From assembly GCF_009806575.1 (NCBI RefSeq), contig NZ_CP047095.1, forward strand, positions 1,158,001-1,222,000: DNA of 64,000 nucleotides, in the 5' to 3' direction. Positions 1 to 64,000 of this stretch are shown one piece after another (the stretch's first letter is position 1; the number at the start of each line of letters is the position of its first letter). A model generated the notes under the pieces. It had not been told where the DNA came from. It made no database searches and was given only the letters and a program-made list of their open reading frames with translations. Source of the stretch: Rossellomorea marisflavi. GTDB lineage: Bacteria > Bacillota > Bacilli > Bacillales > Bacillaceae_B. A program made the translations under genes and the position numbers.

Positions 1-281
1 AGATGCTCATCCTTTGGCATCTTGGAAAAGAAGGGACCAAACGATTCGGAGAGCTCAAAGCCCTCATGCCCGGAATCACCCAGCGCATGCTCGTCAACCA
101 GCTCAGAGAGCTTGAAGAAGACCAGATCGTCCACCGTGAGGTCTATCCCGTCGTCCCTCCCAAAGTAGAGTATTCCCTCACAACACAAGGTCAAACACTC
201 ATGCCCATACTCGAATCCATGTACGAATGGGGCAAAACGTATATGACCACGTTGAAAGAACCAAGCAAAATAGAAGCATAA
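1..281 (+). CDS. HxlR-family transcriptional regulator (5' truncated by window edge)
   Basis: This is the C-terminal part of a winged-helix regulator of the HxlR family, DNA-binding proteins that often sense redox or electrophile stress. The fragment opens with MLILWHL and carries the family's recognition-helix region ([21 protein letters not shown]) and the wing ([15 protein letters not shown]). Full-length members have about 20 more residues ending in a WK just before MLILWHL. Bases 1-2 (AG) fit the end of that lysine codon, so the gene very probably begins outside the window and the ATG at 3 is internal. An intrinsic terminator follows. Confidence 0.9.
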
Positions 282-295
282 ATAACGATTTAAAA

Positions 296-343
296 AAGAC
301 TGAATCCGCATGAGGACGAGGCTCATACAGATTCAGTCTTTTT
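296..343 (+). terminator. Intrinsic terminator after the HxlR gene
   Basis: GACTGAATC (298-306) pairs with GATTCAGTC (330-338) and is followed by a T run. A preceding A run makes it plausible in both directions. Confidence 0.85.
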
Positions 344-540
344 ATGGAGAGGTAGCGTTGAATCCGTTATCATTCATATGGGAAATGTTATAAAGCCAAC
401 CAGGAACTACCGGTGAGGCATTCGATTCTCCACACAATTGTCATATTATCCACCGGTGACAGGATGGTTCTCCTGTATAATTCTAGTAACCATCACGTTA
501 TCGTTTGGTCCATGGAGGACCATAAAGGATCTATATTATT

Positions 541-579
541 GGAGGTGTAAGTCTTCCTTCGGGTAAGACGATGTATTGA
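541..579 (+). promoter_or_regulatory. Hairpin-containing translation initiation region with start-stop uORF
   Basis: The Shine-Dalgarno GGAGGTG (541-547) lies about 30 bases from the first in-frame start, TTG at 576, far beyond normal spacing. Between them sits a hairpin (551-569): GTCTT pairs with AAGAC, extended by CC/GG with one bulged T, capped by a C(UUCG)G tetraloop. Folding would bring the SD to roughly 11 nt from the TTG. An ATG at 571 opens a two-codon reading frame (ATG TAT TGA) whose stop overlaps the TTG. The sequence shows the layout; a role in translational control is inference. Confidence 0.55.
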
Positions 580-1883
580 CAGCCATAAACTTAACGATTT
601 TTGCCATTTTGATCGCCCTCACCGCTTTTTTTGTCGCAACGGAATTTGCGATGGTGAAGGTGCGTTCCACCAAAATTGATCAACTAGTATTCGAAGGGAA
701 AAGGGGAGCGGCTTCGGCCAAAAAGGTTGTCAGTCATCTGGATGAGTACCTGTCAGCCTGTCAGCTGGGCATCACGGTGACCGCCCTCGGGATCGGATGG
801 GTGGGTGAGTCCACCTTCGCCGTCATCTTAGAGCCGATCTTCAGTTTCCTGAATATCGGCGAGTCCCTTTCAAGCGTCCTTGTCATTGCCATCGCCTTCA
901 TGATTGCGACCTTCATGCACGTTGTCATCGGGGAACTTGCTCCGAAAACGCTGGCGATCCAGAAGGCGGAGACGATCACGCTCCTGACAGCCGGTCCCAT
1001 CATCCTGTTCTACCGGATCCTTTTCCCGTTCATCTGGTTCCTCAACGGATCTGCACGTCTCCTCGTCCGGGCATTCGGTATGAAGCCCGCCTCCGAGCAC
1101 GATGCGGCCCACTCCGAGGAAGAACTCAGGATCCTCATGTCTGAAAGCTATGAGAGCGGCGAAATCAATCAGAATGAACTGACATACATGAATAATATCT
1201 TCACCTTCGACGAACGACTAGCGAAGGAAATCATGGTCCCTAGAACAGAGATGGTGACCGTGTCCGTCGACCAGGGATTCGATGAAATCATGGATCTCAT
1301 CAAGTCGGAGAGATTCACGCGATACCCGGTGATCGATGGGGATAAAGACCACGTCGTCGGATTCATCAACGTCAAGGAGCTCCTCACTGAACGGTTGAGG
1401 CAGGGCAAGAGGACGGGGGACGACTTCTCCCTCAAATCCCATATCAACCCCATCATCCGAGTGGTGGAAACGGCCCCTATCCACGATGTGCTTCTCAAGA
1501 TGCAGAAGCTCCGCACCCATATCGCCATCCTGGTCGATGAGTATGGCGGCACCTCGGGCATCGTGAGCTTCGAAGATATCCTCGAGGAAATCGTCGGCGA
1601 GATCCGCGATGAATTTGACCAGGATGAAGTGGCACCCGTCAGGAAGCTGAACGATCATCACTTCATCATCGATGCGAAGCTTCTGATAGAAGAAGCGAAT
1701 GAAGTGCTCGGCATTGAACTCGAGAACGAAGAAGTCGACACGGTCGGAGGATGGTTCCTATCCAACACGATCGAAAGCGAAGCAGAGCTTGAGTCCCACG
1801 GGTACGTGTTCAAAGTGCACAAAAAGGATGGATATCACATCCAGTATTTAGAAGTGAAAAAGCCTGAGTCCCTCGTTTCCTGA
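576..1883 (+). CDS. CNNM/CBS-domain membrane protein, CorC/HlyC (YhdP/YugS-like) family
   Basis: This protein of about 435 residues has the three-part layout of the UPF0053/CorC family. An N-terminal CNNM membrane domain (about residues 1-180, with several hydrophobic helices and the [16 protein letters not shown] motif) is followed by a tandem CBS pair (about 205-335; EIMVPRTEM and [20 protein letters not shown]) and a C-terminal transporter-associated CorC_HlyC domain (VDTVGGW). Family members such as B. subtilis MpfA (YhdP) export or sense Mg2+; the exact ion here is inferred. The TTG at 576 is the first in-frame start and is preceded by a structured SD-start spacer. It appears monocistronic, with a strong terminator behind it. 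Confidence 0.88.
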
Positions 1884-1899
1884 TGGGAACCTTGCATGG

Positions 1900-1931
1900 C
1901 CACCGGAGAGTATACTCTCCGGTGGTTTTTT
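1900..1931 (+). terminator. Intrinsic terminator after the CorC-like gene
   Basis: An 11-bp perfect stem (CCACCGGAGAG / CTCTCCGGTGG) with a TATA loop is followed by a run of T. Confidence 0.95.
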
Positions 1932-2095
1932 GTGGTCATAGAAATAGACTATCGATCATCATCAGATGCGCGCTGTTTCAGTTTGGCGGATTTTGTCTTA
2001 CTCATGTGGATGGGCTAGCGGGGAAACAGATTGCTTTCTTTCTCCAAATTGATTTGAAATAATGGTGAATAGATATCAAAAGGAGGAATTCTTTC

Positions 2096-3190
2096 ATGAG
2101 TCAATCTGTGAATCCGTTATTTCAACCTTTCCAATATGGAGCCCTATCCCTGCCGAATCGTACGGTGATGGCACCGATGACGCGCGGGTTTTCACCAGGG
2201 GGCGTACCGGGGCAACCCGTCGTCGATTATTACCGCAGACGCGCAGAAAATGAAGTAGGCCTGATCGTCACGGAAGGTACCGGCATCAACCATCCGGCAT
2301 CCGTATCCGGTGACAGCATCCCGTTATTCCACGGGGAAACGGCCCTGGAAGGATGGCGAGCAGTCGTGGAGGCCGTCCACGAAGCGGGAGGAAAGATCGT
2401 TCCCCAGCTTTGGCATGTGGGGATGACCCGCAAGAAGGGCGAGCTACCGAACGCTGAGGCACTGCCCGTTGGACCGTCAGGCTTGACACTTACCGGGGAA
2501 CAGGTGACTGAGCCGCCGACGACGGAAGAAGTGGAACAGCTCGTCGCAGCCTATGCCCAGGCGGCAGCCGATGCAAAACGGATCGGATTCGACGGCATCG
2601 AGTTACACGGTGCCCACGGATACCTCATCGATCAATTCTTTTGGGAGAAAACGAATAAGCGGACCGACCGCTATGGCGGCGATCTTGTAGGACGCACGCA
2701 ATTTGCCGTCGAAGTCATTGAGGCATGCAGGCGTGAAGTCGGACCGGACTTCCCGATCATCTTCCGTTTTTCACAGTGGAAGATGACCGACTATGTTGCG
2801 AAGCTCGCCAGGACACCGGAGGAGCTTGAGCAATTTCTTACCCCTCTTGTCGAAGCGGGAGTGGACATCTTCCACTGCTCGACGCGCCGTTTCTGGGAAC
2901 CTGAATTTGACGGCTCTCCTTTGAATCTCGCGGGCTGGACGAAGAAGCTCACCGGAAAACCCGTCATCTCCGTAGGATCCGTCGGCCTGAACGGTGAATT
3001 CACCAGCTTCTCAGAAGCGGAAGCCACCGATATCTCTGAGCTCACCGAACGCCTCGGAGACGACGAATTCGACCTTATCGCCATCGGGCGCGCCGTCCTC
3101 CAGGACCCCGAATGGGTCAAGAAAATCAAAGAAGGACGCACCGACGAAATCCGCGCATTCAGCAAAGAATCGCTGCAAACATTATATTGA
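2096..3190 (+). CDS. Old yellow enzyme-type NADH:flavin oxidoreductase
   Basis: A flavin-dependent ene-reductase/NADH oxidase of the OYE family, with a full-length (364 aa) FMN-binding TIM barrel. The start has SD AGGAGGA about 8 bases upstream. Recognisable stretches are the N-terminal FQPFQYGALSLPNRTVMAPMTR, the substrate-binding HGAHGYLIDQFFW (paired active-site His residues), the NKRTDRYGG motif, and the phosphate-binding C-terminal FDLIAIGRAVLQDPEW. Family members reduce activated C=C bonds using NAD(P)H in the cytosol; the physiological substrate cannot be read from sequence. The gene stands alone, convergent with the GTPase gene behind it. Confidence 0.93.
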   Translation: MSQSVNPLFQPFQYGALSLPNRTVMAPMTRGFSPGGVPGQPVVDYYRRRAENEVGLIVTEGTGINHPASVSGDSIPLFHGETALEGWRAVVEAVHEAGGKIVPQLWHVGMTRKKGELPNAEALPVGPSGLTLTGEQVTEPPTTEEVEQLVAAYAQAAADAKRIGFDGIELHGAHGYLIDQFFWEKTNKRTDRYGGDLVGRTQFAVEVIEACRREVGPDFPIIFRFSQWKMTDYVAKLARTPEELEQFLTPLVEAGVDIFHCSTRRFWEPEFDGSPLNLAGWTKKLTGKPVISVGSVGLNGEFTSFSEAEATDISELTERLGDDEFDLIAIGRAVLQDPEWVKKIKEGRTDEIRAFSKESLQTLY

Positions 3191-3200
3191 GTGCCAAAAT

Positions 3201-3226
3201 GACGCATGGGGACGGTTCTCATGCGT
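3201..3226 (+). repeat. REP-like GGGGACGGTTC hairpin (short copy)
   Basis: ACGCATG (3202-3208) pairs with CATGCGT (3220-3226) around GGGACGGTTCT. The core CATGGGGACGGTTC is identical to 54099-54112, which also continues into ATGCGT. It lies just behind the stop codon of the preceding gene. Confidence 0.7.
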
Positions 3227-3244
3227 ACATACAACACAAACGCA

Positions 3245-3283
3245 AAAGCAGCACGGGCCATGGCCCGTGCTGCTTCTTTTTCG
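3245..3283. terminator. Bidirectional terminator between convergent genes
   Basis: A perfect 28-base palindrome (3247-3274, centred on GGGCCATGGCCC) is flanked by an A run on the left and a CTTTTTC run on the right. It can therefore terminate both the oxidoreductase gene and the minus-strand GTPase gene. Confidence 0.9.
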
Positions 3284-4276
3284 TTACACGTCTTTCTTCT
3301 TCGAAAACATCTCATACAATTTGCCTAAACTTTTGGGATCCAGGTCAATATCGTTCTCGTATGCGTATTTGATGGCGTACCCGAGGGCGAGGGTCATGCC
3401 GCCTGCGATGCTGGCGCCTGCGGCCATTCCTGCTCCCGGGACGAGTTTGACGACCTGGCGGAACAGGGTCTTTCCGACGTTGCCGGTGAGGGTGGCAATG
3501 GTGAGCTCCTTTGCCCGGTCCTTTGTCAGGGGCTTATCGTAAAGGGTGGCGAGCTTGACCATCATGCCGACCTGTATGGCGGTGAGGGGCACCATGTCGG
3601 AGCCCGGGATCGGAGAAGCACCGATGGCCGTGGAGGATCCTGCTGCTGCGATGATCCATTTATTCGCCGTCGATGATTTTTCCTTCAGGTGTTTAGCGAA
3701 AAGGATATCTTTTTTTTTCTCCTGGAGGATATCGAGGATCGCACCGCGGAGCATCTCCATATTCTCGCCTGTCTTGGAAGAGATCGGCGTCACTTTGTAG
3801 CGGTAATTCGTATGATCCTGGATGTACTTCACCAATCCTGGAATATCTTCTGCCGCGTCGATCTTGTTCAACACGAAGATGATGTTCCGGTTGATCTTGC
3901 GGACCTCTTCGAATGTCTTCCGCTCTCCTTCAGAGAACACGGTTCCGGCCGCATTCAGGAAGAAGAGGATCACATCGGCTTCTTTATAGAACTTCATCGT
4001 TTCGGCGGAATTTTTCTGATTGATGTCATCAAGTCCGGGTGTATCGGCAAAAATGATCTTATCGGTATAGGCGTACTTCTCGATGAGGGAAGTCTCCCCG
4101 GGCTGTGCGCCGACCTTGGCGACTTCATCGCCCATGAGCATGTTGATCGTCGACGATTTGCCGGCGTTCACATCCCCGATCATGGCGAAGACGATTTCCT
4201 TATCGAGCTGAGCGTTGATTTCATTCACTTCTTGGTCGTAGGCCTGTTCGAATTCTTTATCATGAAAAGAAAACAC
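3284..4276 (-). CDS. Dynamin/Era-like GTPase with C-terminal DUF697-type domain
   Basis: A P-loop GTPase of about 330 residues. The G domain shows G1 GDVNAGKSS, a G2 threonine in the PGET region, G3 DTPGLDD and G4 NKID, followed by SSKTGENM (G5-like). The C-terminal third is hydrophobic and glycine-rich (GASPIPGSDMVPLTAIQVGMM; VPGAGMAAGASIAGGMTLALGYAI), as in DUF697/YcjF-type membrane-associated domains. The protein probably sits at the membrane; its target is unknown. Start choice: SD AAGGAG (4285-4290) is only 2 bases from the ATG at 4282 but 8 bases from the GTG at 4276, so the GTG is preferred. A few extra N-terminal residues are possible. Confidence 0.85.
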   Translation of the reverse strand: MFSFHDKEFEQAYDQEVNEINAQLDKEIVFAMIGDVNAGKSSTINMLMGDEVAKVGAQPGETSLIEKYAYTDKIIFADTPGLDDINQKNSAETMKFYKEADVILFFLNAAGTVFSEGERKTFEEVRKINRNIIFVLNKIDAAEDIPGLVKYIQDHTNYRYKVTPISSKTGENMEMLRGAILDILQEKKKDILFAKHLKEKSSTANKWIIAAAGSSTAIGASPIPGSDMVPLTAIQVGMMVKLATLYDKPLTKDRAKELTIATLTGNVGKTLFRQVVKLVPGAGMAAGASIAGGMTLALGYAIKYAYENDIDLDPKSLGKLYEMFSKKKDV

Positions 4277-4381
4277 GTTCATCACTCCTTATCCTAATAG
4301 TAGCAGAATGTGGAGAAAGCCGGAAGCGCGGAACTCTATCCACGTAGTATAATGATGGAAAAAGGAAGAAGGGGAACAGTC

Positions 4382-4813
4382 ATGAAGATCATCCCTTATC
4401 AATCTGGATTCGGTCCGGAAACCGTCAGGATGTGGAGGGAAAGCAAGGAAGCAGCCATCGGCCAAAAGGACATCCATTCATTCGAAGAACATCTTTATTT
4501 TCTTGATGAAATCCTGCCCGCAGACCATGAAGTGGACATCGCCCTCTTAAACGAATCGGTGATCGGGATCATTGCTTACAACAGGACTGAGATCAGCCAG
4601 CTTTATATCCATAAGGACCATCACGGGAAGGGCGTCGGGACGGCACTTTTGACACATGCCAAGGAAGCGTCATCCGGCATCCTGACCCTTTATACCTTCG
4701 AAGTGAATGAGGGGGCCAGGCGATTTTACGAAAAGCACGGCTTCCGCATCATCGGCCGGGGACATGAGAATGAAGAGCAGCTGCCTGACCTTCTATACGA
4801 ATGGCGACGCTGA
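4382..4813 (+). CDS. GNAT-family N-acetyltransferase
   Basis: A single GNAT domain of 143 residues. The acetyl-CoA pyrophosphate-binding motif A is clear (LYIHKDHHGKGVGTALL), as is the C-terminal GARRFYEKHGFRIIGRG signature. Upstream in-frame codons lack a ribosome binding site; the ATG at 4382 (MKIIPYQ) has GAAGGGG about 10 bases before it. The acetyl acceptor is unknown. It is divergently placed from the GTPase gene and convergent with the ASCH gene, with only 4 bases between stop codons. Confidence 0.88.
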   Translation: MKIIPYQSGFGPETVRMWRESKEAAIGQKDIHSFEEHLYFLDEILPADHEVDIALLNESVIGIIAYNRTEISQLYIHKDHHGKGVGTALLTHAKEASSGILTLYTFEVNEGARRFYEKHGFRIIGRGHENEEQLPDLLYEWRR

Positions 4814-4817
4814 TGCC

Positions 4818-5234
4818 TCACCGTATTTTCACGAGGGTTGATTCCCTGCGTACCAGATCGACTAGGGCCGGGTAGCGATCGAGATAGGCATAGCTTTGGG
4901 GAGCGTGGAATCCGAAGTGCTCCTTCAGGTAGGTGAAAGGGATCGGTTTTTCCAGACGCCAGAGCTCCAAGATGGGGAAGGCGAACCGGTACTTGGTACC
5001 GCCTTCGTTGAACCGCGCATCGCCATCACCTCGAACCTCCACTTGATCCGGGAATTCAACGGGTGTAGCGGTCCTGGCTATGTAGGTGAGGGCAGATGAT
5101 GGGGCCGATTCATAGATCCACAGGAAATCCGTCTGCCGCTTCGGCTTCACGCTCCGGAATTCATGCACCTTCGTGCCTTCTGATATCAGGGTGCAGTACT
5201 GGGGGTGTATGCTGATGAATATGCCTTTCTCCAT
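4818..5234 (-). CDS. ASCH (PUA-like) domain protein
   Basis: A 138-residue protein that begins MEKGIFISIHPQYCTLISEGTKVHEFR, the typical start of ASCH domains, where the SIHPQY..I..G.K..E.R pattern forms the RNA/nucleoside-binding surface. ASCH proteins are predicted RNA- or modified-nucleoside-binding factors, and some are amidohydrolases acting on acylated cytidines. No catalytic role can be assigned here. The ATG has a strong AAGGAGG upstream. It shares a divergent intergenic region with the response regulator gene that follows. Confidence 0.75.
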   Translation of the reverse strand: MEKGIFISIHPQYCTLISEGTKVHEFRSVKPKRQTDFLWIYESAPSSALTYIARTATPVEFPDQVEVRGDGDARFNEGGTKYRFAFPILELWRLEKPIPFTYLKEHFGFHAPQSYAYLDRYPALVDLVRRESTLVKIR

Positions 5235-5293
5235 TGGGGTGCCTCCTTTTTATTCACTGCATGCTTTGATTATAGCAGGAAGGGATCCAGTCA

Positions 5294-5327
5294 TTTTCAT
5301 CAAATTTTCATTTATGTTTGCTACATT
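5294..5327 (+). promoter_or_regulatory. Direct-repeat activator site and -10 of the two-component operon
   Basis: TTTTCAT (5294-5300) is repeated after 4 bases at 5305-5311, an 11-bp period typical of OmpR/PhoB-family binding sites. Exactly 10 bases later comes a -10-like TACATT (5322-5327). The same arrangement recurs at 8171-8204. Autoregulation by the response regulator is inferred. Confidence 0.7.
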
Positions 5328-5356
5328 GGACTAAAAAGGTCGAAGGGGTGGCGGGT

Positions 5357-6019
5357 ATGCATATTTTACTGGCAGAAGACGATGAAACACTCGGTGAGCT
5401 GATCGTCCATTTATTGCAGAAAAAAGGGGTGGAGCGCATTGATTGGGTGTTGAGCGGGGAAGAGGCCCATGATTATGCCCTCGCGTCCTATTATGATGTG
5501 ATCATCATGGACTGGATGATGCCTGGCGGGGACGGAGTCGAGATCTGCCGTCGCCTCAGGTCAGGTGGTTACGGAGGAGCGATCCTCATGCTCACGGCCC
5601 GTGACGGCGTGGAGGATTGTGTAGAAGGATTTGAAGCGGGCGCAGACGATTATCTCGTGAAACCCTTTGAGATTGCAGAACTTCATGCCAGGCTCAAAGC
5701 CCTTGCCAGAAGGAATCTGGCCCCACTTCAATCAGACACCATCGGGATCAGGGGATTCACATTGAACCGGACAAGCCACTGCCTTATGAGGGACGGGGAG
5801 GAAATCTATCTTACCCCCCGTGAATTCCAGCTCCTCGACATGCTGGTCCGCAATCAGAATCAGGCGCTCTCGCGGGACCTTCTCCTCGACCGGATATGGG
5901 GAATTGATTCCGACGTTTCACACAAGACCGTGGATGCCACCGTCAAACTATTAAGGAAGAAGATCGGGGAAGGCTTGATTGAAACCGTCCGGGGAGTGGG
6001 GTACAGGATTGAAACGTAA
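5357..6019 (+). CDS. OmpR/PhoB-family response regulator
   Basis: A 220-residue response regulator. The receiver domain (about 1-115) has the acidic pocket LAEDDE (D8/D9), phospho-acceptor D52 in DVIIMDWMMPG, and the switch lysine in DDYLVKPFE. The C-terminal winged helix (about 125-218) ends in the standard TVDATVKLLRKKI...RGVGYRIE recognition segment. The start is set at ATG 5357 (MHILLAEDD) behind AGGGGTGG; upstream in-frame codons would add a non-domain tail. It overlaps the histidine kinase gene behind it. The direct repeat before its promoter is repeated before the flavin/haem operon at 8236, its likely target. Confidence 0.93.
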   Translation: MHILLAEDDETLGELIVHLLQKKGVERIDWVLSGEEAHDYALASYYDVIIMDWMMPGGDGVEICRRLRSGGYGGAILMLTARDGVEDCVEGFEAGADDYLVKPFEIAELHARLKALARRNLAPLQSDTIGIRGFTLNRTSHCLMRDGEEIYLTPREFQLLDMLVRNQNQALSRDLLLDRIWGIDSDVSHKTVDATVKLLRKKIGEGLIETVRGVGYRIET

Positions 6020-7394
6020 ATCGATTTTTTCCCGAAGGCAGTCAGGTGATCTGTTCACGAGAACCCGCATGCAGCTCACCCTGTTCAATAGCGTCATCAT
6101 CACCGGCTTTCTTGTGGTGTTCATCCTGTTGGCCTTGTTCATCGTTTATAAGACCGTGCTTTATGATCAGGAGCGGGAACTCAAGGGCCTGGCGGAACAT
6201 GAGACCAAGGAACTGCAGGAAGCGGGTGCCCATAGGCGTGGAGATCCAAGGGGGGAGGAGCGACTTTCCATCCTCAGCGAAAACCAGGTGTTCTATTATA
6301 TCCTGGACAGTGACGGGGAGCCCCTGCAAACGAATGAAATCTATCCGAATCTCAGGGATACCTTCCTCGATAAACTGTCTGACTGGAAACCGGATGAACG
6401 CCAGATCCGTCAAGACTCCATCGATGTGACGGAGAATGAAGGATATGAGGATTTCGACCTCAGGGTCCTTATGCTGTCCCAGCCCATCACGTCTCAGGGG
6501 GAGGTGGTGGGAAGGATGTATATCGGCCTCGATATATCCTCCTTTTACCGTCTATTCAAATGGATCTTGTTCGTCTTTGGGGCCCTTGCCGTCCTCTTCA
6601 TCACCTTGGGTGTCTGGCTCAGTCATCTCATGTCGAAGCGTGCCCTCGTTCCGATCCAGCAGTCCTACCGGCGACAGCAGGAATTTGTAGCGGATGCATC
6701 CCACGAACTCCGGACGCCCTTGAGCGTCATCCTGTCCTCTGTGGAAGCACTCGAGATGGGGGACGAAGAATCTGATCCGTTCACAAGGAAAATGGTGAAA
6801 GGACTGAAAGCCGAGGTGAAAAGGATGAACCGCCTCATCGGCGACCTGCTCACCCTCGCACGCTCAGATGATGAAGGAAAAGCCAGACTGGTCTTGAAAA
6901 AGGAAGAGTTCGACTTCACACCCGATGCAGAGAAGATCCTTCAGACCTTCGACCGCATGGCCAGGGACAAGTCGATCACGCTCAGTCTTGAATCGTCAAG
7001 AGAACTCCCTATCCATGGGGATCGCGACAAGCTGATACAGCTCTTGTATATCCTTTTGGACAACAGCATCAAATATACCCCTGAAGGCGGCCGCGTAATT
7101 CTCGCCTGCAGGATCGACCAAAACGCTTCTGGCAGGACATTCATCCTCTCTGTACAAGATACGGGAATCGGCATTGGGAAAGAAGATCAGCTGCGCATCT
7201 TTGACCGGTTTTATCGGGTGGATAAAGCAAGGACACGGAAAGAAGGCGGTCACGGCCTCGGGTTGTCCATTGCCAAATGGATTGTCGAAGGACATGAAGG
7301 TGTGATTTCCGTCCAAAGTGAAAGTGGTGGAGGTTCGGAATTCCGCGTGGTGATCCCACTTCCGCCGGAACGTCCAATGTCATTTTTCTACTGA
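6009..7394 (+). CDS. Membrane sensor histidine kinase
   Basis: The cognate kinase of the preceding regulator. It has a TM helix near the N-terminus (LTLFNSVIITGFLVVFILLALFIVY), an extracytoplasmic domain of about 140 residues, and a second TM helix (WILFVFGALAVLFITLGVWL). The cytoplasmic kinase core has the H-box ADASHELRTPLSV, N-box LLDNSIKYTPEGG, G1 DTGIGIG and G2 GGHGLGLSIAKWIVEGH. No clear HAMP is seen beyond a short linker. The TTG at 6009 overlaps the regulator gene by 11 bases behind GGAGTGGGG; a TTG at 5979 would add 10 residues and cannot be excluded. The signal is unknown. Confidence 0.9.
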   Translation: MKRKSIFSRRQSGDLFTRTRMQLTLFNSVIITGFLVVFILLALFIVYKTVLYDQERELKGLAEHETKELQEAGAHRRGDPRGEERLSILSENQVFYYILDSDGEPLQTNEIYPNLRDTFLDKLSDWKPDERQIRQDSIDVTENEGYEDFDLRVLMLSQPITSQGEVVGRMYIGLDISSFYRLFKWILFVFGALAVLFITLGVWLSHLMSKRALVPIQQSYRRQQEFVADASHELRTPLSVILSSVEALEMGDEESDPFTRKMVKGLKAEVKRMNRLIGDLLTLARSDDEGKARLVLKKEEFDFTPDAEKILQTFDRMARDKSITLSLESSRELPIHGDRDKLIQLLYILLDNSIKYTPEGGRVILACRIDQNASGRTFILSVQDTGIGIGKEDQLRIFDRFYRVDKARTRKEGGHGLGLSIAKWIVEGHEGVISVQSESGGGSEFRVVIPLPPERPMSFFY

Positions 7395-7427
7395 AAGCTC
7401 CTATTGATGAGGGGCTTTTTGTTTTTT
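7394..7427 (+). terminator. Intrinsic terminator of the two-component operon
   Basis: AAGCTCC pairs with GGGGCTT (one G-T pair) directly after the kinase stop codon, followed by TTTTTGTTTTTT. Confidence 0.75.
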
Positions 7428-7519
7428 CCTCCTAAAGTCGTAGAAGTTCTTCCACCCCTTTGCCGAAGCAGGTCGCGTGAGAGAACGATATGCTGATAGT
7501 AGTAGAGGAGATGAAAAAG

Positions 7520-8164
7520 ATGAAATGTTTTCATTATCACTGGTGGACGGATAAAGTAGAAGAAATGGAAGCGTGGTACCGAGGGATCGGGTTTGAAACG
7601 CGGCAGCGCATCGGAAGGGCCAACGGGACGATGAGGGAATTCAACCCGCCCCTCGAATGGGAAGATTTCAGGCAAGAAGAGGTCCAATTCCGCATCATCG
7701 AAATGGTGCAGGGGCAGGTGAACATCACATTCGGTCAGGGAAAGCGCGACCGGTTCGATCATATTGGTTTCTTGGTGGATGACCGGGAGCATAACGAAGT
7801 GCTTAAAAATGCGGCTCTCCTCGGATGGAGGGTCGACGAAGGGGAACGAAGGACCTTCATTTCCACCCCGTGGAGATTCAGGGTGGAGCTTCAGCGGAGA
7901 AAAGAAGCCGTACGGTCGGAAGCATACCCTTCACTCGCAAGGCTTAAGCTGAACATCGACCGGCCAGGCAGGCTTTCGGCGTTGGCAGAGCTTCTTGGAG
8001 CGGAAGCAGAGGACAAGGGGGAAACCTGCCTGATTCGTACCGCCGATTGGGAGCTCCAGCTTTCACGTGGACAGGAATCTTCCCTTAAATCGGTGGAGGT
8101 TCGGCAGCGTGAAACGCTCACGGCGACCGATCCCGTCGGCGTCTTGATGACTTCAATAATCTGA
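7520..8164 (+). CDS. VOC (glyoxalase/bleomycin resistance) superfamily protein
   Basis: A 214-residue protein with the paired beta-alpha-beta-beta-beta modules of the vicinal oxygen chelate fold. The first module starts MKCFHYHWWTDKVEEMEAWYRGIGFE, and FDHIGFLVDDREHNEVL gives a second metal-ligand-like histidine. The second half (LKLNIDRPGRLSALAELLG) looks like a degenerate repeat. The ATG at 7520 has GAGGAG 9 bases upstream, whereas the ATG at 7511 directly abuts it. Substrate and metal are unknown. It lies between the two-component genes and their presumed target operon but has its own gap on both sides. Confidence 0.72.
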   Translation: MKCFHYHWWTDKVEEMEAWYRGIGFETRQRIGRANGTMREFNPPLEWEDFRQEEVQFRIIEMVQGQVNITFGQGKRDRFDHIGFLVDDREHNEVLKNAALLGWRVDEGERRTFISTPWRFRVELQRRKEAVRSEAYPSLARLKLNIDRPGRLSALAELLGAEAEDKGETCLIRTADWELQLSRGQESSLKSVEVRQRETLTATDPVGVLMTSII

Positions 8165-8170
8165 ACCGCC

Positions 8171-8204
8171 TTTTCACTCAATTTTCACCATTCCGTCGTA
8201 CAGT
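8171..8204 (+). promoter_or_regulatory. Direct-repeat activator site and -10 before the ApbE/haem operon
   Basis: TTTTCAC (8171-8177) is repeated at 8182-8188, an 11-bp period. A -10-like TACAGT (8199-8204) follows after exactly 10 bases. This matches the TTTTCAT site at 5294-5327 in repeat, period and spacing, so both promoters are likely activated by the response regulator encoded at 5357. Confidence 0.7.
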
Positions 8205-8235
8205 ATCCTTAATCAATGATAAAGGAGAATGAAGG

Positions 8236-8517
8236 ATGACGAAAAAGGTGAAATGGACAGTGATATCAACGGTGACCCTGTCGCTTTTGACGTTCGGCGG
8301 TCTTGTCGCGGATCACACACAAGAGGTGAACGGTGCATCGGCGGAAGGGTCATTTGATGACGGTGGAAGAAGCGGGGATCAGTCGATGATCCATGAAAGG
8401 GAAGATGGGGGAGAGTTCAACTTTGACCATGATGAGGATGAGGGTGATGCATTCTTCCAGGCTCCGTCCGAAGGGTTCAGTCAGGATCATGGCAGCTCGG
8501 GGGTGTCGAAGCGATGA
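8236..8517 (+). CDS. Small acidic exported protein
   Basis: A 93-residue protein with a signal-peptide-like start (MTKKVKWTVISTVTLSLLTFGG...A) and a very acidic, glycine- and serine-rich remainder containing HDEDEGDAF. No known domain is recognised. AAAGGAG precedes the ATG, and the stop overlaps the ApbE gene by 4 bases, so the two are translationally coupled. The mature part begins close to NGASA, which loosely resembles the [ST]GA[ST] core of flavinylation sites but lacks the usual flanking residues. It may be a cell-surface electron-transfer or metal-binding partner of the flavin/haem proteins that follow; this is inferred from context only. Confidence 0.7.
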   Translation: MTKKVKWTVISTVTLSLLTFGGLVADHTQEVNGASAEGSFDDGGRSGDQSMIHEREDGGEFNFDHDEDEGDAFFQAPSEGFSQDHGSSGVSKR

Positions 8518-9407
8518 CTCATACATTTACAGCCATGAACGCAACCATCATGTCACACGGCCTCTCCTTTGAGCAGGAAAGAAAGCTGAAGGCCATGTTC
8601 AAGGGATTCGAAGAGAGGGCCAGCCGTTTCATCCCCGGGAATCCTGTAGATGAGCTCAACCAACTACCAGCAGACGTTCCAGTATTTCTCGATGCAACGA
8701 TAGCGGACCTTCTCGAGAAATCCCTCATCCTTACAAGAAAGGTCAGATACATGGTGAATCCATTCATGGGACGATCAATGAAGGCGATCGGATACACAGC
8801 ATCGTTCCATGAGTCGTACGCACCTGAAGTGTCCGGAGAACCAACAAGAGGCTTCACTTATGAGCCGATGGAATGGCTTTCGAAGGAATGGATCATGAAG
8901 CTCGAAGACTTTCACTTTGACTTTGGCGGATTCGGGAAAGGATATATCGTCGACCGTGCCCGGGAGATGCTCACTCGTGAGGGCGTCACGGAAGCCTTGG
9001 TCAATGCGGGAGGCGATCTCGTGGCCATCGGTCGCCAGCGAGTCGGCATCGCTCACCCGATGCTTCCGGGAAAAGACATGATCAAGCTTGTGATTGAAGA
9101 CCTGGCGATGGCAACGTCAGGGAATCATCATCGACGATGGAGTCATGAGGGAGAGGATTATCACCACATACTGAACGGTCGGACCGGCGAAGTAGCCACG
9201 AGTGACGTCGTGCAATCGACCGTGATCGCATCTTCTGCCATGGAGGCGGAGGTGGTCGCCAAGCTTTTCTGCATCCTTCCTTATGAAGAGGCGAAACAGG
9301 AGGCAGCCAAATTCCCGGATGCGGCCTACTTTGTCTATCTGAACGATGACCGCGTCGCAGCCGGAGGAAATAAAGGCCTTTACAGCGCAATGGAGGTGGC
9401 GGGATGA
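8514..9407 (+). CDS. apbE: FAD:protein FMN transferase (ApbE family)
   Basis: ApbE attaches FMN from FAD to a Thr/Ser of an extracytoplasmic target protein, using Mg2+. The 297-residue protein carries the family motifs FDFGGFGKGYIVD, ALVNAGGDLVAIG and a metal/flavin-binding HHILNGRTGEVATSDVVQSTVIASSAMEAEVVAK region. No lipobox or signal peptide is visible, so it may act in the cytosol or at the membrane rather than as a classical surface lipoprotein. It overlaps both neighbours by 4 bases. The partner haem protein suggests a membrane redox chain; no classical FMN-binding-domain substrate is encoded nearby. Confidence 0.92.
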   Translation: MTHTFTAMNATIMSHGLSFEQERKLKAMFKGFEERASRFIPGNPVDELNQLPADVPVFLDATIADLLEKSLILTRKVRYMVNPFMGRSMKAIGYTASFHESYAPEVSGEPTRGFTYEPMEWLSKEWIMKLEDFHFDFGGFGKGYIVDRAREMLTREGVTEALVNAGGDLVAIGRQRVGIAHPMLPGKDMIKLVIEDLAMATSGNHHRRWSHEGEDYHHILNGRTGEVATSDVVQSTVIASSAMEAEVVAKLFCILPYEEAKQEAAKFPDAAYFVYLNDDRVAAGGNKGLYSAMEVAG

Positions 9408-9943
9408 ATTGGATCTGGTTCGGCATCAGGGTCCTCGGACTCACTTCCTATCTTCTCCTGACCCTGTCGGTGCTCGGCGGGATCCTGAGGGGGGTACCGA
9501 AGAAGAAATTCTTCCTGCTTCAATTCCATCAGCAAATCGGACAGATCGCCCTCCTTCTCGGTGGACTACACGGATTCCTCCTGCTGTTCGATTCGTATGA
9601 ACCGTATAGCCTGGTCGGGCTCCTTGTCCCGTTTGCCTCCTCCTATGAGCCGGTTCTGAGCGGATTCGGGACGATCGGGTTGTATTTGCTGCTCATCGTC
9701 ATCCTGACCTCCGACTTCATGAAAACGATCGGACGTGCAGCGTGGAAGAAAGCCCATTACCTTGCATTTCCGTCCTGGCTGTTGATCTGGGCCCATGGAT
9801 TATTCATGGGGTCGGAAGGCAGGGAAGAATGGGCACTAGCCATGTACGGATCCACGTTCCTTCTCGTCCTTTTGGCCACGATCTACATGACGGCAGGACG
9901 AAGGAAGCAGAAAAAACCTGTGGATGCCCGTTCCTCCTACTGA
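9404..9943 (+). CDS. Ferric reductase-like transmembrane haem protein
   Basis: A 179-residue integral membrane protein with about five to six helices of the ferric-reductase-like (FRD/YedZ-type) domain. Four histidines sit in two pairs expected to bind two b-type haems across the membrane: H42 (LLQFHQQIG) with H56 (GGLHGFLL), and H118 (KKAHYL) with H131 (IWAHGLF). There is no NAD or FAD module on the same chain, so electrons probably come from another flavoprotein or quinol. It is the last gene of the acidic protein-ApbE-haem operon and is followed by a terminator. Confidence 0.87.
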   Translation: MNWIWFGIRVLGLTSYLLLTLSVLGGILRGVPKKKFFLLQFHQQIGQIALLLGGLHGFLLLFDSYEPYSLVGLLVPFASSYEPVLSGFGTIGLYLLLIVILTSDFMKTIGRAAWKKAHYLAFPSWLLIWAHGLFMGSEGREEWALAMYGSTFLLVLLATIYMTAGRRKQKKPVDARSSY

Positions 9944-9948
9944 TCATC

Positions 9949-9972
9949 GGCAGGACATGGTCCTGCCTTTCT
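9949..9972 (+). terminator. Intrinsic terminator of the ApbE/haem operon
   Basis: GGCAGGAC (9949-9956) pairs with GTCCTGCC (9960-9967), followed by TTTCT. Confidence 0.75.
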
Positions 9973-10102
9973 CACTTTCCTCCTCCACAGCCCCTCTCCT
10001 CATGAAAACGCTTCGAATGATTTTTAATCATAAAAAGATTCAGTTTATAGTGAATATTCCCATCGATTGTAATAAAATAGTATTTTGTGAGGAGGAAGCA
10101 CC

Positions 10103-11842
10103 ATGAATCTAGTACGCACGACAGTGAATCATTTTAAGCCTTATTGGCGCATGCTTTTAGTTGCTCTTATCTTTTCTATTATCGGTGGTCTTTTTACCAT
10201 CGCACCGCCCGTCCTTGTGAAGAAGCTCGTGGACGACGTGATCGTGGGCGGCGATCTTACCCTCCTTCTGTGGGTGGCGGGCGGGGTCCTCGGTGCCTAC
10301 CTGGGGAAATCCCTATTCGAGACGATGCAGGAGTTCGTCCAGGTGAAGATCGGCCTCGACGTGATCACCGATATGCAGATCCGGGCCTTCCGGAAGCTTC
10401 ACCGCGCACCGATGTCATTCTTCTCGAGAACACCTAGGGGCGATATGCTCTTCAGGCTCACCCATGATGTCGAGTCGATCCAGAACTTGAATAACACGGT
10501 TGTTCCGCGGATCCTCCAGCAGGTGGTCGGAGCGGTGGCGGCATTCTCGGCCGTCTTCGTGCTCTTCTGGCCGGCGGCGATCGTCATGTTCTGTGTGTTC
10601 GCCATCTACATCATCCCGTCCTTCACTCTTGGAACGAAGATGAGGAAGATGAGTGCCATTCAGCGCGATATGAGCGCTGACATGTATAATCACCTGCAGG
10701 AAAGCATCGAAAGCGTCCGGCTCGTCCGGACATATCAGACGCAGGATCAGGAAACGGGGGCGCAGGAGAAGAAGCTCTCCGATTGGAAGACGTTCTCCAT
10801 CCGTGCGGCCCTGATCGGAAAGGTGAACTGGCGTCTCGGAAATCTGTTCAATATCGCGGCACCGGGTGTCGTCATGCTGGTCGGTGGCCTTGCCATCTGG
10901 AAGGGAAGCATCACGGTCGGGACCCTGGTCGCCTGCCTGACGTTCATCCCCATCATGTTCCAGCCCGTGCGTTCCATGGCGGAGCATGCCCTGACGATCC
11001 AGCAGGCAATCCCGGCCCTTCAGCGGATCTATGAATATTTCGATCTGCCGGAAGAACATGATGAGAACCTTCCTGCCTTCGGGGACGTCGTTGGGAAAAT
11101 CGATCTTACGAATCTATGGTTCTCGTATCCTGGCAGTGACAAGCAGGTGCTGAAAGGCGTATCGGTCTCCTTGAATCCAGGAAGCCACATCGGGATCGTC
11201 GGTACGAGCGGGGGAGGGAAGAGTACCCTTGTCCAGCTCCTCCTCGGTCTGTATGAGCCGGATCAGGGCTCTGTCGAAATCGACGGCAAGAATTTATATG
11301 AGTACAATCGGAACAGCTTCCGCCAGCAGGTCGGGGTCGTATCACAGGAAACATTCCTCTTGAACAGCACCCTGCGTCAAAACCTGCTTTATGGAAAGCC
11401 CGATGCCACACAGGAAGAACTCGAGCAGGCGGTGGATGCCGCAGGGCTCAAGGAATTGATCGAGTCCCTCGATGAGCAGTACGACACCATCGTCGGGGAG
11501 CGTGGATTGAAGCTCTCAGGCGGGCAGCGCCAGCGCGTCGCCATGGCCCGTGCCATCCTGAGGCAGCCACCCGTCCTGATCTTTGATGAAGCCACGTCTT
11601 CATTGGACGGCGAGACCGAAGAACGGGTCCAGGCTTCCCTTGAAGAACTGATCCCTGGACGGACGACCATTACGATCGCCCACCGCCTCGTCACGGTACG
11701 GAAGGCGGATGTCATCATCCTCCTCGATCAAGGGGTCATCGCGGAAAAAGGAACACATGAAGAACTCCTCATGCAGAGGGGTAAATACTATGAACTGTAC
11801 AAAGCTCAGTACAGCGAACTGGAAAGGGAGCTGATCGGATGA
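10103..11842 (+). CDS. ABC exporter half-transporter (TMD-NBD), YfiB-like
   Basis: A 579-residue fused permease/ATPase. Six TM helices occupy about residues 1-310. The ATPase domain has Walker A GTSGGGKST, Q-loop VVSQE, signature LSGGQRQRVAM, Walker B VLIFDEATSS with catalytic Glu, and H-loop IAHRL. GAGGAGG precedes the ATG, and the preceding 80 bases are AT-rich with a TGATTTTTAATCA dyad (10018-10030) that may bind a regulator. It overlaps the next half-transporter by 4 bases, so the two form a heterodimeric exporter like YfiBC or BmrCD, probably for drugs or lipophilic compounds. Confidence 0.92.
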   Translation: MNLVRTTVNHFKPYWRMLLVALIFSIIGGLFTIAPPVLVKKLVDDVIVGGDLTLLLWVAGGVLGAYLGKSLFETMQEFVQVKIGLDVITDMQIRAFRKLHRAPMSFFSRTPRGDMLFRLTHDVESIQNLNNTVVPRILQQVVGAVAAFSAVFVLFWPAAIVMFCVFAIYIIPSFTLGTKMRKMSAIQRDMSADMYNHLQESIESVRLVRTYQTQDQETGAQEKKLSDWKTFSIRAALIGKVNWRLGNLFNIAAPGVVMLVGGLAIWKGSITVGTLVACLTFIPIMFQPVRSMAEHALTIQQAIPALQRIYEYFDLPEEHDENLPAFGDVVGKIDLTNLWFSYPGSDKQVLKGVSVSLNPGSHIGIVGTSGGGKSTLVQLLLGLYEPDQGSVEIDGKNLYEYNRNSFRQQVGVVSQETFLLNSTLRQNLLYGKPDATQEELEQAVDAAGLKELIESLDEQYDTIVGERGLKLSGGQRQRVAMARAILRQPPVLIFDEATSSLDGETEERVQASLEELIPGRTTITIAHRLVTVRKADVIILLDQGVIAEKGTHEELLMQRGKYYELYKAQYSELERELIG

Positions 11843-13623
11843 GCGCCGGTACGGTTTCACCAAAGAAAAGCCGTGACGGCAGGAGGGTCCTGTCCTTCCT
11901 CCGTCCCTATAAAAAATGGGTGATCGCGGATTCCGTGGTCATCGCCATCTCTCAGGTGTTCTCCGCCCTGATTCCGACATTGGCCTTGAGCTGGCTCGTG
12001 GATACGATCCTGCCGGGGGAGAACTCCAAATGGCTATGGGGTCTGATGTGGCTGTTGATCCTTTCGGCAGTCCTCGACCTCGTCATGATGGTCATCGATG
12101 AATACTTCTGCCATCAGACCGCGAAGACCGTGACGAACTGGCAGAAGCTGCGGCTGTTCAGGCATCTACAGGTCCTGCCGTATTCGTTCTATCATCATAA
12201 TTCCACCGGAGAAATGCTTGCGAGGGTGTCGGATGATCCGGACACCCTGCATAACTTCCTCGCGTGGGAAGGCTCTACGTTCATGGCAAGTGCACAAGGT
12301 GTATTCATCTACAGCATTGTCCTGTTCTTTATCCATCCGTACCTCATGATTGCGAGCGTTGTATTCGGCGTCCTCTTCTACTGGACGTCCAATCTGGTCG
12401 GGGCAAGGACCCGTGCGGCATCAGCCGATGCACGGAAAGAAGCGTCGCGCTACCTTGAACGGCTGCGCGAGTCGGTGACGGGGATCCACCTTTCACGGGT
12501 CTCGGGCGTATCCGACAGTGAAGTGGAGAGCGTCGTCGCCATCAGGGATACATTCGTCAAGCACTCCATCAAAGAGCTGAAGGCCCGCATGCAGTCCGTC
12601 GTTGTCGTATCAAGCTACAATGGATTCGCTCTGGCCCTGGTTTACCTGATTTCCACATTGTTGATCTGGGATAAGGGATTGACGAGCGGTCAGATGCTGA
12701 CAGCGGGCGGCCTTGTCACCATCGCGGCGAATGAAATGCAGCGCCTCCTGCGGAACTGGTTGTCAGTGAGACGGACGGGTCCGGCCCTTGACCGTTCGGA
12801 GATCCTCCTTGCTGAAGAAGCATCCCATGCAGAATCCAGCAAAGGGATCCGTGGTAAGCGTGCTATGGGGGATATCCAGCTAGAAGATGTGACATTCACC
12901 TATCCTGGTAAGGAAGAAGATGTGCTCAAAGGCGTCTCCTTCACGATCAGACCGGGCGAGACCTGTGCCCTTGTCGGTCCGAGTGGTTCGGGGAAATCCA
13001 CCATCGTCGATCTTCTCTTCAAGTTTTATGATGCAGGGAAAGGAAGCATCAGGGTGGACGGACGAGACGTGACGGAATGGGACACGGACTGGCTCAGGTC
13101 CCAGATGGCCATCGTCACCCAGGACGTGATGATGCGGAGTGGGTCCCTTGCTGAAAACTTGCGGATCGGTAAGCGGGATGCCACAGATGAAGAGCTCATG
13201 CAAGCCCTTGAAGCAAGCGGTCTCGGGGATCTGATCACCACGCTTCCCGACGGCCTCGACACCCTCGTCGGGGAAAGGGGAAGTCTCCTGTCGGGCGGTC
13301 AGAAGCAGCGCCTATCCCTTGCCCGCGCCATCTTAAAGGATGCGCCGATCATGGTCCTTGATGAAGCGAGCTCGGCTCTTGATCCAATCACGGAAACGAA
13401 GATCAATGAAGCTGTGCTCCGCGCAGGGAAAAACCAGACGATCATCATCGTCTCCCACCGGCTTTCCACCGTGCTTGCTGCCGATAAGATCGTCGTCCTC
13501 GAGAACGGGCGGATCGTGGAAGAAGGGACGCACGGCGACCTTCTTCTCCATCGGGATGGCGTGTACGCCAGACTGTTCGGCCGCGAAGCGGAAATCGGCG
13601 GTGCGACCGTCGGAGGTATGTAA
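11839..13623 (+). CDS. ABC exporter half-transporter (TMD-NBD), YfiC-like
   Basis: The 594-residue partner of the preceding gene. Six TM helices are followed by an ATPase domain with Walker A GPSGSGKST, Q-loop VTQD, signature LSGGQKQRLSL, Walker B IMVLDEASSALD and H-loop VSHRLST. In many heterodimeric exporters one site lacks the catalytic Glu. Here both subunits keep it and both signatures are intact, so both ATP sites look catalytically competent. The substrate cannot be inferred. A strong terminator follows. Confidence 0.92.
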   Translation: MSAGTVSPKKSRDGRRVLSFLRPYKKWVIADSVVIAISQVFSALIPTLALSWLVDTILPGENSKWLWGLMWLLILSAVLDLVMMVIDEYFCHQTAKTVTNWQKLRLFRHLQVLPYSFYHHNSTGEMLARVSDDPDTLHNFLAWEGSTFMASAQGVFIYSIVLFFIHPYLMIASVVFGVLFYWTSNLVGARTRAASADARKEASRYLERLRESVTGIHLSRVSGVSDSEVESVVAIRDTFVKHSIKELKARMQSVVVVSSYNGFALALVYLISTLLIWDKGLTSGQMLTAGGLVTIAANEMQRLLRNWLSVRRTGPALDRSEILLAEEASHAESSKGIRGKRAMGDIQLEDVTFTYPGKEEDVLKGVSFTIRPGETCALVGPSGSGKSTIVDLLFKFYDAGKGSIRVDGRDVTEWDTDWLRSQMAIVTQDVMMRSGSLAENLRIGKRDATDEELMQALEASGLGDLITTLPDGLDTLVGERGSLLSGGQKQRLSLARAILKDAPIMVLDEASSALDPITETKINEAVLRAGKNQTIIIVSHRLSTVLAADKIVVLENGRIVEEGTHGDLLLHRDGVYARLFGREAEIGGATVGGM

Positions 13624-13630
13624 CAGAGTA

Positions 13631-13660
13631 CCGGTCCGGAATATCCGGACCGGTTTTAAT
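13631..13660 (+). terminator. Intrinsic terminator of the ABC exporter operon
   Basis: CCGGTCCGGA and TCCGGACCGG form a 10-bp stem around a short ATA loop, followed by TTTTAAT. Confidence 0.9.
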
Positions 13661-13755
13661 ATGGCCAGGATCCTGATCCTCAGGTGCCAGCCGGGAAGCA
13701 GGAGCTGCCAGCCATGGAAAAACTTCCTGAGAAAAAATCGAACAAAATCAATCCA

Positions 13756-13820
13756 TATAATGGTACAATGTTAAAATCGGAAGAAGATACCTCGTCTGCA
13801 GGTATCTTTTCTTATTTTTC
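13756..13820 (+). promoter_or_regulatory. Leader with terminator-like hairpin before the KinB-like gene
   Basis: TATAAT (13756-13761) and TACAAT (13764-13769) are -10 candidates. Downstream, AAGATACC (13784-13791) pairs with GGTATCTT (13801-13808), followed by a T-rich tract. That is an intrinsic-terminator shape lying between the promoter region and the ribosome binding site (TAGGAG). No gene precedes it after the ABC terminator, so it may act as an attenuator or end a short RNA. The function is inferred. Confidence 0.5.
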
Positions 13821-13835
13821 ATTTAGGAGTACGTT

Positions 13836-15038
13836 ATGAGAGAATTTCGCGAACGATTTCATAAAAGGAATTACTATACCGTGGCGGTTGTCGCCATCAT
13901 CCTCATGATCATCGGGGTGATCGTCGATAATCCTGCAGGGTCCGGTGTGGCAGTGCACGGGATCATGGTGGTGATCATCTCTGTCTGCCTTCTCCTGTAT
14001 CCGACGCATGAACGGAGATGGCTCCGGTCCATCACGGTGCTGACGGTATCACTTTATTTTTATGCGCTGTTTTATATGTACCCGGGTACGTGGTCGGCGT
14101 TTGTCCTTCTTTGTTTCGTCCCGGCACTCTCCATCCTGTTCTTCGATAAGAAGCTTTTCTACTCTTCGCTTTCGTTGAACATATTCTTTGTGGCATGCAT
14201 GGCGATGTACATCGGCTGGGTGGATAAAGGAAGGACCTATTCCTTCTTCTACTCGGATATTCCCGGCAATCTGGTCAATTTCGTAGCCAGTCAGATCATC
14301 CTTTATTTCATCTTCTACCTGACGAATGGCCGCATCAAGAAACAGCGGATGTATTATGAAGAGGTGCAGCAGGCAGAGCGGATGAAAACGACGGGGCAGC
14401 TCGCAGCAGCCGTCGCCCATGAGATCCGGAACCCACTGACCGTGGTGAAGGGGTTTCTGCAGTATTACTCACAGGATGAGAATCTGCCGAAGGACTATAA
14501 GCAAAACTTCAGCCTCATGTTGAATGAACTGGACACGGCGGAGCATGTGATTTCGCAGTTCCTGTCCATCTCGAAACCGGAGCAGACGGACGAAGTGGAT
14601 CGTGTCGACATGGAACAGATCCTGAGGGATGTGACAGAGCTTCTATCCATGTACGGGATCCTTCATGACAACAGCATCGAGCTTGAGGTGGATGAACAGT
14701 GCCTGATCGCGGCCAACCCGATGGAAGTGAAGCAGCTTTTCGTCAACCTGTTGAAAAATGCCATCGAAGCGTCTGATTCCGGGGAATCGGTGTCGGTGAA
14801 GGCGGCAAGGATCGGTCGGGATGTGTTCATCACGATGACCGACCGCGGCAGGGGGATGACGAAGGAGCAGGTGGATCATCTCGGGACGCCGTTTTATTCA
14901 TTGAAGAGCAAGGGGACCGGGCTCGGTCTCATGATCTGCTACAACATCGTCGAGCGCTACGACGGTCATATTCATTTTGAAAGCGAACCAGGAGAAGGGA
15001 CGACGGTCACCGTGCGTTTCCCGCTCGTGCAGCAATAG
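13836..15038 (+). CDS. KinB-like membrane sensor histidine kinase (sporulation kinase type)
   Basis: A 400-residue kinase with an N-terminal block of about six TM helices (residues 15-165), no extracytoplasmic sensor domain, and a kinase core. The H-box LAAAVAHEIRNPLTVVKGFLQ is the pattern of Bacillus sporulation kinases (KinB/KinD). N-box NLLKNAIEASDSG, G1 MTDRGRGM and G2 GTGLGLMICYNIVERYDG are present. No response regulator is adjacent, as expected for kinases that feed the Spo0F/Spo0A phosphorelay. Assignment to KinB rather than another paralogue rests on the six-helix layout. Confidence 0.85.
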   Translation: MREFRERFHKRNYYTVAVVAIILMIIGVIVDNPAGSGVAVHGIMVVIISVCLLLYPTHERRWLRSITVLTVSLYFYALFYMYPGTWSAFVLLCFVPALSILFFDKKLFYSSLSLNIFFVACMAMYIGWVDKGRTYSFFYSDIPGNLVNFVASQIILYFIFYLTNGRIKKQRMYYEEVQQAERMKTTGQLAAAVAHEIRNPLTVVKGFLQYYSQDENLPKDYKQNFSLMLNELDTAEHVISQFLSISKPEQTDEVDRVDMEQILRDVTELLSMYGILHDNSIELEVDEQCLIAANPMEVKQLFVNLLKNAIEASDSGESVSVKAARIGRDVFITMTDRGRGMTKEQVDHLGTPFYSLKSKGTGLGLMICYNIVERYDGHIHFESEPGEGTTVTVRFPLVQQ

Positions 15039-15101
15039 GCATACACACATCCGCCCTGGAAGCATATGATATCGTGGATATTCATGTGAAGGGATTGAGT
15101 G

Positions 15102-16031
15102 ATGTTGAGATGCATGCCTTTTAATCAGTCATACTGCTATGTGGAGCCGGGCGTCGAGACCGGAGTGATGAGGGAAACCGTGCAGTACGATGAAATAGCG
15201 GATTTAGCAGCGGGAATCAGCCATAAGGCTTCTTCCGTGGATCTGTACAGTCGATTGGTGAATGAAACCCATGACCGGGATGCCCAGGATACCCTACTTG
15301 AACTGATGGAGAATGAACAGCGGATGTGCTGGCAGCTGACGAACTGGTATATGTCCATGACGGGGACGGCACCGGTGTACCATGTCGAATCCATTCCTTT
15401 CAGTTCGTACGATGAAGGCCTTCAGATCGCTTATGATCGGGAACTGAACAGATACGAAGAATTTTCGAGAGTGGGAGGTTCAGGTCAACATTCCCAAGTA
15501 TATGGAGTGTTGCTGAATGCCAATCAGGGCGGATGGGAGCACGCGAAGCGCCTTTGCGCCATCGGGGCAGGCCGGAGTCAGCGTGTCGTCCTCAAAGATT
15601 ATGGTCCGAGTCCATTCTCCGTCAATATCGAGGAAGCGACACTCGAGAACAATACGTTCCGCACGGCCCTGTGGACGGGGAATCATCTGCAGGTCACCCT
15701 CATGAGCATCAAGCCGGGAGAGGATATCGGCCTTGAGATCCATCCGGACACCGATCAATTCCTGCGTCTTGAAGGAGGGCAGGGGATCGTACAGATGGGG
15801 GACCGTCCGGAGAATCTCTATTACCAGCAGCCCGTCAAGGATGCATCTGCGATCATGGTGCCTGCAGGAACGTGGCATAACGTGATCAACACGGGGAACA
15901 CCCCGATCAAGCTCTACTCCATCTATGCCCCTCCGCACCATGCAAGGGGAACGGTGCACAAAACCAAAGCCGATGCCGAGGCGGCGGAAAACCAGCCGAG
16001 ACTTCCATATTCCAACGGGGTCTGGTGGTAA
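15102..16031 (+). CDS. Ferritin-like/cupin fusion protein
   Basis: A protein of about 309 residues in two parts. The N-terminal part (to about 120) is helical with spaced Glu/His (DEIADLAAGISHKASSVDLYSRLVNETHD, ELMENEQRMCWQL), as in ferritin-like or coat-associated proteins. The C-terminal cupin (about 165-290) has the metal-binding GLEIHPDTDQFLRLEGGQG and PAGTWHNVINTG motifs. Stand-alone cupins with this ending (YAPPHHARGTVHKTKADAEAAE) are common in bacilli. The ATG at 15102 lies 8 bases behind AAGGG and overlaps a GTG at 15099. The function is unknown; a metal-dependent role is likely. Confidence 0.78.
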   Translation: MLRCMPFNQSYCYVEPGVETGVMRETVQYDEIADLAAGISHKASSVDLYSRLVNETHDRDAQDTLLELMENEQRMCWQLTNWYMSMTGTAPVYHVESIPFSSYDEGLQIAYDRELNRYEEFSRVGGSGQHSQVYGVLLNANQGGWEHAKRLCAIGAGRSQRVVLKDYGPSPFSVNIEEATLENNTFRTALWTGNHLQVTLMSIKPGEDIGLEIHPDTDQFLRLEGGQGIVQMGDRPENLYYQQPVKDASAIMVPAGTWHNVINTGNTPIKLYSIYAPPHHARGTVHKTKADAEAAENQPRLPYSNGVWW

Positions 16032-16037
16032 GAAGGG

Positions 16038-16063
16038 CAGCTCCCAATGGGGGCTGTTTTTTC
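16038..16063 (+). terminator. Intrinsic terminator after the cupin fusion gene
   Basis: CAGCTCCC pairs with GGGGGCTG around AAT, followed by six T. Confidence 0.85.
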
Positions 16064-16209
16064 TTGTATGTGTAGCTATAGATCCTTCTCTTTCGGTCAC
16101 CGGCATTGAAAACGTTCTCTTCCGGAAATTGAAACAAATGTATTGTAAATGGGAGGGGGCTCTGCTAAAATCAACAAGAATTTCAACGCAGTAGAAAGGT
16201 GTTCAGGCC

Positions 16210-17412
16210 ATGAATCAACAACCACAAGGAAAAGAGCGGATCGCCCTTGCGTTCCTTCTCAGTATGCTCGGTATACTGGGACCTCTTAATATCGATATGT
16301 ATCTACCCAGCTTTCCAGGGATCGCCAAAGACCTCGGAGCAAGTGCCTCGATGGTCCAGCTCAGTCTGACGGCCTGCCTCATCGGTCTAGCCATCGGACA
16401 GGTCATTGTCGGCCCCATCAGTGATGCACAGGGGAGGAGGAAACCGCTTCTCATCTCCATCTTCCTCTTTGCTCTCGCTTCCCTGTTCTGTGCCCTTGCA
16501 CCGAACATCACCGTGCTCATCGGGGCGAGATTCCTTCAGGGCTTCACGGCTTCTGCCGGAATCGTGCTATCACGTGCCGTCGTGCGGGATGTCTTCACGG
16601 GGCGTGAGCTGACCAAATTCTTCGCGCTCCTCATGGTCATCAATGCAACGGCACCGATGATCGCGCCCATCACGGGTGGTGCAATCCTCTTGTTGCCATT
16701 CGCCAGCTGGCATACGATCTTCTATGCCCTTTGTCTGATCGGATTCGTCATCGTCCTCATGATCTTCCTGAAGCTGAAGGAAACCCTTCCGCCCGAGAGG
16801 CGGATCCCGAGTACGCTCGGGTCATCCGTCCGCACGATGGGAAGCCTCATGGTGGACCGCTCCTTCATCGGATACGTCCTGACGATCGGACTCATCCACG
16901 GAGGAAGCTTCGCCTATGTATCCGGAACCCCATTTGTCTATCAGGGGATCTATGGAGTGTCGGAGCAGACGTTCAGCATCCTGTTCGGAATCAATGGACT
17001 GGCCATCATCTCAGGGAGCTTCATCATCGGGCGCTTCAGTGAGTATGTCGGGGAACGGAATCTATTGAAGACGGCCGTCATCGTCTCTGTAAGCGCAACT
17101 GCCATCCTGCTGGTCGCGACCTTCATCCAAGGACCGCTGGCCACCATCGTCATCCCGATCTTCCTGTATATGATCTCGATCGGGATGATCTTGACGAGTA
17201 CCTTCACCCTGGCCATGGAAAAACAGGGCCACAGGGCAGGCAGTGCAAGTGCCCTCCTCGGGATGCTGCCCCTCGTTGTCGGTGCCATCGTTTCTCCCCT
17301 TGTCGGGATCAACGAAGCTTCACCGGTTCCCATGGGAGCCATCCTATTCACCACCGCCCTCCTGGGGGCCATCGCATTCTTCACGTTCACCAAAGAAGTA
17401 CAAGAAGCATAA
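16210..17412 (+). CDS. Bcr/CflA-family multidrug efflux MFS transporter
   Basis: A 400-residue, 12-helix major facilitator. The first helix contains LGPLNIDMYLPSFPGIAKDL, the hallmark of Bcr/CflA drug:H+ antiporters, and the loop 2-3 motif is GPISDAQGRRKPLLIS. Motif C-like residues in helix 5 (INATAPMIAPITGGAIL) support an antiporter. Substrates of relatives include bicyclomycin, chloramphenicol and sulfonamides; those of this protein are unknown. It is monocistronic, with GAAAGGTG before the ATG. Confidence 0.92.
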   Translation: MNQQPQGKERIALAFLLSMLGILGPLNIDMYLPSFPGIAKDLGASASMVQLSLTACLIGLAIGQVIVGPISDAQGRRKPLLISIFLFALASLFCALAPNITVLIGARFLQGFTASAGIVLSRAVVRDVFTGRELTKFFALLMVINATAPMIAPITGGAILLLPFASWHTIFYALCLIGFVIVLMIFLKLKETLPPERRIPSTLGSSVRTMGSLMVDRSFIGYVLTIGLIHGGSFAYVSGTPFVYQGIYGVSEQTFSILFGINGLAIISGSFIIGRFSEYVGERNLLKTAVIVSVSATAILLVATFIQGPLATIVIPIFLYMISIGMILTSTFTLAMEKQGHRAGSASALLGMLPLVVGAIVSPLVGINEASPVPMGAILFTTALLGAIAFFTFTKEVQEA

Positions 17413-17436
17413 GGGTCTCCCTTGTGCTTCTTTTTT
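17404..17436 (+). terminator. Intrinsic terminator after the Bcr/CflA gene
   Basis: AGAAGCATAAGGG pairs with CCCTTGTGCTTCT around TCT, followed by a T run; the stem begins inside the last codons. Confidence 0.88.
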
Positions 17437-17509
17437 ATCGTTGGGATATGGAAAAATATTCTCCAGCCGTGTGATCAGTGATATGATGCAAGGAGAAGGA
17501 GGGTTCATC

Positions 17510-17965
17510 ATGATTGCAACGATGGATATAAACGATCCGCTCCAGGCACAAACCGTCTTATCCATGCAGCTCCGTTCTTACAAGGTAGAGGCAGGGCTGA
17601 TTGGAACGGACGATATCCCGCCATTGAAGGAAACCACCGAAGACTTGCAACAATGCGGAGAAACATTTCTTGGCTGGTTTGAAGAAGGTGTTCTATGCGG
17701 AGCGATTGCCTATAAAAAAGAAAAAAACGAGGTGGACATCCACCGTCTCATCGTAGATCCAGCGCACTTCCGCAAAGGCATTGCCGGGAGGCTTCTGCAG
17801 GAATTGGAACGGTCTCATCCCCATTCTCTCTACAAAGTGGCGACAGCAGAGAAGAATCTGCCCGCCATCAGGTTTTATGAAAAATCAGGGTATGAGAAGG
17901 TCCGAACCCTCACAATCAATGATATTCTGACTCTGGTATTCTTGGAAAAGGAGAGAAGGCGATAG
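17510..17965 (+). CDS. GNAT-family N-acetyltransferase
   Basis: A 151-residue GNAT protein with motif A (IHRLIVDPAHFRKGIAGRLLQEL) and the C-terminal LPAIRFYEKSGYEKV segment. The start at ATG 17510 lies 6 bases behind a long AAGGAGAAGGAGGG. An in-frame open stretch upstream lies inside the MFS gene and is not used. It resembles PhnO/RimI-like single-domain acetyltransferases; the substrate is unknown. It is followed by a terminator hairpin. Confidence 0.88.
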   Translation: MIATMDINDPLQAQTVLSMQLRSYKVEAGLIGTDDIPPLKETTEDLQQCGETFLGWFEEGVLCGAIAYKKEKNEVDIHRLIVDPAHFRKGIAGRLLQELERSHPHSLYKVATAEKNLPAIRFYEKSGYEKVRTLTINDILTLVFLEKERRR

Positions 17966-18029
17966 AAATGAGCCATGAGGATGATTTAAAGATATGGACT
18001 TTCATCTCCTTTTCCATAAATGCTGATAT

Positions 18030-18074
18030 AAACAGGTCTCAACCCCCATCATGGGAAGTAGGACCTGTTTTATA
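18030..18074 (+). terminator. Intrinsic terminator after the GNAT gene
   Basis: AAACAGGTC (18030-18038) pairs with GACCTGTTT (18062-18070) with an inner CCC/GGG pairing, then TTATATT. Confidence 0.75.
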
Positions 18075-18083
18075 TTAGTGAGA

Positions 18084-18112
18084 TTGAATTTTCAGTCTAC
18101 TTACTTTATAAT
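18084..18112 (+). promoter_or_regulatory. SigA-type promoter of the PAP2 phosphatase gene
   Basis: TTGAAT (18084-18089) and TATAAT (18107-18112) are separated by exactly 17 bases. Confidence 0.8.
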
Positions 18113-18155
18113 CAGTTTGAATCCGAGAGGGAAGTCGATTTTTTTTAGGTAAAAG

Positions 18156-18169
18156 AGAAAGCGCTTACC
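18156..18169 (+). promoter_or_regulatory. Possible cre (CcpA) site
   Basis: AGAAAGCGCTTACC keeps the AAAGCGCTT core of cre boxes but differs from consensus at both ends. It lies about 40 bases downstream of the expected transcription start, compatible with roadblock repression. It is also part of a looser GGTAA..TTACC dyad. Confidence 0.5.
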
Positions 18170-18237
18170 CTAATCGGAGATTAGCGCAAAGAGTGGTGTC
18201 ACCCACGGCTCAATGCGGACAGAAGGGATGGGAGAAA

Positions 18238-20001
18238 ATGAAGGCAATAAAGCCGATTTCGGCCGTCGTACTATCACTTGTGATTTCACAAAGCGCTCTT
18301 GGAGGCGTCCAGGCAGGGGCGAAACAAGGGGTGGATCCGGTACCGGAACCGCCGTCAGGCTACTTCATCGATACATATAAGAATAATGTGTCGGGCAATA
18401 AGACCGCGAGCAATCCGACCATCAGCGTCCTCTCACAGTACAACAGAATCTGGCAACCGGGGGAAACCTGGGATTCAGGTGTCGTACTGGATCAATCGGT
18501 CCATGAACATAATATTCAAACCGTGTTGGACAAGACGTCCTCCCGCTCAAAGGCTCAAGCGGATGCCGCCTATCTGGATGACCGCGTGAACCAGAGTTAC
18601 AGTGCCCTTGATGGACTCGGGTCCCTCACGGATATCTACCGGAGGGATGCCAACGCCACCACCACCATCACGGGGATCCCACAGGATGCACTGACGAAGA
18701 AATACACCGATGAAGGGACAGGCGCGGGCACCACTGACTCTGAGCTCGGACAGATGGCCGGACTTGTGGAAACCCTCAGGGGCGAGTACTCATCAACCAG
18801 CTCGGCCAAAGATTATTACTCGTACAAGCGTCCTTTCCGATGGGCCGATCCATCCATCGTCGTCCCGGAACTGCGTCCGACGCTGAAGGAGGACCCGACC
18901 AATGACGGAGGGTTCCCGAGCGGCCATACGAACGCCGCCTATCTGACGGCACTCGCCATTGCCTATGCGGTTCCCGAACGGTATCAGGAAATGCTGACGC
19001 GCGCGTCGGAGCTCGGGGATAACCGCCTCGTTGCCGGGGTTCATTCACCCCTCGATGTGATGGGCGGCCGCACGATGGCCACGGCGCTTGCTGCTTCCAT
19101 CCTCGCAGATCCCGATAATGAAGCGTTGAAGGAAGGAGCCTATGAGGAAGCTCACACCAAGCTACTGACGCAGTCTGGGAATGCACCGGACCGATTTGCC
19201 GATAAGGAGGCCAATAGACACGCCTACCTAGAGAGGCTCACCTATGGCTTCAAACCGACCGGTTCCACCAAGAAGCCCATGGTCGTGCCGAAGGGAGCTG
19301 AGGTGCTCCTCGAAACCCGTCTTCCATACCTGAGCGACGAGGATCGCCGCCGCGTACTTTCCACAACGGGACTCGCATCCGGCTACCCGCTTCTTGATGA
19401 CCTGGAAGGATGGGGACGGTTGAACCTCTATGCTGCTGCAGATGGATTCGGATCGTTTGAAACAGATGTCAAGGTGAAGATGGACGCCTCCAAAGGTGGA
19501 TTCCATGCAGAAGATACATGGGCAAATGATATTTCAGGGAAAGGATCCCTGACGAAGAAAGGAACAGGCGAACTTACACTGTCGGGGGATAACTCATATG
19601 GCGGCGACACGACAGTGGAGAAAGGCATCCTTGTTGCTGCATCGGAAACGGCTCTCGGACAAGGGGATGTGGACGTGAATGGAGGAACCCTTCAAAAAGA
19701 ACATGAAGGGAAACTCGTCATCAATGGCGATTACAGCCAATCGAAGAAATCCGTACTCGAGTTGGATACAGACAGCCGCGAAGATGTTCTGGTCATCAAA
19801 GGGGAAGCGGAGCTCGGCGGTACACTCAAGGTACACTTCCCGAGCAATCTTCGCCTCGGCAAATCCGTCACCGTCATGACCTACGGGAAACTGGACCGCC
19901 ATAAAGTGTTCAATCATATCGAAACGACCGGGCTTCCAAAAGGGACCAAAGTAAAGACGGTCTACAAGGCCCACAGTCTGGAACTGAAGCTAATAAAATA
20001 A
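18238..20001 (+). CDS. Exported PAP2-family acid phosphatase with autotransporter-type beta-strand repeat
   Basis: A 587-residue exported protein. The signal peptide is MKAIKPISAVVLSLVISQSA...VQA. The PAP2 phosphatase domain (about 50-310) has the bipartite signature: KRPFRW, FPSGHTN (catalytic His) and RLVAGVHSPLDV (R-x5-H-x3-D). The region around PLLDDLEGWGRLNLYAAADG is followed by a glycine-rich repeat, KKGTGELTLSGDNSYGGDTT, matching the passenger-associated beta-strand repeat found in Gram-negative autotransporters. No beta-barrel or sortase motif is present. ATG 18238 follows GAAGGG; an earlier start would put about 15 residues before the signal peptide. Likely role: extracellular phosphate release, perhaps carbon-catabolite controlled. 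Confidence 0.87.
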   Translation: MKAIKPISAVVLSLVISQSALGGVQAGAKQGVDPVPEPPSGYFIDTYKNNVSGNKTASNPTISVLSQYNRIWQPGETWDSGVVLDQSVHEHNIQTVLDKTSSRSKAQADAAYLDDRVNQSYSALDGLGSLTDIYRRDANATTTITGIPQDALTKKYTDEGTGAGTTDSELGQMAGLVETLRGEYSSTSSAKDYYSYKRPFRWADPSIVVPELRPTLKEDPTNDGGFPSGHTNAAYLTALAIAYAVPERYQEMLTRASELGDNRLVAGVHSPLDVMGGRTMATALAASILADPDNEALKEGAYEEAHTKLLTQSGNAPDRFADKEANRHAYLERLTYGFKPTGSTKKPMVVPKGAEVLLETRLPYLSDEDRRRVLSTTGLASGYPLLDDLEGWGRLNLYAAADGFGSFETDVKVKMDASKGGFHAEDTWANDISGKGSLTKKGTGELTLSGDNSYGGDTTVEKGILVAASETALGQGDVDVNGGTLQKEHEGKLVINGDYSQSKKSVLELDTDSREDVLVIKGEAELGGTLKVHFPSNLRLGKSVTVMTYGKLDRHKVFNHIETTGLPKGTKVKTVYKAHSLELKLIK

Positions 20002-20007
20002 AAAGGA

Positions 20008-20046
20008 TCAAGCCGCTCCAAAATGGGGAGCGGTTTGATTTTTTTA
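20008..20046 (+). terminator. Intrinsic terminator after the PAP2 phosphatase gene
   Basis: TCAAGCCGCTCC pairs with GGGAGCGGTTTGA, followed by TTTTTTT. Confidence 0.92.
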
Positions 20047-20109
20047 TTGTAAACATCTTTAAAAAGCGTAAAATGGATGGTAATACAAAATGTGGAAGGG
20101 GAGATCATG

Positions 20110-20871
20110 ATGAAAACAGAATTTACTGGAAGGGCTTCTTCTTATACAAAAGGAAGACCGCCTTACCCAAAAGGCATCCTTGAACTTATGCGAAGCCTCG
20201 GAGCTGATGACCAATCACGGATTGCAGACATCGGAGCCGGGACAGGACGATTGACACGCCTGCTGGGAGAATTGAATGCCTTCATCACGGCCGTGGAACC
20301 GAGTGCCGACATGCTGGCGGAATGTCGTCATACCTGCCGTGACAATCAACGTGTTTCCTACATGGGAGCACCTGCAGAGGAAACCCTTCTGGAGACGGGA
20401 AGCGTTGATTTCATCACCGTTGCCCAGGCATTTCATTGGTTGGATAAAGACCGTTGCCGCACGGAGTTCCAGCGTATCCTGAAACCGGGTGGCCGGGTGC
20501 TCCTCATCTGGAATTCGATGAAGGGGGATGATCCGTTCGTTGAGGCGTATTCCAATGTCCTGCAGGACTTCACCATCAAGCAGACGGCGGGGAATTCAAG
20601 CGGTGATCACCTCAAAGCGAAACGGGAATTTTTCGGATCAGACATCAAACTCGTACAGATGGATAATGCCCATACCCTCGATGAAGAGGAATTGATTCAT
20701 CATGGTCTGTCGCTGTCCTACACGCCTTCGGCCGATCATCCCGAGTATCAGTCATTTGTAAACGCACTGGGAACACTTTTCCGGGAGCACTGCCAAGAGG
20801 GAAGCCTGACCATTCCATATGAAACAGAAGTGTCCATCGGGTCATTCGAGGAAAGGACATATGAAAGATGA
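20110..20871 (+). CDS. Class I SAM-dependent methyltransferase
   Basis: A 253-residue methyltransferase of the UbiE/Methyltransf_11 type. Motif I is IADIGAGTGRLTRLL, the acidic end of strand 2 is AVEPSADML, and post-I contains VDFITVAQAFHWLD. Such HWLD proteins often methylate small molecules; the substrate is unknown. ATG 20110 (MKTEFTGRA) is 7 bases behind AAGGGGAG; ATG 20107 is the alternative. It overlaps the lipoprotein gene that follows by 4 bases. Confidence 0.87.
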   Translation: MKTEFTGRASSYTKGRPPYPKGILELMRSLGADDQSRIADIGAGTGRLTRLLGELNAFITAVEPSADMLAECRHTCRDNQRVSYMGAPAEETLLETGSVDFITVAQAFHWLDKDRCRTEFQRILKPGGRVLLIWNSMKGDDPFVEAYSNVLQDFTIKQTAGNSSGDHLKAKREFFGSDIKLVQMDNAHTLDEEELIHHGLSLSYTPSADHPEYQSFVNALGTLFREHCQEGSLTIPYETEVSIGSFEERTYER

Positions 20872-21365
20872 GCAAATTGACCTGGTTACCGGCCCTCGTC
20901 ATGATCCCGTTGCTTGCGGCCTGCAACCAAGGCATAGCGAACGGGGATAAAGAGGTCACTCCGGAAATGGATAACGTGATCTCTACCGCCATCGTCGAAC
21001 ATAATGAACCTAAGTTCGAAAAGACGGATGAACAATTCGAAGTACATAAGATTTATGGTACGAAAGAAGGGGACGGTACCATCGATGTATATCTTTACAC
21101 CCTATACGAAGGGTATGACTTGGCAACCGGTGACGACATACAAGCAGGAGCCTCTCTCCCTGCCCATATTCAATTAAAGGAAGAAGGAAATCACTACACC
21201 GTGGTGAAGTACGAAGAACCCGATGACGGAAGCACTCATCAATCTTCCCTTGAAAGTATGTTCCCTAAGAAGTTGGCGAAGAAAGCCATGAAAGATGAAG
21301 GATCGGCCGCGGGTCTTGATCAAGATATGAAGAAAAAAGTCCACGCCTGGCTGGAGGAGAGTTGA
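20868..21365 (+). CDS. Putative lipoprotein
   Basis: A 165-residue protein with a lipoprotein signal peptide: MSKLTWLPALVMIPLLAAC, lipobox LAAC with Cys19. The remaining part is acidic and hydrophilic (KFEKTDEQFEVHKIYGTKEGDG; EEGNHYTVVKYEEPDDGS) and resembles small bacillar lipoproteins without assigned function. The ATGA overlap with the methyltransferase gene and the 3-base gap to the DinB-GNAT gene indicate an operon. No enzymatic motif is seen. Confidence 0.78.
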   Translation: MSKLTWLPALVMIPLLAACNQGIANGDKEVTPEMDNVISTAIVEHNEPKFEKTDEQFEVHKIYGTKEGDGTIDVYLYTLYEGYDLATGDDIQAGASLPAHIQLKEEGNHYTVVKYEEPDDGSTHQSSLESMFPKKLAKKAMKDEGSAAGLDQDMKKKVHAWLEES

Positions 21366-21368
21366 GAA

Positions 21369-22229
21369 ATGGAAACCATCATCCAACATCAACATGCAAT
21401 GGTCGAATGGGGAGCATCCCTGATGGAGCTTGACGATACCCTATGGCAAACCCCACTCAAACCAGGGAAATGGAACATAGGAGAAACACTTGCCCACCTC
21501 ATCGCGTGGGATGAATTCCTCCTGGATCATCGGCTGAGGGAAATCGGGTCAGCAGAAAGCATGTCCCCTGCCCCGGAAGTGGATGCATTCAATCATGAGG
21601 CAGTCACACGGATGGAGAAGGCATCAAAAGCGGAGCTGTTCCGGCAATTTACCGAAACAAAGCTTAGAATCATAGAAGAGATCAAGGAATTGAACGCTGA
21701 TTACATCATGACCATCGGTGAAAAAGACATCTCCATCGGTCGTTATTTCCTTGGACTGATGGAGCATGATCTTCACCATAAAGAGCAGATCGATGCATTC
21801 CTTTCAGATGGGCTCACCATTCAACGGACGGAAGGTGACGAAGCAGCTAAAAGCATTTCAGAAAAGCTCTATTCCTTCAACCTCAAGCACTTCCCCGAAG
21901 ATCTGAAGGGGCGATATGAGGAGATCACACTGACGCTCAGTGATGCAACGGGTGAAATCAGGGGAGGCCTTGTGGGAGAGATCTGCTGGAACTGGATGGA
22001 GATCAAGATCCTCATGGTGGATGAAAGTCTGAGGAGCGGAGGCCACGGGAGCAGGCTCCTCCAAGAAGCTGAACGGATTGCATCTGTACGAAGCTGCGAT
22101 TTCATCAAACTCGACACCCTTAGCTTTCAGGCGAGAGGCTTCTACGAGAAGCATGGATATGATGTGTTCGGCACCCTTGAAAACGTCGGAAGGGACCATT
22201 CCCATTTTTATATGAAAAAGGATCTATAA
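21369..22229 (+). CDS. DinB/DfsB-like domain fused to GNAT acetyltransferase
   Basis: A 286-residue two-domain protein. Residues 1-145 form a DinB-like four-helix bundle of the ClbS/DfsB kind (GKWNIGETLAHLIAWDEFLLDH; FLGLMEHDLHHKEQIDAFL), whose histidines can bind a metal. Residues 155-286 form a GNAT domain with MEIKILMVDESLRSGGHGSRLLQEAE as motif A and ARGFYEKHGYDVFGTLE. The two families usually occur separately. A possible role is two-step modification or detoxification of a small molecule; the substrate is unknown. It is in an operon with its neighbours, separated by 3 and 10 bases. Confidence 0.82.
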   Translation: METIIQHQHAMVEWGASLMELDDTLWQTPLKPGKWNIGETLAHLIAWDEFLLDHRLREIGSAESMSPAPEVDAFNHEAVTRMEKASKAELFRQFTETKLRIIEEIKELNADYIMTIGEKDISIGRYFLGLMEHDLHHKEQIDAFLSDGLTIQRTEGDEAAKSISEKLYSFNLKHFPEDLKGRYEEITLTLSDATGEIRGGLVGEICWNWMEIKILMVDESLRSGGHGSRLLQEAERIASVRSCDFIKLDTLSFQARGFYEKHGYDVFGTLENVGRDHSHFYMKKDL

Positions 22230-22239
22230 GGAGGACAAC

Positions 22240-22686
22240 ATGGAAGAACTGCTCACCAAGGAATATGTTTTGAGGCATGGGGTGGAATTTGAGACCCAGC
22301 TCGAATATGGAGGGCCTTATGGGCAGGGGATCGTCTACATCGATCACGACGGTAAAGAACATCTCTTCACCGGGCTCGCCTATGATCTGCATCCAAATGG
22401 GAAACTGGAAAGCTATTTCTATGTTGATGAAGGGGTGAAGGAGGGGCGCTACGTGGAATTTTACCCAAGCGGAGCCGTCGAGTCGATACGGACGATGCAT
22501 AAGAGTGCTTCTCATGGAAGACAATTGGAGTTCTACGAAAACGGTGGAATACGCGAAGAATTTGAGAGTTTCGCTGGTAAACGCATCACGTATAGATTGT
22601 ATGATCGGAATGGTCAGGTGACAGATGAGAAAGCGGAGTGGACCGAGTCGGATCGCCGATTTGCAGAAAAGTGGGGAAAAGAGTGA
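22240..22686 (+). CDS. YwqK-like protein with degenerate MORN-type repeats
   Basis: A 148-residue protein made of repeating beta units (FTGLAYDLHPNGKLESYFYVD; GRYVEFYPSGAVESIRTMH; GRQLEFYENGGIREEFESF) spaced about 22-25 residues apart, as in MORN-variant proteins of the YwqK antitoxin family. In B. subtilis, YwqK is next to the LXG toxin YwqJ. No toxin gene is adjacent here, so an immunity role is not supported. SD AAGGAGG precedes the ATG. It is the last gene of the operon before a terminator. Confidence 0.72.
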   Translation: MEELLTKEYVLRHGVEFETQLEYGGPYGQGIVYIDHDGKEHLFTGLAYDLHPNGKLESYFYVDEGVKEGRYVEFYPSGAVESIRTMHKSASHGRQLEFYENGGIREEFESFAGKRITYRLYDRNGQVTDEKAEWTESDRRFAEKWGKE

Positions 22687-22720
22687 ACCGGATGGCCAGA
22701 GTAGGCGATCCGGTTCTTTG
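22685..22720 (+). terminator. Intrinsic terminator between convergent genes
   Basis: GAACCGGAT (22685-22693) pairs with ATCCGGTTC (22708-22716), followed by TTTG. Confidence 0.65.
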
Positions 22721-22724
22721 CTCG

Positions 22725-23855
22725 TCATGCCGACTGGACGGCCGAGGTGTACTCTTTCTTCGTATGGACGGATCCCTCAAGGATCGTCCGGGCGGTCCTC
22801 ACGACTTTGATGGCGCTGATATGTCCGGCAATGAGGTCCACCTTGGTCTGCATGATACCCCCGGGATGTCCAAGTCTGACAATATCCCCTTTCACTTCGA
22901 GGATATCCGATAAAATCGTATCATTCAGGAAGGCGGCGGTCGTCGTACAGATGGCTCCGGTGATGGCGAGTGCCTGATGGGGCTTCTGCATGCTCATCAT
23001 GCGGATCAGGCAGTCGATGTCGGAAGCGTGGTGGGTGGTCCCGACCACATCCACATAGTCTTTCGGAGGTGCGATGATGGTCATCTTCGGGATGGCCGGT
23101 GACAGACGGGTCGCGTCTTCTTTCGATGCAAAACCGCATAGTTCAGCTGCCCGGGAACGGATATCTTCCAGTTCCGCAAGCTTTTCAGCAGAGAAATCCT
23201 CGGGAAGCTCGGTTCCCTCCAGTCCGACGTCCCTTGCATGCACGAACACAAGGGGGTTGGCGGCATCGACGATGGATACAGGGATGGTGCTCCCGCTTCC
23301 CGTAGTCATCAAATCAACAGGATTTCCAGTAGGGTAGACCCGTCCCGTCACGGCCCCTTCAGCATTTGAGAACGAAAGGTAAATTGGCGAACCGGATCCG
23401 GGTACACCAGGAATGGTCGTAGTCCCTTCGGTTTTCACCCTGCCGTCTTCGACTTCCACTTCTGCCGTGATGACCTTATTTGTATTCGTATTAAGGATCC
23501 TGACGGCAGTGAGTGGTTCCTTCACCTTTACCAGCCCCTGCTCAATGGCATACGGTCCCACCGCTGACGAGATGTTACCGCAGTTTCCGCTGAAGTCCAC
23601 CAACTGATTTCCGATGCTCACCTGGGCGAAGGTATACTCGATATCGATCCCCTCAATGGAGGAAGCCTGGATGATGGCAGCCTTGCTCGTCAGGGAATTC
23701 GCCCCTCCGAGACCATCGATCTGACGTTGATCGGGGCTCCCCATGATATCCAGGAGAAATTCCTCCCAAAGGGAACGGTCCTCGGGCATATCCTTTTTAT
23801 TCAGGAACACTCCTTTACTCGTACCTCCGCGCATGATCACAACTGGAACTTTCAT
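22725..23855 (-). CDS. PrpF-family isomerase (aconitate/methylaconitate or oxalomesaconate isomerase-like)
   Basis: A 376-residue protein of the PrpF family, diaminopimelate-epimerase-fold enzymes that shift or isomerise the double bond of tricarboxylates such as 2-methylaconitate or 4-oxalomesaconate. Visible motifs are VVIMRGGTSKGVF, IDGLGGANSLTSKAA, FSGNCGNISSAVG (the cysteine position of the fold) and RLGHPGGIMQ. ATG 23855 lies 8 bases after AAAGGTGG; a GTG 12 bases earlier is less likely. It is divergent from the LysR gene and shares AT-rich operator motifs with a CitMHS transporter gene. That favours import and isomerisation of a citrate- or aconitate-like acid. No 2-methylcitrate genes are nearby. 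Confidence 0.87.
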   Translation of the reverse strand: MKVPVVIMRGGTSKGVFLNKKDMPEDRSLWEEFLLDIMGSPDQRQIDGLGGANSLTSKAAIIQASSIEGIDIEYTFAQVSIGNQLVDFSGNCGNISSAVGPYAIEQGLVKVKEPLTAVRILNTNTNKVITAEVEVEDGRVKTEGTTTIPGVPGSGSPIYLSFSNAEGAVTGRVYPTGNPVDLMTTGSGSTIPVSIVDAANPLVFVHARDVGLEGTELPEDFSAEKLAELEDIRSRAAELCGFASKEDATRLSPAIPKMTIIAPPKDYVDVVGTTHHASDIDCLIRMMSMQKPHQALAITGAICTTTAAFLNDTILSDILEVKGDIVRLGHPGGIMQTKVDLIAGHISAIKVVRTARTILEGSVHTKKEYTSAVQSA

Positions 23856-23915
23856 AGAAAAAACCACCTTTCAGGAATCCACATTTGTTGCTCCCTATAG
23901 TATGATAAGAATAGC

Positions 23916-23965
23916 TATAAGTAAAATAGATAATTTAGTCGTAAACATCAAAAAAATACTTATAA
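23916..23965. promoter_or_regulatory. Divergent prpF-lysR operator region
   Basis: TATAAGTAAAAT at 23916-23927 and ATACTTATAA at 23956-23965 recur downstream of the LysR gene (24860-24900). The pair likely marks binding sites for the regulator encoded between them; this is inferred from repetition and location. Confidence 0.6.
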
Positions 23966-23980
23966 TCAGGAGTGATTTCC

Positions 23981-24856
23981 ATGGATGAAAAGGATTGGAC
24001 CGCTCTCAGCGTCCTGCTGGAAGAGAAGAACATCAGCAGGGCTTCAGAGCGGCTTTACATCTCCCAGCCGGCATTGACATACCGCCTCAAAAACCTGGAG
24101 AAGGAGTTTGGGATCAATCTGTTCTATAAGATCAAAGGGGGGATCGAGTGGACAAGTGAAGGCTTGTATCTGGCCCAGTACGCTGAAGAAATGCAGGAGA
24201 AGCTTCAAAAGACGAAGGACTATATGCTCAACATGCAAGATGATGTGCGTGGCACATTGCGACTCGGTGTATCAAGCAACTTTGCCCAGTACAAGCTTCC
24301 GAAGATCCTGAAAGAATTCTCCACTCTCTATCCGAACGTCCAGTTCAGCGTGAAGACGGGGTGGAGTACGGTCATCAAGGGGCTGCTCGATTCATCAAGC
24401 GTCCAGCTTGGCATCATGCGGGGCGATTATCAATGGAACGGGAAGAAGAAGCTCCTTCACAAAGAAAGACTTTTTCTCATATCGAAGAACGAAGTCGATA
24501 TCGAACGTCTGCCGGAGCTCCCGTTCATTCAATACAACACCGACTCCTCTTTGAAAAACCTGATCACGGGCTGGTGGAATGACCGCTTCAATGAACCGCC
24601 CTCAACGACGATGGATACGGATCGCCAGGGAACGTGCAAGGAAATGGTCAAGCATGACCTCGGTGTCGCCATCCTGCCTGAGATCTGCCTGCGACCTTCC
24701 GACAACCTGTATACGTATGGATTGACCTACGAAGACGGGACGCCTGTCCAAAGGGATACATGGCTCATGTATAATGAATCATCCCTTCAGCTTGCGACGG
24801 TGAAGCACTTTGTGGACTTTTTGAATCAGCACGTCGATATCTCTGTTGGATTATAA
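23981..24856 (+). CDS. LysR-family regulator of the PrpF/CitMHS genes
   Basis: A 291-residue LysR-type regulator. The N-terminal winged helix (residues 1-60) includes the recognition segment NISRASERLYISQPALTYRLKNLEKEFG. The C-terminal effector-binding domain starts at GTLRLGVSSNFAQYKLPKIL and contains VKHDLGVAILPEICL. ATG 23981 has AGGAG 8 bases upstream. It is divergent from the prpF-like gene and followed by the CitMHS gene. Identical ATACTTATAA motifs in both flanking gaps support control of both genes, with a tricarboxylate as the probable inducer. Confidence 0.9.
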   Translation: MDEKDWTALSVLLEEKNISRASERLYISQPALTYRLKNLEKEFGINLFYKIKGGIEWTSEGLYLAQYAEEMQEKLQKTKDYMLNMQDDVRGTLRLGVSSNFAQYKLPKILKEFSTLYPNVQFSVKTGWSTVIKGLLDSSSVQLGIMRGDYQWNGKKKLLHKERLFLISKNEVDIERLPELPFIQYNTDSSLKNLITGWWNDRFNEPPSTTMDTDRQGTCKEMVKHDLGVAILPEICLRPSDNLYTYGLTYEDGTPVQRDTWLMYNESSLQLATVKHFVDFLNQHVDISVGL

Positions 24857-24859
24857 AAA

Positions 24860-24900
24860 ATACTTATAAGTATAAGTAAAAATTCTATATTTTACTTATT
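24860..24900. promoter_or_regulatory. Operator repeats before the CitMHS gene
   Basis: ATACTTATAA (24860-24869), then an inverted pair TATAAGTAAAAA (24871-24882) and ATTTTACTTATT (24889-24900). The same motifs lie between the prpF-like and lysR genes. The right arm abuts the -35 candidate. Confidence 0.65.
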
Positions 24901-24927
24901 TGTAAGCGTCCCATATTCTTATAGTAT
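24900..24927 (+). promoter_or_regulatory. Candidate promoter of the CitMHS gene
   Basis: TTGTAA (24900-24905) and TAGTAT (24922-24927) are separated by 16 bases, directly behind the operator repeats. Confidence 0.5.
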
Positions 24928-24955
24928 CAATTTTCTGAAAAAACAGATCGGTAAT

Positions 24956-24969
24956 TGAAAGCGTTTTCT
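24956..24969 (+). promoter_or_regulatory. cre (CcpA) site before the CitMHS gene
   Basis: TGAAAGCGTTTTCT matches the cre consensus closely. It lies just upstream of the AAGGAGG ribosome binding site and downstream of the promoter, the usual place for catabolite repression by roadblock. Confidence 0.78.
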
Positions 24970-24983
24970 ATAAGGAGGATGAA

Positions 24984-26297
24984 ATGATGCTTACATTTTT
25001 AGGTATTTCCATGGTGGTTGTCTTCACGTATTTGATCATGTCGAAAAAACTTTCGCCAGTGGCTTCCCTTGTACTCGTGCCTGTCATATTCGGTATCATA
25101 GGAGGGTTTGGACTGCACCTGGGGGATATGATGCTCGAAGGATTGAAGACCGTTGCGCCTTCAGCGGCCCTCTTATTGTTCGCCATCCTGTTCTTTGGGA
25201 TCATGATCGATGCGGGGCTGTTTGATCCCCTCATCCAGAAGATGATGAAGATCGTCAAAGGTGACCCACTCAAGATCGCCATCGGGACGGCCGTGATTGC
25301 CATGACGGTCGCCCTTGATGGGGACGGGACGACTACCCACATGATCACGATCTCCGCGATGCTCGCTCTGTACCTGCGCATCGGGATGAACCCGCTGATC
25401 CTCGCCACGATTTCGCTCATGTCTGTCAGCATCATGAGCGGAATGACGCCCTGGGGAGGACCGGCGACCCGGGCCATTGCCGCTTTGGGACTCGATGCGA
25501 ATGAATTCTTTATCCCGATGATCCCGACGATGTTGTCCGGGATGGGTGCGATCCTCCTGATGTCATACTTCCTTGGGAAGAAAGAACGGGAGCGGATCGG
25601 CGTCATCTCCCTTGATGAACATAGCACAGAGGAGTTGAGCCAAAACGAGGCCGCAGCATCATTTGCCTTGGAAGAGAACTGCAAGCGTCCCAAACTCCGC
25701 TGGATCAACCTGATCCTCGTCGTGACGGTCATGACCATCCTGGTCATGGGCCTCATGCCGATCCCGGTGCTTTTCCTTCTCGGCTTCGTCTTGGCCACCG
25801 TCATCAACTATCCGAATCTTGAAGAACAGAAGGAGCGGATCCTCTCCCATGCGGGGAATGCCATGACCGTCGTGCTTCTTGTATTCGCAGCAGGGATCTT
25901 CTCCGGAATCTTCTCGGGTACGGAAATGGTCAATGCCATTTCGAATTCCCTCGTCTCGATCATCCCTGAGTCCGTGGGGAAATTCTTCCCTCTCGTCGTA
26001 GCCATCACGAGCATGCCGTTCACTTTTGTGTTATCAAACGATGCATATTACTTCGGGGTGCTTCCAATCCTTGCAGAAGCAGGAGCGGCATATGGGGTGA
26101 GCCCGCTTGAAATTGCACGGGCGTCTGTCCTCGGGCAACCGGTCCATTTCCTGAGTCCGCTTGTGGCATCCACGCTGTTGCTCGTAGGGATGGTGAAAAC
26201 CGATATTGGAGAGCTTCAGAAATATGCCATCAAATGGGCGCTATTCTGTTCCGTCATCATTATCATCGTTGGTTTCATCACAGGAGCCATTCTCTAA
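24984..26297 (+). CDS. CitMHS-family citrate/tricarboxylate transporter
   Basis: A 437-residue polytopic membrane protein of the CitMHS family, secondary transporters that import citrate or related acids, usually as a divalent-metal complex with H+. It begins with a helix like those of CitM/CitH and carries the conserved segments AILFFGIMIDAGLFDPLI, ALDGDGTTTHMITISAML and MSGMTPWGGPATRA. SD AAGGAGG precedes ATG 24984; ATG 24987 is equally possible. Shared operator motifs with the prpF-like gene point to a joint role in tricarboxylate uptake or efflux. A cre box indicates glucose repression. Confidence 0.9.
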   Translation: MMLTFLGISMVVVFTYLIMSKKLSPVASLVLVPVIFGIIGGFGLHLGDMMLEGLKTVAPSAALLLFAILFFGIMIDAGLFDPLIQKMMKIVKGDPLKIAIGTAVIAMTVALDGDGTTTHMITISAMLALYLRIGMNPLILATISLMSVSIMSGMTPWGGPATRAIAALGLDANEFFIPMIPTMLSGMGAILLMSYFLGKKERERIGVISLDEHSTEELSQNEAAASFALEENCKRPKLRWINLILVVTVMTILVMGLMPIPVLFLLGFVLATVINYPNLEEQKERILSHAGNAMTVVLLVFAAGIFSGIFSGTEMVNAISNSLVSIIPESVGKFFPLVVAITSMPFTFVLSNDAYYFGVLPILAEAGAAYGVSPLEIARASVLGQPVHFLSPLVASTLLLVGMVKTDIGELQKYAIKWALFCSVIIIIVGFITGAIL

Positions 26298-26300
26298 TAA

Positions 26301-26336
26301 AAGAAGCAGGGATCTCAAAGGGTCCCTGCTTCTTTG
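26301..26336. terminator. Bidirectional terminator between convergent genes
   Basis: AAGAAGCAGGGA pairs with TCCCTGCTTCTT. The minus-strand spore protease gene ends within the loop (stop at 26315-26317). Confidence 0.75.
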
Positions 26337-26899
26337 CGTATATAGGCTTCTTGGATGATGGCGGATATTCGCTCAGCGAGCGTCATCACCGTGTATAGGC
26401 GGGTGTCATTCAGGAACTGGGAAGAGGGAAGGGGATCAGCGGAATTCACGATCCCCTGGAAGTGACAGTCCCCGACTTCAGGAAGCATCTTCTCGAGTGC
26501 CTTCCCCGGGGTGAGGGGGCCGGTGTTGAACAGGATGGAACCGACCGCATCTTGTTTCCCGAGTGCCGCGTCCACCGTCATGATGAATGGGTCACGGTGC
26601 GTTTTCTGGATGGCTTTCAACGTTGGTTTAAGATTAAAAGCGTGAATGGGCGTTTCAAGGGTTCCATAGACAGGTGAAGGAATCGAAAACCGGGTGAGCA
26701 TCGTTCCGACGAGTGGTCCCAATGAATCCCCTACATACCGATCAGATCCAATACAGAGAATGACGGGGGTACGTCCACTTTCCTCCAGATCGGTCAGCAT
26801 CGATTGAAGCAGTTGGAGGAGGGTCTCCGTTTCGTATTCCCTGGACTGTGCCGAGATCCACACTGGCAGATCGGGCTGGCTTCTATCGAATGAACGCAT
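26315..26899 (-). CDS. yyaC: Spore protease YyaC (DUF1256)
   Basis: A 194-residue protein of the YyaC family, found in spore formers and structurally related to the germination protease GPR. Conserved stretches are VILCIGSDRYVGDSLGPLVGTML, GTLETPIHAFNL and DPFIMTVDAALGK. In B. subtilis yyaC belongs to the sporulation programme; its target is not settled. The presence of this gene is one of the strongest signs that the host makes endospores. It stands alone. Confidence 0.92.
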   Translation of the reverse strand: MRSFDRSQPDLPVWISAQSREYETETLLQLLQSMLTDLEESGRTPVILCIGSDRYVGDSLGPLVGTMLTRFSIPSPVYGTLETPIHAFNLKPTLKAIQKTHRDPFIMTVDAALGKQDAVGSILFNTGPLTPGKALEKMLPEVGDCHFQGIVNSADPLPSSQFLNDTRLYTVMTLAERISAIIQEAYIRKEAGTL

Positions 26900-26967
26900 C
26901 TCTCAAGCTCCTTTCCATGTGGTCGTACTTCCATTATACATGCAGCCGGTGTGAAAGGATTTCCACA

Positions 26968-27807
26968 TCATGACAAACCTTTAACAAGTTGGATCAGGTT
27001 GTCCACGACGCTTCCCTCGCCGGACTTTCCAGCGTGTACGAAATAGAAGGGCCGGTAGACGACAAAAGGATCAATGGGGACAAGTTTCCCTTGCCTGAGC
27101 TCCTCCTTCACCATGGAAGTGGAAAGAAAGGCAATCCCAAGTCCGCGGATCGCCAGCTGCTTAATGAGGGAGTGGCTGCTTGCCTCGAGGATTTCCACAG
27201 GCTGGATCCGCTCTGAGCGCAGGAGATCATCAGCATATTCACGCGTTCCGGAACCAAGCTCCCTCAGAATGATGGGGGACGATTCCAGGCTCATGCGATT
27301 GCTAGCAAAGAAACGTATCTCATCCCGTGCGATGACTTCGACCTGGAAAGGCTCGAGTCCCTTCGTCCCTTCCACAAGGGCAAAATCAATCTCACCGTGA
27401 TTCAATTCCTCCACGATCGTCTCATGATTGTTGATCCGGAGCTGCAGATGGGCATGTGGATACATCACCTTCAGCTGTTTCACAAAATCGGGGAGAAGAA
27501 CATCGCTTACCGTATGGGTGGACCCGATCCGCAGGTGGAATTCTTCCTTTTCTTCCTGGATATGTTCCATGGAGCGGGCAATCTCAAGCATCTTCTTGCC
27601 CTGCTCATAAACTTTCTGTCCAGCAGGCGTCAATTGAAAGGCGGGTGAATTGGAAGAGCGGCTGATGAGGGCAACGCCGAGAGCCTGCTCGAGCTTTTTG
27701 ATATGGACGCTCACCGTCGGCTGGGACAGATTCAGGAATTCACTCGTCTTCGTGAAATGCTGAAGCTGCGCAAGGGTGACAAACGTCCGGATCCAATCGA
27801 TTTGCAT
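26968..27807 (-). CDS. LysR-family regulator (CysL/YwfK-like)
   Basis: A 279-residue LysR-type regulator. It starts MQIDWIRTFVTLAQLQHFTKTSEFLNLSQPTVSVHIKKLEQALG (winged helix), followed by a substrate-binding-protein-like effector domain (FHLRIGSTHTVSDVLLPDFVKQL). ATG 27807 lies behind GGAGGTG; extension upstream has no support. It is divergent from a TauE/SafE exporter gene. LysR regulators of this subgroup often control sulfur or small-anion metabolism, so regulation of the exporter is likely. The shared gap contains tandem ATTATTC(G/A)T repeats and a TATAAT (27880-27885). Confidence 0.9.
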   Translation of the reverse strand: MQIDWIRTFVTLAQLQHFTKTSEFLNLSQPTVSVHIKKLEQALGVALISRSSNSPAFQLTPAGQKVYEQGKKMLEIARSMEHIQEEKEEFHLRIGSTHTVSDVLLPDFVKQLKVMYPHAHLQLRINNHETIVEELNHGEIDFALVEGTKGLEPFQVEVIARDEIRFFASNRMSLESSPIILRELGSGTREYADDLLRSERIQPVEILEASSHSLIKQLAIRGLGIAFLSTSMVKEELRQGKLVPIDPFVVYRPFYFVHAGKSGEGSVVDNLIQLVKGLS

Positions 27808-27908
27808 AAGGGCACCTCCATTATGAAACGTAATCATCATTATTCGTATTATTCATTTCTATTATAAACTTCCCCACTGTATAATGAAAGGGAAGGAAGT
27901 GAACAGAA

Positions 27909-28754
27909 ATGGAATGGATTTATTTTATCATCGGTGGTGCGTTCATCGGGATTCTGTCAGGTTTTTTCGGCATCGGAGGAGGAATCGTCCTGACTCCTAC
28001 GCTCCTGGTCCTCGGCTATGACCCGAGTCAGGCAATCATCCTCTCCTTGATGCTGACCCTCGGATCCACGGTGACCGGCACGATTTCTCATATACGGTTG
28101 AAAAATGTGAACGGACGCCTTGCCATAATCCTCGGGATTGCAGGTGTGATCGGTTCAACGGTCACGGCTCCGTTCGTGAAATGGCTTGAAGCATCAAATG
28201 GTGCATCCCTCGTCATTTCCATCGTCTATATCGCGATCCTTGGCTGGTTCTCCTACCAATTCTTCAGGAAAGAGAAGTCGGATGCGAAACCGAAAGGCAA
28301 GGGTGCCGTTCCGGTGATCGGGTTCATCACAGGGGTCATTTCATCCCTGATGGGTGTCAGCGGCGGGTTCGTCATGACCCCGCTCCTGTCAAAATGGATC
28401 AGGCTGGATCTGAAGAAAGCGATCGGAACGAGCATCACGGCTGCTTCCATCATCGTCCTATCCGGGATCGGTTCCTATATGGCAGCGGGTGAAACACTGG
28501 ACTATCGCCACGGCGTGCTTCTCATCGCAGGTGCACTGATCGGAACCCCGATCGGTTCAACCCAGCTGAAGAACTTTGCGACGGATAAGGTGAAACGCAT
28601 GCTCGCTTTCCTGTATATCATCGTAGCAGCAAGCGTCATCCTCAAGCTGCTTCAGATCCCGACCCTGTCCCTGATTCTGATCGGCGCGGCCATGGTAGCT
28701 TTTTTCGCCGTCTTGATCAACAAGCAAAGAAAAGAGCCGAGTGCATCAGCTTAG
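27909..28754 (+). CDS. TauE/SafE-family sulfite/anion exporter
   Basis: A 281-residue membrane protein with two homologous halves, each opening with a glycine-rich helix (IGGAFIGILSGFFGIGGGIVLTP; GFITGVISSLMGVSGGFVMTP). This is the internal duplication of the TauE/SafE family, with about eight helices. Members export sulfite, sulfoacetate or related organic anions. ATG 27909 follows GGAAGGAAG. Divergent transcription from a LysR gene suggests substrate-inducible export; the substrate is unproven. Confidence 0.9.
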   Translation: MEWIYFIIGGAFIGILSGFFGIGGGIVLTPTLLVLGYDPSQAIILSLMLTLGSTVTGTISHIRLKNVNGRLAIILGIAGVIGSTVTAPFVKWLEASNGASLVISIVYIAILGWFSYQFFRKEKSDAKPKGKGAVPVIGFITGVISSLMGVSGGFVMTPLLSKWIRLDLKKAIGTSITAASIIVLSGIGSYMAAGETLDYRHGVLLIAGALIGTPIGSTQLKNFATDKVKRMLAFLYIIVAASVILKLLQIPTLSLILIGAAMVAFFAVLINKQRKEPSASA

Positions 28755-28764
28755 GTACAGAGAA

Positions 28765-28798
28765 GAAGCCCACGTCATCTGACGTGGGCTTCGTTTTT
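28765..28798. terminator. Bidirectional terminator between convergent genes
   Basis: GAAGCCCACGTCA and TGACGTGGGCTTC form a 13-bp perfect stem around TC, followed by GTTTTT. Confidence 0.92.
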
Positions 28799-29258
28799 AT
28801 GTTGCAGCGGTAATGGAACGGGCCATGCGAAACCAGTTTATATAAACCAGGATGATGAAAAATATACTGATTCCTATGGGAAGTCCATAATGGGGTCCCT
28901 CGAACACAGTATTATAAAAGTCGATAGGGGTCATGGCAATGGCTGCAACCATACTGATCAAGGCGAGGATGATCACTGAAAGTCTGCGATTACCGGCATT
29001 CCGGATAATAAACAGTGCAGTGGTGCACAGCAGCCATAAGCTGAGGACCAGTAGCGCATGAGAAATGCGATCCTCGAGATGGGTGTGAAGATGGTATACG
29101 ACAAATGATAAGATCGCTATCGCCACAATCGGGATAACCATGAGAATATTCAGCTGCACCAAAGCGGGCTTGCGGACAATGTCTTCTTTAACTTCTAAAA
29201 ATGATATGACACTATAATAAGACAGGGCACCTAGAAGCAGGGATAAAACAATGATCAT
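28797..29258 (-). CDS. Small polytopic membrane protein of unknown function
   Basis: About 153 residues with roughly five hydrophobic segments (MIIVLSLLLGALSYYSV; LNILMVIPIVAIAILSFVVY; ALLVLSLWLLCTTALFII; VIILALISMVAAIAM; GISIFFIILVYINWF). No family is recognised. ATG 29258 lies 8 bases behind GGAG; a GTG at 29267 overlaps that SD and is less likely. The gene stands alone between a TauE/SafE gene and a DedA gene. Confidence 0.7.
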   Translation of the reverse strand: MIIVLSLLLGALSYYSVISFLEVKEDIVRKPALVQLNILMVIPIVAIAILSFVVYHLHTHLEDRISHALLVLSLWLLCTTALFIIRNAGNRRLSVIILALISMVAAIAMTPIDFYNTVFEGPHYGLPIGISIFFIILVYINWFRMARSITAAT

Positions 29259-29457
29259 ACATATCACTCCGTATTAATTATTCTTGTATAATAATACATG
29301 GATTTTCTGGAAAAATCTATAGAAAACCTGCTCCCTATGGTATGATAGAAGGAGTGTTTTGAAAGAATATCCATGAACTGAAACTCTGGCCGGTGTTGAA
29401 CCGTATAAGAATATGGAACATCATTGCTTGGAATTCACGTAGGGAGTTTAATGCTGT

Positions 29458-29952
29458 ATGAGCTTGGAATCAGTTGAACAAATCATCGCCAATTATGGCT
29501 ATATAGCCGTCTTTTTATTACTCACACTGGGGATCGTCGGACTGCCTGTCCCTGATGAGGTCCTGATGATGCTGGTCGGGTATTTCACAAATGTCGGGAC
29601 CCTCAACTATGAACTGGCCGTATTGTTCAGTTTTGGAGGCGCCCTTGTCGGGATGACCATCAGTTACTTCATTGGCTACAAAGCCGGTCGACCGTTCCTT
29701 GATAAATACGGGAAATGGGTGGGACTGAAGGAAAAGCGTTTGCGAAGGGTCGAACAGTGGATGGAGAAATATGGATCGTATTCTTTGATTATCGGCTATT
29801 TCATTCCCGGCGTAAGGCATATCACCTGCTATTTTTCGGGGATTGCCCGGATGGATCTTAAACAGTACTTCCTGTTCGTCGCCATCGGATCCCTCCTTTG
29901 GACGTCGGTCTTCATCACCATCGGGAGGATGGCAGGTGTCATTACACTATAA
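29458..29952 (+). CDS. DedA-family membrane protein
   Basis: A 164-residue protein of the DedA/SNARE-associated family, recently linked to lipid-carrier (undecaprenyl phosphate or phospholipid) flipping. Typical segments are the N-terminal GIVGLPVPDEVLMMLVGYF re-entrant motif, the glycine-rich GGALVGMTISYFIGYKAGRPFLDKYGK and FIPGVRHITCYFSGIARM (conserved F.P..R). It is somewhat shorter at the C-terminus than the usual 190-210 residues but keeps all core motifs. ATG 29458 follows AGGGAG. Confidence 0.9.
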   Translation: MSLESVEQIIANYGYIAVFLLLTLGIVGLPVPDEVLMMLVGYFTNVGTLNYELAVLFSFGGALVGMTISYFIGYKAGRPFLDKYGKWVGLKEKRLRRVEQWMEKYGSYSLIIGYFIPGVRHITCYFSGIARMDLKQYFLFVAIGSLLWTSVFITIGRMAGVITL

Positions 29953-29958
29953 AATTGT

Positions 29959-29992
29959 AAAAGCCAACGGGACTGGTCTCGTTGGCTTTTCT
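29959..29992 (+). terminator. Intrinsic terminator after the DedA gene
   Basis: AAAAGCCAACG pairs with CGTTGGCTTTT, then CTC; both arms carry the A/T tracts. Confidence 0.85.
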
Positions 29993-30085
29993 CGTTCAAT
30001 TTTTTGATGATGTTATGGTTTTTATGAAGTAAGGGCCAACAGTGTGAGCTTAAGGATTAGTGAGATGATGGAGATTAGTATAATA

Positions 30086-30099
30086 GTTCACAGGTAAAC
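30086..30099. promoter_or_regulatory. MarR operator 1
   Basis: GTTCACAGGTAAAC is a near-perfect inverted repeat (GTTyAC-N2-GTAAAC), placed just upstream of the -35 element. Confidence 0.7.
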
Positions 30100-30105
30100 T
30101 AATAT

Positions 30106-30134
30106 TTGCAAATGGATTGTGACCGTGTTATTCT
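30106..30134 (+). promoter_or_regulatory. Promoter of the MarR-MFS operon
   Basis: TTGCAA (30106-30111) and TATTCT (30129-30134) have a 17-base spacer and lie between the two operator copies. Confidence 0.6.
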
Positions 30135-30140
30135 GTTTTT

Positions 30141-30154
30141 GTTCACTAGTAAAC
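30141..30154. promoter_or_regulatory. MarR operator 2
   Basis: GTTCACTAGTAAAC matches operator 1 at 12 of 14 positions and would cover the transcription start. Confidence 0.7.
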
Positions 30155-30171
30155 ATAAAGGAGTTTGTTGC

Positions 30172-30651
30172 ATGAAACAAATCATTTATGAATCGTATCT
30201 AGAATTACTTCACCTGAATGAGCAGAAAGCCGATTCAATTCAATCTTTATTCGGCATCTACCTTAACAAAGATGAACCACTTGATCTTTTACCTGGTAAC
30301 ATGACGAGCATCCACGTCATTCAGTGCATCGGTGACCATGAACCCATCAATCATAAGGGGATTTCCCGAACGATGATGATTTCCAAGGCTAACATCACAA
30401 AGGTTACCCGCAAACTGCAAGAAGATGGGCTGATTAGGACGGTTAAACTGAATGATAACAAAAAAGAAGTCTACTATAAGCTGACACCCGAAGGCAGGAA
30501 AGTCCACGACATGCACATGAAGCTTCACAACGAGAAAAAAAGGGCGTTCATGAATATGATCGAAGCATTTTCAGTGGAGGAACAACGGACCATTGCATCG
30601 TTTCTGGAAAAAATGACCGAGAGCATAAGACATGAACATGACCAACTCTAA
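30172..30651 (+). CDS. MarR-family transcriptional regulator
   Basis: A 159-residue winged-helix repressor with the MarR DNA-binding core ISRTMMISKANITKVTRKLQEDGLIRTVKLNDNKKEVYYKLTPEG. ATG 30172 (MKQIIYE) follows AAAGGAG. It overlaps the MFS gene by 20 bases, so the two are co-expressed. Two identical-type palindromes bracket the promoter, which supports autorepression lifted by a substrate of the pump. Confidence 0.9.
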   Translation: MKQIIYESYLELLHLNEQKADSIQSLFGIYLNKDEPLDLLPGNMTSIHVIQCIGDHEPINHKGISRTMMISKANITKVTRKLQEDGLIRTVKLNDNKKEVYYKLTPEGRKVHDMHMKLHNEKKRAFMNMIEAFSVEEQRTIASFLEKMTESIRHEHDQL

Positions 30652-31807
30652 GACTCGTTCACGCAATCAATCAATTTTGTATCTCATGTCCCTAGTAGCT
30701 TTCTTTGCTTCGCTTAACCAAAATATTTACACCCCATTGATTCCCTCGATAAAGGAATATTTTCACATTAACGGTCTGGCTGTAAATAGCACAGTATCGC
30801 TCTTCATCATTCTTACAGCCATTATACAACTGATCATGGCACCGTATTTGGACCGTACAAAGACAGGACATATACTTGTAGGAAGTCTCGTGCTCGTCGC
30901 CTTGGCGAGTCTCGGCTGCGCCTTGTCCCAAGGTTTTTATGCTTTTCTTTTTTTTCGGTGCCTACAAGCCATTGGTGCCGCATCTTTGCCGTTGATCGCG
31001 GTGATTACCATCATGGGTGAAACTCCTGAAGGAAAACAGGGGGAGGCGATGGGGACTTATCAAATGTTCCTCTCCATAGCACCGGCGGCTGCACCGGTTC
31101 TCGGAGGAATCATCGGTGCCAGATATGAGTTCCACGGTGTGTTCTGGTTCCTGGCAGGGCTAAGCCTCTTATTTTTATTCCTGAACGTACGACGAAGGAA
31201 TACGACCGTGAAAAAAGAAAAATTGCACCAATCCCTAAGGTATTTGGATTTAATGCGGGATCCGGTCGTATTTGTGATCCTTTCGCTCAGTCTAGTGGTT
31301 TTCCTAGTGTATATGGCGATCCTTGTATTTCTCCCGGAGCTCCTCGCCGACCGTTTTCATATCGGATTGAAGTGGATTGGGTTTCTTTATGTGCCGGTAA
31401 CGGGAAGCATAGTAGCAGGAAGCTACCTTTTTAAAAAGGTGAAATTGAACTTTTCCCATGTTATGGGCGCTGTCTCTGTGAGCTTGATCCTTTTCGCGCT
31501 AATGGATCAATGGTTGCTGCCTCTCACCCTTTTCCTTCTTATATTGTTTGGAATGGGCCTGGGAGCAGCAACCCCTCTCTTTGCCACATTACTGACATCC
31601 CGTTACAAGGAAGGAAAAGGCAGCATCATGGCGCTGTATAATGTAACTCGCTATATCGGCATGGGGGCAGGGCCGGTCGTATTCAGCCTTTTCTACAGGG
31701 AGATGGGGGAGAAAGGAACATTCCTGATCCTATCGGCACTTTTGCTTGCCTTGAGCTTTTCCTTTTATTCAGTCATCTCCTCTAGTAAGAAGAAATACCC
31801 CATCTAA
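30632..31807 (+). CDS. MFS drug-efflux transporter
   Basis: A 391-residue, 12-helix major facilitator of the drug:H+ antiporter type. Helix 1 contains LNQNIYTPLIPSIKEYFHI, and the loop after helix 2 has APYLDRTKTGHILVG (motif A, weak). Motif C-like glycine/proline residues are in APAAAPVLGGIIGARY. It overlaps the MarR gene, an arrangement typical of inducible multidrug pumps. ATG 30638 is an alternative start. Substrate unknown. Confidence 0.9.
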   Translation: MNMTNSKTRSRNQSILYLMSLVAFFASLNQNIYTPLIPSIKEYFHINGLAVNSTVSLFIILTAIIQLIMAPYLDRTKTGHILVGSLVLVALASLGCALSQGFYAFLFFRCLQAIGAASLPLIAVITIMGETPEGKQGEAMGTYQMFLSIAPAAAPVLGGIIGARYEFHGVFWFLAGLSLLFLFLNVRRRNTTVKKEKLHQSLRYLDLMRDPVVFVILSLSLVVFLVYMAILVFLPELLADRFHIGLKWIGFLYVPVTGSIVAGSYLFKKVKLNFSHVMGAVSVSLILFALMDQWLLPLTLFLLILFGMGLGAATPLFATLLTSRYKEGKGSIMALYNVTRYIGMGAGPVVFSLFYREMGEKGTFLILSALLLALSFSFYSVISSSKKKYPI

Positions 31808-31858
31808 AGGGGAGGTGCTTGCCATGCCCCTTTACTTCTGGGATTATGGAAAAGCGGG

Positions 31859-32032
31859 TTAGCGATCTTTTTCGTTGTCGTCAAGTAATTGAGTGATTTC
31901 CTGAAGTAATTCAATCTGCCGGTCCTGTTTTTCCTGGACACGTTTTGAATGGTCCCTGATTGCTGAAATCATGAATCCGAAACCAAGGATCAAGGTAAGA
32001 ATGACTAAGCTAATGATACATATGCACTCCAA
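31859..32032 (-). CDS. Small membrane protein with C-terminal coiled coil
   Basis: A 57-codon reading frame starting with TTG. A hydrophobic segment (CIIISLV-like, then LVILTLILGFGFMISAI) is followed by a charged heptad-like tail (KRVQEKQDRQIELLQEITQLL). Single-helix plus coiled-coil proteins of this size are frequent in bacilli. The codon pattern is gene-like, but no good SD precedes the TTG, so the exact start is uncertain. It is divergent from the next gene. Confidence 0.5.
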   Translation of the reverse strand: MECICIISLVILTLILGFGFMISAIRDHSKRVQEKQDRQIELLQEITQLLDDNEKDR

Positions 32033-32058
32033 TCGATTATTTTTGGGAGGTACTTAAA

Positions 32059-32355
32059 ATGGAAAATGAAAAACTCGATAAACGTTCCCTGCAGGCGGTC
32101 TCCCTGACGGCCGTCCTGCTGGTGGCCTCCATTCTCGTGTTCCCGATCGGGAAGCTTGTGAAAGCCGATCTGTGGCTGCCCATCACCCTGTTTGCCTTGA
32201 TCGATGCGGGCTTCATCTTGGCTCTCTTCATGGGGATGAGGTCACCACAACGCTTCGTGAAGCTGTTCAGCATCCTGGCAAATGGCGTTTTCATCATCGT
32301 GACCAGCTTCATGATCTATCTGCTGCTCATTGCCAACGGGATATCCGAGCCGTGA
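32059..32355 (+). CDS. Small three-helix membrane protein of unknown function
   Basis: A 98-residue protein with three hydrophobic helices (LQAVSLTAVLLVASILVFPIG; LWLPITLFALIDAGFILALFMGM; LFSILANGVFIIVTSFMIYLLLI) and a short charged N-terminus. GGGAGG lies 10 bases before the ATG. No family is recognised. It is convergent with the S9 peptidase gene. Confidence 0.75.
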   Translation: MENEKLDKRSLQAVSLTAVLLVASILVFPIGKLVKADLWLPITLFALIDAGFILALFMGMRSPQRFVKLFSILANGVFIIVTSFMIYLLLIANGISEP

Positions 32356-32360
32356 TCGCT

Positions 32361-34100
32361 TTATAAAAGGGTATCCAGGAAGTGCTTGATCTCCTGGTAC
32401 ACCCTCACTTCATTGTCATGTTTCGAAAAGCTGTGGCCCTCGTCTTCCAACAGGATATACTGGACGGGGATGCCGCGCTCCCGTAGTCGTCCGACGATCC
32501 GCTCCGATTCCTCAGGGCGCACTCTCGCATCATTCTTCCCATGTATGACGAGCATAGGACCCGCCATATCCTCTACATACGTGATCGGGGACTCAGCAAC
32601 AAGCTTTTCGCGCTGCCCGACGGGATCACCCACCAGATTGACGATCAGAGGCTTCAGTGTCTCCGGAGCTGCCTCCACGTACGAAATCAAATCCGAGATC
32701 CCGAAGATATCAACGGTCCCACAGAAATACTCCGGATGTCTCCCGGACAGAAGAAGGCTCATGTAACCGCCATAGCTCCCGCCCATGACAGCGATCCTTC
32801 CTTTCTCCGCAAGTCCCTCGGCAATCAGCCAATCCATTCCCGCTACACAGTCAAGCCTTGGCCCGACGCCCCAATCACCTTCCACCCGTTTCATGAACGA
32901 AGCTCCATACCCGATGCTCCCGCGGAAATTGGGCGCGAAGATCGTGTACCCATTCAGCGCCAAGTACTGCAGGAGGGGGCGATCCTTCAACCGCTCCGAT
33001 TTCTGCGGTCCACCGTGCGGCCATAGAACCGTCACCCCGTTTGGCTCATCCGGGCGGTACAGGATTCCTTCAATCGTCAGTCCGTCGAAGGAGGGGTACT
33101 CGACAGCCACCGGTTTGACGCGCCTGTTTTTCACCCTATAGGGAGTCAGGCACTCCCAGCGTCCGTCCAAACTCAATCGATAGATAGCGTCGGAGGCATG
33201 GGCAGAGCTTCCCAGAAGGAGAAGGGTGCCGTCCGATGTTGCCTTCAGTTGATTGAAGGTATCGCAGGGAGTGTCGATTTCCGTGCAGTTGCCTTCCTCA
33301 GGGAAGTAACGGTGCAAATGATCCCGTACCCCTTTCTCAGTTGTCAGAATCAACTCATCCTGCACCTTGCAGAGCCCCTTCATGTTCTCGCCCTCAATCG
33401 AGAGTTCCTTCTGAAACAATCCGGTAGAAGGTTTATACGAAGCAAGGTAGTGAAAATCCTCACCATAGTCTGTCAGGAAGTAGATCCGGTCGCTTCCGTC
33501 GTATAGGACATCCTGGGTGCTGTATGGACCTACAGCATCCGGAATCATGGGCTGACTGACTCCGCCCACCATGCAGTAGGCCGGCACATGGGTATTGGAA
33601 TAGGATTCCGTGTACACATAAGACGATTCATCCGGCGCAACGGCTGCACACACGATGGGAGCCGCCTCCCCTTTTTGCACAAGGGTCTTTGTTCCAAGGA
33701 CAGCATCATAACGCATGACGTTAATGAGCGGATTCAAATGATTGGTGGAATAGTAAATATGCCCTTGTGAAGTGAAGCTGGCAAAGTAGGCCGTCGACCC
33801 GTTTTCCTCCTCGGATAAAGGAATGATTTGCCCGTCATCCATCACTCGATGCCACTGGTAGTGCTCATCTCCATCGCGATCGAATGTTGCAAGAACACTC
33901 CCATCATAGGTGAAGAGGCTGGAACTATGCTGATTTGAGAATGTGAGACGGTTGGTCTCAAGGGAGTCGAGGCAGAGTTCCCACACATCATAGGAACCTC
34001 CGTGGTTCGTACTGAACAGGATGCGCCTTCTTTCGTCATCAACCGTGAAACAGGCGATGGCGGTTGTTTGATACAGGTCTTGAATGGCTATCAATGTCAT
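32361..34100 (-). CDS. S9-family (prolyl oligopeptidase-type) serine peptidase
   Basis: A 579-residue protein with an N-terminal beta-propeller-like part (about 1-320) and a C-terminal alpha/beta-hydrolase domain. The nucleophile lies in VMGGSYGGYMSLLLSG (G-x-S-x-G). The acid is expected in VIHGKNDARV and the catalytic His in LEDEGHSFSKHDN. Such enzymes (acylaminoacyl- or dipeptidyl-peptidases) cleave short peptides in the cytosol; no signal peptide is present. ATG 34100 has GGAGAG upstream, while the longer in-frame extension lacks an SD. Confidence 0.9.
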   Translation of the reverse strand: MTLIAIQDLYQTTAIACFTVDDERRRILFSTNHGGSYDVWELCLDSLETNRLTFSNQHSSSLFTYDGSVLATFDRDGDEHYQWHRVMDDGQIIPLSEEENGSTAYFASFTSQGHIYYSTNHLNPLINVMRYDAVLGTKTLVQKGEAAPIVCAAVAPDESSYVYTESYSNTHVPAYCMVGGVSQPMIPDAVGPYSTQDVLYDGSDRIYFLTDYGEDFHYLASYKPSTGLFQKELSIEGENMKGLCKVQDELILTTEKGVRDHLHRYFPEEGNCTEIDTPCDTFNQLKATSDGTLLLLGSSAHASDAIYRLSLDGRWECLTPYRVKNRRVKPVAVEYPSFDGLTIEGILYRPDEPNGVTVLWPHGGPQKSERLKDRPLLQYLALNGYTIFAPNFRGSIGYGASFMKRVEGDWGVGPRLDCVAGMDWLIAEGLAEKGRIAVMGGSYGGYMSLLLSGRHPEYFCGTVDIFGISDLISYVEAAPETLKPLIVNLVGDPVGQREKLVAESPITYVEDMAGPMLVIHGKNDARVRPEESERIVGRLRERGIPVQYILLEDEGHSFSKHDNEVRVYQEIKHFLDTLL

Positions 34101-34315
34101 CACTCTCCATAATTGATCGTCATGGTAACAGGGACACCCTTCACCCCGCACTCATTCACGGTACGAGCTGTGATCGGATTGTGGCCTCTTTCCTATTGGA
34201 TGCATCACTCTTGTAAAAGAAGAGGGAGGAGCTAGAATCCTCCCGTAATGGGGATTCACTCCACGCAAGCTGGTTGCTTTATAGAAAAGGGTACCATGAA
34301 TGGAGGTGTATATAA

Positions 34316-34447
34316 ATGGGTTTTATGGAATTTAGAGTGAGGTTGTTTAGTGTGATGCCTCGTCGCTGTAGCTTAAAGGATGACACCGAGCAGTATAAAA
34401 CAGGAACGTACTACAGCAAATCGGTGAAGATCATTAAAAATCTATAG
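34316..34447 (+). CDS. Small basic protein, 43 aa, unknown
   Basis: A 43-codon frame (MGFMEFRVRLFSVMPRRCS ... SVKIIKNL) with a strong SD, GGAGGTG (34302-34308), 7 bases before the ATG. It is rich in basic residues and has no recognised family. It sits at the left border of the AT-rich toxin/immunity region and ends 35 bases before a large palindrome. The strong SD is the main support. Confidence 0.5.
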   Translation: MGFMEFRVRLFSVMPRRCSLKDDTEQYKTGTYYSKSVKIIKNL

Positions 34448-34482
34448 ATTGATTTTCGTGGTCTTCCCGGAGGATACAAGTA

Positions 34483-34546
34483 AAAAGCACAGGGGTCGTT
34501 CCTACTCTTCATGAAGGAAGAGAGACCGTTCCTGTGCTTTGCTTTT
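34483..34546. repeat. REP-like palindrome, also a likely bidirectional terminator
   Basis: AAAGCACAGG pairs with CCTGTGCTTT as an outer 10-bp stem, with inner GGTC/GACC and CTCTTC/GAAGAG pairings. Read on the minus strand, GCACAGGAACGGTC matches GCACAGGAACCGTC of the 54-kb REP-like element at 13 of 14 positions. Both sides end in T-rich tracts. Confidence 0.65.
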
Positions 34547-34639
34547 ATTCAGAACATGTATCTATCATTTAACTTACTAACATTCAGAAATAGGAGGTTT
34601 TTACATAAGCTAAGGAGTATGTGCTAACTCTTGCATGCT

Positions 34640-35575
34640 TTATTCTTTGTAAATCCCGTATATCCCATCCTGACTTAGTGAATTTTCTTTATTGCCGGAA
34701 CCTGCCTTCTTGATCACATAATGATCGTGCAAGTTAATGAAATACTGGCCTTTCGGTAGATCATCGTTTTCTTCAAAAGCAATCATGATGGGATTGTATA
34801 CTTCTTGTACCGGCTCTTTTTTTGGATCTTTCATATATAAGTTGATAGAGAACGTTAAATCATCAGGGTCAAACAGTTCTTCTTGATAGGCGTCAGTCAA
34901 TTCTTCTTTTGAAGCGTCGGGATTTTTCATGTATAGATCATAAACCGGCTGAATGGCTTCATCATTGGAGGAGGCCTGGACAAAATAATAGGGAGTTTCG
35001 TAGGCATTTCCACCTACATTTTCTATCGATTCGACAGTGGTTCCAACTACCTCGCCACTCGAGTTTATAATCTCTTCGATTTGTTTATCCAATACTTTGA
35101 ATTCATCTTCTTTTATATAAGCATATAGAGCGGTTCTCAACCCTTTCTCTACTTCACCTTCCAAGGTCCAGACGCTTTCTGTTTTGACTCGTTTTTCACT
35201 AAAGTCAATTGGGACAATCGCGGTGGAATAAAAATGTAGTCGTCCTTTTGATTCGAAGAAGACCGTGTAACCGCCTTGATTACCTACCAAATTGTGAACC
35301 TCTATATCCGTTTTATATTCTTTTTTAATATAATCTTTGGTTGCCTTTATTACTTCTTCTTTGTATTGATCTTCGGCTTTTTCTGCTTTCCCCCCATAAG
35401 GAAGGAAATATCCGTCTCCAGTATAGGTTAAGACACTTTCATAAAAATCGCTGGGCCGATCCTTTACACCGTCTTCGTTTTCAGTCTGTGGTGAATCGTT
35501 TGAAAGGAGGTTTAAGCATCCTCCTAAAAATAGGATGGGGGCGAGACATAATAGCGTGATTCGTTTACCTATCAT
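34640..35575 (-). CDS. DUF1672 lipoprotein (TilA-like putative immunity protein, copy 3)
   Basis: A 311-residue lipoprotein: signal MIGKRITLLCLAPILFLGGC, lipobox LGGC. The mature part carries the DUF1672 blocks seen in all three copies: ESVLTYTGDGY, ATKDYIKKEYKTDIEVHN, FESKGRLHFYSTAIVPIDF, LYAYIKEDEFKVLDK, NVGGNAYETPYYFV and PVYDLYMKNPDASKEEL. In S. aureus, DUF1672 lipoproteins (TilA) protect against the type VII-secreted lipase TslA; the same role is inferred here from the adjacent lipase gene. ATG 35575 follows GGAGG. It is the last gene of the minus-strand cluster, 46 bases after copy 2. Confidence 0.88.
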   Translation of the reverse strand: MIGKRITLLCLAPILFLGGCLNLLSNDSPQTENEDGVKDRPSDFYESVLTYTGDGYFLPYGGKAEKAEDQYKEEVIKATKDYIKKEYKTDIEVHNLVGNQGGYTVFFESKGRLHFYSTAIVPIDFSEKRVKTESVWTLEGEVEKGLRTALYAYIKEDEFKVLDKQIEEIINSSGEVVGTTVESIENVGGNAYETPYYFVQASSNDEAIQPVYDLYMKNPDASKEELTDAYQEELFDPDDLTFSINLYMKDPKKEPVQEVYNPIMIAFEENDDLPKGQYFINLHDHYVIKKAGSGNKENSLSQDGIYGIYKE

Positions 35576-35621
35576 TTTATTGAATTCCTCCAATCAATTA
35601 AGGGTTAGTAAAAAGCGCATA

Positions 35622-36548
35622 TCATTCTATGATAATCTCTTCCTGCTTGGAGCCAAGGCTTCTGTTATCGATTGTTCCCTTTTCTTTTTGATTATCATTA
35701 AGGGTGATGATGTAATGTCCTTTCGGCAGTTGATTTCCGGTTTTAATCTTATCCATTATTAGACGGAAGGTCTTTTCGTCAGGTTCAGTATCTGGTTCTT
35801 TCATGAACAACTGAATGTGAATCTCGATATTCTCAGGATCGAAGTCCTCTGATTTAAATACCTCTAACAGTTCTGCTTTAGTGGAGGAAGGAGAATCTAA
35901 ATATTTTTGATAAACGGGGATAAGTGCTTCATCTGAATTTAAATAATTCGTGTAGTAATAAGGAGTCATGTATCCCTGTCTACCTATGTTTTGGATCAAT
36001 TCCTTCCTGATTCCCACCACATCATTTTCTTCAGCTACCTCACCCAAAAGTCCATCCAACTCACTGAATTGTTCTTCATGCATATAAGCGTATAGTGATG
36101 CCTTCATAGCGTTATCCAGAAGGTCATCATAATATTTCACTTTATCTCCCAGAACTCTCTTGTTAATCAGATCGATCGGTATCCTGACTTCTGAGAAGAA
36201 ATGGATATGATCCTTTGTTTCAAAGTAAACGGTCACCCCGTCAATGTTAGTAAGAATATTGTGTACTTGGATGTCTAAGTGGAAGTTCTTCTTTATGTAA
36301 TCCTTTGTTGCTTGAATGATTTCATCTCGTAATTCTTCTGTGATGTCTTCCGTTTCCTGTGCATCATACGCTTTGTAATCTTCCGCAGTGTACGTTAATA
36401 CGTCCTCGTTTCGTTCTTTTCTTTCTTTCTCTAATTTCTTTTTATGCTCTTCGATTTCCTTGGGTGTTGTAGTTGAGATTGGAATACAACCATTTAGAAG
36501 AAGAGGGATTAAAACAATTAGCAATGCATGTTTTTTGTATGTCTTCAA
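35622..36548 (-). CDS. DUF1672 lipoprotein (TilA-like putative immunity protein, copy 2, divergent)
   Basis: A 308-residue lipoprotein with signal peptide LKTYKKHALLIVLIPLLLNGC, lipobox LNGC. It keeps the DUF1672 blocks but is the most divergent copy: DVLTYTAEDY, ATKDYIKKNFHLDIQVHN, ETKDHIHFFSEVRIPIDL, LYAYMHEEQFSELD, YMTPYYYTNYLNSDEALIPVYQKYL. The TTG at 36548 lies 7 bases behind GGAGGG; an ATG 15 bases earlier overlaps that SD. A terminator separates it from the lipase gene, so it may have its own promoter. A role as an extra immunity protein against variant toxins is inferred. Confidence 0.87.
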   Translation of the reverse strand: MKTYKKHALLIVLIPLLLNGCIPISTTTPKEIEEHKKKLEKERKERNEDVLTYTAEDYKAYDAQETEDITEELRDEIIQATKDYIKKNFHLDIQVHNILTNIDGVTVYFETKDHIHFFSEVRIPIDLINKRVLGDKVKYYDDLLDNAMKASLYAYMHEEQFSELDGLLGEVAEENDVVGIRKELIQNIGRQGYMTPYYYTNYLNSDEALIPVYQKYLDSPSSTKAELLEVFKSEDFDPENIEIHIQLFMKEPDTEPDEKTFRLIMDKIKTGNQLPKGHYIITLNDNQKEKGTIDNRSLGSKQEEIIIE

Positions 36549-36563
36549 TGGATAACCCTCCAT

Positions 36564-36805
36564 TTGTTAAGGTGTTTATCTTTCATTACTGAAAACTATT
36601 CGAAATTAATTTGCATTTTTTAGAAAAATAATAAGTGGAATTTGCTTGATAGGATAGTGTCACTTACATTAGTGTTTAAATCCTCTTATCTTTTCTAGTA
36701 GTATAGTTGAACACTTTAGATATTCATTTCATAACAAAAAATATCCACTAATATGAAAGTTAAAAAGGAAGCTCTTCAGGGGAAAGTGTAATTTTATCAA
36801 ATCAG
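36564..36805 (-). other. AT-rich gap between lipase terminator and second DUF1672 gene
   Basis: About 240 bases without a convincing reading frame, rich in A/T. It probably contains the promoter of the two downstream DUF1672 genes, but no box pair stands out. No small helical-hairpin gene of the kind that partners staphylococcal TslA could be found in it. Confidence 0.5.
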
Positions 36806-36840
36806 TTAAAAAAGAAAGGATATCATTAGAATAGATATCC
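36806..36840 (-). terminator. Intrinsic terminator of the DUF1672-lipase operon
   Basis: On the minus strand GGATATC (36834-36840) pairs with GATATCC (36818-36824), followed by TTTCTTTTTT. Confidence 0.8.
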
Positions 36841-36913
36841 CTTCTTCTGTTTCATTATAAATACATTTATTCAATTTAATTACATTAAGTAGTCGTAAGA
36901 AACCACATTCGAA

Positions 36914-39007
36914 CTAACTGAATGTAATCCGTTCAATTTGTTCGCGAACGGTTTCTAGATCGGCTTTTACCTTTTGGGAAGTATCGTGAAGTGCAGTGAT
37001 GGAATTGCCCTTATGTTCACTAAGTTGATAGATTATATCTTCGAAGAGCAATTCTAATTCTCCATGTAGGGAAGAAGATACTCCGTTTAAAATGTTGATC
37101 TCAGCTAGTTTAAATTGATCCAAAATTGCATTTTGAAGGAAGGGTTTAAATTCATTCACAATGTTAGGGAAACCAAAGAATACTCTAGTTAGTCCATCTC
37201 TAACTCCACCCAGTGTTCCAGTAATCTCCTCAAGCGGGGCGATTGCTGACTCAGCTATAGCATTCACTTTATTTGCAAGATTCGAGTATAGCCCCAAGAA
37301 ATCCATAGGAATGGCGACTGAGTCTATTTTAGCTTTTGACTTAATTTGCAGGATTGTTGCTTCAAGGGACCCTTCTAGTGCTGAAACAATTCCTATTAGG
37401 GTTCCTACTACTGCTTGGATAACGTTATTTCCAAAAGCAGTGAGAATTGCGATGCTTTCATCGAGAATCAGATCACCTAATTTCATACCAACTAGCATAT
37501 GGTCTGATTCCGTTAACGGTTCCCCGGAACTATTCAGCATCGAAGGAGCGACTGCAAGTAATGAGCCCTTATTTGTGATTGAGTCAGCCAAATTTTTATC
37601 ACGCATGACCATCTCTGCCCTTACGAAATTTGTTTTAAAGTTAAACAGTTCAATATGCTTTGACACTTTCTCAATATTAAGGTTGACGATTTTGTAATGT
37701 GCGTTTAAATCATTTACAAACACATCTTCTACAACCTGTTTCCCACCGCTTAAAAGTGTGGGTATTAAGTGCTCGCTCAATTGCTTGAAACCTTGTAGTA
37801 GATCTACTATATTCTCTTTGAATTGAGAGAGCAACTCACGTGGGGGTTCAAATATATTAGCTACATTTAGGTCAATGTTGATAATATGCTCTACTAGCTC
37901 AAGCGGGGGAGAGTCCAGTACCTTATTTATGGACCTGACAAAGGATTCTGCTTTACCCAATAGGGCGATCCAAATGTCCAACTCCAATAGGATAGGAGCA
38001 GCTAAGGTACTAATGCCTTTGAACAAGGGATGACTGAAATGTGACTCAGTAATTTCTTCAATTTTATCTTGAAGTTCATTCAATCGGGCAGAGAACCTTT
38101 CTCCTTCTTGTTCTACTAGTAATTTGGACTTATTCATATAACTATCTATACTTGTATACTTACCATGAACTGACAAATCATCCCCGATCAAAGCATTTGA
38201 GAGTTTGTCAAGAGCCTCAGGGGTAATATCGATGCGCTCAGTGTTTCCGCTGTACAGCGGTTCTCCCGTCCAGATACTGCTAATGATATGGTCATCTGCT
38301 GATACATTTATTTTCTCACCTGCGACGACATAAGGTTTATTGTTCCCATAATAACCAGTATGGAATGGACCGATGTTGTTGAATTGAAGACCGGCATAAG
38401 GTGCTCCAAAAGAAATATCCCTTCGTTCTCCGGGAATTCGATCATCGAGCCCTAATGAAATCAGGCCTTTAGTCAACACATCATTACTCCCGAAATAGTT
38501 CACTATATTCGAATACTCTCTATTTGGATCCATTTTTCCTTTGGGTAATAGTGCAGGATTAAGGGTGACACATCTTATATCATCTTCTGGATGTTCTACT
38601 ACTACATTGGAGGCAAGAGGACCGCCAAGAGAGTTTCCTGCCACATAGGATACTCCGCCCTCATGTTCATACCTTTCTTTCATTTCAACATAGTATTCTT
38701 CTGCAGCATCAAGTTGCTCTACGTCTAAATCACTAAGGAGTTGAGCATCGGCTTTAAGATCTTGTTTTCCATACTTTGCATCGGCTTGAGTACCTTGATA
38801 AATTACTGAGATTTCCCCTGTTTCAAGGCATTTAACTGTCATCGCATCAAGGCCACTAGGGTGGTCATATCTGGTATCTAATACCCGGAATGTTTTCCCA
38901 TTTACTTCTAATGGATCATCATAAATTTGAGGATTTTGGTAAACGTGTAAGCCTGCTAATTCGACTAGATCCGGATCGGTTACCTTCTCATTAATTTTAT
39001 TAGTCAA
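36914..39007 (-). CDS. TslA-like lipase toxin with C-terminal LXG-like helical domain (putative type VII substrate)
   Basis: A 697-residue protein without signal peptide. Residues 1-270 form an alpha/beta-hydrolase lipase domain with nucleophile elbow YVAGNSLGGPLAS, a likely acid in VNYFGSNDVLTKG and a likely catalytic His in NIGPFHTGYYGNN. From about 290 to the end it is almost wholly helical (SYMNKSKLLVEQEGERFSARLNEL; QFKENIVDLLQGFKQLSEHL; KADLETVREQIERI), like LXG-type secretion domains. Toxin in front and targeting domain behind is the reverse order described for S. aureus TslA, a type VII-secreted lipase. TTG 39007 follows AAAGGTAG, which overlaps the upstream DUF1672 stop (6-base gap), so the two are translationally coupled. 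No secretion or partner genes are adjacent. Confidence 0.82.
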   Translation of the reverse strand: MTNKINEKVTDPDLVELAGLHVYQNPQIYDDPLEVNGKTFRVLDTRYDHPSGLDAMTVKCLETGEISVIYQGTQADAKYGKQDLKADAQLLSDLDVEQLDAAEEYYVEMKERYEHEGGVSYVAGNSLGGPLASNVVVEHPEDDIRCVTLNPALLPKGKMDPNREYSNIVNYFGSNDVLTKGLISLGLDDRIPGERRDISFGAPYAGLQFNNIGPFHTGYYGNNKPYVVAGEKINVSADDHIISSIWTGEPLYSGNTERIDITPEALDKLSNALIGDDLSVHGKYTSIDSYMNKSKLLVEQEGERFSARLNELQDKIEEITESHFSHPLFKGISTLAAPILLELDIWIALLGKAESFVRSINKVLDSPPLELVEHIINIDLNVANIFEPPRELLSQFKENIVDLLQGFKQLSEHLIPTLLSGGKQVVEDVFVNDLNAHYKIVNLNIEKVSKHIELFNFKTNFVRAEMVMRDKNLADSITNKGSLLAVAPSMLNSSGEPLTESDHMLVGMKLGDLILDESIAILTAFGNNVIQAVVGTLIGIVSALEGSLEATILQIKSKAKIDSVAIPMDFLGLYSNLANKVNAIAESAIAPLEEITGTLGGVRDGLTRVFFGFPNIVNEFKPFLQNAILDQFKLAEINILNGVSSSLHGELELLFEDIIYQLSEHKGNSITALHDTSQKVKADLETVREQIERITFS

Positions 39008-39013
39008 ATTAAT

Positions 39014-39961
39014 CTACCTTTCATAATCTTTTAATATAGGAGTAGAATATTTAATAGAATTCATTTTTAAGCCTGTACCTTTATTTTTTTGAACATAGTT
39101 ATCATTTAAGAAGATCTCATATGTTCCTTTGGGTAAATTATTGTTTTCTTTTACAAACTCCTCAATTTTATTGAATGCATCTTGATCAGGCTCTGCTTTT
39201 TCCTTTTTCATAAAGCCTTGAATTGTAATGAAAGCATAGTTTGGATCAAATTTACTTGTGTCATATGCCTTCACAAGTTCTTCTTTAGAAGCTTTTGGGT
39301 TTTCCAGATAGAGGTCATACACAGGCTTCATTGCCATGTCAAGTTTGGTCGATGTAACATGGTAAAAAGGGGTAGAATAACCGTTACCGCCAACATTCTT
39401 TAAAGATTCAAGAGAAATGCCAACTATATCATGAGTCTTTGCTACAGATTCAATTTCTTTATCTAATTCTTTAAACGCATCCTCTTTAATGTATGCGTAA
39501 AGGGATCCACGTATGGAATTTTCAATCCTCCCCTCTAATGTCCACACATTATCTGAAAGTATTTTTTTGTCTTCAGTATCGATTGGAACAATGGCTGTAG
39601 AATAAAAATGCAAGCGGCCAGTCGTTTCAAAGAATACAGTAACACCATCCTGATTTCCGACCATATTATGGACTTCAATATCGATGTTATACTCTTTCTT
39701 CAAATAATCCTTAGTCGCCTTTACTACTTCATCCTTATGCTCTTTAGCTATCTTTTCGTTTTCTTCTCCTCCAGGTAGGTCATACCCCTCACCAGTATAG
39801 GTAAGTACGCTTTCAAACTTATCTGCAGGTCTAGCGTTTATATCCTGGTCCGTCTCCGTCTTCTTCGCTTCTGATTTTTTTCCGCTGTCCACTCCAAAAC
39901 AACCTCCTAATAATAATGAGATGCTTATACCACATACGAACAGTTTCCATTTATGTTTCAT
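39014..39961 (-). CDS. DUF1672 lipoprotein (TilA-like putative immunity protein, copy 1)
   Basis: A 315-residue lipoprotein with signal peptide MKHKWKLFVCGISISLLLGGC and lipobox LGGC. It shows the DUF1672 blocks ESVLTYTGEGY, ATKDYLKKEYNIDIEVHN, FETTGRLHFYSTAIVPIDT, LYAYIKEDAFKELDK, NVGGNGYSTPFYHV and PVYDLYLENPKASKEEL, and is closest to copy 3. It is the first gene of the operon, immediately ahead of the lipase gene, as expected for immunity made before the toxin. AGGAGG lies 11 bases before the ATG. Membrane-anchored on the outer face, it could neutralise lipase arriving from sibling cells; the function is inferred from the staphylococcal system. Confidence 0.9.
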   Translation of the reverse strand: MKHKWKLFVCGISISLLLGGCFGVDSGKKSEAKKTETDQDINARPADKFESVLTYTGEGYDLPGGEENEKIAKEHKDEVVKATKDYLKKEYNIDIEVHNMVGNQDGVTVFFETTGRLHFYSTAIVPIDTEDKKILSDNVWTLEGRIENSIRGSLYAYIKEDAFKELDKEIESVAKTHDIVGISLESLKNVGGNGYSTPFYHVTSTKLDMAMKPVYDLYLENPKASKEELVKAYDTSKFDPNYAFITIQGFMKKEKAEPDQDAFNKIEEFVKENNNLPKGTYEIFLNDNYVQKNKGTGLKMNSIKYSTPILKDYER

Positions 39962-40576
39962 GTGTTAACAATCCTCCTAATGGGATGATGTACGTAAAAG
40001 AACTTCTTTATTGTAAAAGAAACTGTAAAGTATTAACAGGTGAATGTACCTATAAATTCAAAAACAGGAAATTCGTCACCTGGAAGGATTGTATCTATGT
40101 GAATCTTTTGTCATTCAGATTTGTGACGATTCCAAGGTGTTTGAGTCTTTTGTCACCTGAAATACCATTACCCTCCAGTTTATGGATTTAACCCTTTTGA
40201 TGGAAAAATTAATTAGTATATTCTTAATTATGAAAGGGAGAGGGATTTGGAGGTTAGAATGGTGCATTTAATTTTCTACATCGTCTAGTGTATGAAAGGG
40301 GAGAAGAGGAGGTACTACCTTAATTACGCTTAAATAGGTGGCAGTGTATAGGTTTGAGCCGTCAATGGTCACAACCATCATTATGTGGATATAACCCTAA
40401 AGGTGTAAAAATATTCTTATTCTATCAATCTTTCTTTATCGAAATAACCAGCGTGTCGCGTTCTTTAGTTGAAAAGTTAAGGTATCACTCGTTGCATCTG
40501 AATATTCAGAAATCCTATTGCCAAACGGCGGACGTCCTTCTAAAATGAAAGAAATGAGACCGGGGAGGTCAGAGGG
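39962..40576. other. Non-coding AT-rich border region
   Basis: About 615 bases without a supported gene. Short open frames here have no SD and no family features. The left end must hold the promoter of the minus-strand toxin/immunity operon and the right end that of the plus-strand kinase operon. Base composition changes from AT-rich to balanced towards 40.5 kb, so the region looks like the edge of an inserted segment. No tRNA, integrase or clear attachment repeat was found. Confidence 0.5.
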
Positions 40577-42163
40577 ATGAATGTATCGCTTCAGACGAAG
40601 CTCTTGGTCTTGATCCTGACGTTGCTGTCATCGGTCATCCTTCTCCTGAGCGGCACGTTTGCTTATTTCGAATCCAAGGAAACGGAGAAGGAAGTCGGTC
40701 AGCTGGCCCTGCAGGTGGCGACGACGGTGTCCCTTATCCCTGGTATCCGGGAAGCGTTTCATACAGAGGATCCGGCGAAGATCATCCAGCCCATGACGAT
40801 CCAGATGAAGGAGCAGGTGGGGGCGGAGTTCATCGTGGTAGGGAATAAGGACAGCATTCGCTATTCCCATACGCAGCAAGAGAAGATCGGTAAGCGGATG
40901 GTGGGAGGGGATAATGACCGGGCCCTCATTAATGGAGAGTATTATACGTCCAAAGCCGTCGGTTCCATGGGTCCGTCCCTGCGCGGAAAGGCGCCGATTT
41001 TTGATGATAACGGGAAGATCATCGGGCTCGTGTCCGTCGGCTTCCTCGAGGAAGATATTCACACGCTGTTCATTCACAAGCTCCGTACGTATGGGATCGT
41101 CTCGATTCTCGTATTGGTGGCAGGAGCCGTGGGGGCGGTCCTTCTGGCGAAAAATATCCGCCGCGATACACACGGGCTGGAGCCGAAGGAGATTGCGGCT
41201 CTGTACCGGGAGCGGAATGCCATCCTCCTTTCCATAAAAGAAGGGATCATCGCCGTGGATGAGAAGGGGTTGATCACGATGATGAATAACTCTGCGAGGA
41301 AGCTCCTTGGTGTGAGTGGGCGGAAAACCCAGGTGCCGGTACAGGAAGTGATACCGAATACGGAAATGTATGATATCCAGCGGAACGATATTTATGAAAA
41401 CGATCAGGAAATGCTTCTGAACGGAAAAGTCGTAATCGTCAACCGGACACCGATCATGGATAAGAACGGGATTGTCGGAGCGGTGGCGAGCTTCCGTGAG
41501 AAGACGGAAGTGACGGAGATGATCAATACCCTTTCAGAGGTCCGGCAGTATTCTGAAGATCTTCGTGCCCAGACCCACGAATTCACCAATAAGCTGTATG
41601 CCATCTCGGGCCTTCTGCAGCTGGAGGAATATGAGGAGGCCATCGATCTCATCCACTCAGAGGCCGACGTGCACGGTAGCCAGAACCGGATCGTATTCGA
41701 ACAGATCCATGATCGCAAGGTGCAGGCCATCCTATTAGGAAAGATCGGGAAGGCATCGGAATATAAAGTGACGTTCAGCATCGATCCAACCAGCTTTTTG
41801 AAACCGTTACCAAAAAGGGTTGCCATGAGTGACTTGATCACGATACTGGGAAATATCATGGATAATGCCTTTGACGCCGTTGCTCACAAGGAGACGAGGG
41901 AAGTTACTTTCTTTACCACCGATATCGGGAAGGATATTGTGTTCGAAGTCGCCGATACCGGAGCCGGGATCCCTGACGATGTGGATGTATTCCAGCGTGG
42001 GATCTCTTCGAAACAGGGGGAGAACCGGGGAGTGGGATTGACGCTGGTGAAGGAGACGGTCACAAGGCTTGGCGGAACGATTGAGCTTCATGTACCGAAA
42101 AGCGGAGGGACGGTCTTTACCGTGTTCATTCCAAAAGAAGAGAAAAGGGGAGAAGAAGGATGA
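40577..42163 (+). CDS. CitA/DcuS-family sensor histidine kinase (DctS/CitS-like)
   Basis: A 528-residue kinase. TM1 (LVLILTLLSSVILLLSGTFAYF) is followed by an extracytoplasmic PAS-like (sCache) domain of about 130 residues that binds di- or tricarboxylates in this family (FIVVGNKDSIRYSHTQQEKIGKRMVGGD is the typical start), then TM2 (GIVSILVLVAGAVGAVLLA). A cytoplasmic PAS domain (IIAVDEKGLITMMNNSARKLLG), a short dimerisation/His region (RAQTHEFTNKLYAISGLLQL) and a HATPase domain (NIMDNAFDAV, DTGAGIPD, GVGLTLVKETV) complete it. It overlaps its regulator gene by 4 bases. No transporter gene is adjacent. Confidence 0.92.
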   Translation: MNVSLQTKLLVLILTLLSSVILLLSGTFAYFESKETEKEVGQLALQVATTVSLIPGIREAFHTEDPAKIIQPMTIQMKEQVGAEFIVVGNKDSIRYSHTQQEKIGKRMVGGDNDRALINGEYYTSKAVGSMGPSLRGKAPIFDDNGKIIGLVSVGFLEEDIHTLFIHKLRTYGIVSILVLVAGAVGAVLLAKNIRRDTHGLEPKEIAALYRERNAILLSIKEGIIAVDEKGLITMMNNSARKLLGVSGRKTQVPVQEVIPNTEMYDIQRNDIYENDQEMLLNGKVVIVNRTPIMDKNGIVGAVASFREKTEVTEMINTLSEVRQYSEDLRAQTHEFTNKLYAISGLLQLEEYEEAIDLIHSEADVHGSQNRIVFEQIHDRKVQAILLGKIGKASEYKVTFSIDPTSFLKPLPKRVAMSDLITILGNIMDNAFDAVAHKETREVTFFTTDIGKDIVFEVADTGAGIPDDVDVFQRGISSKQGENRGVGLTLVKETVTRLGGTIELHVPKSGGTVFTVFIPKEEKRGEEG

Positions 42164-42834
42164 TCAAAGTGATCATAGCGGAGGATGATTTCAGGGTGGC
42201 GTCCATCCATGAGCGATTCCTCCAGAAGATCGAAGGGGTCACCGTTGCCGGGAAGGCCCTGAACGGGGAGGAAACCCTCCGCCTGCTGGGAGAAGAGGAA
42301 GCGGATCTATTGCTTCTCGACATCTATATGCAGGATCAGCTTGGGACGGATCTCCTGCCGGCGATCCGCACCCGGTTCCCCCATGTCGATGTAATCATGA
42401 TCACTGCAGCGAACGACCGGGAGCTTGTGGCGACGGCCCTCAGGAACGGGGTTCTTGATTACATCATCAAGCCCGTATCCTTGAAGCGGTTCACCTCCAC
42501 CTTGCAGCAGTACCAGAAGAGAAGGGAGATGCTGAAGGAGAAGGAAGAGGTCAGCCAAGCCACCATCGACCGGTTGCTCGGTCTGCATCAAACGCCGCTG
42601 AATGGAAGCGGCATGCCGAAGGGGATCGATCCCCTCACCTTGAGTAAGGTGAAGGCGATCGTGGAGGATACGGGCAAAGGAATCTCAGCTGAAGAAATGG
42701 GCTCCAGGATGGGGGCATCCCGTGCAACGGCGAGGCGGTATCTGGAGTACATGGTCTCAACGGGGGAAGGAACGGCGGAGCTTGAATACGGAATCGTAGG
42801 CAGGCCGGAGCGAAAATATTTCATGGCTAAATAA
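42160..42834 (+). CDS. CitB/DcuR-family response regulator (DctR/CitT-like)
   Basis: A 224-residue regulator. The receiver domain has EDD (8-10), phospho-acceptor D54 in LLLLDIYMQDQLGTDLLP, and lysine in YIIKPVSLKRF. The C-terminal part (about 150-224) contains a helix-turn-helix, ISAEEMGSRMGASRATARRYLEYMV, as in CitT/DctR/MalR. Partners of this family activate citrate, malate or fumarate transporter genes. Here the genes downstream are unrelated, so the target lies elsewhere; a CitMHS gene lies 16 kb upstream but has its own LysR-type sites. Confidence 0.92.
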   Translation: MIKVIIAEDDFRVASIHERFLQKIEGVTVAGKALNGEETLRLLGEEEADLLLLDIYMQDQLGTDLLPAIRTRFPHVDVIMITAANDRELVATALRNGVLDYIIKPVSLKRFTSTLQQYQKRREMLKEKEEVSQATIDRLLGLHQTPLNGSGMPKGIDPLTLSKVKAIVEDTGKGISAEEMGSRMGASRATARRYLEYMVSTGEGTAELEYGIVGRPERKYFMAK

Positions 42835-42870
42835 GAAGGAAGCTCTTCCCGCGGAGAGCTTCCTTCTTAT
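42831..42870. terminator. Bidirectional terminator between convergent genes
   Basis: A 16-bp perfect stem (ATAAGAAGGAAGCTCT with its complement at 42855-42870) around TCCCGCGG; the arms provide A/T tracts on both sides. Confidence 0.9.
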
Positions 42871-42874
42871 TGTT

Positions 42875-43291
42875 CTAGCTTTTCCCTTGAAGTTTCCGTA
42901 CTTCCTCGCTGTGAAAAGGTGATCCGGTTACTTCATCCACAATGGAGAACGGGTTCCCGTCGGGATCGTTGAAATCGAAGGCTTTCATACCCCCGAAATC
43001 TTCAAGCGCTGTGACCGTGACACCGTGCCTTCTGAAACCTTCATGAGTGGCTTCAATATTATCCGTGAGGAAATTGAAGTACGCATTCTTCCTGTCGCCC
43101 CTGATTGTGAACTCGGTTTCCTGACGTGACTCCACCTCCACCAGGGCAAGCTGGGTGAGCCCGTCAGGCAGGCAATACCCGACCCCGTCTTCCCACTCGT
43201 CGATTTTCTTCACCCCGAGATGCTCCTCATACCACGCCATTGAACGCTCCATATCCGTCACCGGAATAAAGATGGATCCTACTCGAAACAT
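42875..43291 (-). CDS. VOC-family (glyoxalase-like) protein
   Basis: A 138-residue single VOC domain. It starts MFRVGSIFIPVTDMERSMAWYEEHLGV, contains FLTDNIEATHEGFRRHGVTV, and ends with the typical FDFNDPDGNPFSIVDE, where the Glu is a metal-ligand position. Such proteins include lyases, dioxygenases and antibiotic-binding proteins; the substrate is unknown. ATG 43291 lies 5 bases behind AAAGGAGGTG. Confidence 0.85.
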   Translation of the reverse strand: MFRVGSIFIPVTDMERSMAWYEEHLGVKKIDEWEDGVGYCLPDGLTQLALVEVESRQETEFTIRGDRKNAYFNFLTDNIEATHEGFRRHGVTVTALEDFGGMKAFDFNDPDGNPFSIVDEVTGSPFHSEEVRKLQGKS

Positions 43292-43446
43292 CCTGACACC
43301 TCCTTTAATTGGAAAAGATCTTTCTATCATCTATTCGCTATGAGTCCGGAAATCCCTTCAACAAAGGTTTCAGGCTGAAAAGCATTGAGTATGCTGGATT
43401 TTTCTGAAATAATAGAATTGGATAATTTATGAAAAGGGGATCGATC

Positions 43447-43872
43447 ATGACAATGACATACACACCACCCAAGCATATTGTTTCTGCGGCCGTGACCGTG
43501 CTGAACGAAAAAGGGGAAATCCTTTTGATCAATGGGCCGCGAAGGGGATGGGAGATGCCGGGTGGGCAGGTCGAAGAAGGAGAATCCCTGACGGACGCAG
43601 CCATCCGGGAGACGAAGGAAGAGTCGGGTATCGATATCGAAATCGTGAAATTTTGTGGAATCTATCAGAATGTGAAGCGATCGATCTGCAACACCCTCTT
43701 CCTCGGTAAGGTCATCGGCGGTGAGCCGACGACATCCGCGGAGAGCCTGGAAGTGGGGTTCTTTCCGGTGGATGTGGCTCTGAGCATGGTGACCCACTCC
43801 AACTTCCGCCAACGGATTGAAGATTCGCTGGAGCACACCCGTCATCCCATCCACGTGGAGTTTAATCAATGA
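43447..43872 (+). CDS. Nudix hydrolase
   Basis: A 141-residue Nudix protein. The Nudix box GGQVEEGESLTDAAIRETKEESGI matches Gx5Ex7REUxEExGU, so it is catalytically plausible. Family members hydrolyse nucleoside diphosphate derivatives. ATG 43447 follows AAAAGGGGA; an ATG at 43429 has no SD. It overlaps the P-loop kinase gene by 4 bases, suggesting a linked nucleotide-related task. Confidence 0.88.
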   Translation: MTMTYTPPKHIVSAAVTVLNEKGEILLINGPRRGWEMPGGQVEEGESLTDAAIRETKEESGIDIEIVKFCGIYQNVKRSICNTLFLGKVIGGEPTTSAESLEVGFFPVDVALSMVTHSNFRQRIEDSLEHTRHPIHVEFNQ

Positions 43873-44420
43873 GGCTGGCCGTCCTTACCGTAGGGAAGAC
43901 CCACAGCGGAAAAACCACCTTTGCCCGGACGCTGGAAAGGGAGCTGCCTGATTTTATCGTCCTCGATCAGGATCTTCAGGCAGAGTTCATCAACACCCAC
44001 TACCGGAAGCTTGTCCCTGAGAAGGGCCCAAACACCTTCAAAATGGCCCTTTCACAGACCATTTTAAACCATGCGGTCGAGCATACCGGACATCATATCA
44101 TCCTGAGCAACTCCAATCTGGACCGGGATGGGAGGCGTGACCTGCTCTCAAGCTTTGAACAGCAAGGCTTCAAGACCATCCTGGTAGACTTTCAAATCCC
44201 GGATTCCGTCCTTTTCAAGCGGATCGGTGGATCGGGTCGTAGCACGACGATCTTTAGGACGACCACCACTTCATATGAAGAAGTGTTGCAGAGACAGAAC
44301 GGCTATCACGGAAACGGTCCCTCTGAAGGAGAAGCTGATCATCTCCTTACCATCAGGAGTGAAGAGGATGTAATCCGCATAATCGATGCGATAAAAAAGA
44401 TAAAAAGTATAGAAGAATAG
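43869..44420 (+). CDS. P-loop ATP-binding kinase-like protein
   Basis: A 183-residue AAA_33/zeta-toxin-like small-molecule kinase. Walker A is VGKTHSGKTTFAR, the base-like acidic segment is FIVLDQDLQAEF, HHIILSNSNLDRDGRRDLL gives the Walker B/substrate region, and FKRIGGSGRSTT is a lid arginine stretch. Proteins of this kind phosphorylate nucleosides, sugars or small metabolites; the substrate is unknown. It follows the Nudix gene with an ATGA overlap. Confidence 0.82.
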   Translation: MRLAVLTVGKTHSGKTTFARTLERELPDFIVLDQDLQAEFINTHYRKLVPEKGPNTFKMALSQTILNHAVEHTGHHIILSNSNLDRDGRRDLLSSFEQQGFKTILVDFQIPDSVLFKRIGGSGRSTTIFRTTTTSYEEVLQRQNGYHGNGPSEGEADHLLTIRSEEDVIRIIDAIKKIKSIEE

Positions 44421-44480
44421 AAGGAATCGGAAGTATCCCTGTAGAATTAAGAACATACGTTCTAAAACAAGGAGGTACAC

Positions 44481-45101
44481 ATGCAGAAAATCAAAGATCA
44501 ATTAACTCATTCATATAATGCTGCTGCCATCTCCAGGGATCGCGAGCTCAAGGAGGATTGGAAGGCGGAAGTGCGCAGCCACTTCCTGTCGCTCCTGATC
44601 AAGGAAAACAAGACCAGACTCCTTGAGATTGGAGCCGGGTCAGGGCAGGAAAGCGTAGTTTTCAAAGAAGCAGGTCTGAACACGTTCAGCACCGATCTGT
44701 CACCGGAAGCAATCCGGCTGTGCAAAGAGAAAGGGCTTAAGGCAGAGGTCATGAGCTATGATTCGTTAACGTTCCCCGATGGAGCGTTCGATGCCGTATG
44801 GGCGATGAACTGCCTGCTACACTGCCCGAAGGATGAACTTCCCGGCCTACTTGAAGGGATCAAAAGGGTACTGAAGCCAGGCGGGGTCTTTTTCATGGGT
44901 GTCTATGGAGGCAAGGATTCAGAGGGGATATGGGAAGGGGATTTCTATGAGCCTAAACGATTCTTTGCCCTCTACACGAATGAACGATTGAGAGAGATCC
45001 TTGAACGGCATTTTAAGATCGAATCGTTTCGGTGCCTGGCAAAAGAAGAGCTGGGCAGGGATCTCGATTTTCAAGGAATCATCCTTCGGAGATCACGGTA
45101 A
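44481..45101 (+). CDS. Class I SAM-dependent methyltransferase
   Basis: A 206-residue methyltransferase with motif I LLEIGAGSGQESVVF, acidic loop TDLSPEAIRLCKEKG, motif II-like FDAVWAMNCLLHCPKDEL and motif III LKPGGVFFMGVYGG. AAGGAGG lies 8 bases before the ATG. Two bases separate it from the DinB gene that follows. Substrate unknown. Confidence 0.88.
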   Translation: MQKIKDQLTHSYNAAAISRDRELKEDWKAEVRSHFLSLLIKENKTRLLEIGAGSGQESVVFKEAGLNTFSTDLSPEAIRLCKEKGLKAEVMSYDSLTFPDGAFDAVWAMNCLLHCPKDELPGLLEGIKRVLKPGGVFFMGVYGGKDSEGIWEGDFYEPKRFFALYTNERLREILERHFKIESFRCLAKEELGRDLDFQGIILRRSR

Positions 45102-45103
45102 TC

Positions 45104-45631
45104 ATGGACATCTACATAAAGGAACAAAAAGGGTACGCCCCCCAGATCGGGCATCTGGTATCCCAGATGGACTATGCACGGAAGACGACGCTTGATTCCA
45201 TCGAAGGGTGCACACAGGAAGAACTGTATGGCCTTCTTTCGTCAGATGGTAACACCATCGGGGCATTGCTCCTTCATATGGCCGCCATAGAGAGAGGGTT
45301 CCAGATTGAATTCTTCGACGGACGGAATCCGAATGAAGAAGAAATGGAGGAATGGGGAGCTGCCTACGGGCTGGGAGCCCGTGGCCGCAAGGAAATCGTT
45401 GGACACCCCCTTTCCTTTTATATTGCAACATTGCGTCGTGTCCGGCAGAAGACCCTCACAGTCCTTGCCGAGAAACCGGATAATTGGCTCTATGAGGAGT
45501 GCCGTTGGGACGGTCACCCTTCGAATCACTACTTCATCTGGTTCCATGTAATGGAGGATGAAATCAACCATAGAGGGCAGATCCGGCTCATGCGGAAAGC
45601 CCTGCAACTAGAAAGGAAGAGAGAAGAATGA
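45104..45631 (+). CDS. DinB-family (DUF664-like) protein
   Basis: A 175-residue four-helix-bundle protein. Metal-binding histidines are expected in TIGALLLHMAAIERGF and FHVMEDEINHRGQIRLM. DinB-like enzymes include thiol (bacillithiol) transferases. ATG 45104 is chosen because upstream in-frame codons lie inside the methyltransferase gene. It overlaps the LD-carboxypeptidase gene by 4 bases, so 44481-46616 reads as one operon. Confidence 0.85.
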   Translation: MDIYIKEQKGYAPQIGHLVSQMDYARKTTLDSIEGCTQEELYGLLSSDGNTIGALLLHMAAIERGFQIEFFDGRNPNEEEMEEWGAAYGLGARGRKEIVGHPLSFYIATLRRVRQKTLTVLAEKPDNWLYEECRWDGHPSNHYFIWFHVMEDEINHRGQIRLMRKALQLERKREE

Positions 45632-46616
45632 ACAGATTGAAACAAGGAGATAAGATCGGGATTTTTTCTCCATCCTCGCCTGCTTCGGCGCATTCAAAGG
45701 TGAGGTTTGAGCGGGCAAAGGCCTTTTTGGAAGAGAAGGGCTTTACCATAGTGGAAGGTGCCTTGACGGGTAAGCAGGATCATTATCGATCAGGGACCCC
45801 GAAGGAGCGGGCAGATGAACTGAATGAGTTGTTGCGACGCACTGACCTTGCCATGATTATGTCGGTGATCGGGGGACGAATTCCAACAGTATGCTCCCCT
45901 ATATCGATTATGAGGCGTTCAAGGAGAACCCGAAGCTTCTGGTGGGCTACTCGGATGCGACGGCAATCCTGTTGGGCATTTATGCGAAAACAGGGATCAC
46001 CACCTATTACGGACCATCCCTAGTGCCATCGTTTGGAGAGTTTCCTCCCTTGGTCGATGATACCTATCGCTTTTTTGAAGACTATTTCATGAACGACACG
46101 GTCGTACCGTATGAAGTCCCGATGCCGCCTCTCTGGTCGGATGAACCCGTGAACTGGCTGGAGAAGACGACGGATAAGACGCTCTATCGGAATGAATGGG
46201 TGACAGGAAATCCCGGTAGCGCAGAAGGAAGGCTTATGGGCGGCAATGTCAGCACCATGTATGGCTTTATCGGCTCAGAGTATTTCCCCGAAGTGAAAAA
46301 AGGGGACATTCTCCTGATTGAGGACTGCGGCAAGCATGCCTCTGTCGTGGAGAAGAATTTTGCCATGCTGAAGGTTCATGGACTGTTCGATAAGGCGGCG
46401 GGAATCATTCTTGGGAAGCATGAACAGTTCGATGATGGGGGAACGGGAAAGAAGCCACTTGATTTCCTCTTGGAGCAGCTCGATGGAAGAGAACTGCCGG
46501 TCCTTGCGGAGTTCGATACGTGTCATACGCACCCGATGCATCCTCTGGCAATCGGAAAACGGGTAAAGCTTGACGCGGGAGAAAAGACGGTGACGTGCGT
46601 AGAGGAGTGGATATAA
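45628..46616 (+). pseudogene. LD-carboxypeptidase (S66 family) interrupted by a one-base frameshift
   Basis: Two overlapping frames together make one S66 peptidase (LdcA/MccF type), about 329 residues. The first frame covers MNRLKQGDKIGIFSPSSP to MIMSVIGG. The second continues NSMLPYIDYEAF, then LVGYSDATAIL (nucleophile Ser), LLIEDC (Glu) and CHTHPMHPLAIG (His). The break is at a run of five G (45871-45875): six G would restore GG-T-N-S-N-S-M-L-P. LdcA-type enzymes trim tetrapeptides from recycled muropeptides; MccF-type enzymes inactivate microcin C-like compounds. This is either a recent true frameshift or a homopolymer sequencing error; the rest is intact. Confidence 0.88.
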
Positions 46617-46621
46617 GAAGA

Positions 46622-46646
46622 AAAGGCACCCGGTGGGCGCCTTTAT
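46622..46646. terminator. Bidirectional terminator
   Basis: AAAGGCACCC pairs with GGGCGCCTTT (one mismatch) around GGT, between convergent genes. Confidence 0.75.
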
Positions 46647-47080
46647 CACTTTAATTCTTTTTTCATCAGTTTATGGGGGATGTCTGCTTCATAGAAGATC
46701 TCGGGCTCGGATACATATCCAAGCTTATGATAGAACCCTTCGGCATGGGTTTGACCATGCAACTTTACGCGGCTCAGGCCCTGCTCCGATGCGATGTCTT
46801 CAAGCTCCTGGATGATATGGCGCCCGACGCCGCCTTTCCTGAAGGGCTTACGGATGCAGATGCGCTCGAGTTTCCCGGTTCCTTCCACTGTGCGGATGCG
46901 ACCCGTACCAACCGCCTTCCCGTCCTGATAGATAAGGATGTGGGTGCAATCGGCTTCGAGGTTGTCAAAAGCATCGTATTCTTCATCATCAGGGGTACCC
47001 TGTTCGTCGATGAAGACTTCTTTGCGGATGGCGAATGCTTCTTTCAATTCGTCTTCTGTTACGATTCTCTTGATGTTCAC
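46646..47080 (-). CDS. ElaA/YjcF-like GNAT acetyltransferase
   Basis: A GNAT protein of about 144 residues of the ElaA/YjcF kind: EAFAIRKEVFIDEQGTPDDEEYD near the N-terminus is characteristic. Motif A is LERICIRKPFRKGGVGRHIIQEL, and EGFYHKLGYVSE closes the domain. GTG 47080 lies 9 bases after AAAGGA; a TTG 18 bases earlier overlaps that SD. Substrate unknown. Confidence 0.88.
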   Translation of the reverse strand: MNIKRIVTEDELKEAFAIRKEVFIDEQGTPDDEEYDAFDNLEADCTHILIYQDGKAVGTGRIRTVEGTGKLERICIRKPFRKGGVGRHIIQELEDIASEQGLSRVKLHGQTHAEGFYHKLGYVSEPEIFYEADIPHKLMKKELK

Positions 47081-47142
47081 TGGCTTCAGTCCTTTCAAAG
47101 CTAATGATTAAGAGTATAGCGGAATAGCGAAGGCTTGTATAC

Positions 47143-47865
47143 TCAGAAAGGATTCGTCGCCCACTGAAGGGATTGCTTGATGAAGATGCGGCGGTCCAGC
47201 TTGAGAAGCGATACCATGTGCTCGGCCAGATCTTCGGGCTGCATGTATTTACTCGTGTCGGCTTCTTCGAGCTTATCACCAAACGTAAGGTCTGTGGCTA
47301 CTAAACTCGGATTCAAGGTCATGACGCGGATATTATGCGGCCGCACTTCCTGCATGAGAGATTCAGAGAATCCCTGAAGGGCGAACTTCGAACCGCAGTA
47401 AGCAGAGCTTTTCGCTGTTCCTTTCAGTCCGCTGCTGGATGAGATCATGATGATGTCCCCGCCGTTTTTCTCGATAAGCTGAGGAAGGACGGTGTGGGTC
47501 ACGTGGTAGGTGCCGAAAACATTGACCTCGAAGGCACGCTTCCACTCTGCAGGTTCGAGTTCAAGGAACTCTCCGTATACACCGATTCCAGCATTGTTGA
47601 TCAGGATGTCCGCATCACCGAGTGCGGATTGAAGCGAAGAAACAGCTGCTTCGACGCTCGAGAGGTCTGCAATATCAACAGGTGCCGTAACGGCCTCCAC
47701 TCCATAGGTTCTGGCTTCTTCGGCCGTTTCCTCCAGGGCGGACTCCGTTCGTGCCATGAGGCCGAGATGGACGCCGGCTTTAGCAAGCTCAAGTGCGGTT
47801 GCCTTCCCGATACCGCGGCCGGCACCGGTAATATACGCGATCTTTCCTTCGATAGATTGTGCCAT
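47143..47865 (-). CDS. SDR-family oxidoreductase (3-ketoacyl-ACP reductase-like, YqjQ/FabG type)
   Basis: A 240-residue classical short-chain dehydrogenase. It has the cofactor motif TGAGRGIGKATALEL, NNAGIG, the catalytic Ser in IIMISSSSGLKG and the YCGSK tetrad (Tyr/Lys), as well as LNPSLVATDL. This TGxxxGIG pattern with MART (loop after strand 2) suggests NADPH. ATG 47865 lies 7 bases behind AAAGGGGA. The substrate is unknown; annotation as FabG itself is not supported because no fatty-acid genes are nearby. Confidence 0.9.
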   Translation of the reverse strand: MAQSIEGKIAYITGAGRGIGKATALELAKAGVHLGLMARTESALEETAEEARTYGVEAVTAPVDIADLSSVEAAVSSLQSALGDADILINNAGIGVYGEFLELEPAEWKRAFEVNVFGTYHVTHTVLPQLIEKNGGDIIMISSSSGLKGTAKSSAYCGSKFALQGFSESLMQEVRPHNIRVMTLNPSLVATDLTFGDKLEEADTSKYMQPEDLAEHMVSLLKLDRRIFIKQSLQWATNPF

Positions 47866-48011
47866 GCATGATTCCCCTTTCAATAGGTTCTTATGGACAG
47901 TGTACGGGGTCCGGGAGGGGCTTGCAAGGATTCACCATTGAAATGGAAATTTTAAAGAAAGCAAGTCTTCAGGAGGCTCCAACAATAAAATCAGGAAGAG
48001 TGAATAAAACC

Positions 48012-48434
48012 ATGCAACTAACACTGAAAAATAATCTTGAAGTCACATTCAGAAAGTTCAAGGAAGAAGATTTTCCGGCAATCCACAGCCTCAATGAAAA
48101 GGAAGAGTGGAATAATCTTGTGAGTAAGAGGGAGCTGACGAGGAAGGCCTGGCTCGATTCAGGGATCGCCTATGTGGCTGAATCGGAGGGGGAGATCATT
48201 GGGTATATCCGCGGGCTGACGGATCAACATATCACCCTTTTCATCTGTGAACTATTGATTGACCAGAATTTCAGGGGATGTGGAATTGGAGCGAGACTCC
48301 TGGACTATGTTCACACCCTCTACCCGAGCACCCGGGTGGAGATGCTGGCCAGTTCCACGTCAAAGACCTTTTACGAGCAACAATCCTATCGCCCATTCTA
48401 CGGTTTCCGCAAAACGTTTGAAGAAAGACATTGA
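48012..48434 (+). CDS. GNAT-family N-acetyltransferase
   Basis: A 140-residue GNAT domain: ICELLIDQNFRGCGIGARLLDYV is motif A and SKTFYEQQSYRPFYGFRKTF the C-terminal part. The start is uncertain. ATG 48012 (MQLTLKNNLEVTFRKF) fits the domain boundary but its SD (GGAAGAG) is about 10 bases away; ATG 47943 would add 23 residues. Substrate unknown. Confidence 0.82.
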   Translation: MQLTLKNNLEVTFRKFKEEDFPAIHSLNEKEEWNNLVSKRELTRKAWLDSGIAYVAESEGEIIGYIRGLTDQHITLFICELLIDQNFRGCGIGARLLDYVHTLYPSTRVEMLASSTSKTFYEQQSYRPFYGFRKTFEERH

Positions 48435-48439
48435 ATGCC

Positions 48440-48850
48440 ATGAAATTTTATGTGGCGTCGAGCTTTAAAAACATTCCCATGGTGAGGGCCGTGACCGAGT
48501 CTCTTCGTGCAGCGGGACACCGACTGACGTATGATTGGACGCAAAATGAGCGGGCGAACACGGCGAAAGACCTTGAACGTATCGGTCAAGACGAGAAAAG
48601 GGCGATCTTGGAGGCGGATGTGGTGATCGTCTTGCTTCCTGGAGGCAAAGGCACTCATGTCGAGCTTGGCCTCGCACTTGCGTGGGAAAAAAGCATATAC
48701 CTTTATTCGAAAGTACCATTGTCTTTGAATGAGAGCACCACGTTTTATCATCTGCCGGAGATCCGGCACATCACAGGAGAATTGGACGAGTTTCTACTAT
48801 TGATAAACAACCATTACACATATCAGGAGGCATCATATGAGCAGCATTGA
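48440..48850 (+). CDS. Nucleoside 2-deoxyribosyltransferase-like protein
   Basis: A 136-residue protein starting MKFYVASSFKNIPMVRAVTESLRAAGHRLTYDWT, as in the nucleoside 2-deoxyribosyltransferase/DUF4406 fold. ADVVIVLLPGGKGTHVELGLALAW is the second conserved block, whose Glu could be the nucleophile. Such proteins bind or hydrolyse nucleosides or nucleotides. It overlaps the DinB gene that follows by 14 bases. Confidence 0.8.
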   Translation: MKFYVASSFKNIPMVRAVTESLRAAGHRLTYDWTQNERANTAKDLERIGQDEKRAILEADVVIVLLPGGKGTHVELGLALAWEKSIYLYSKVPLSLNESTTFYHLPEIRHITGELDEFLLLINNHYTYQEASYEQH

Positions 48851-49307
48851 GTGGATCATCTTTAACATCGAGGAAGTAAGAAGAAGGAGCACAAACGTGT
48901 GGAGGAGCATTCCAGAGGATAAGCTACATTGGAGACCGGATGCAGAAGCGATGAGCATGCTTGAAATGATCAGACATGTACTGGAAAGTGAACATTACTA
49001 CCACCTAGCCATTAAGAACAAAGGAAGTCTGGACGCGTTCGATTCGCCGTTTGAAAGCCGGCCGTACACCAATGTAGAGGATGAGCTTGCCTTTGCTGCC
49101 GGGTACCACGAGGCATTCCTGGAGACCATCCGTTCTTATACGGAAGAGGACCTCAAGGAAATCAGCATCGATCGAAGTGAATCAGGGTATGTCCGGGACT
49201 TGGGTGATATGCTCCTTCGCATCCCTTATCACGAAGCGGTCCATACAGGGCAGCTCCTTGATTATCTTCGTACCGCAGACATTGATCGCGTGAGGATTTG
49301 GGATTGA
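48837..49307 (+). CDS. DinB-family protein
   Basis: A 156-residue DinB-like bundle: MSSIEWIIFNIEEVRRRSTNVW at the start, MSMLEMIRHVLESEHYYH (first His) and LLRIPYHEAVHTGQLLDYLRT (His pair). AGGAGG precedes the ATG inside the upstream gene. It overlaps the isochorismatase-like gene by 10 bases. It is the third DinB protein in the window. Confidence 0.85.
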   Translation: MSSIEWIIFNIEEVRRRSTNVWRSIPEDKLHWRPDAEAMSMLEMIRHVLESEHYYHLAIKNKGSLDAFDSPFESRPYTNVEDELAFAAGYHEAFLETIRSYTEEDLKEISIDRSESGYVRDLGDMLLRIPYHEAVHTGQLLDYLRTADIDRVRIWD

Positions 49308-49837
49308 GCAGGAAGGCGCTCCTCATCATAGACGTCCAACAAGGTATGTTTAAAGAAGGAGGAGAAGTGCACAATGCGGAAGCTTTGTTGCAGACAATCA
49401 CTACCCTGAAAGCAAAAGCAGAGTCAATGGACACCCCAGTTTTTCTGATCCAGCATGAGGCGCCTGAAGGAAAGCCATTGGAACGCGGGACAACAGGATG
49501 GGAGATCCATCCACGGGTGAAAGGAGGAACAGTCATCCATAAAATGACCCCTGATTCCTTTCATCAGACGGATCTTCACGAGCAGCTTCAGACACGGGGA
49601 GTGGAGGAACTTTTTCTTACCGGTATCCAATCAGAAGTGTGCGTAGATACGACGTGCAGGCGTGCCTTCAGCCTGGGGTATAAGGTGACGCTCGTCTCCG
49701 ATGCCCATAGTACCTGGGATTCAGGAGTCCTGAAAGCAGAAGACATCATCCACCATCATAATGGAGTCCTGCGGTGGTTTGCCGATGTGGCGCGATCAAG
49801 TCATATTATTGAAAAATGGGAGAATGAAAGAAGCTGA
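49298..49837 (+). CDS. Isochorismatase-like cysteine hydrolase
   Basis: A 179-residue hydrolase. The catalytic triad positions are Asp in ALLIIDVQQGMF, Lys in VIHKMTPDSF and Cys in TGIQSEVCVDTTCRRAF. The family includes nicotinamidases and N-carbamoyl-amine hydrolases. The start is a TTG at 49298 overlapping the preceding stop, or a TTG at 49304. Coupling to the nucleoside-related gene two positions upstream hints at nucleotide-derived substrates, but this is inference. Confidence 0.87.
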   Translation: MGLSRKALLIIDVQQGMFKEGGEVHNAEALLQTITTLKAKAESMDTPVFLIQHEAPEGKPLERGTTGWEIHPRVKGGTVIHKMTPDSFHQTDLHEQLQTRGVEELFLTGIQSEVCVDTTCRRAFSLGYKVTLVSDAHSTWDSGVLKAEDIIHHHNGVLRWFADVARSSHIIEKWENERS

Positions 49838-49857
49838 ATTAAGGCTTCTTTTTTTTG
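49828..49857 (+). terminator. Intrinsic terminator after the isochorismatase-like gene
   Basis: AAGAAGC pairs with GCTTCTT, followed by TTTTTT. Confidence 0.8.
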
Positions 49858-49919
49858 TTCAATTGGGTTTTAATTGTTTTATTTTCCAAAAACATCTTGT
49901 TTTGTCAGGTATCTTCTTT

Positions 49920-49949
49920 TATACTGTGCATATACATATACACAGTATA
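49920..49949. promoter_or_regulatory. 30-bp palindromic operator of the YtrA-type regulator
   Basis: TATACTGTG (49920-49928) and CACAGTATA (49941-49949) are perfect inverted arms with a largely symmetrical centre. The left arm starts with TATACT, a usable -10 with TTGTTT 16 bases upstream, so repressor binding would block the promoter. It lies 26 bases before the first gene of the GntR-ABC operon. Confidence 0.75.
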
Positions 49950-49975
49950 ACACTCGAACATGGAGGTATTCGGAT

Positions 49976-50698
49976 ATGAATACAATGAAAGAAAGCATTT
50001 GGCTGGCGAGATTCGACTTCAAATATGTGTTGAAGTATATTCCGGTTGTTCTGTTGATGGCTGCACTGTATTCCTACTTTTTCTCTGAGCTTATGGAAGG
50101 CTATCTGGAAAAGGTTCAACCTGCTTTTGATTTGTTCTTTTTCCTGTATATTTTTTTCATGCCCACATGGTCACGTACGAAAGATAGCCTCGCCCAAAAG
50201 ATTCATGGAGATCTTTACGCAGCGCCTGTTTTTCTGCTCTTGAATCAGCTGCCGATCAAGAAAACGGTGATCATCACCAGCAGGTTACTCTGTCTCTATA
50301 TCCCCATCACCATCGGTACGGCAGCAGCCATGGTCATGACGTATTTCTTGTCGGAGGAATTCAATGAAGTATTAACATTTGGGGAATTGATTGTTCTGAC
50401 AATGTTCTGGACCGGAATAGCCCTTTCTTCCTGCAGTGCATCCGTCACCATGGAAATGGGTGATCGCATCTCGAAGAAGCGGTTCATCACATCGTTTATT
50501 TGGCTGGTGGGAGGAGCAGCCGCATTGTATTTCTTGATGAAAGATGTGCTTCAGACGGGGATCTTGAAATGGTCGATTTTCTTTAGTGCCGATCACCCGG
50601 TCCTGATGGTCCTGATGTCCATCGTCATCCCGACACTAAGCACGTGGTGGGCATACCGCCATGCGCTGAAACAAATGAACAAAATGGATTATATGTAA
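49976..50698 (+). CDS. ABC-type membrane protein of the YtrA-regulated cluster
   Basis: A 240-residue membrane protein with about six helices (YIPVVLLMAALYSYFFS; AFDLFFFLYIFFMP; SRLLCLYIPITIGTAAAMVMTYFL; LIVLTMFWTGIALSSC; FIWLVGGAAALYFLM; VLMVLMSIVIPTLSTWWAY). No ATP-binding motif is present. It is first in an operon with a GntR regulator and an ABC ATPase, so it is the likely permease partner. GGAGG precedes ATG 49976. Confidence 0.8.
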   Translation: MNTMKESIWLARFDFKYVLKYIPVVLLMAALYSYFFSELMEGYLEKVQPAFDLFFFLYIFFMPTWSRTKDSLAQKIHGDLYAAPVFLLLNQLPIKKTVIITSRLLCLYIPITIGTAAAMVMTYFLSEEFNEVLTFGELIVLTMFWTGIALSSCSASVTMEMGDRISKKRFITSFIWLVGGAAALYFLMKDVLQTGILKWSIFFSADHPVLMVLMSIVIPTLSTWWAYRHALKQMNKMDYM

Positions 50699-50714
50699 GC
50701 AGGGGGAAATATCA

Positions 50715-51101
50715 ATGAATATACCGATCCGATTATCAAAGGATTCGCGGGAACCGATCTATCATCAGATTGAGCATCAGCTGAAAGCCCTCATTGCAAG
50801 CGGTCAGCTTGCGGCCGGATCTCCCCTGCCGTCAATCCGGGTGCTGGCGAAGGATCTCGAAATCAGCTCGATTACGATCCGGCGGGCCTATCAGAACCTG
50901 GAATACGAAGGCTTTATCCGCACTTCTCAGGGGAAGGGGACCTTCGTTGCAGAAATCGACGCCGGCAAGAAGGAGTCGGTTGCATCGCAAGCCGTCCATG
51001 ATGCGTTGAAAAAAGCCGTTACAATCGCGAGGCAGCATGAATTAAGCAATAGCGAAATCAGTGAACTGATGGAATCCATTTTAAAGGAGGAAGAGGAATG
51101 A
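50715..51101 (+). CDS. GntR-family regulator, YtrA subfamily
   Basis: A 128-residue regulator: the GntR winged helix PIYHQIEHQLKALIASGQLAAGSPLPSIRVLAKDLEISSITIRRAYQNLEYEGFIRT is followed by a short C-terminal helical tail, without the long effector domain of other GntR groups. That is the YtrA layout, associated with repression of ABC transporter operons and response to cell-wall stress. It overlaps the ATPase gene by 4 bases and probably binds the palindrome at 49920. Confidence 0.92.
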   Translation: MNIPIRLSKDSREPIYHQIEHQLKALIASGQLAAGSPLPSIRVLAKDLEISSITIRRAYQNLEYEGFIRTSQGKGTFVAEIDAGKKESVASQAVHDALKKAVTIARQHELSNSEISELMESILKEEEE

Positions 51102-51973
51102 ACGACCCGATCACCATAAAAAATGTAGAGAAAACCATCGGGGGTCTTACGGTCTCCATCCCACATCTGACCATACCTGTTGGGACGATTTCCGCACTGG
51201 TGGGAACGAACGGGGCCGGGAAGAGCACGCTCTTCAAGATGATCATGAATCTGGTAAAGCCGGACAAAGGGACTATCTCGATCTTCGGAAAGCCTGTAAA
51301 TGGTGATGATGAGGAATGGAAATCCCACCTATCCTATCAGTCACAGCAGATGGACGGGGTGGATTTCCTTACAGGTGAAGATCTCCGACAGCTGATGTCC
51401 CGCTACTATCCGGACTGGGACGAATCGTTATTTCAACGGGTCGTTTCCACCTTGGAAATCCCGCTGAACAAAAAAGGCAAAAAACTCAGCCCGGGAATGC
51501 AGGCGAAGCTGAGCATCGCCCTCACCTTGGGATGCAATGCCCCTGTGATGCTGCTGGATGAACCGACGGCTTCCATGGACATTCCGTCCCGTAAGCTCGT
51601 CATCGATCTTCTTGCCGAGATCATGGAGACGGGGGAGAAGACAATCCTAATGGCCACGCATCATGTGGATGATCTGAAGAAGCTCGCAGACTACTTGATT
51701 TTCTTTGATGGGGATGAAGTGGGGGAGCCGGTTGAGAAGGATGAGTTGGTCGCCTCATACCGACTTTTGTGGCTGGATCAACCTGTCCCTTTTGACGAAC
51801 CGTTGCCTGGTGAGATGAAACGGACGTACGGCAAGGTGATCTTGACAAACGATCCAGATCAAACAAGGGATGCCCTCCGTCAGCATTCGATTTCAATTAT
51901 GGAAGAGCAGGTGCCGGATTTGGAAACGGTCGTTACTGAATTATTAACAAAGGGAGAGAAGCATTATGTCTAA
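51098..51973 (+). CDS. ABC transporter ATP-binding protein (YtrB-like)
   Basis: A 291-residue ATPase: Walker A GTNGAGKST, Q-loop SYQSQQ, signature LSPGMQAKLSIAL (a variant of LSGGQ), Walker B VMLLDEPTASMD and H-loop ATHHVDD. The C-terminal 80 residues form an accessory domain. LSPGM variants are usual for YtrB/YhcG-type ATPases. The partner permease is most likely the product of the gene at 49976. It overlaps the following ATPase gene by 8 bases. Confidence 0.9.
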   Translation: MNDPITIKNVEKTIGGLTVSIPHLTIPVGTISALVGTNGAGKSTLFKMIMNLVKPDKGTISIFGKPVNGDDEEWKSHLSYQSQQMDGVDFLTGEDLRQLMSRYYPDWDESLFQRVVSTLEIPLNKKGKKLSPGMQAKLSIALTLGCNAPVMLLDEPTASMDIPSRKLVIDLLAEIMETGEKTILMATHHVDDLKKLADYLIFFDGDEVGEPVEKDELVASYRLLWLDQPVPFDEPLPGEMKRTYGKVILTNDPDQTRDALRQHSISIMEEQVPDLETVVTELLTKGEKHYV

Positions 51974-52895
51974 AACCATGCTGAAAGTAAGCAATGTCAA
52001 AAAAACATTCAAGAAGCAGCAGGTCCTGCACGGCGTGTCCTTCGATGTGAAGGCAGGAGAGATCACAGCCCTCCTCGGACCGAATGGAGCCGGGAAGTCG
52101 ACGACCATCCGGAGCATCATGGGGATTCTCTTCCCGGATGAGGGTCATATCCAGTTCAGCGGAGAAGAAGAAGGAGTCATCCCGAAGCATGCCATCGGCT
52201 ACCTTCCCGAAGAACGCGGACTCTATAAAAATGTGAAAATCATGGATATCCTCCTGTATTTCGCAGAACTGAAGGATTACCCGATCAAAAAAGCCAAGGA
52301 GCGCGCCCTTCATTACTTGAAGAAATTCGGACTTGAAGGGAAAGACAAGGTATCGATCGAGGAGCTGTCCAAGGGGATGGGGCAGAAGGTGCAGTTCATC
52401 GCTTCCATCATCCATGAACCGAAACTGCTTATCCTGGACGAACCGTTTTCCGGACTGGATCCTGTCAGTCAGGAAGTGTTCAAAGACGAAATCCGTGAAT
52501 TGGCGCGCAGTGGTACGGCCGTCCTCCTGTCCGCTCACCAGATGAACCTTGTGGAAGAAATGGCCGACCGCCTCATCATGATCCATAAGGGAAGGGAAGT
52601 GATCAGCGGCACGATGGACGAAGTGAAGGAGAAATACGCGAACTTCAAATGCACGATCCAGGGAGTCAATCGCCTGGAACTTCTGGAAACGATCCCTCAG
52701 GTGGCGAGGATCGAGCAGTCGGAACAGACATCGACGCTTTATCTCGAACCCGATGTGCATATCCCGTCTTGGATCCGTAAGCTTCCTGAGGGCATGACCA
52801 TCCATGAACTGAAGATCGACCGCATCACCCTGCATGAAATCTTTATCGATATCGCCACCGATAAGCAAGGAAAGGAACGTGAAAAAAGTGCGTAA
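51966..52895 (+). CDS. ABC transporter ATP-binding protein (NatA/YhaQ-like)
   Basis: A 309-residue ATPase: Walker A GPNGAGKST, Q-loop YLPEERGLY, signature ELSKGMGQKVQF, Walker B LLILDEPFSGLDP and H-loop SAHQM. The EERGLY sequence and a C-terminal DUF4162-type domain are typical of NatA/YhaQ and DrrA-like exporters. It overlaps the permease gene by 17 bases. Likely role: export of Na+, drugs or peptides together with that permease. Confidence 0.92.
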   Translation: MSKTMLKVSNVKKTFKKQQVLHGVSFDVKAGEITALLGPNGAGKSTTIRSIMGILFPDEGHIQFSGEEEGVIPKHAIGYLPEERGLYKNVKIMDILLYFAELKDYPIKKAKERALHYLKKFGLEGKDKVSIEELSKGMGQKVQFIASIIHEPKLLILDEPFSGLDPVSQEVFKDEIRELARSGTAVLLSAHQMNLVEEMADRLIMIHKGREVISGTMDEVKEKYANFKCTIQGVNRLELLETIPQVARIEQSEQTSTLYLEPDVHIPSWIRKLPEGMTIHELKIDRITLHEIFIDIATDKQGKEREKSA

Positions 52896-54096
52896 TAGTT
52901 TAAAAGTAGCCAAATGGGAGTTTAAGAGGAACGTCAAGAACAAATCCTTCCTGATTTCACTGGTCCTCACACCATTGATTGCGATTATCTTTGCCGTCCT
53001 GCCGTCCCTATTCGCAGGGGGAGGGGATACGCCCGTCCATGTGTATGTAAAGGATGATACGGGAATCTGGAAGGATGAAGTGGCACCGCTTTTGAAGCAG
53101 TCAGATCTCGATTGGAGCGTGACACTGACGGATAAAGATCAAAAGGAAATGGAGAAGGATTTCCGCGATGAGGAGGATATGGCGTATATCCCCTTGACCA
53201 AAGAGGCTGTGGAAAAGGGTCAGATCACCTATCTGACTACAGAAGAGATCCCTGATTCGTTTGCGTCGGACGTGCAGATCCTGGCGCAGCCCCTCCAGCA
53301 TCTTAGGCTGACGGAGGCAGGACTCACAGATGAGCAGCTTCAGGCGGTCTCCACCGATATCTCGTTCACAGCGCAGGAACTTGCTGGCGAAGACGGATCA
53401 GGTGACATTCTGCGGAAAGCAGTGCCTGGAGCGGCGGCGGGCCTCGTCCTGTTTTCCATCATCATGACGGGGATGATGATCGTCCAAAGCGCTTCTCAGG
53501 AAAAAAAGGAGAAGGTGTCGGAGATCATCCTGTCGTCCCTTACCCCAAGTGAGCTGATGCAAGGGAAGATCATCGGATATTTCTTCCTTGGGATCCTACA
53601 GGTCGGTTTTTGGATTGCCGTCGCTCTTCCTGCCATTGCGATCCGCTTCGATGAGTTTCCGGTCATGGACTATCTGCTTGTTCCTGAGCTGTTGCTCCTC
53701 GTCTTCATTGCGCTCCTTGGCTATCTCCTATTCGCAGCTCTCTTTGTCGGACTTGGTGCGACGATGGAGGATATGAGCTCGACAAGCAACTTCCAAGGCA
53801 TGATCCTCATGCTGCCATTCTTCCCGTTCATCCTGATTTCACCGGTTCTTTCTGATCCGAATGGATTGATCGCGACGATTGCCAGCTATGTGCCGTTCAC
53901 CTCACCGGCCATCCTGATCCTGAGGCTTTCCTTACTCGATCAATGGCCGTGGCTCGAAATCATCGGTGCCATCGCAGTCCTCATCCTGAGCATCTGGGTG
54001 ATGATCAAGATCGCCGGCAAAATCTTCGAAGTCGGCATCCTCCTCTATGGGAAGAACGCCAGCATCGGAGAAATCATCAAATGGGTTAAATCATGA
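52879..54096 (+). CDS. ABC-2 family permease (NatB/YhaP-like)
   Basis: A 405-residue permease: one TM helix near the N-terminus (SFLISLVLTPLIAIIFAVLPSLF), a large extracytoplasmic domain of about 170 residues, then five to six helices starting AAAGLVLFSIIMTGMMIVQSASQEKKEKVSEIILSS, the characteristic ABC-2 loop. GTG 52879 follows AAGGAAAGGA; earlier in-frame codons lie within the ATPase gene. It is the partner of the NatA-like ATPase. A REP-like palindrome lies immediately behind its stop. Confidence 0.9.
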   Translation: MKKVRNSLKVAKWEFKRNVKNKSFLISLVLTPLIAIIFAVLPSLFAGGGDTPVHVYVKDDTGIWKDEVAPLLKQSDLDWSVTLTDKDQKEMEKDFRDEEDMAYIPLTKEAVEKGQITYLTTEEIPDSFASDVQILAQPLQHLRLTEAGLTDEQLQAVSTDISFTAQELAGEDGSGDILRKAVPGAAAGLVLFSIIMTGMMIVQSASQEKKEKVSEIILSSLTPSELMQGKIIGYFFLGILQVGFWIAVALPAIAIRFDEFPVMDYLLVPELLLLVFIALLGYLLFAALFVGLGATMEDMSSTSNFQGMILMLPFFPFILISPVLSDPNGLIATIASYVPFTSPAILILRLSLLDQWPWLEIIGAIAVLILSIWVMIKIAGKIFEVGILLYGKNASIGEIIKWVKS

Positions 54097-54152
54097 GACA
54101 TGGGGACGGTTCCGATGCGTCAAAAAAATGACGCACAGGAACCGTCCCCATG
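54097..54152. repeat. REP-like palindrome (full copy)
   Basis: ACATGGGGACGGTTCC (54098-54113) pairs with GGAACCGTCCCCATG downstream, and an inner TGCGTCA/TGACGCA hairpin has an A-rich loop. Related copies are at 3201 and 34483. The outer arms are highly conserved, while loops vary, as in REP/BIME elements. Confidence 0.75.
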
Positions 54153-54219
54153 CTGCATTGTCAAACGTCAGATTATTTGAAATAATGGGGATGTATGGAA
54201 AAGAGGAAGGGGTACTTGC

Positions 54220-54789
54220 ATGTATTGGGTTGTCGCGTTATTTGATGAAGAGACAGAACAAAAGGTGATGGATATTTGGCAGGAGCTCTGTGATCAATCC
54301 ATCTCGTATTATGTGAATAAAGTCAAGGATGGGAAGCCCCATCTGACTCTAGCAAGTTATGAGCAATTGGACAAGGAGACGTTCATGACAAAGCTTGAAG
54401 CCTATTGTGAAGGGAAGGAAGAGGTAGCCCTCACCTTCAATACCGTGGGCTCGTTCCTGAATCACGACACGGTCTTCCTCTCTCCGGTCATCACCACCGA
54501 TCTATTGAAGCTGCACGGGGCCTATCACCAAGCATTTGCCCACTACAAAGAGGCTTCCAACGAGCTATACGAGCCTGAACAGTGGATTCCCCATTGCACA
54601 TTGGCCAACCAGCCTGTTACAGGAAACCTGTCCGACGTGTTCGGTTATTGCCAGAAGCATGTTGAGCCGATCTCTGGATCCATTGACCGCATTGCCATTA
54701 TCGAGAAAGTCGGTGAAGAAAACGGGAAGCTCGTGGCTCCTGTGATTTATACAAAGAGATTATCCAAGAGTGGGGTGACGAACGGATGA
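54220..54789 (+). CDS. 2'-5' RNA ligase / cyclic phosphodiesterase family protein
   Basis: A 189-residue 2H-phosphoesterase fold protein with two HxT motifs: GKPHLTLASY and WIPHCTLANQ. Such proteins hydrolyse 2',3'-cyclic phosphates or 2'-5' linkages in RNA or nucleotides. AGGAAGGGG precedes the ATG. It overlaps the peptidase gene that follows by 4 bases. Substrate unknown. Confidence 0.88.
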   Translation: MYWVVALFDEETEQKVMDIWQELCDQSISYYVNKVKDGKPHLTLASYEQLDKETFMTKLEAYCEGKEEVALTFNTVGSFLNHDTVFLSPVITTDLLKLHGAYHQAFAHYKEASNELYEPEQWIPHCTLANQPVTGNLSDVFGYCQKHVEPISGSIDRIAIIEKVGEENGKLVAPVIYTKRLSKSGVTNG

Positions 54790-56468
54790 TGGACGAATGG
54801 ACTCTCGACCCACTGATACCCGATGATGTGGACCTGGATATTGCACGGATTACATCTGAGTTAGAGGAAGTTACGAAGAATGGAGTTCTGTCAGAAAAAA
54901 TTTTGACCCTTCAAGAGATCTATTCGAGATGCTATGAATATCTTGAACTGGCAGTGTGCATCACCTGGAAAGATAAGAAAGATCCGATGGGTAAACAGTT
55001 GGACGGGAAGGCAGAAGAGCTGATGGGGCGCTATAAACAGATCGAGTCAGAGGTGAAGCGGGAATGTCGTCAGTTAGCGGATGAGGAGTGGAGTCGACTG
55101 GCCGATTCCGAGGAATTGGGTTCCCTCAGGCCCGTACTGTCCACCTGGCGTCTGCCCTCTCCTGGGAGCCATGAGCTCGAAGCGGATGGTCTCCATGCAT
55201 GGGCTGAGCTATACGGAATGGCTTCGGACCAAGTGAAACCCAGATGGAAAGGCAAAGAGATTCCCCTCGGTGAAGCAGTAAGGCTTGTCTATTATTCGAA
55301 CAATCGGCCATCGAGGATCGAGTTCTTCAAGGAATGGACCAAGGAGTGGGAGAAAGTCAGTCATTGGTGTGCCAAGGCATTGAATCACATCTCTGGATTC
55401 CGGATCAGCAGGGGCGAGGATCCCGTTCAGTCGGCCTATGAAACAAACCGGATCACGCAACAGTCCGTCAATGACATGTGGGCCTCTGTCCTCGAGCGGA
55501 AGGGGATGTTCAACGACTTCCTCCAGCATAAATTGGTTCTTCAAGGTGAGAAAGATCTGCACTGGACGGATCAATTCGCCCCTCTCCCTTTGCAGACGGA
55601 ATTTGGGACCATCCCTTATGAGGAAGCTAAAATCTTGATCGGAAATCTCATCGGAGCTTTTTCGGAGGATGCCGGTCGGTTTGTCCAGCATGCGTTCAAC
55701 CACAAGTGGGTCGATGCAGCGCCGTCCCGTCACAAGGTAGTCAGTGCTTTTTGCGCACACTTTCCCAATGCGCGGCAGACGAGGGTCATGATGAGCTATG
55801 AAGGCGACCTTCAGAGTGTGAGTGTGTTAGCCCATGAGCTTGGCCACGCCTACCATTATCATCTTCTGGAGGACCATCCCATGTTTCTGCAGGATTGTCC
55901 ACAAGCATTCACGGAAATTGCCTCGACTTTGTTCGAATCGATTCTTATTGAGGAGGCCATGAAATCTGCTTCTCCCATGGAAAAAATGCATCTTCTTGAT
56001 CAGCAGATCAGTCGGGACATCGGCACCATCCTCAATAGCTATGTCCGTCATCGATTCGAGGAAATGCTGTACGAAAACCGCCGAATGGGTGAAGTCGATG
56101 CGCGCAGGATGAACACGAGGATGGCCGATGTACAAAACCACGTATTTGGACCGGATATGAAGACTCTTGATCCGACCTTCTGGGCATCACTTCGCCATTT
56201 TTATATCACACGGAAACCGTTCGGCCACTTCCCATATACGGTGGCCCACCTGCTCAGTACGGGGATCTATCATCAGTTGAAAGAGGCAGAAGATAAGGAG
56301 CAACGCTTAATGGCGATGTTGGAGGACACTGCATCACTTACGGTCGAGGAGTTCATGCAGAAACATCTGATCAGCGGATGCGTATGGGAGTCTGCCCTGG
56401 ATCGAATTCAGGAAAATATAGAGACATTCACCGCACTTTCTTCCCGCCAGCTGAAACCAAATCAATGA
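54786..56468 (+). CDS. M3-family (oligoendopeptidase F-like) metallopeptidase
   Basis: A 560-residue cytosolic zinc peptidase. The active-site helix LAHELGHAYHYHLL has HExxH with catalytic Glu, followed about 25 residues later by the third ligand region QAFTEIASTLFES. N-terminal helical parts match PepF-like M3 enzymes, which cleave short peptides. It may start at ATG 54786 or the adjacent ATG 54789. It is co-transcribed with the 2H-phosphoesterase gene. Confidence 0.92.
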   Translation: MMDEWTLDPLIPDDVDLDIARITSELEEVTKNGVLSEKILTLQEIYSRCYEYLELAVCITWKDKKDPMGKQLDGKAEELMGRYKQIESEVKRECRQLADEEWSRLADSEELGSLRPVLSTWRLPSPGSHELEADGLHAWAELYGMASDQVKPRWKGKEIPLGEAVRLVYYSNNRPSRIEFFKEWTKEWEKVSHWCAKALNHISGFRISRGEDPVQSAYETNRITQQSVNDMWASVLERKGMFNDFLQHKLVLQGEKDLHWTDQFAPLPLQTEFGTIPYEEAKILIGNLIGAFSEDAGRFVQHAFNHKWVDAAPSRHKVVSAFCAHFPNARQTRVMMSYEGDLQSVSVLAHELGHAYHYHLLEDHPMFLQDCPQAFTEIASTLFESILIEEAMKSASPMEKMHLLDQQISRDIGTILNSYVRHRFEEMLYENRRMGEVDARRMNTRMADVQNHVFGPDMKTLDPTFWASLRHFYITRKPFGHFPYTVAHLLSTGIYHQLKEAEDKEQRLMAMLEDTASLTVEEFMQKHLISGCVWESALDRIQENIETFTALSSRQLKPNQ

Positions 56469-56514
56469 TTCAAACGTACTTACTCCTATACTGCTAAATA
56501 AAGGAAGTGGTTGT

Positions 56515-56643
56515 ATGGGAAGGAAGCTGCGGAGCGAGCACGACATCTTTTCCGGAGAAAGGAAGCCGGAGAAGAGCCGCTGGGTCATCGTTGACATGAT
56601 GTCGTGGTTGCTCGAGGTGTTCGCCAGGTTATTCATCCGCTAA
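56515..56643 (+). CDS. Small conserved-looking protein, 42 aa
   Basis: A 42-codon gene (MGRKLRSEHDIFSGERK ... SWLLEVFARLFIR) with AAGGAAG 7 bases before the ATG. It has a basic N-terminus and an amphipathic or membrane-touching C-terminal helix (IVDMMSWLLEVFARLF). Its stop overlaps the AAGGAGG of the next gene, which supports translation in an operon. No family is recognised. Confidence 0.65.
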   Translation: MGRKLRSEHDIFSGERKPEKSRWVIVDMMSWLLEVFARLFIR

Positions 56644-56659
56644 GGAGGAGAGAGTAAAA

Positions 56660-57370
56660 ATGATTTTACATACAGACGTAACAGGACAAGGAGCACCCCT
56701 TGTATTCCTTCACACAGGCTTACAAACGGGATTGACCGATTTCGAACAGCAGGCAGACTTCTTTAAAGGGACCTATCAGGTCATACGTCCTGATCTGAGA
56801 GGGCACGGTTCATCCGTATCTGATGAGTATGAGAATTTCTTTGAAGACTCGGCGAAAGACCTTGCCGAGACGATTGAGCATCTGGAGGTGGGTGCCGTAC
56901 ATCTGGTTGGTTGCTCTCTTGGGGGGATCGTGGCGCTATTCTTCGCAAAGCGCTATCCCCATCTGATCAAAAGCGTCACCCTGTCAGGGATCACGCCTGA
57001 AAAACCCGGTAATTGGTCGGAGCTTCATCGTCAAGATGTGGACATGCAAAAAGGGCTGTTGGAAAACCAGGAAGCGTGCCAATATTTTGATGGGCTTCAT
57101 CGATCCGATTGGAGGAAGCTGATTCAACTCGGCTGGGATGAGGACTGGTATCCTTTCCAAGAAACAGAAAGTTTCGAAGGCATCGATTCACCCATCCTGT
57201 ATATGGTGGGCGAAGGTCAGCCCGCAGAAAGAAACGGGGCACTCTATTATGCTGACGAACATGTGAGGGTTGCGGTCATCCCGTTTGCCTCCCATCTGGT
57301 CCACAGTGAGCAGCCGCAGGTATATTCCATGGTCCTGAATGAATTCCTTTCTCGCGTAGACGGGCTGTAA
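56660..57370 (+). CDS. Alpha/beta-fold hydrolase
   Basis: A 236-residue hydrolase: oxyanion-hole region PLVFLHTGLQTGLTDFEQQ, RPDLRGHGSSV, nucleophile elbow LVGCSLGGIVALFFAKRYP (G-x-S-x-G), a likely acid near LYMVGEGQPAE and a catalytic His in IPFASHLVHSEQP. It resembles small esterases or lactonases; the substrate is unknown. AAGGAGG precedes the ATG. Confidence 0.9.
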   Translation: MILHTDVTGQGAPLVFLHTGLQTGLTDFEQQADFFKGTYQVIRPDLRGHGSSVSDEYENFFEDSAKDLAETIEHLEVGAVHLVGCSLGGIVALFFAKRYPHLIKSVTLSGITPEKPGNWSELHRQDVDMQKGLLENQEACQYFDGLHRSDWRKLIQLGWDEDWYPFQETESFEGIDSPILYMVGEGQPAERNGALYYADEHVRVAVIPFASHLVHSEQPQVYSMVLNEFLSRVDGL

Positions 57371-57433
57371 GAGAAGGAAGCATATGGTAGAATGGGGATA
57401 ATAGACTGATTTTTTAGACAGGGAGTGCTGACT

Positions 57434-59497
57434 ATGGAAATGCCCGCCGCGTCCCGGAATGAGATGGTGATGGAGGTTCAGGAATTGAATAAAACCCTCA
57501 TGATCTTCCGGCAGATGGAGCTTCTCCTCTACGCCATCGGCCGCTCCCAAGGTTGTGGGGACGAGGAGATTGCACGTATCCTTTTCAACTGCATCTTTAC
57601 GCTTCATGATCAAAAGAAGAAACATGCCTTGGAAAAGGACCGTAATGCGCTCATTGCTCTGTTCATGAAAGAATGCAGGGGGACTGCCAGGCCGGTGGAA
57701 GGGGAGGAGTTCCCTTCGGTGATCAGCAGGATGAATGAGAGTGAACGTGAAGCGGTTTTACTTGTATATGGCGCAGGCCTTTCAATAGGAGCTGTTTCTT
57801 CGGTCATGAAAAAGCCTGAGGATGAAGTGAAGGAAGACCTCCTTAGGGGGATCCGCTTCATTCGTGAACACCCCGATGTGGAAGGATGTCCTGAGTACCA
57901 CCGCCTCTACGTGGACTATCTTGAACGCAGCATCGAGCGGACGGAGAAGGTCGCATTTGAAATGCATATTCACCAGTGCCCCGGGTGTCAGGAAGACCTT
58001 GCCACCTTTCAGGAGACGCTCCTGGAATTACGGGAATTCTTTGAGCAGAGCCAGGTTCCGGAAGGGTTCCGGCTGAAGCTTGATGGGCTGATCGACACGG
58101 AGCTGGAGACAAGAAAGAAAAAGAACAAAAAGCGAAAGCGCACGGGCATCATTGCCTTGATCGCGGCTTTTCTATTACTATTTACGGGTTTTGTGACCGA
58201 TGGGTTCGCCTCAATCTACTATACATATGCAGACTGGAAGAATGACGAAGATCCCCTGCTTCGTGAGTTCTATCAATCTGGAATCGGTGAACGCCTGAAC
58301 CTTACAGCAGAAGACAATGGTGTGAAGATCACGATCAAGACTGCCATCGCCGATGAGATACAGACTCTGGTTTATTATGAAATTGAAGATATGGAGAAGG
58401 ACAGGCGGTTGATGGTGGATACGGAAAATGGGTTCAGCCTCGTAAATCAAATTGATTTCCAGGATGAAGGAGGAAGCTTTTACTTGGAAGAAGGTAAAAG
58501 TGAAGAAGGAAATGAGGAAGAAAGAAATATACACAAAGGATCCTTCTCACTTCCTCCGATCGTAGATGATGTGGAGGATCCCCTCATAAAACTCAGTTTT
58601 ACCCAATTGATAGCGATGAGCCCCGATATGAAATCCACTATGGAAGTGTATGCAACCAACGCTATGGAAGAAATGGAGATGACGAGAGGAGATTGGGAGT
58701 TCGAAATCCCTGTTGAAAAGAATAAATCCCGTGTTTTGAAACTGAATCAGGAAGTCGAGGTGGAAGGGTTGCCGGTCAGGCTGGAAGAGCTTGTCATCGC
58801 ACCCACTACGACTGCCCTTACGTATAGTATCCGTGAAGGGGAAGAAGAGCCTTTGTCCATCTTTCAGTTGCTTTTTGATTCTATAAAGACGGAGGAAAAG
58901 ACCGCATCGATAAACTGGTTCAGTTGGCCGGTCTACCAGGACGATTACGATGATGGATGGAGCTCCTACAGTCAAAATTTTGATTCCTTGTATTTCGAAG
59001 AGCTGGGGGAACCGGAGCTAGTGTTTTCCAGACTTCAAATGCATGTGCCGGAAGAGCTAACATTCAAGATTGATTCCACTAAACCCTTCCCCCAAGTCCA
59101 TGAATACGGAGGTGGAAGCATTGTGGTGGAAGAACCGTCAAAAGACCGTCCGGGAGAAGTCACGATGAAGATGCCTCTAACGGATAATCGAGACTTCGAT
59201 ACCGTTTACATCATGTCGAAGGAAGAATCAGAGGGCAGTGGAGATTTTCGAAATGATGGGGAAATGGAGAGCGTGTATCTTGACCGTAACGGAAAAGAGT
59301 TTGAGGAGGAAGATTGGGACTATGAGGAAGTCATGAAAGGGAATTATCCTCGGTCTCTTACGGTGAAGCAATCGTTTAAAATGTTCAAGCAAGGGAAGCC
59401 AGCTCCTGACCTAATTCCCACCGAGTTTATAATCGACGGGTACGAAAAAACCGTTTTCCTGGATCAATCCGTGCCCCTGAAGTTTAAAAATAAGTAA
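57434..59497 (+). CDS. Sigma-factor-like/anti-sigma-like fusion membrane protein (DUF4179-type)
   Basis: A 687-residue protein with an unusual order. Residues about 80-150 resemble sigma-70 region 4 (MNESEREAVLLVYGAGLSIGAVSSVMKKPEDEVKEDLLRGIRFIRE). Next come a zf-HC2-like anti-sigma zinc motif (FEMHIHQCPGCQEDLATF, H-x3-C-x2-C), a basic stretch and one TM helix (TGIIALIAAFLLLFTGFVTDG). An extracytoplasmic part of about 450 residues resembles the DUF4179 and DUF5643 domains of bacillar anti-sigma-type proteins. ATG 57434 lies 8 bases behind AGGGAG. A signalling role at the membrane is likely; no partner sigma gene is adjacent. Confidence 0.78.
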   Translation: MEMPAASRNEMVMEVQELNKTLMIFRQMELLLYAIGRSQGCGDEEIARILFNCIFTLHDQKKKHALEKDRNALIALFMKECRGTARPVEGEEFPSVISRMNESEREAVLLVYGAGLSIGAVSSVMKKPEDEVKEDLLRGIRFIREHPDVEGCPEYHRLYVDYLERSIERTEKVAFEMHIHQCPGCQEDLATFQETLLELREFFEQSQVPEGFRLKLDGLIDTELETRKKKNKKRKRTGIIALIAAFLLLFTGFVTDGFASIYYTYADWKNDEDPLLREFYQSGIGERLNLTAEDNGVKITIKTAIADEIQTLVYYEIEDMEKDRRLMVDTENGFSLVNQIDFQDEGGSFYLEEGKSEEGNEEERNIHKGSFSLPPIVDDVEDPLIKLSFTQLIAMSPDMKSTMEVYATNAMEEMEMTRGDWEFEIPVEKNKSRVLKLNQEVEVEGLPVRLEELVIAPTTTALTYSIREGEEEPLSIFQLLFDSIKTEEKTASINWFSWPVYQDDYDDGWSSYSQNFDSLYFEELGEPELVFSRLQMHVPEELTFKIDSTKPFPQVHEYGGGSIVVEEPSKDRPGEVTMKMPLTDNRDFDTVYIMSKEESEGSGDFRNDGEMESVYLDRNGKEFEEEDWDYEEVMKGNYPRSLTVKQSFKMFKQGKPAPDLIPTEFIIDGYEKTVFLDQSVPLKFKNK

Positions 59498-59510
59498 CGT
59501 GCCATAAAAA

Positions 59511-59536
59511 GAAGGCCTCCCGGGGCCCTCTTTTTT
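59511..59536. terminator. Terminator between convergent genes
   Basis: GAAGGCC pairs with GGCCCTC (one mismatch), followed by TTTTTT. Confidence 0.75.
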
Positions 59537-59835
59537 CACCACATGGCTTCTTCTTCACTTGTAAGGGTGTAGAATGTTGGCATCCACGTGAGGACCGCAG
59601 CAAATGTAGCCAGCTGGATCGATATGATGATCGACGCAGGCAGGGATAATCCGACAAACGGCAAGCCGATTACCAACGGGATCATGGCCAGGACGCTCAT
59701 GTGGTTGCGCGAACGCCGCGATAGATACTGAGTTGCGCCACATTCCGGACAGGTGAGGGAACGCTTGAAGGTGAAGATCTTCTTGAAGGTTTGTTGCCAT
59801 GTCCATTCCGTGTTGCAGTGTTGACAGACGGGCAT
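59536..59835 (-). CDS. TIGR04104-type zinc-ribbon membrane protein
   Basis: A 99-residue protein: the N-terminal zinc ribbon has two CxxC pairs about 20 residues apart (MPVCQHCNTEW and LTCPECGATQ), with the FKKIFTFKRS stretch between them. Two TM helices follow (SVLAMIPLVIGLPFVGLSL; SIIISIQLATFAAVLTWM). This is the cxxc-20-cxxc (TIGR04104) family common in Bacilli; the function is unknown. Confidence 0.85.
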   Translation of the reverse strand: MPVCQHCNTEWTWQQTFKKIFTFKRSLTCPECGATQYLSRRSRNHMSVLAMIPLVIGLPFVGLSLPASIIISIQLATFAAVLTWMPTFYTLTSEEEAMW

Positions 59836-59890
59836 GAGATCACTCCTTTCAAAAGATAGTTTTATTTTACCATAATATGGAGGTGGTTGT

Positions 59891-60388
59891 GTGGATTTTC
59901 GGAAAGTCTATCCTGACGATGCAGGGAAGATCGTTAGACTGATGAAGGAAGTAGAGAAGACTTCTCCGTATATGATGATGGAGGGAGGAGAGAGGAAGAC
60001 GACGCCCGAGCAGTTCAAGACATTTTTGGAGCGGATCGGTAACTCCTCCACCATACTGGCTGCGGAAGAATCCGGTGAGTTCGTCGGTTACGTCATGATC
60101 CTGACCGAGTCAACGAGGAAAACGTCCCACCGGGCATATATGGTGATCGGTATCCGGGAAGACTGGCGCGGCAAAGGGCTAGGGATATCACTGATAAGGG
60201 AAGGGATAGAGTGGGCAAAGGAACGTTCCCTTACCAGGCTTGAATTGACGGTCGTCACCGATAATGAACCGGCCATCGCCCTTTACCGGAGGATGGGGTT
60301 CGAGATCGAGGGGACAAAACGCCAGTCATTATACATCGACGGGCAGTATCATGATGAATATTATATGGCACAGCTATTGGAGGCTTGA
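59891..60388 (+). CDS. GNAT-family N-acetyltransferase
   Basis: A 165-residue acetyltransferase: MVIGIREDWRGKGLGISLIREGIEWA is motif A, and LTVVTDNEPAIALYRRMGFEIEGTKRQSLYIDGQYHDEYYMA is the C-terminal signature of RimJ/YhhY-like enzymes. The GTG start at 59891 follows GGAGGTGG. Its stop lies 2 bases before the Nudix start. Substrate unknown. Confidence 0.9.
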   Translation: MDFRKVYPDDAGKIVRLMKEVEKTSPYMMMEGGERKTTPEQFKTFLERIGNSSTILAAEESGEFVGYVMILTESTRKTSHRAYMVIGIREDWRGKGLGISLIREGIEWAKERSLTRLELTVVTDNEPAIALYRRMGFEIEGTKRQSLYIDGQYHDEYYMAQLLEA

Positions 60389-60390
60389 AT

Positions 60391-60846
60391 ATGTTTGTAG
60401 TCAATGTGGAAGGAGCGATCCGCCGTGGGGATCGCTGGTTGATGATCAAAAGGAGCGATAAAGAGGAGCATGCTCCGGGCGCGCTCTCCTTCGTGGGAGG
60501 AAAATGTGAACGGGAAGAAGCATCCACTGATATCCTTGAACGTACGCTGAAGCGGGAAATCTATGAGGAAGTGGGTGTCAACGTGACCGACCTCCACTAT
60601 GTAAACAGTTCGATCTTCCAAACGGCATCTGGCATTGATGTGATTGATGTCGTCTACATATGCACGCTTCAAGAAGGAGAAGCCTATGCGAAGAGTCCCG
60701 TCGAAGTCGATGAGGTGAAATGGATGACAACGGAAGAAATCCTGGCGCATCCAGGAATCCCCGATTTTCTCATACATAATATCCAACAGTGTGAGGCGGT
60801 ATATCGCTCTCGCTTCAGCGGAGTCCATCACGATGCTCATCGATAA
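60391..60846 (+). CDS. Nudix hydrolase
   Basis: A 151-residue Nudix protein. The box GGKCEREEASTDILERTLKREIYEEVGV keeps REIYEEVG but has a longer spacing from the first Gly than canonical Gx5E, so activity should not be assumed. ATG 60391 lies 7 bases after GGAGG. The 3' end overlaps the convergent DUF421 gene by 32 bases. Confidence 0.85.
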   Translation: MFVVNVEGAIRRGDRWLMIKRSDKEEHAPGALSFVGGKCEREEASTDILERTLKREIYEEVGVNVTDLHYVNSSIFQTASGIDVIDVVYICTLQEGEAYAKSPVEVDEVKWMTTEEILAHPGIPDFLIHNIQQCEAVYRSRFSGVHHDAHR

Positions 60847-61498
60847 AGATGTTCCCGCTGCTTGTGACAACGGCATAGTTGATGTCATCCAAGGAAATTC
60901 CCCGGTCCCTGCAAATAGACAGCAGTTGTTCACGGTGTAGTGGGATAAGGTTTTCCGTTGCTTTCCCGTCCATGATCAATTCAACGGCAAGGGGTCCTGA
61001 AGGTGAAGGAGCGAGGTTCATATCCTTCGGTGTGAGCGGTGAGTAGAGTGCTTTCTTCCTGACAGACAACATCCCGCTCACTTCGAGGACGACCATGTCC
61101 ACTTCCGTGATATCAAAGATTCCCTGTTCCCTAAGCTGCTGGTTCAGGTTATCCATCGTGAACTTCAGCTTCCTCATGTTTTCCTCAAGGATCTTCCCTT
61201 TTTCCATGAGGGTGGTCGGTCTTCCCGATAGGCGGCCCCTCCACTTCCGGGACTTGGCAGAAGTCAGAAGAAGGATATAGAAAAGGAGAATCAGTACGAC
61301 GAAGGAAATCACCATGGAACTGAATTGTAGTCGATGGTTGAAGGCCATATTGGCGATCAGGGAGCCGATCGTGATGGAAAGGGCAAAGCTGTAGTGATTT
61401 TTATGTGAGTTGATATGTTTACCGAATAAAAGAGTCGCCAGCACGAGGAGGATAAAGCTGAAAGTCGTTCTGTAAACGGTCATCAAGATATCTTCCAC
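60815..61498 (-). CDS. DUF421/YetF-like membrane protein
   Basis: A 227-residue protein with three TM helices (FSFILLVLATLLFGKHI; YSFALSITIGSLIANMAF; SSMVISFVVLILLFYILLL) and the cytoplasmic YetF domain (SGRPTTLMEKGKILEENMRKLKFTMDNLNQQLREQGIFDITEVDMVVLE). In B. subtilis, YetF/YrbG/YdfS proteins are found in spores and membranes, with roles proposed in spore surface or germination. GTG 61498 lies 6 bases behind GAGGGGGGAA; longer in-frame extension has no SD. Confidence 0.88.
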   Translation of the reverse strand: MEDILMTVYRTTFSFILLVLATLLFGKHINSHKNHYSFALSITIGSLIANMAFNHRLQFSSMVISFVVLILLFYILLLTSAKSRKWRGRLSGRPTTLMEKGKILEENMRKLKFTMDNLNQQLREQGIFDITEVDMVVLEVSGMLSVRKKALYSPLTPKDMNLAPSPSGPLAVELIMDGKATENLIPLHREQLLSICRDRGISLDDINYAVVTSSGNIFIDEHRDGLR

Positions 61499-61724
61499 GG
61501 CAGATTCCCCCCTCAAGACGATAATATCTCCTGATGATGGAGGGATCATGTATCTAGTGAGGATTATTTTAACTATTATGTAAATGCTTGCGGGGTGTAT
61601 GGTATAATTTTCTTGCATGCAAAAGCATAGCCCTAATGATAAAGGAGGCGTTCATGATGAAATCGATTTACACTCATGGGAAAACGCCGCGTGCGCTTTC
61701 CCTCATTTGAAAGGGGAACTTGCA

Positions 61725-62174
61725 TTGAAATCAGTCAAATTGGTCGAAGTGAATGAAGAAAATTGGTATGAGTGCTGTCAACTGGAGCTTACGGAGGAGC
61801 AGTCCTCCTATATGGAATCCAATGCCGTCTCCATTGCACAGTCCAAATTCGAGCCCGGTCTTAAACCATTTGCCATCTATGAAAAGGAACAGGTAGTCGG
61901 CTTCCTTATGTTCAACACGGAACGGGAAGAACTCGACGGCTATTGGGTGTACCGGATCATGGTCGATCGCAGGCATCAAGGGAAGGGCATCGGCAAGCGG
62001 GCAACAGAAGAAATGCTTGCCATCATGTCGGAGCTACCAGGGTGCGAGCGGATTGTCGTCGGGTACCATCCGGGTAACATGGGTGCCCATCGTCTATATG
62101 AAAGCCTTGGCTTTCAAGATGAAGGGAATCGGTTCGGCAAGGAAATGGCTGTCATCTACCAGGTGACTTCATAA
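61725..62174 (+). CDS. GNAT-family acetyltransferase (BltD/PaiA-type, polyamine-like)
   Basis: A 149-residue GNAT protein: VNEENWYECCQLELTEEQSSYMESNAVSIAQSKFEPG followed by YWVYRIMVDRRHQGKGIGKRATEEML and HRLYESLGFQDEGN is the pattern of spermine/spermidine acetyltransferases such as BltD. TTG 61725 lies 7 bases behind AAAGGGGA, which decides the start over upstream codons. Polyamine acetylation is inferred from family resemblance. Confidence 0.85.
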   Translation: MKSVKLVEVNEENWYECCQLELTEEQSSYMESNAVSIAQSKFEPGLKPFAIYEKEQVVGFLMFNTEREELDGYWVYRIMVDRRHQGKGIGKRATEEMLAIMSELPGCERIVVGYHPGNMGAHRLYESLGFQDEGNRFGKEMAVIYQVTS

Positions 62175-62218
62175 AACAGAAAACGTCAGGGTCTTGATCC
62201 TGGCGTTTTCTGTTTTAT
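62171..62218 (+). terminator. Long hairpin after the BltD-like gene
   Basis: ATAAAACAGAAAACGTCAGG pairs along its length (one G-T pair) with 62199-62218 around GTCTTGAT; the T tract lies in the right arm. Terminator or processing hairpin. Confidence 0.75.
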
Positions 62219-62237
62219 GAAGAAGGGAGGAAAGATA

Positions 62238-62420
62238 ATGGAATTCATGAATTGGTTGTTTCTTGTTTTATTCTTCGGCTTGATTGTCCTTTTTTTCGTC
62301 TCCTTCACGCTGTTCATCCGGCGCAGCGTCTATCGGTCGATGGCAAGGAATGAGCGGATTGATGAGGTGGAGGCGAAGCTTGATCGGATCCTGGCTCATC
62401 TGGAAAAACCGAATAAGTAA
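62238..62420 (+). CDS. DUF4083-type small membrane protein
   Basis: A 60-residue protein: N-terminal TM helix (WLFLVLFFGLIVLFFVSFTLFI), basic loop (RRSVYRSM), then an amphipathic coiled tail (IDEVEAKLDRILAHLEK). This matches the DUF4083 family of Bacilli, function unknown. GGGAGGAAA precedes ATG 62238. Confidence 0.82.
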   Translation: MEFMNWLFLVLFFGLIVLFFVSFTLFIRRSVYRSMARNERIDEVEAKLDRILAHLEKPNK

Positions 62421-62450
62421 AAGCGGATCAGTGCTGACCCGCTTTTTGCT
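62419..62450. terminator. Terminator between convergent genes
   Basis: GCGGATCAG pairs with CTGACCCGC (one mismatch), with AAAA before and TTTTT after; it overlaps the 3' end of the minus-strand hydrolase gene. Confidence 0.7.
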
Positions 62451-63021
62451 TTATATGAAGATGATCGGATAAGAGGGAAAGGGCGACTTCATAGGACGGC
62501 TTGTGGAATCGTTTTGAAAATGGATCGGCAAACCCATGGCTTCCAGCCACTGATAGGGCTGTTACATGTTCTATTTTTATGTGACGGATGAACTCTTCTA
62601 CCGGAAATGATGGTTCACTTTCCCCATACAGAAGGAGGGTGGGGGACTGTGGACGAATCTCTCCATAATCCCTGATCCGAGAGCCGTAAAAGCAGACGGT
62701 CCGTTTTACCTCAGGCATCGGACTGCACATCCAGGCAATCGTCGCACCGATGCTGAAGCCCACGACATACACGCGTTCAAAGGTGCGACTACACTCCTCG
62801 ATGACTTCGCGCGCATGTTTCGAGGCAGACTGAAAGCCGATCTCATTCATAAACGATTCATAAGCCACTTCTTCCTCCTTATAGCTGAACACAGAAGGGA
62901 TCAAGGAAGGGATGACAACCTCGAATCCTTGCTGTCGGAGCCATTTCTCATAGTGTTTCATGTGATCATTGAGGCCATAGATTTCATGGAGGAGAACTAC
63001 GACGGCTTTCCATTTTCTCAT
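62428..63021 (-). CDS. Dienelactone hydrolase-like alpha/beta hydrolase
   Basis: A 197-residue DLH-type protein: MRKWKAVVVLLHEIYGLNDHMKHYEKWLRQQGFEVVIPSL is the family start, VYVVGFSIGATIAWMCS the nucleophile elbow, with Ser in place of the usual DLH Cys, LLLYGESEPSFP the acid region and VAGSHGFADP the catalytic His. ATG 63021 overlaps the sigma factor stop by 4 bases, so both are co-translated; that suggests the hydrolase belongs to the sigma factor's response. Confidence 0.88.
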   Translation of the reverse strand: MRKWKAVVVLLHEIYGLNDHMKHYEKWLRQQGFEVVIPSLIPSVFSYKEEEVAYESFMNEIGFQSASKHAREVIEECSRTFERVYVVGFSIGATIAWMCSPMPEVKRTVCFYGSRIRDYGEIRPQSPTLLLYGESEPSFPVEEFIRHIKIEHVTALSVAGSHGFADPFSKRFHKPSYEVALSLLSDHLHIKQKAGQH

Positions 63022-63947
63022 GATCGCCAATCCACAGGCGGCTTGTTCAACTGAACGGCTACCCCAAGTTCCTTTCCTGCAGCAAACATGAATTCTTTCC
63101 TGAAGAAATAACTTTCATGCACCACAATCTGATTGTTTTCCACTTCCTGCACCTGGATATCGTGCAGCTCTCCGTCGTCCGTGATGACCACGATGACGTT
63201 CCTTCCCCAAAGGGTGATACGTTTTGCGGTGTGTCCCGGCAACCCGAACCGCATGGATCCATTCTTCATTTCTGCTTTGGAGTATTCCTGGAACCCGAGG
63301 AACGCTTCATTGTGGGCGGTTGAACTGAAGAGGCTGAGGAGCTTATCGAGATTGCCGGTATTGAAGGCTTCAAGGTACATGTCAATGGTCTCATTCGTTT
63401 CGTTATCTTTGGTCTTCAAAGGCTTCACTTCCCCCGAGTGATTTTCCTTAAGGTTCTGCCGGGCGCGCTGAAGAGCCGCGTAGATACCTCCCCGCGTCGT
63501 GTGGACAATAGCTGCTGCTTCCTCTGCGCTGAAGCGGAAGACATCCACAAGGAGAAAGGCAGCCGCCTGCTTCGGGGTAAGGGATTCGTGGACTTTCAGG
63601 AGTGCTTCCTCCAAATCAAGGGTGTCCATGGGTGGTACACTGCTGATGTCACCTTCGGGGAGACGGCCCACCTCATGCTTTCGCTTCCTGCACAAATCAA
63701 ACCACGCATTCGTGGCCATCCTGAATAGATACGATTTCTGATCCGTCACATCACTCCAACGCTCCGGGAGCATCCCGAATGCTTTGAGCAGTGTTTCCTG
63801 ATACAGATCTTCACCGTCCCACGGGGATCCCGCGATATAGGTGCAATACGACCACAGGTCGCTTGAAAACGCCCCTACCATGGTGGAAAAAGCATCCCGT
63901 GCCATCCTTGTTTCTTCTATTATATTTTGCGCGATATCCTGCTTCAT
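63018..63947 (-). CDS. ECF-type sigma factor with C-terminal NTF2/SnoaL-like domain
   Basis: A 309-residue sigma factor: region 2 (WSYCTYIAGSPWDGEDLYQETLLKAF ... SYLFRMATNAWFDLCRKRK), region 4 (LTPKQAAAFLLVDVFRFSAEEAAAIVHTTRGGIYAALQRARQNL), then a C-terminal SnoaL/NTF2-like domain from about 185 (NETIDMYLEAFNTGNLDKLLSLFSS). Sigma factors of this layout (SigJ/ECF41-like) are controlled by their own C-terminal domain instead of an anti-sigma protein, and none is encoded next to it. GAGGAGG-type SD precedes the ATG. Confidence 0.92.
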   Translation of the reverse strand: MKQDIAQNIIEETRMARDAFSTMVGAFSSDLWSYCTYIAGSPWDGEDLYQETLLKAFGMLPERWSDVTDQKSYLFRMATNAWFDLCRKRKHEVGRLPEGDISSVPPMDTLDLEEALLKVHESLTPKQAAAFLLVDVFRFSAEEAAAIVHTTRGGIYAALQRARQNLKENHSGEVKPLKTKDNETNETIDMYLEAFNTGNLDKLLSLFSSTAHNEAFLGFQEYSKAEMKNGSMRFGLPGHTAKRITLWGRNVIVVITDDGELHDIQVQEVENNQIVVHESYFFRKEFMFAAGKELGVAVQLNKPPVDWRS

Positions 63948-64000
63948 TCTTTCTCCTCCTCTTCATCTACTCATCTATATAACGAATCAACGCTCGGAGA

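Follow-up and report, generated by a model that had tools for sequence, protein, structure and literature searches.

As described by Garrett et al. 2023 (PMC10730906), the TslA-TilA-TlaA1-TlaA2 system of Staphylococcus aureus is built around a toxin with its lipase domain first and a helical domain last. The immunity lipoprotein gene lies upstream, adjoining the toxin-domain end, and the system includes extra immunity copies and a variable N-terminus. TslA (~450 aa, as estimated from the frameshift description in that paper) works with two small partner proteins, Tla1 and Tla2, whose genes follow its own. Reverse lipases encoded with the type VII secretion system (T7SS) at T7SSe and T7SSg loci have also been published (PMC11217815). 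The DUF1672 family includes S. aureus lipoproteins that are listed as function unknown (PMC5020093).

The window, i.e., the whole stretch of DNA that was analyzed (64,000 nucleotides), carries, in a Rossellomorea genome, a gene cluster that very probably encodes a reverse lipase toxin linked to type VII secretion, together with its DUF1672 immunity proteins. We read it as a toxin-immunity locus of the polymorphic antibacterial type. The kind of system is recognizable to a specialist; the SA1320/DUF1672 family pair is not. The features of the cluster are as follows:

34640 to 35593, minus strand: DUF1672 lipoprotein, copy 3 (PF07901; E = 2.1e-19, 70.4 bits)
35622 to 36563, minus strand: DUF1672 lipoprotein, copy 2, proposed extra immunity against other variants (PF07901; E = 1e-24, 87.7 bits)
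36564 to 36913, minus strand: 350-bp gap behind the toxin gene
36914 to 39007, minus strand: SA1320-family protein of 697 aa with a TTG start, the proposed toxin (NF047388, 434.7 bits; AlphaFold pLDDT 86, pTM 0.77)
36917 to 38210, minus strand: C-terminal all-helical domain of the toxin, residues 267 to 697, proposed targeting domain (from the secondary structure of the model)
38211 to 39007, minus strand: N-terminal lipase domain of the toxin, residues 1 to 266
38300 to 39900, minus strand: exchanged block, covering the mature immunity protein and toxin residues ~1 to 240 (from comparison with sister genome L070)
39014 to 39961, minus strand: DUF1672 lipoprotein, proposed cognate immunity protein (PF07901; E = 3.9e-25, 89.1 bits)

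The four open reading frames were found at the positions and on the strand given in a preliminary description of this DNA. They are transcribed in the order DUF1672 (39014 to 39961), toxin, gap, DUF1672 (35622 to 36563), and DUF1672 (34640 to 35593). The tight coupling that had been noted between the first two genes is borne out by a spacing of only 6 bp between the stop codon of the upstream DUF1672 gene and the start codon of the toxin. The block is AT-rich, as had been remarked (G+C of 37.3%, versus 51.4% and 49.8% in the flanks), and has ordinary-looking neighbors: an S9 peptidase at one end and, at the other, a sensor kinase paired with a response regulator. Within the host genome, the toxin was the sole SA1320 match found, and no DUF1672 genes were found besides the three at the locus. 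The nearest named relative found was Rossellomorea marisflavi, with 87% toxin identity.

The score of the toxin against the SA1320 family (NCBIfam NF047388) lies far enough above the curated cutoff of 230 bits to rule out a chance open reading frame. By eye, its N-terminus has no hydrophobic stretch, in agreement with the preliminary description of a signal-less protein, and the GNSLGG elbow reported there is present, with S126 (codon 38630 to 38632) as its serine. In the predicted model, the N-terminal domain has the fold of a class 3 lipase by fold comparison, with a putative Ser-Asp-His catalytic triad of S126, D176 (38480 to 38482), and H216 (38360 to 38362). All three residues were kept in every one of 27 profile-detected relatives; this is the fair count, since S126 in 63 of 63 sequences of our named set follows by construction from a search pattern that contained the serine. 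The long helical C-terminus also held up, with helices between residues 263 and 693 of the model (mean pLDDT 86). A fold search with this helical domain gave no secure match, and no LXG model (PF04740) was listed for the toxin at an E value of ≤10; the lipase fold sits at the N-terminus, and we propose the C-terminal domain as the targeting domain.

All three lipoproteins match DUF1672 (PF07901) well above the gathering cutoff of 25 bits, as had been claimed from the letters alone. The product of 39014 to 39961 has a lipobox cysteine, Cys21 (codon 39899 to 39901), that is invariant in 63 aligned DUF1672 sequences (of 139 collected), and it has a fold match to PDB 4QPV. That structure, of the DUF1672 protein SAV1486, has been in the PDB since 2014; it is 14% identical, and the title of its entry gives the family only and no function. 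The lipoproteins had been described as displayed on the "outer membrane face." A surface position is retained as a proposal, but the host is a monoderm member of the Bacillales, so this can only be the outer face of the cytoplasmic membrane.

The preliminary description read the locus as homologous to TslA/TilA and placed TilA in the DUF1672 family. TilA is instead a DUF576 lipoprotein in Garrett et al. 2023, and DUF1672 has 0 occurrences in the main text of that paper (PMC10730906). For the three lipoproteins in the window, PF07901 was found and no DUF576 model was listed at an E value of ≤10, with filters that remove most matches above ~0.1. The toxin has the N-terminal lipase with a predicted Ser-Asp-His triad that characterizes Tsl1/TslA, but the two small helical partner genes (tla1 and tla2) expected directly downstream were not found: the 350-bp gap has no open reading frame of >25 aa on the toxin strand. 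Across related loci, no cluster of open reading frames recurred in more than 6 of 62. As TslA is described in PMC10730906, it is shorter by some 250 residues, and the toxin is set apart from it by family, length, and gene context. The claim of homology therefore gave way, on account of a different immunity family, a longer toxin in another curated family, and no Tla1/Tla2-like gene beside it. Given DUF576 in one case and DUF1672 with no Tla1/Tla2 found in the other, the two systems are analogous and distantly related, with the locus here a second pair built to the same plan.

The pairing of the two families recurs across genomes. DUF1672 was present in 36 of 37 genomes with SA1320, and 60 of the 63 loci of the named set (toxin frames of >600 aa) have a DUF1672-like gene as the toxin's direct upstream neighbor, at gaps of -29 to 47 bp. 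Two of the three misses begin close to the end of a contig (at 79 and 152 bases); in the third, from Cellulomonas, the DUF1672-like gene is present but masked by an over-long start. Further DUF1672 copies (>200 aa) were found in 34 of 62 loci, within the sequence stretch examined. Seven genomes have DUF1672 and no toxin over the cutoff. Four of them (G151, G161, G282, and G290) hold toxin fragments and the other three at most a weak toxin match, as would be the case for spare or left-over immunity genes. Two genomes from another family of the class (L179 and L180) encode SA1320-like proteins of 827 to 860 aa over the cutoff, and no DUF1672-like gene was found in the stretch examined around them.

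Lipases often come with helper proteins, and so constant an adjacency could also be expected if the enzyme were secreted, or released by lysis, for nutrition or membrane remodeling, with DUF1672 as its folding helper or chaperone rather than its immunity protein. We consider this very unlikely. The further DUF1672 copies and the seven genomes with DUF1672 and no over-cutoff toxin argue against it, as do the displaced N-terminal toxin stubs and the link to EssC described below. In addition, the lipase domain and its neighbor co-diverge in close relatives, and a helper need not vary in this way.

This co-divergence is clearest between the window and its closest relatives. Relative to the sister genome L070, the C-terminal domain is 99% identical, the lipase domain 75%, and the adjacent DUF1672 protein 57%, whereas DUF1672 proteins 35622 to 36563 and 34640 to 35593 are 98% and 87% identical. 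Values for R. marisflavi L095 are similar (98% for the C-terminal domain, 70% for the lipase domain, and 56% for the adjacent DUF1672 protein). At the DNA level, the flanks are mostly 94 to 100% identical to L070 (200-base windows), and identity falls to 46 to 82% (50-base windows) between ~38,300 and 39,900, a stretch that opens just past the sequence for the immunity signal peptide and closes near toxin residue 240. Identity to R. marisflavi L069 drops there too, with the upstream edge less sharply defined. Judging from these alignments, the lipase domain and the adjacent DUF1672 gene appear to have been swapped as one DNA block. Elsewhere in the L069 comparison, identity is only at background level left of ~36,600 (32361 to 36600 of the window), and L069 lacks both downstream DUF1672 genes and the S9 peptidase at this position.

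Pairwise identities among 61 sequences (1,830 pairs, which are not independent) gave a similar picture at short distances. In 26 pairs, the C-terminal domain was at least 93% identical, and in 18 of these the lipase domain was below 85%; mean identity of the cognate DUF1672 proteins was 0.60 in those 18 pairs versus 0.92 in the other 8. Among the 26 nonindependent pairs, the correlation of DUF1672 identity was 0.88 with that of the lipase domain and -0.29 with that of the C-terminal domain. Two pairs showed the reverse, with lipase domains at ≥0.90 and C-terminal domains at <0.85. Over all 61 sequences, the immunity protein tracks the two domains to a similar extent (partial Mantel 0.35 and 0.30), and mean conservation is higher in lipase domains (0.51) than in C-terminal domains (0.39). 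Read from sequence comparison, these patterns indicate that the C-terminal domain drifts over long times and the lipase block is swapped over short times. Variability in nine pairs suggests that toxin residues ~1 to 130 and the C-terminal half of the DUF1672 protein may form the interface.

Remnants of a further toxin were found outside the main gene in 16 of 62 loci, always upstream. They match toxin residues within 1 to 235, with the exception of one small piece (270 to 332, in L141), and a DUF1672 gene or piece ends ≤100 bp before the remnant in 13 of the 16 loci and ≤250 bp before it in 14. Such displaced partial toxins beside an immunity gene resemble the orphan toxin tips of Rhs and LXG toxins (PMC9484751). 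As reported in that paper, the left-over tspA fragment, from an LXG toxin gene, corresponds to the 3′ end of that gene. The remnants here correspond to the 5′ end and are located upstream, which is what a reversed domain order would lead one to expect. Among close relatives, then, the locus shows the marks of a polymorphic toxin: a constant targeting part, a variable toxin part, a co-varying adjacent immunity gene, spare immunity copies, and displaced modules.

The type VII genes on which the preliminary description counted are present in the host, in a T7SSb locus with WXG100, YukD, EssB, EssC, and EsaA over model cutoffs and an additional frame at the EssA position. The toxin cluster lies far from this locus. 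In a survey of 397 genomes of the order, SA1320 was over the cutoff in 37, DUF1672 in 43, and EssC in 136. EssC was found in 34 of the 37 SA1320 genomes versus 102 of the 360 others (P = 2e-14), and it was in pieces in two of the 34 (G033 and G354), with the toxin copies of G033 likewise incomplete. Since related genomes are not independent, EssC was permuted inside families. In the 16 families holding SA1320 (203 genomes, including all 37 positives), permutations gave a mean of 20.3 and a maximum of 31, compared with the observed 34, which was reached in 0 of 20,000. In the genus of the host, EssC was found in 7 of 7 genomes with SA1320 versus 1 of 9 without. When EssC was sorted by score into three kinds (our own grouping, with the two EssC in pieces placed by hand), all 34 genomes with SA1320 and EssC fell in the highest-scoring kind; among genomes whose EssC was solely of one of the other kinds, 0 of 24 and 0 of 6 had SA1320. 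Co-occurrence on this scale points to the toxin as a putative T7SSb substrate.

Two of the three exceptions without EssC (G014 and G347) have the toxin in pieces. The third, Heyndrickxia coagulans 36D1 (G216), has an open toxin frame beside a split DUF1672 gene (L154, 5104 to 8079) in a genome without EssC over the cutoff. Its open frame would fit a toxin-immunity pair exported by a route other than type VII, as would the lack of partner genes, the distance from the T7SS locus, and the lack of a secure fold match for the C-terminal domain. Such a route is unlikely in view of the EssC co-occurrence, which holds inside families, and the N-terminus without a Sec signal by eye; moreover, the sole exception with an open toxin frame is the one with a split adjacent immunity gene, as expected if an unexported toxin is harmless.

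Lipases were also found close to EssC itself. We examined 20 EssC neighborhoods, which were chosen for weak SA1320 matches and do not constitute a survey (19 had the third EssC kind; L093 had that of the host). Ten of the 20 had a lipase-domain match with our own profile at an E value of ≤1e-3. Four cassettes examined (L075, 9011 to 12183; L089, 3583 to 7004; L090, 5131 to 8486; and L093, 8115 to 11015) combined a lipoprotein-like gene with a lipase of 468 to 532 aa whose end looks helical; small genes lie nearby. The L093 lipoprotein matches DUF3952. The cassettes of L075, L089, and L090 lie near two WXG100-like genes; they differ from the locus in the window in having another lipoprotein upstream and a 63-aa gene together with the WXG100-like genes nearby. 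A profile of nine EssC-adjacent lipases (these three and six others, grouped by proximity to EssC and without L093; 466 to 532 aa) aligned to the SA1320 lipase domain with an hhalign probability of 96% (E = 1e-9), so that the lipase domains are related, but the alignment does not extend past the lipase domain and the first few helices.

This relationship, the shared lipase class, and the shared domain and gene order, with the lipoprotein gene first and adjoining the toxin-domain end, are what would be seen if the window held an ordinary but diverged member of the published Tsl1 (TslA/TilA/Tla1/Tla2) family. We regard that as decidedly unlikely because the immunity protein is DUF1672 with no DUF576 model listed, partner genes were not found, the C-terminal part of ~430 residues extends beyond the hhalign match, and the toxin belongs, with 434.7 bits, to a curated family of its own.

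A DUF1672-like lipoprotein and SA1320-like toxin pair was also found in Cellulomonas denverensis (L167, 4985 to 7959). The lipoprotein frame is DUF1672-like with our own profile (E = 3e-13) and had no DUF1672 match in the Pfam search; the SA1320-like protein scores 172.9 bits, below the cutoff of 230. By eye, the neighbors are an M15-type peptidase-like frame and the housekeeping-like prfB-ftsE-ftsX. The toxin gene is native in composition (G+C of 0.72; third-position G+C of 0.94), and such a pair was found in 1 of 198 genomes of its order; it was probably acquired. This genome has two EccCa matches over the cutoff and no EssC of the Firmicute kind over the cutoff. Export of reverse substrates by the actinobacterial T7SSa was stated as unknown in 2024 (PMC11217815); finding the pair alongside EccCa hints at T7SSa use of reverse substrates but does not prove it. 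It is conceivable, if rather speculative, that the ~430-residue C-terminal domain unites in a single chain the helices for which TslA depends on TlaA1/TlaA2, as a partner-free export signal, and that T7SSa can use such reverse toxins, as in Cellulomonas.

The reading that we favor, in which a reverse lipase toxin tied to type VII secretion is countered by DUF1672 lipoproteins, has computed support from the fold, the conserved triad, the gene order, the co-occurrence with EssC, the co-divergence of lipase and neighbor in close relatives, and the block exchange; from these we infer export, toxicity, substrate, binding, and neutralization. The SA1320-family protein would be made without a Sec signal, and the type VIIb system of the host would recognize its C-terminal helical domain and export it. 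Outside, the class 3 lipase domain (Ser126-Asp176-His216) would attack the membrane lipids of neighboring cells. The DUF1672 lipoprotein encoded upstream would bind the lipase domain at the outer face of the cytoplasmic membrane and shield the producer, while the two further copies would guard against variants from other cells. Recombination bounded by two conserved regions, that of the immunity signal peptide and that of the toxin's C-terminal domain, may replace the contiguous block of mature immunity protein and toxin N-terminus and so create new specificities. Much of the preliminary interpretation survives in this scheme: the lipase placed first and the helical C-terminus last, the type VII locus of the host, the adjacent lipoprotein as the likely immunity protein, and the antibacterial logic.

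For the families concerned, the locus means that DUF1672 and SA1320, both conserved and so far without a function, now each have a concrete proposed one that can be tested. It also indicates that type VII lipases of the reverse kind are more diverse than the single characterized family, possibly including members without partner proteins, and that the exchange of toxin tips occurs in mirror image too, with the swapped module at the 5′ end.
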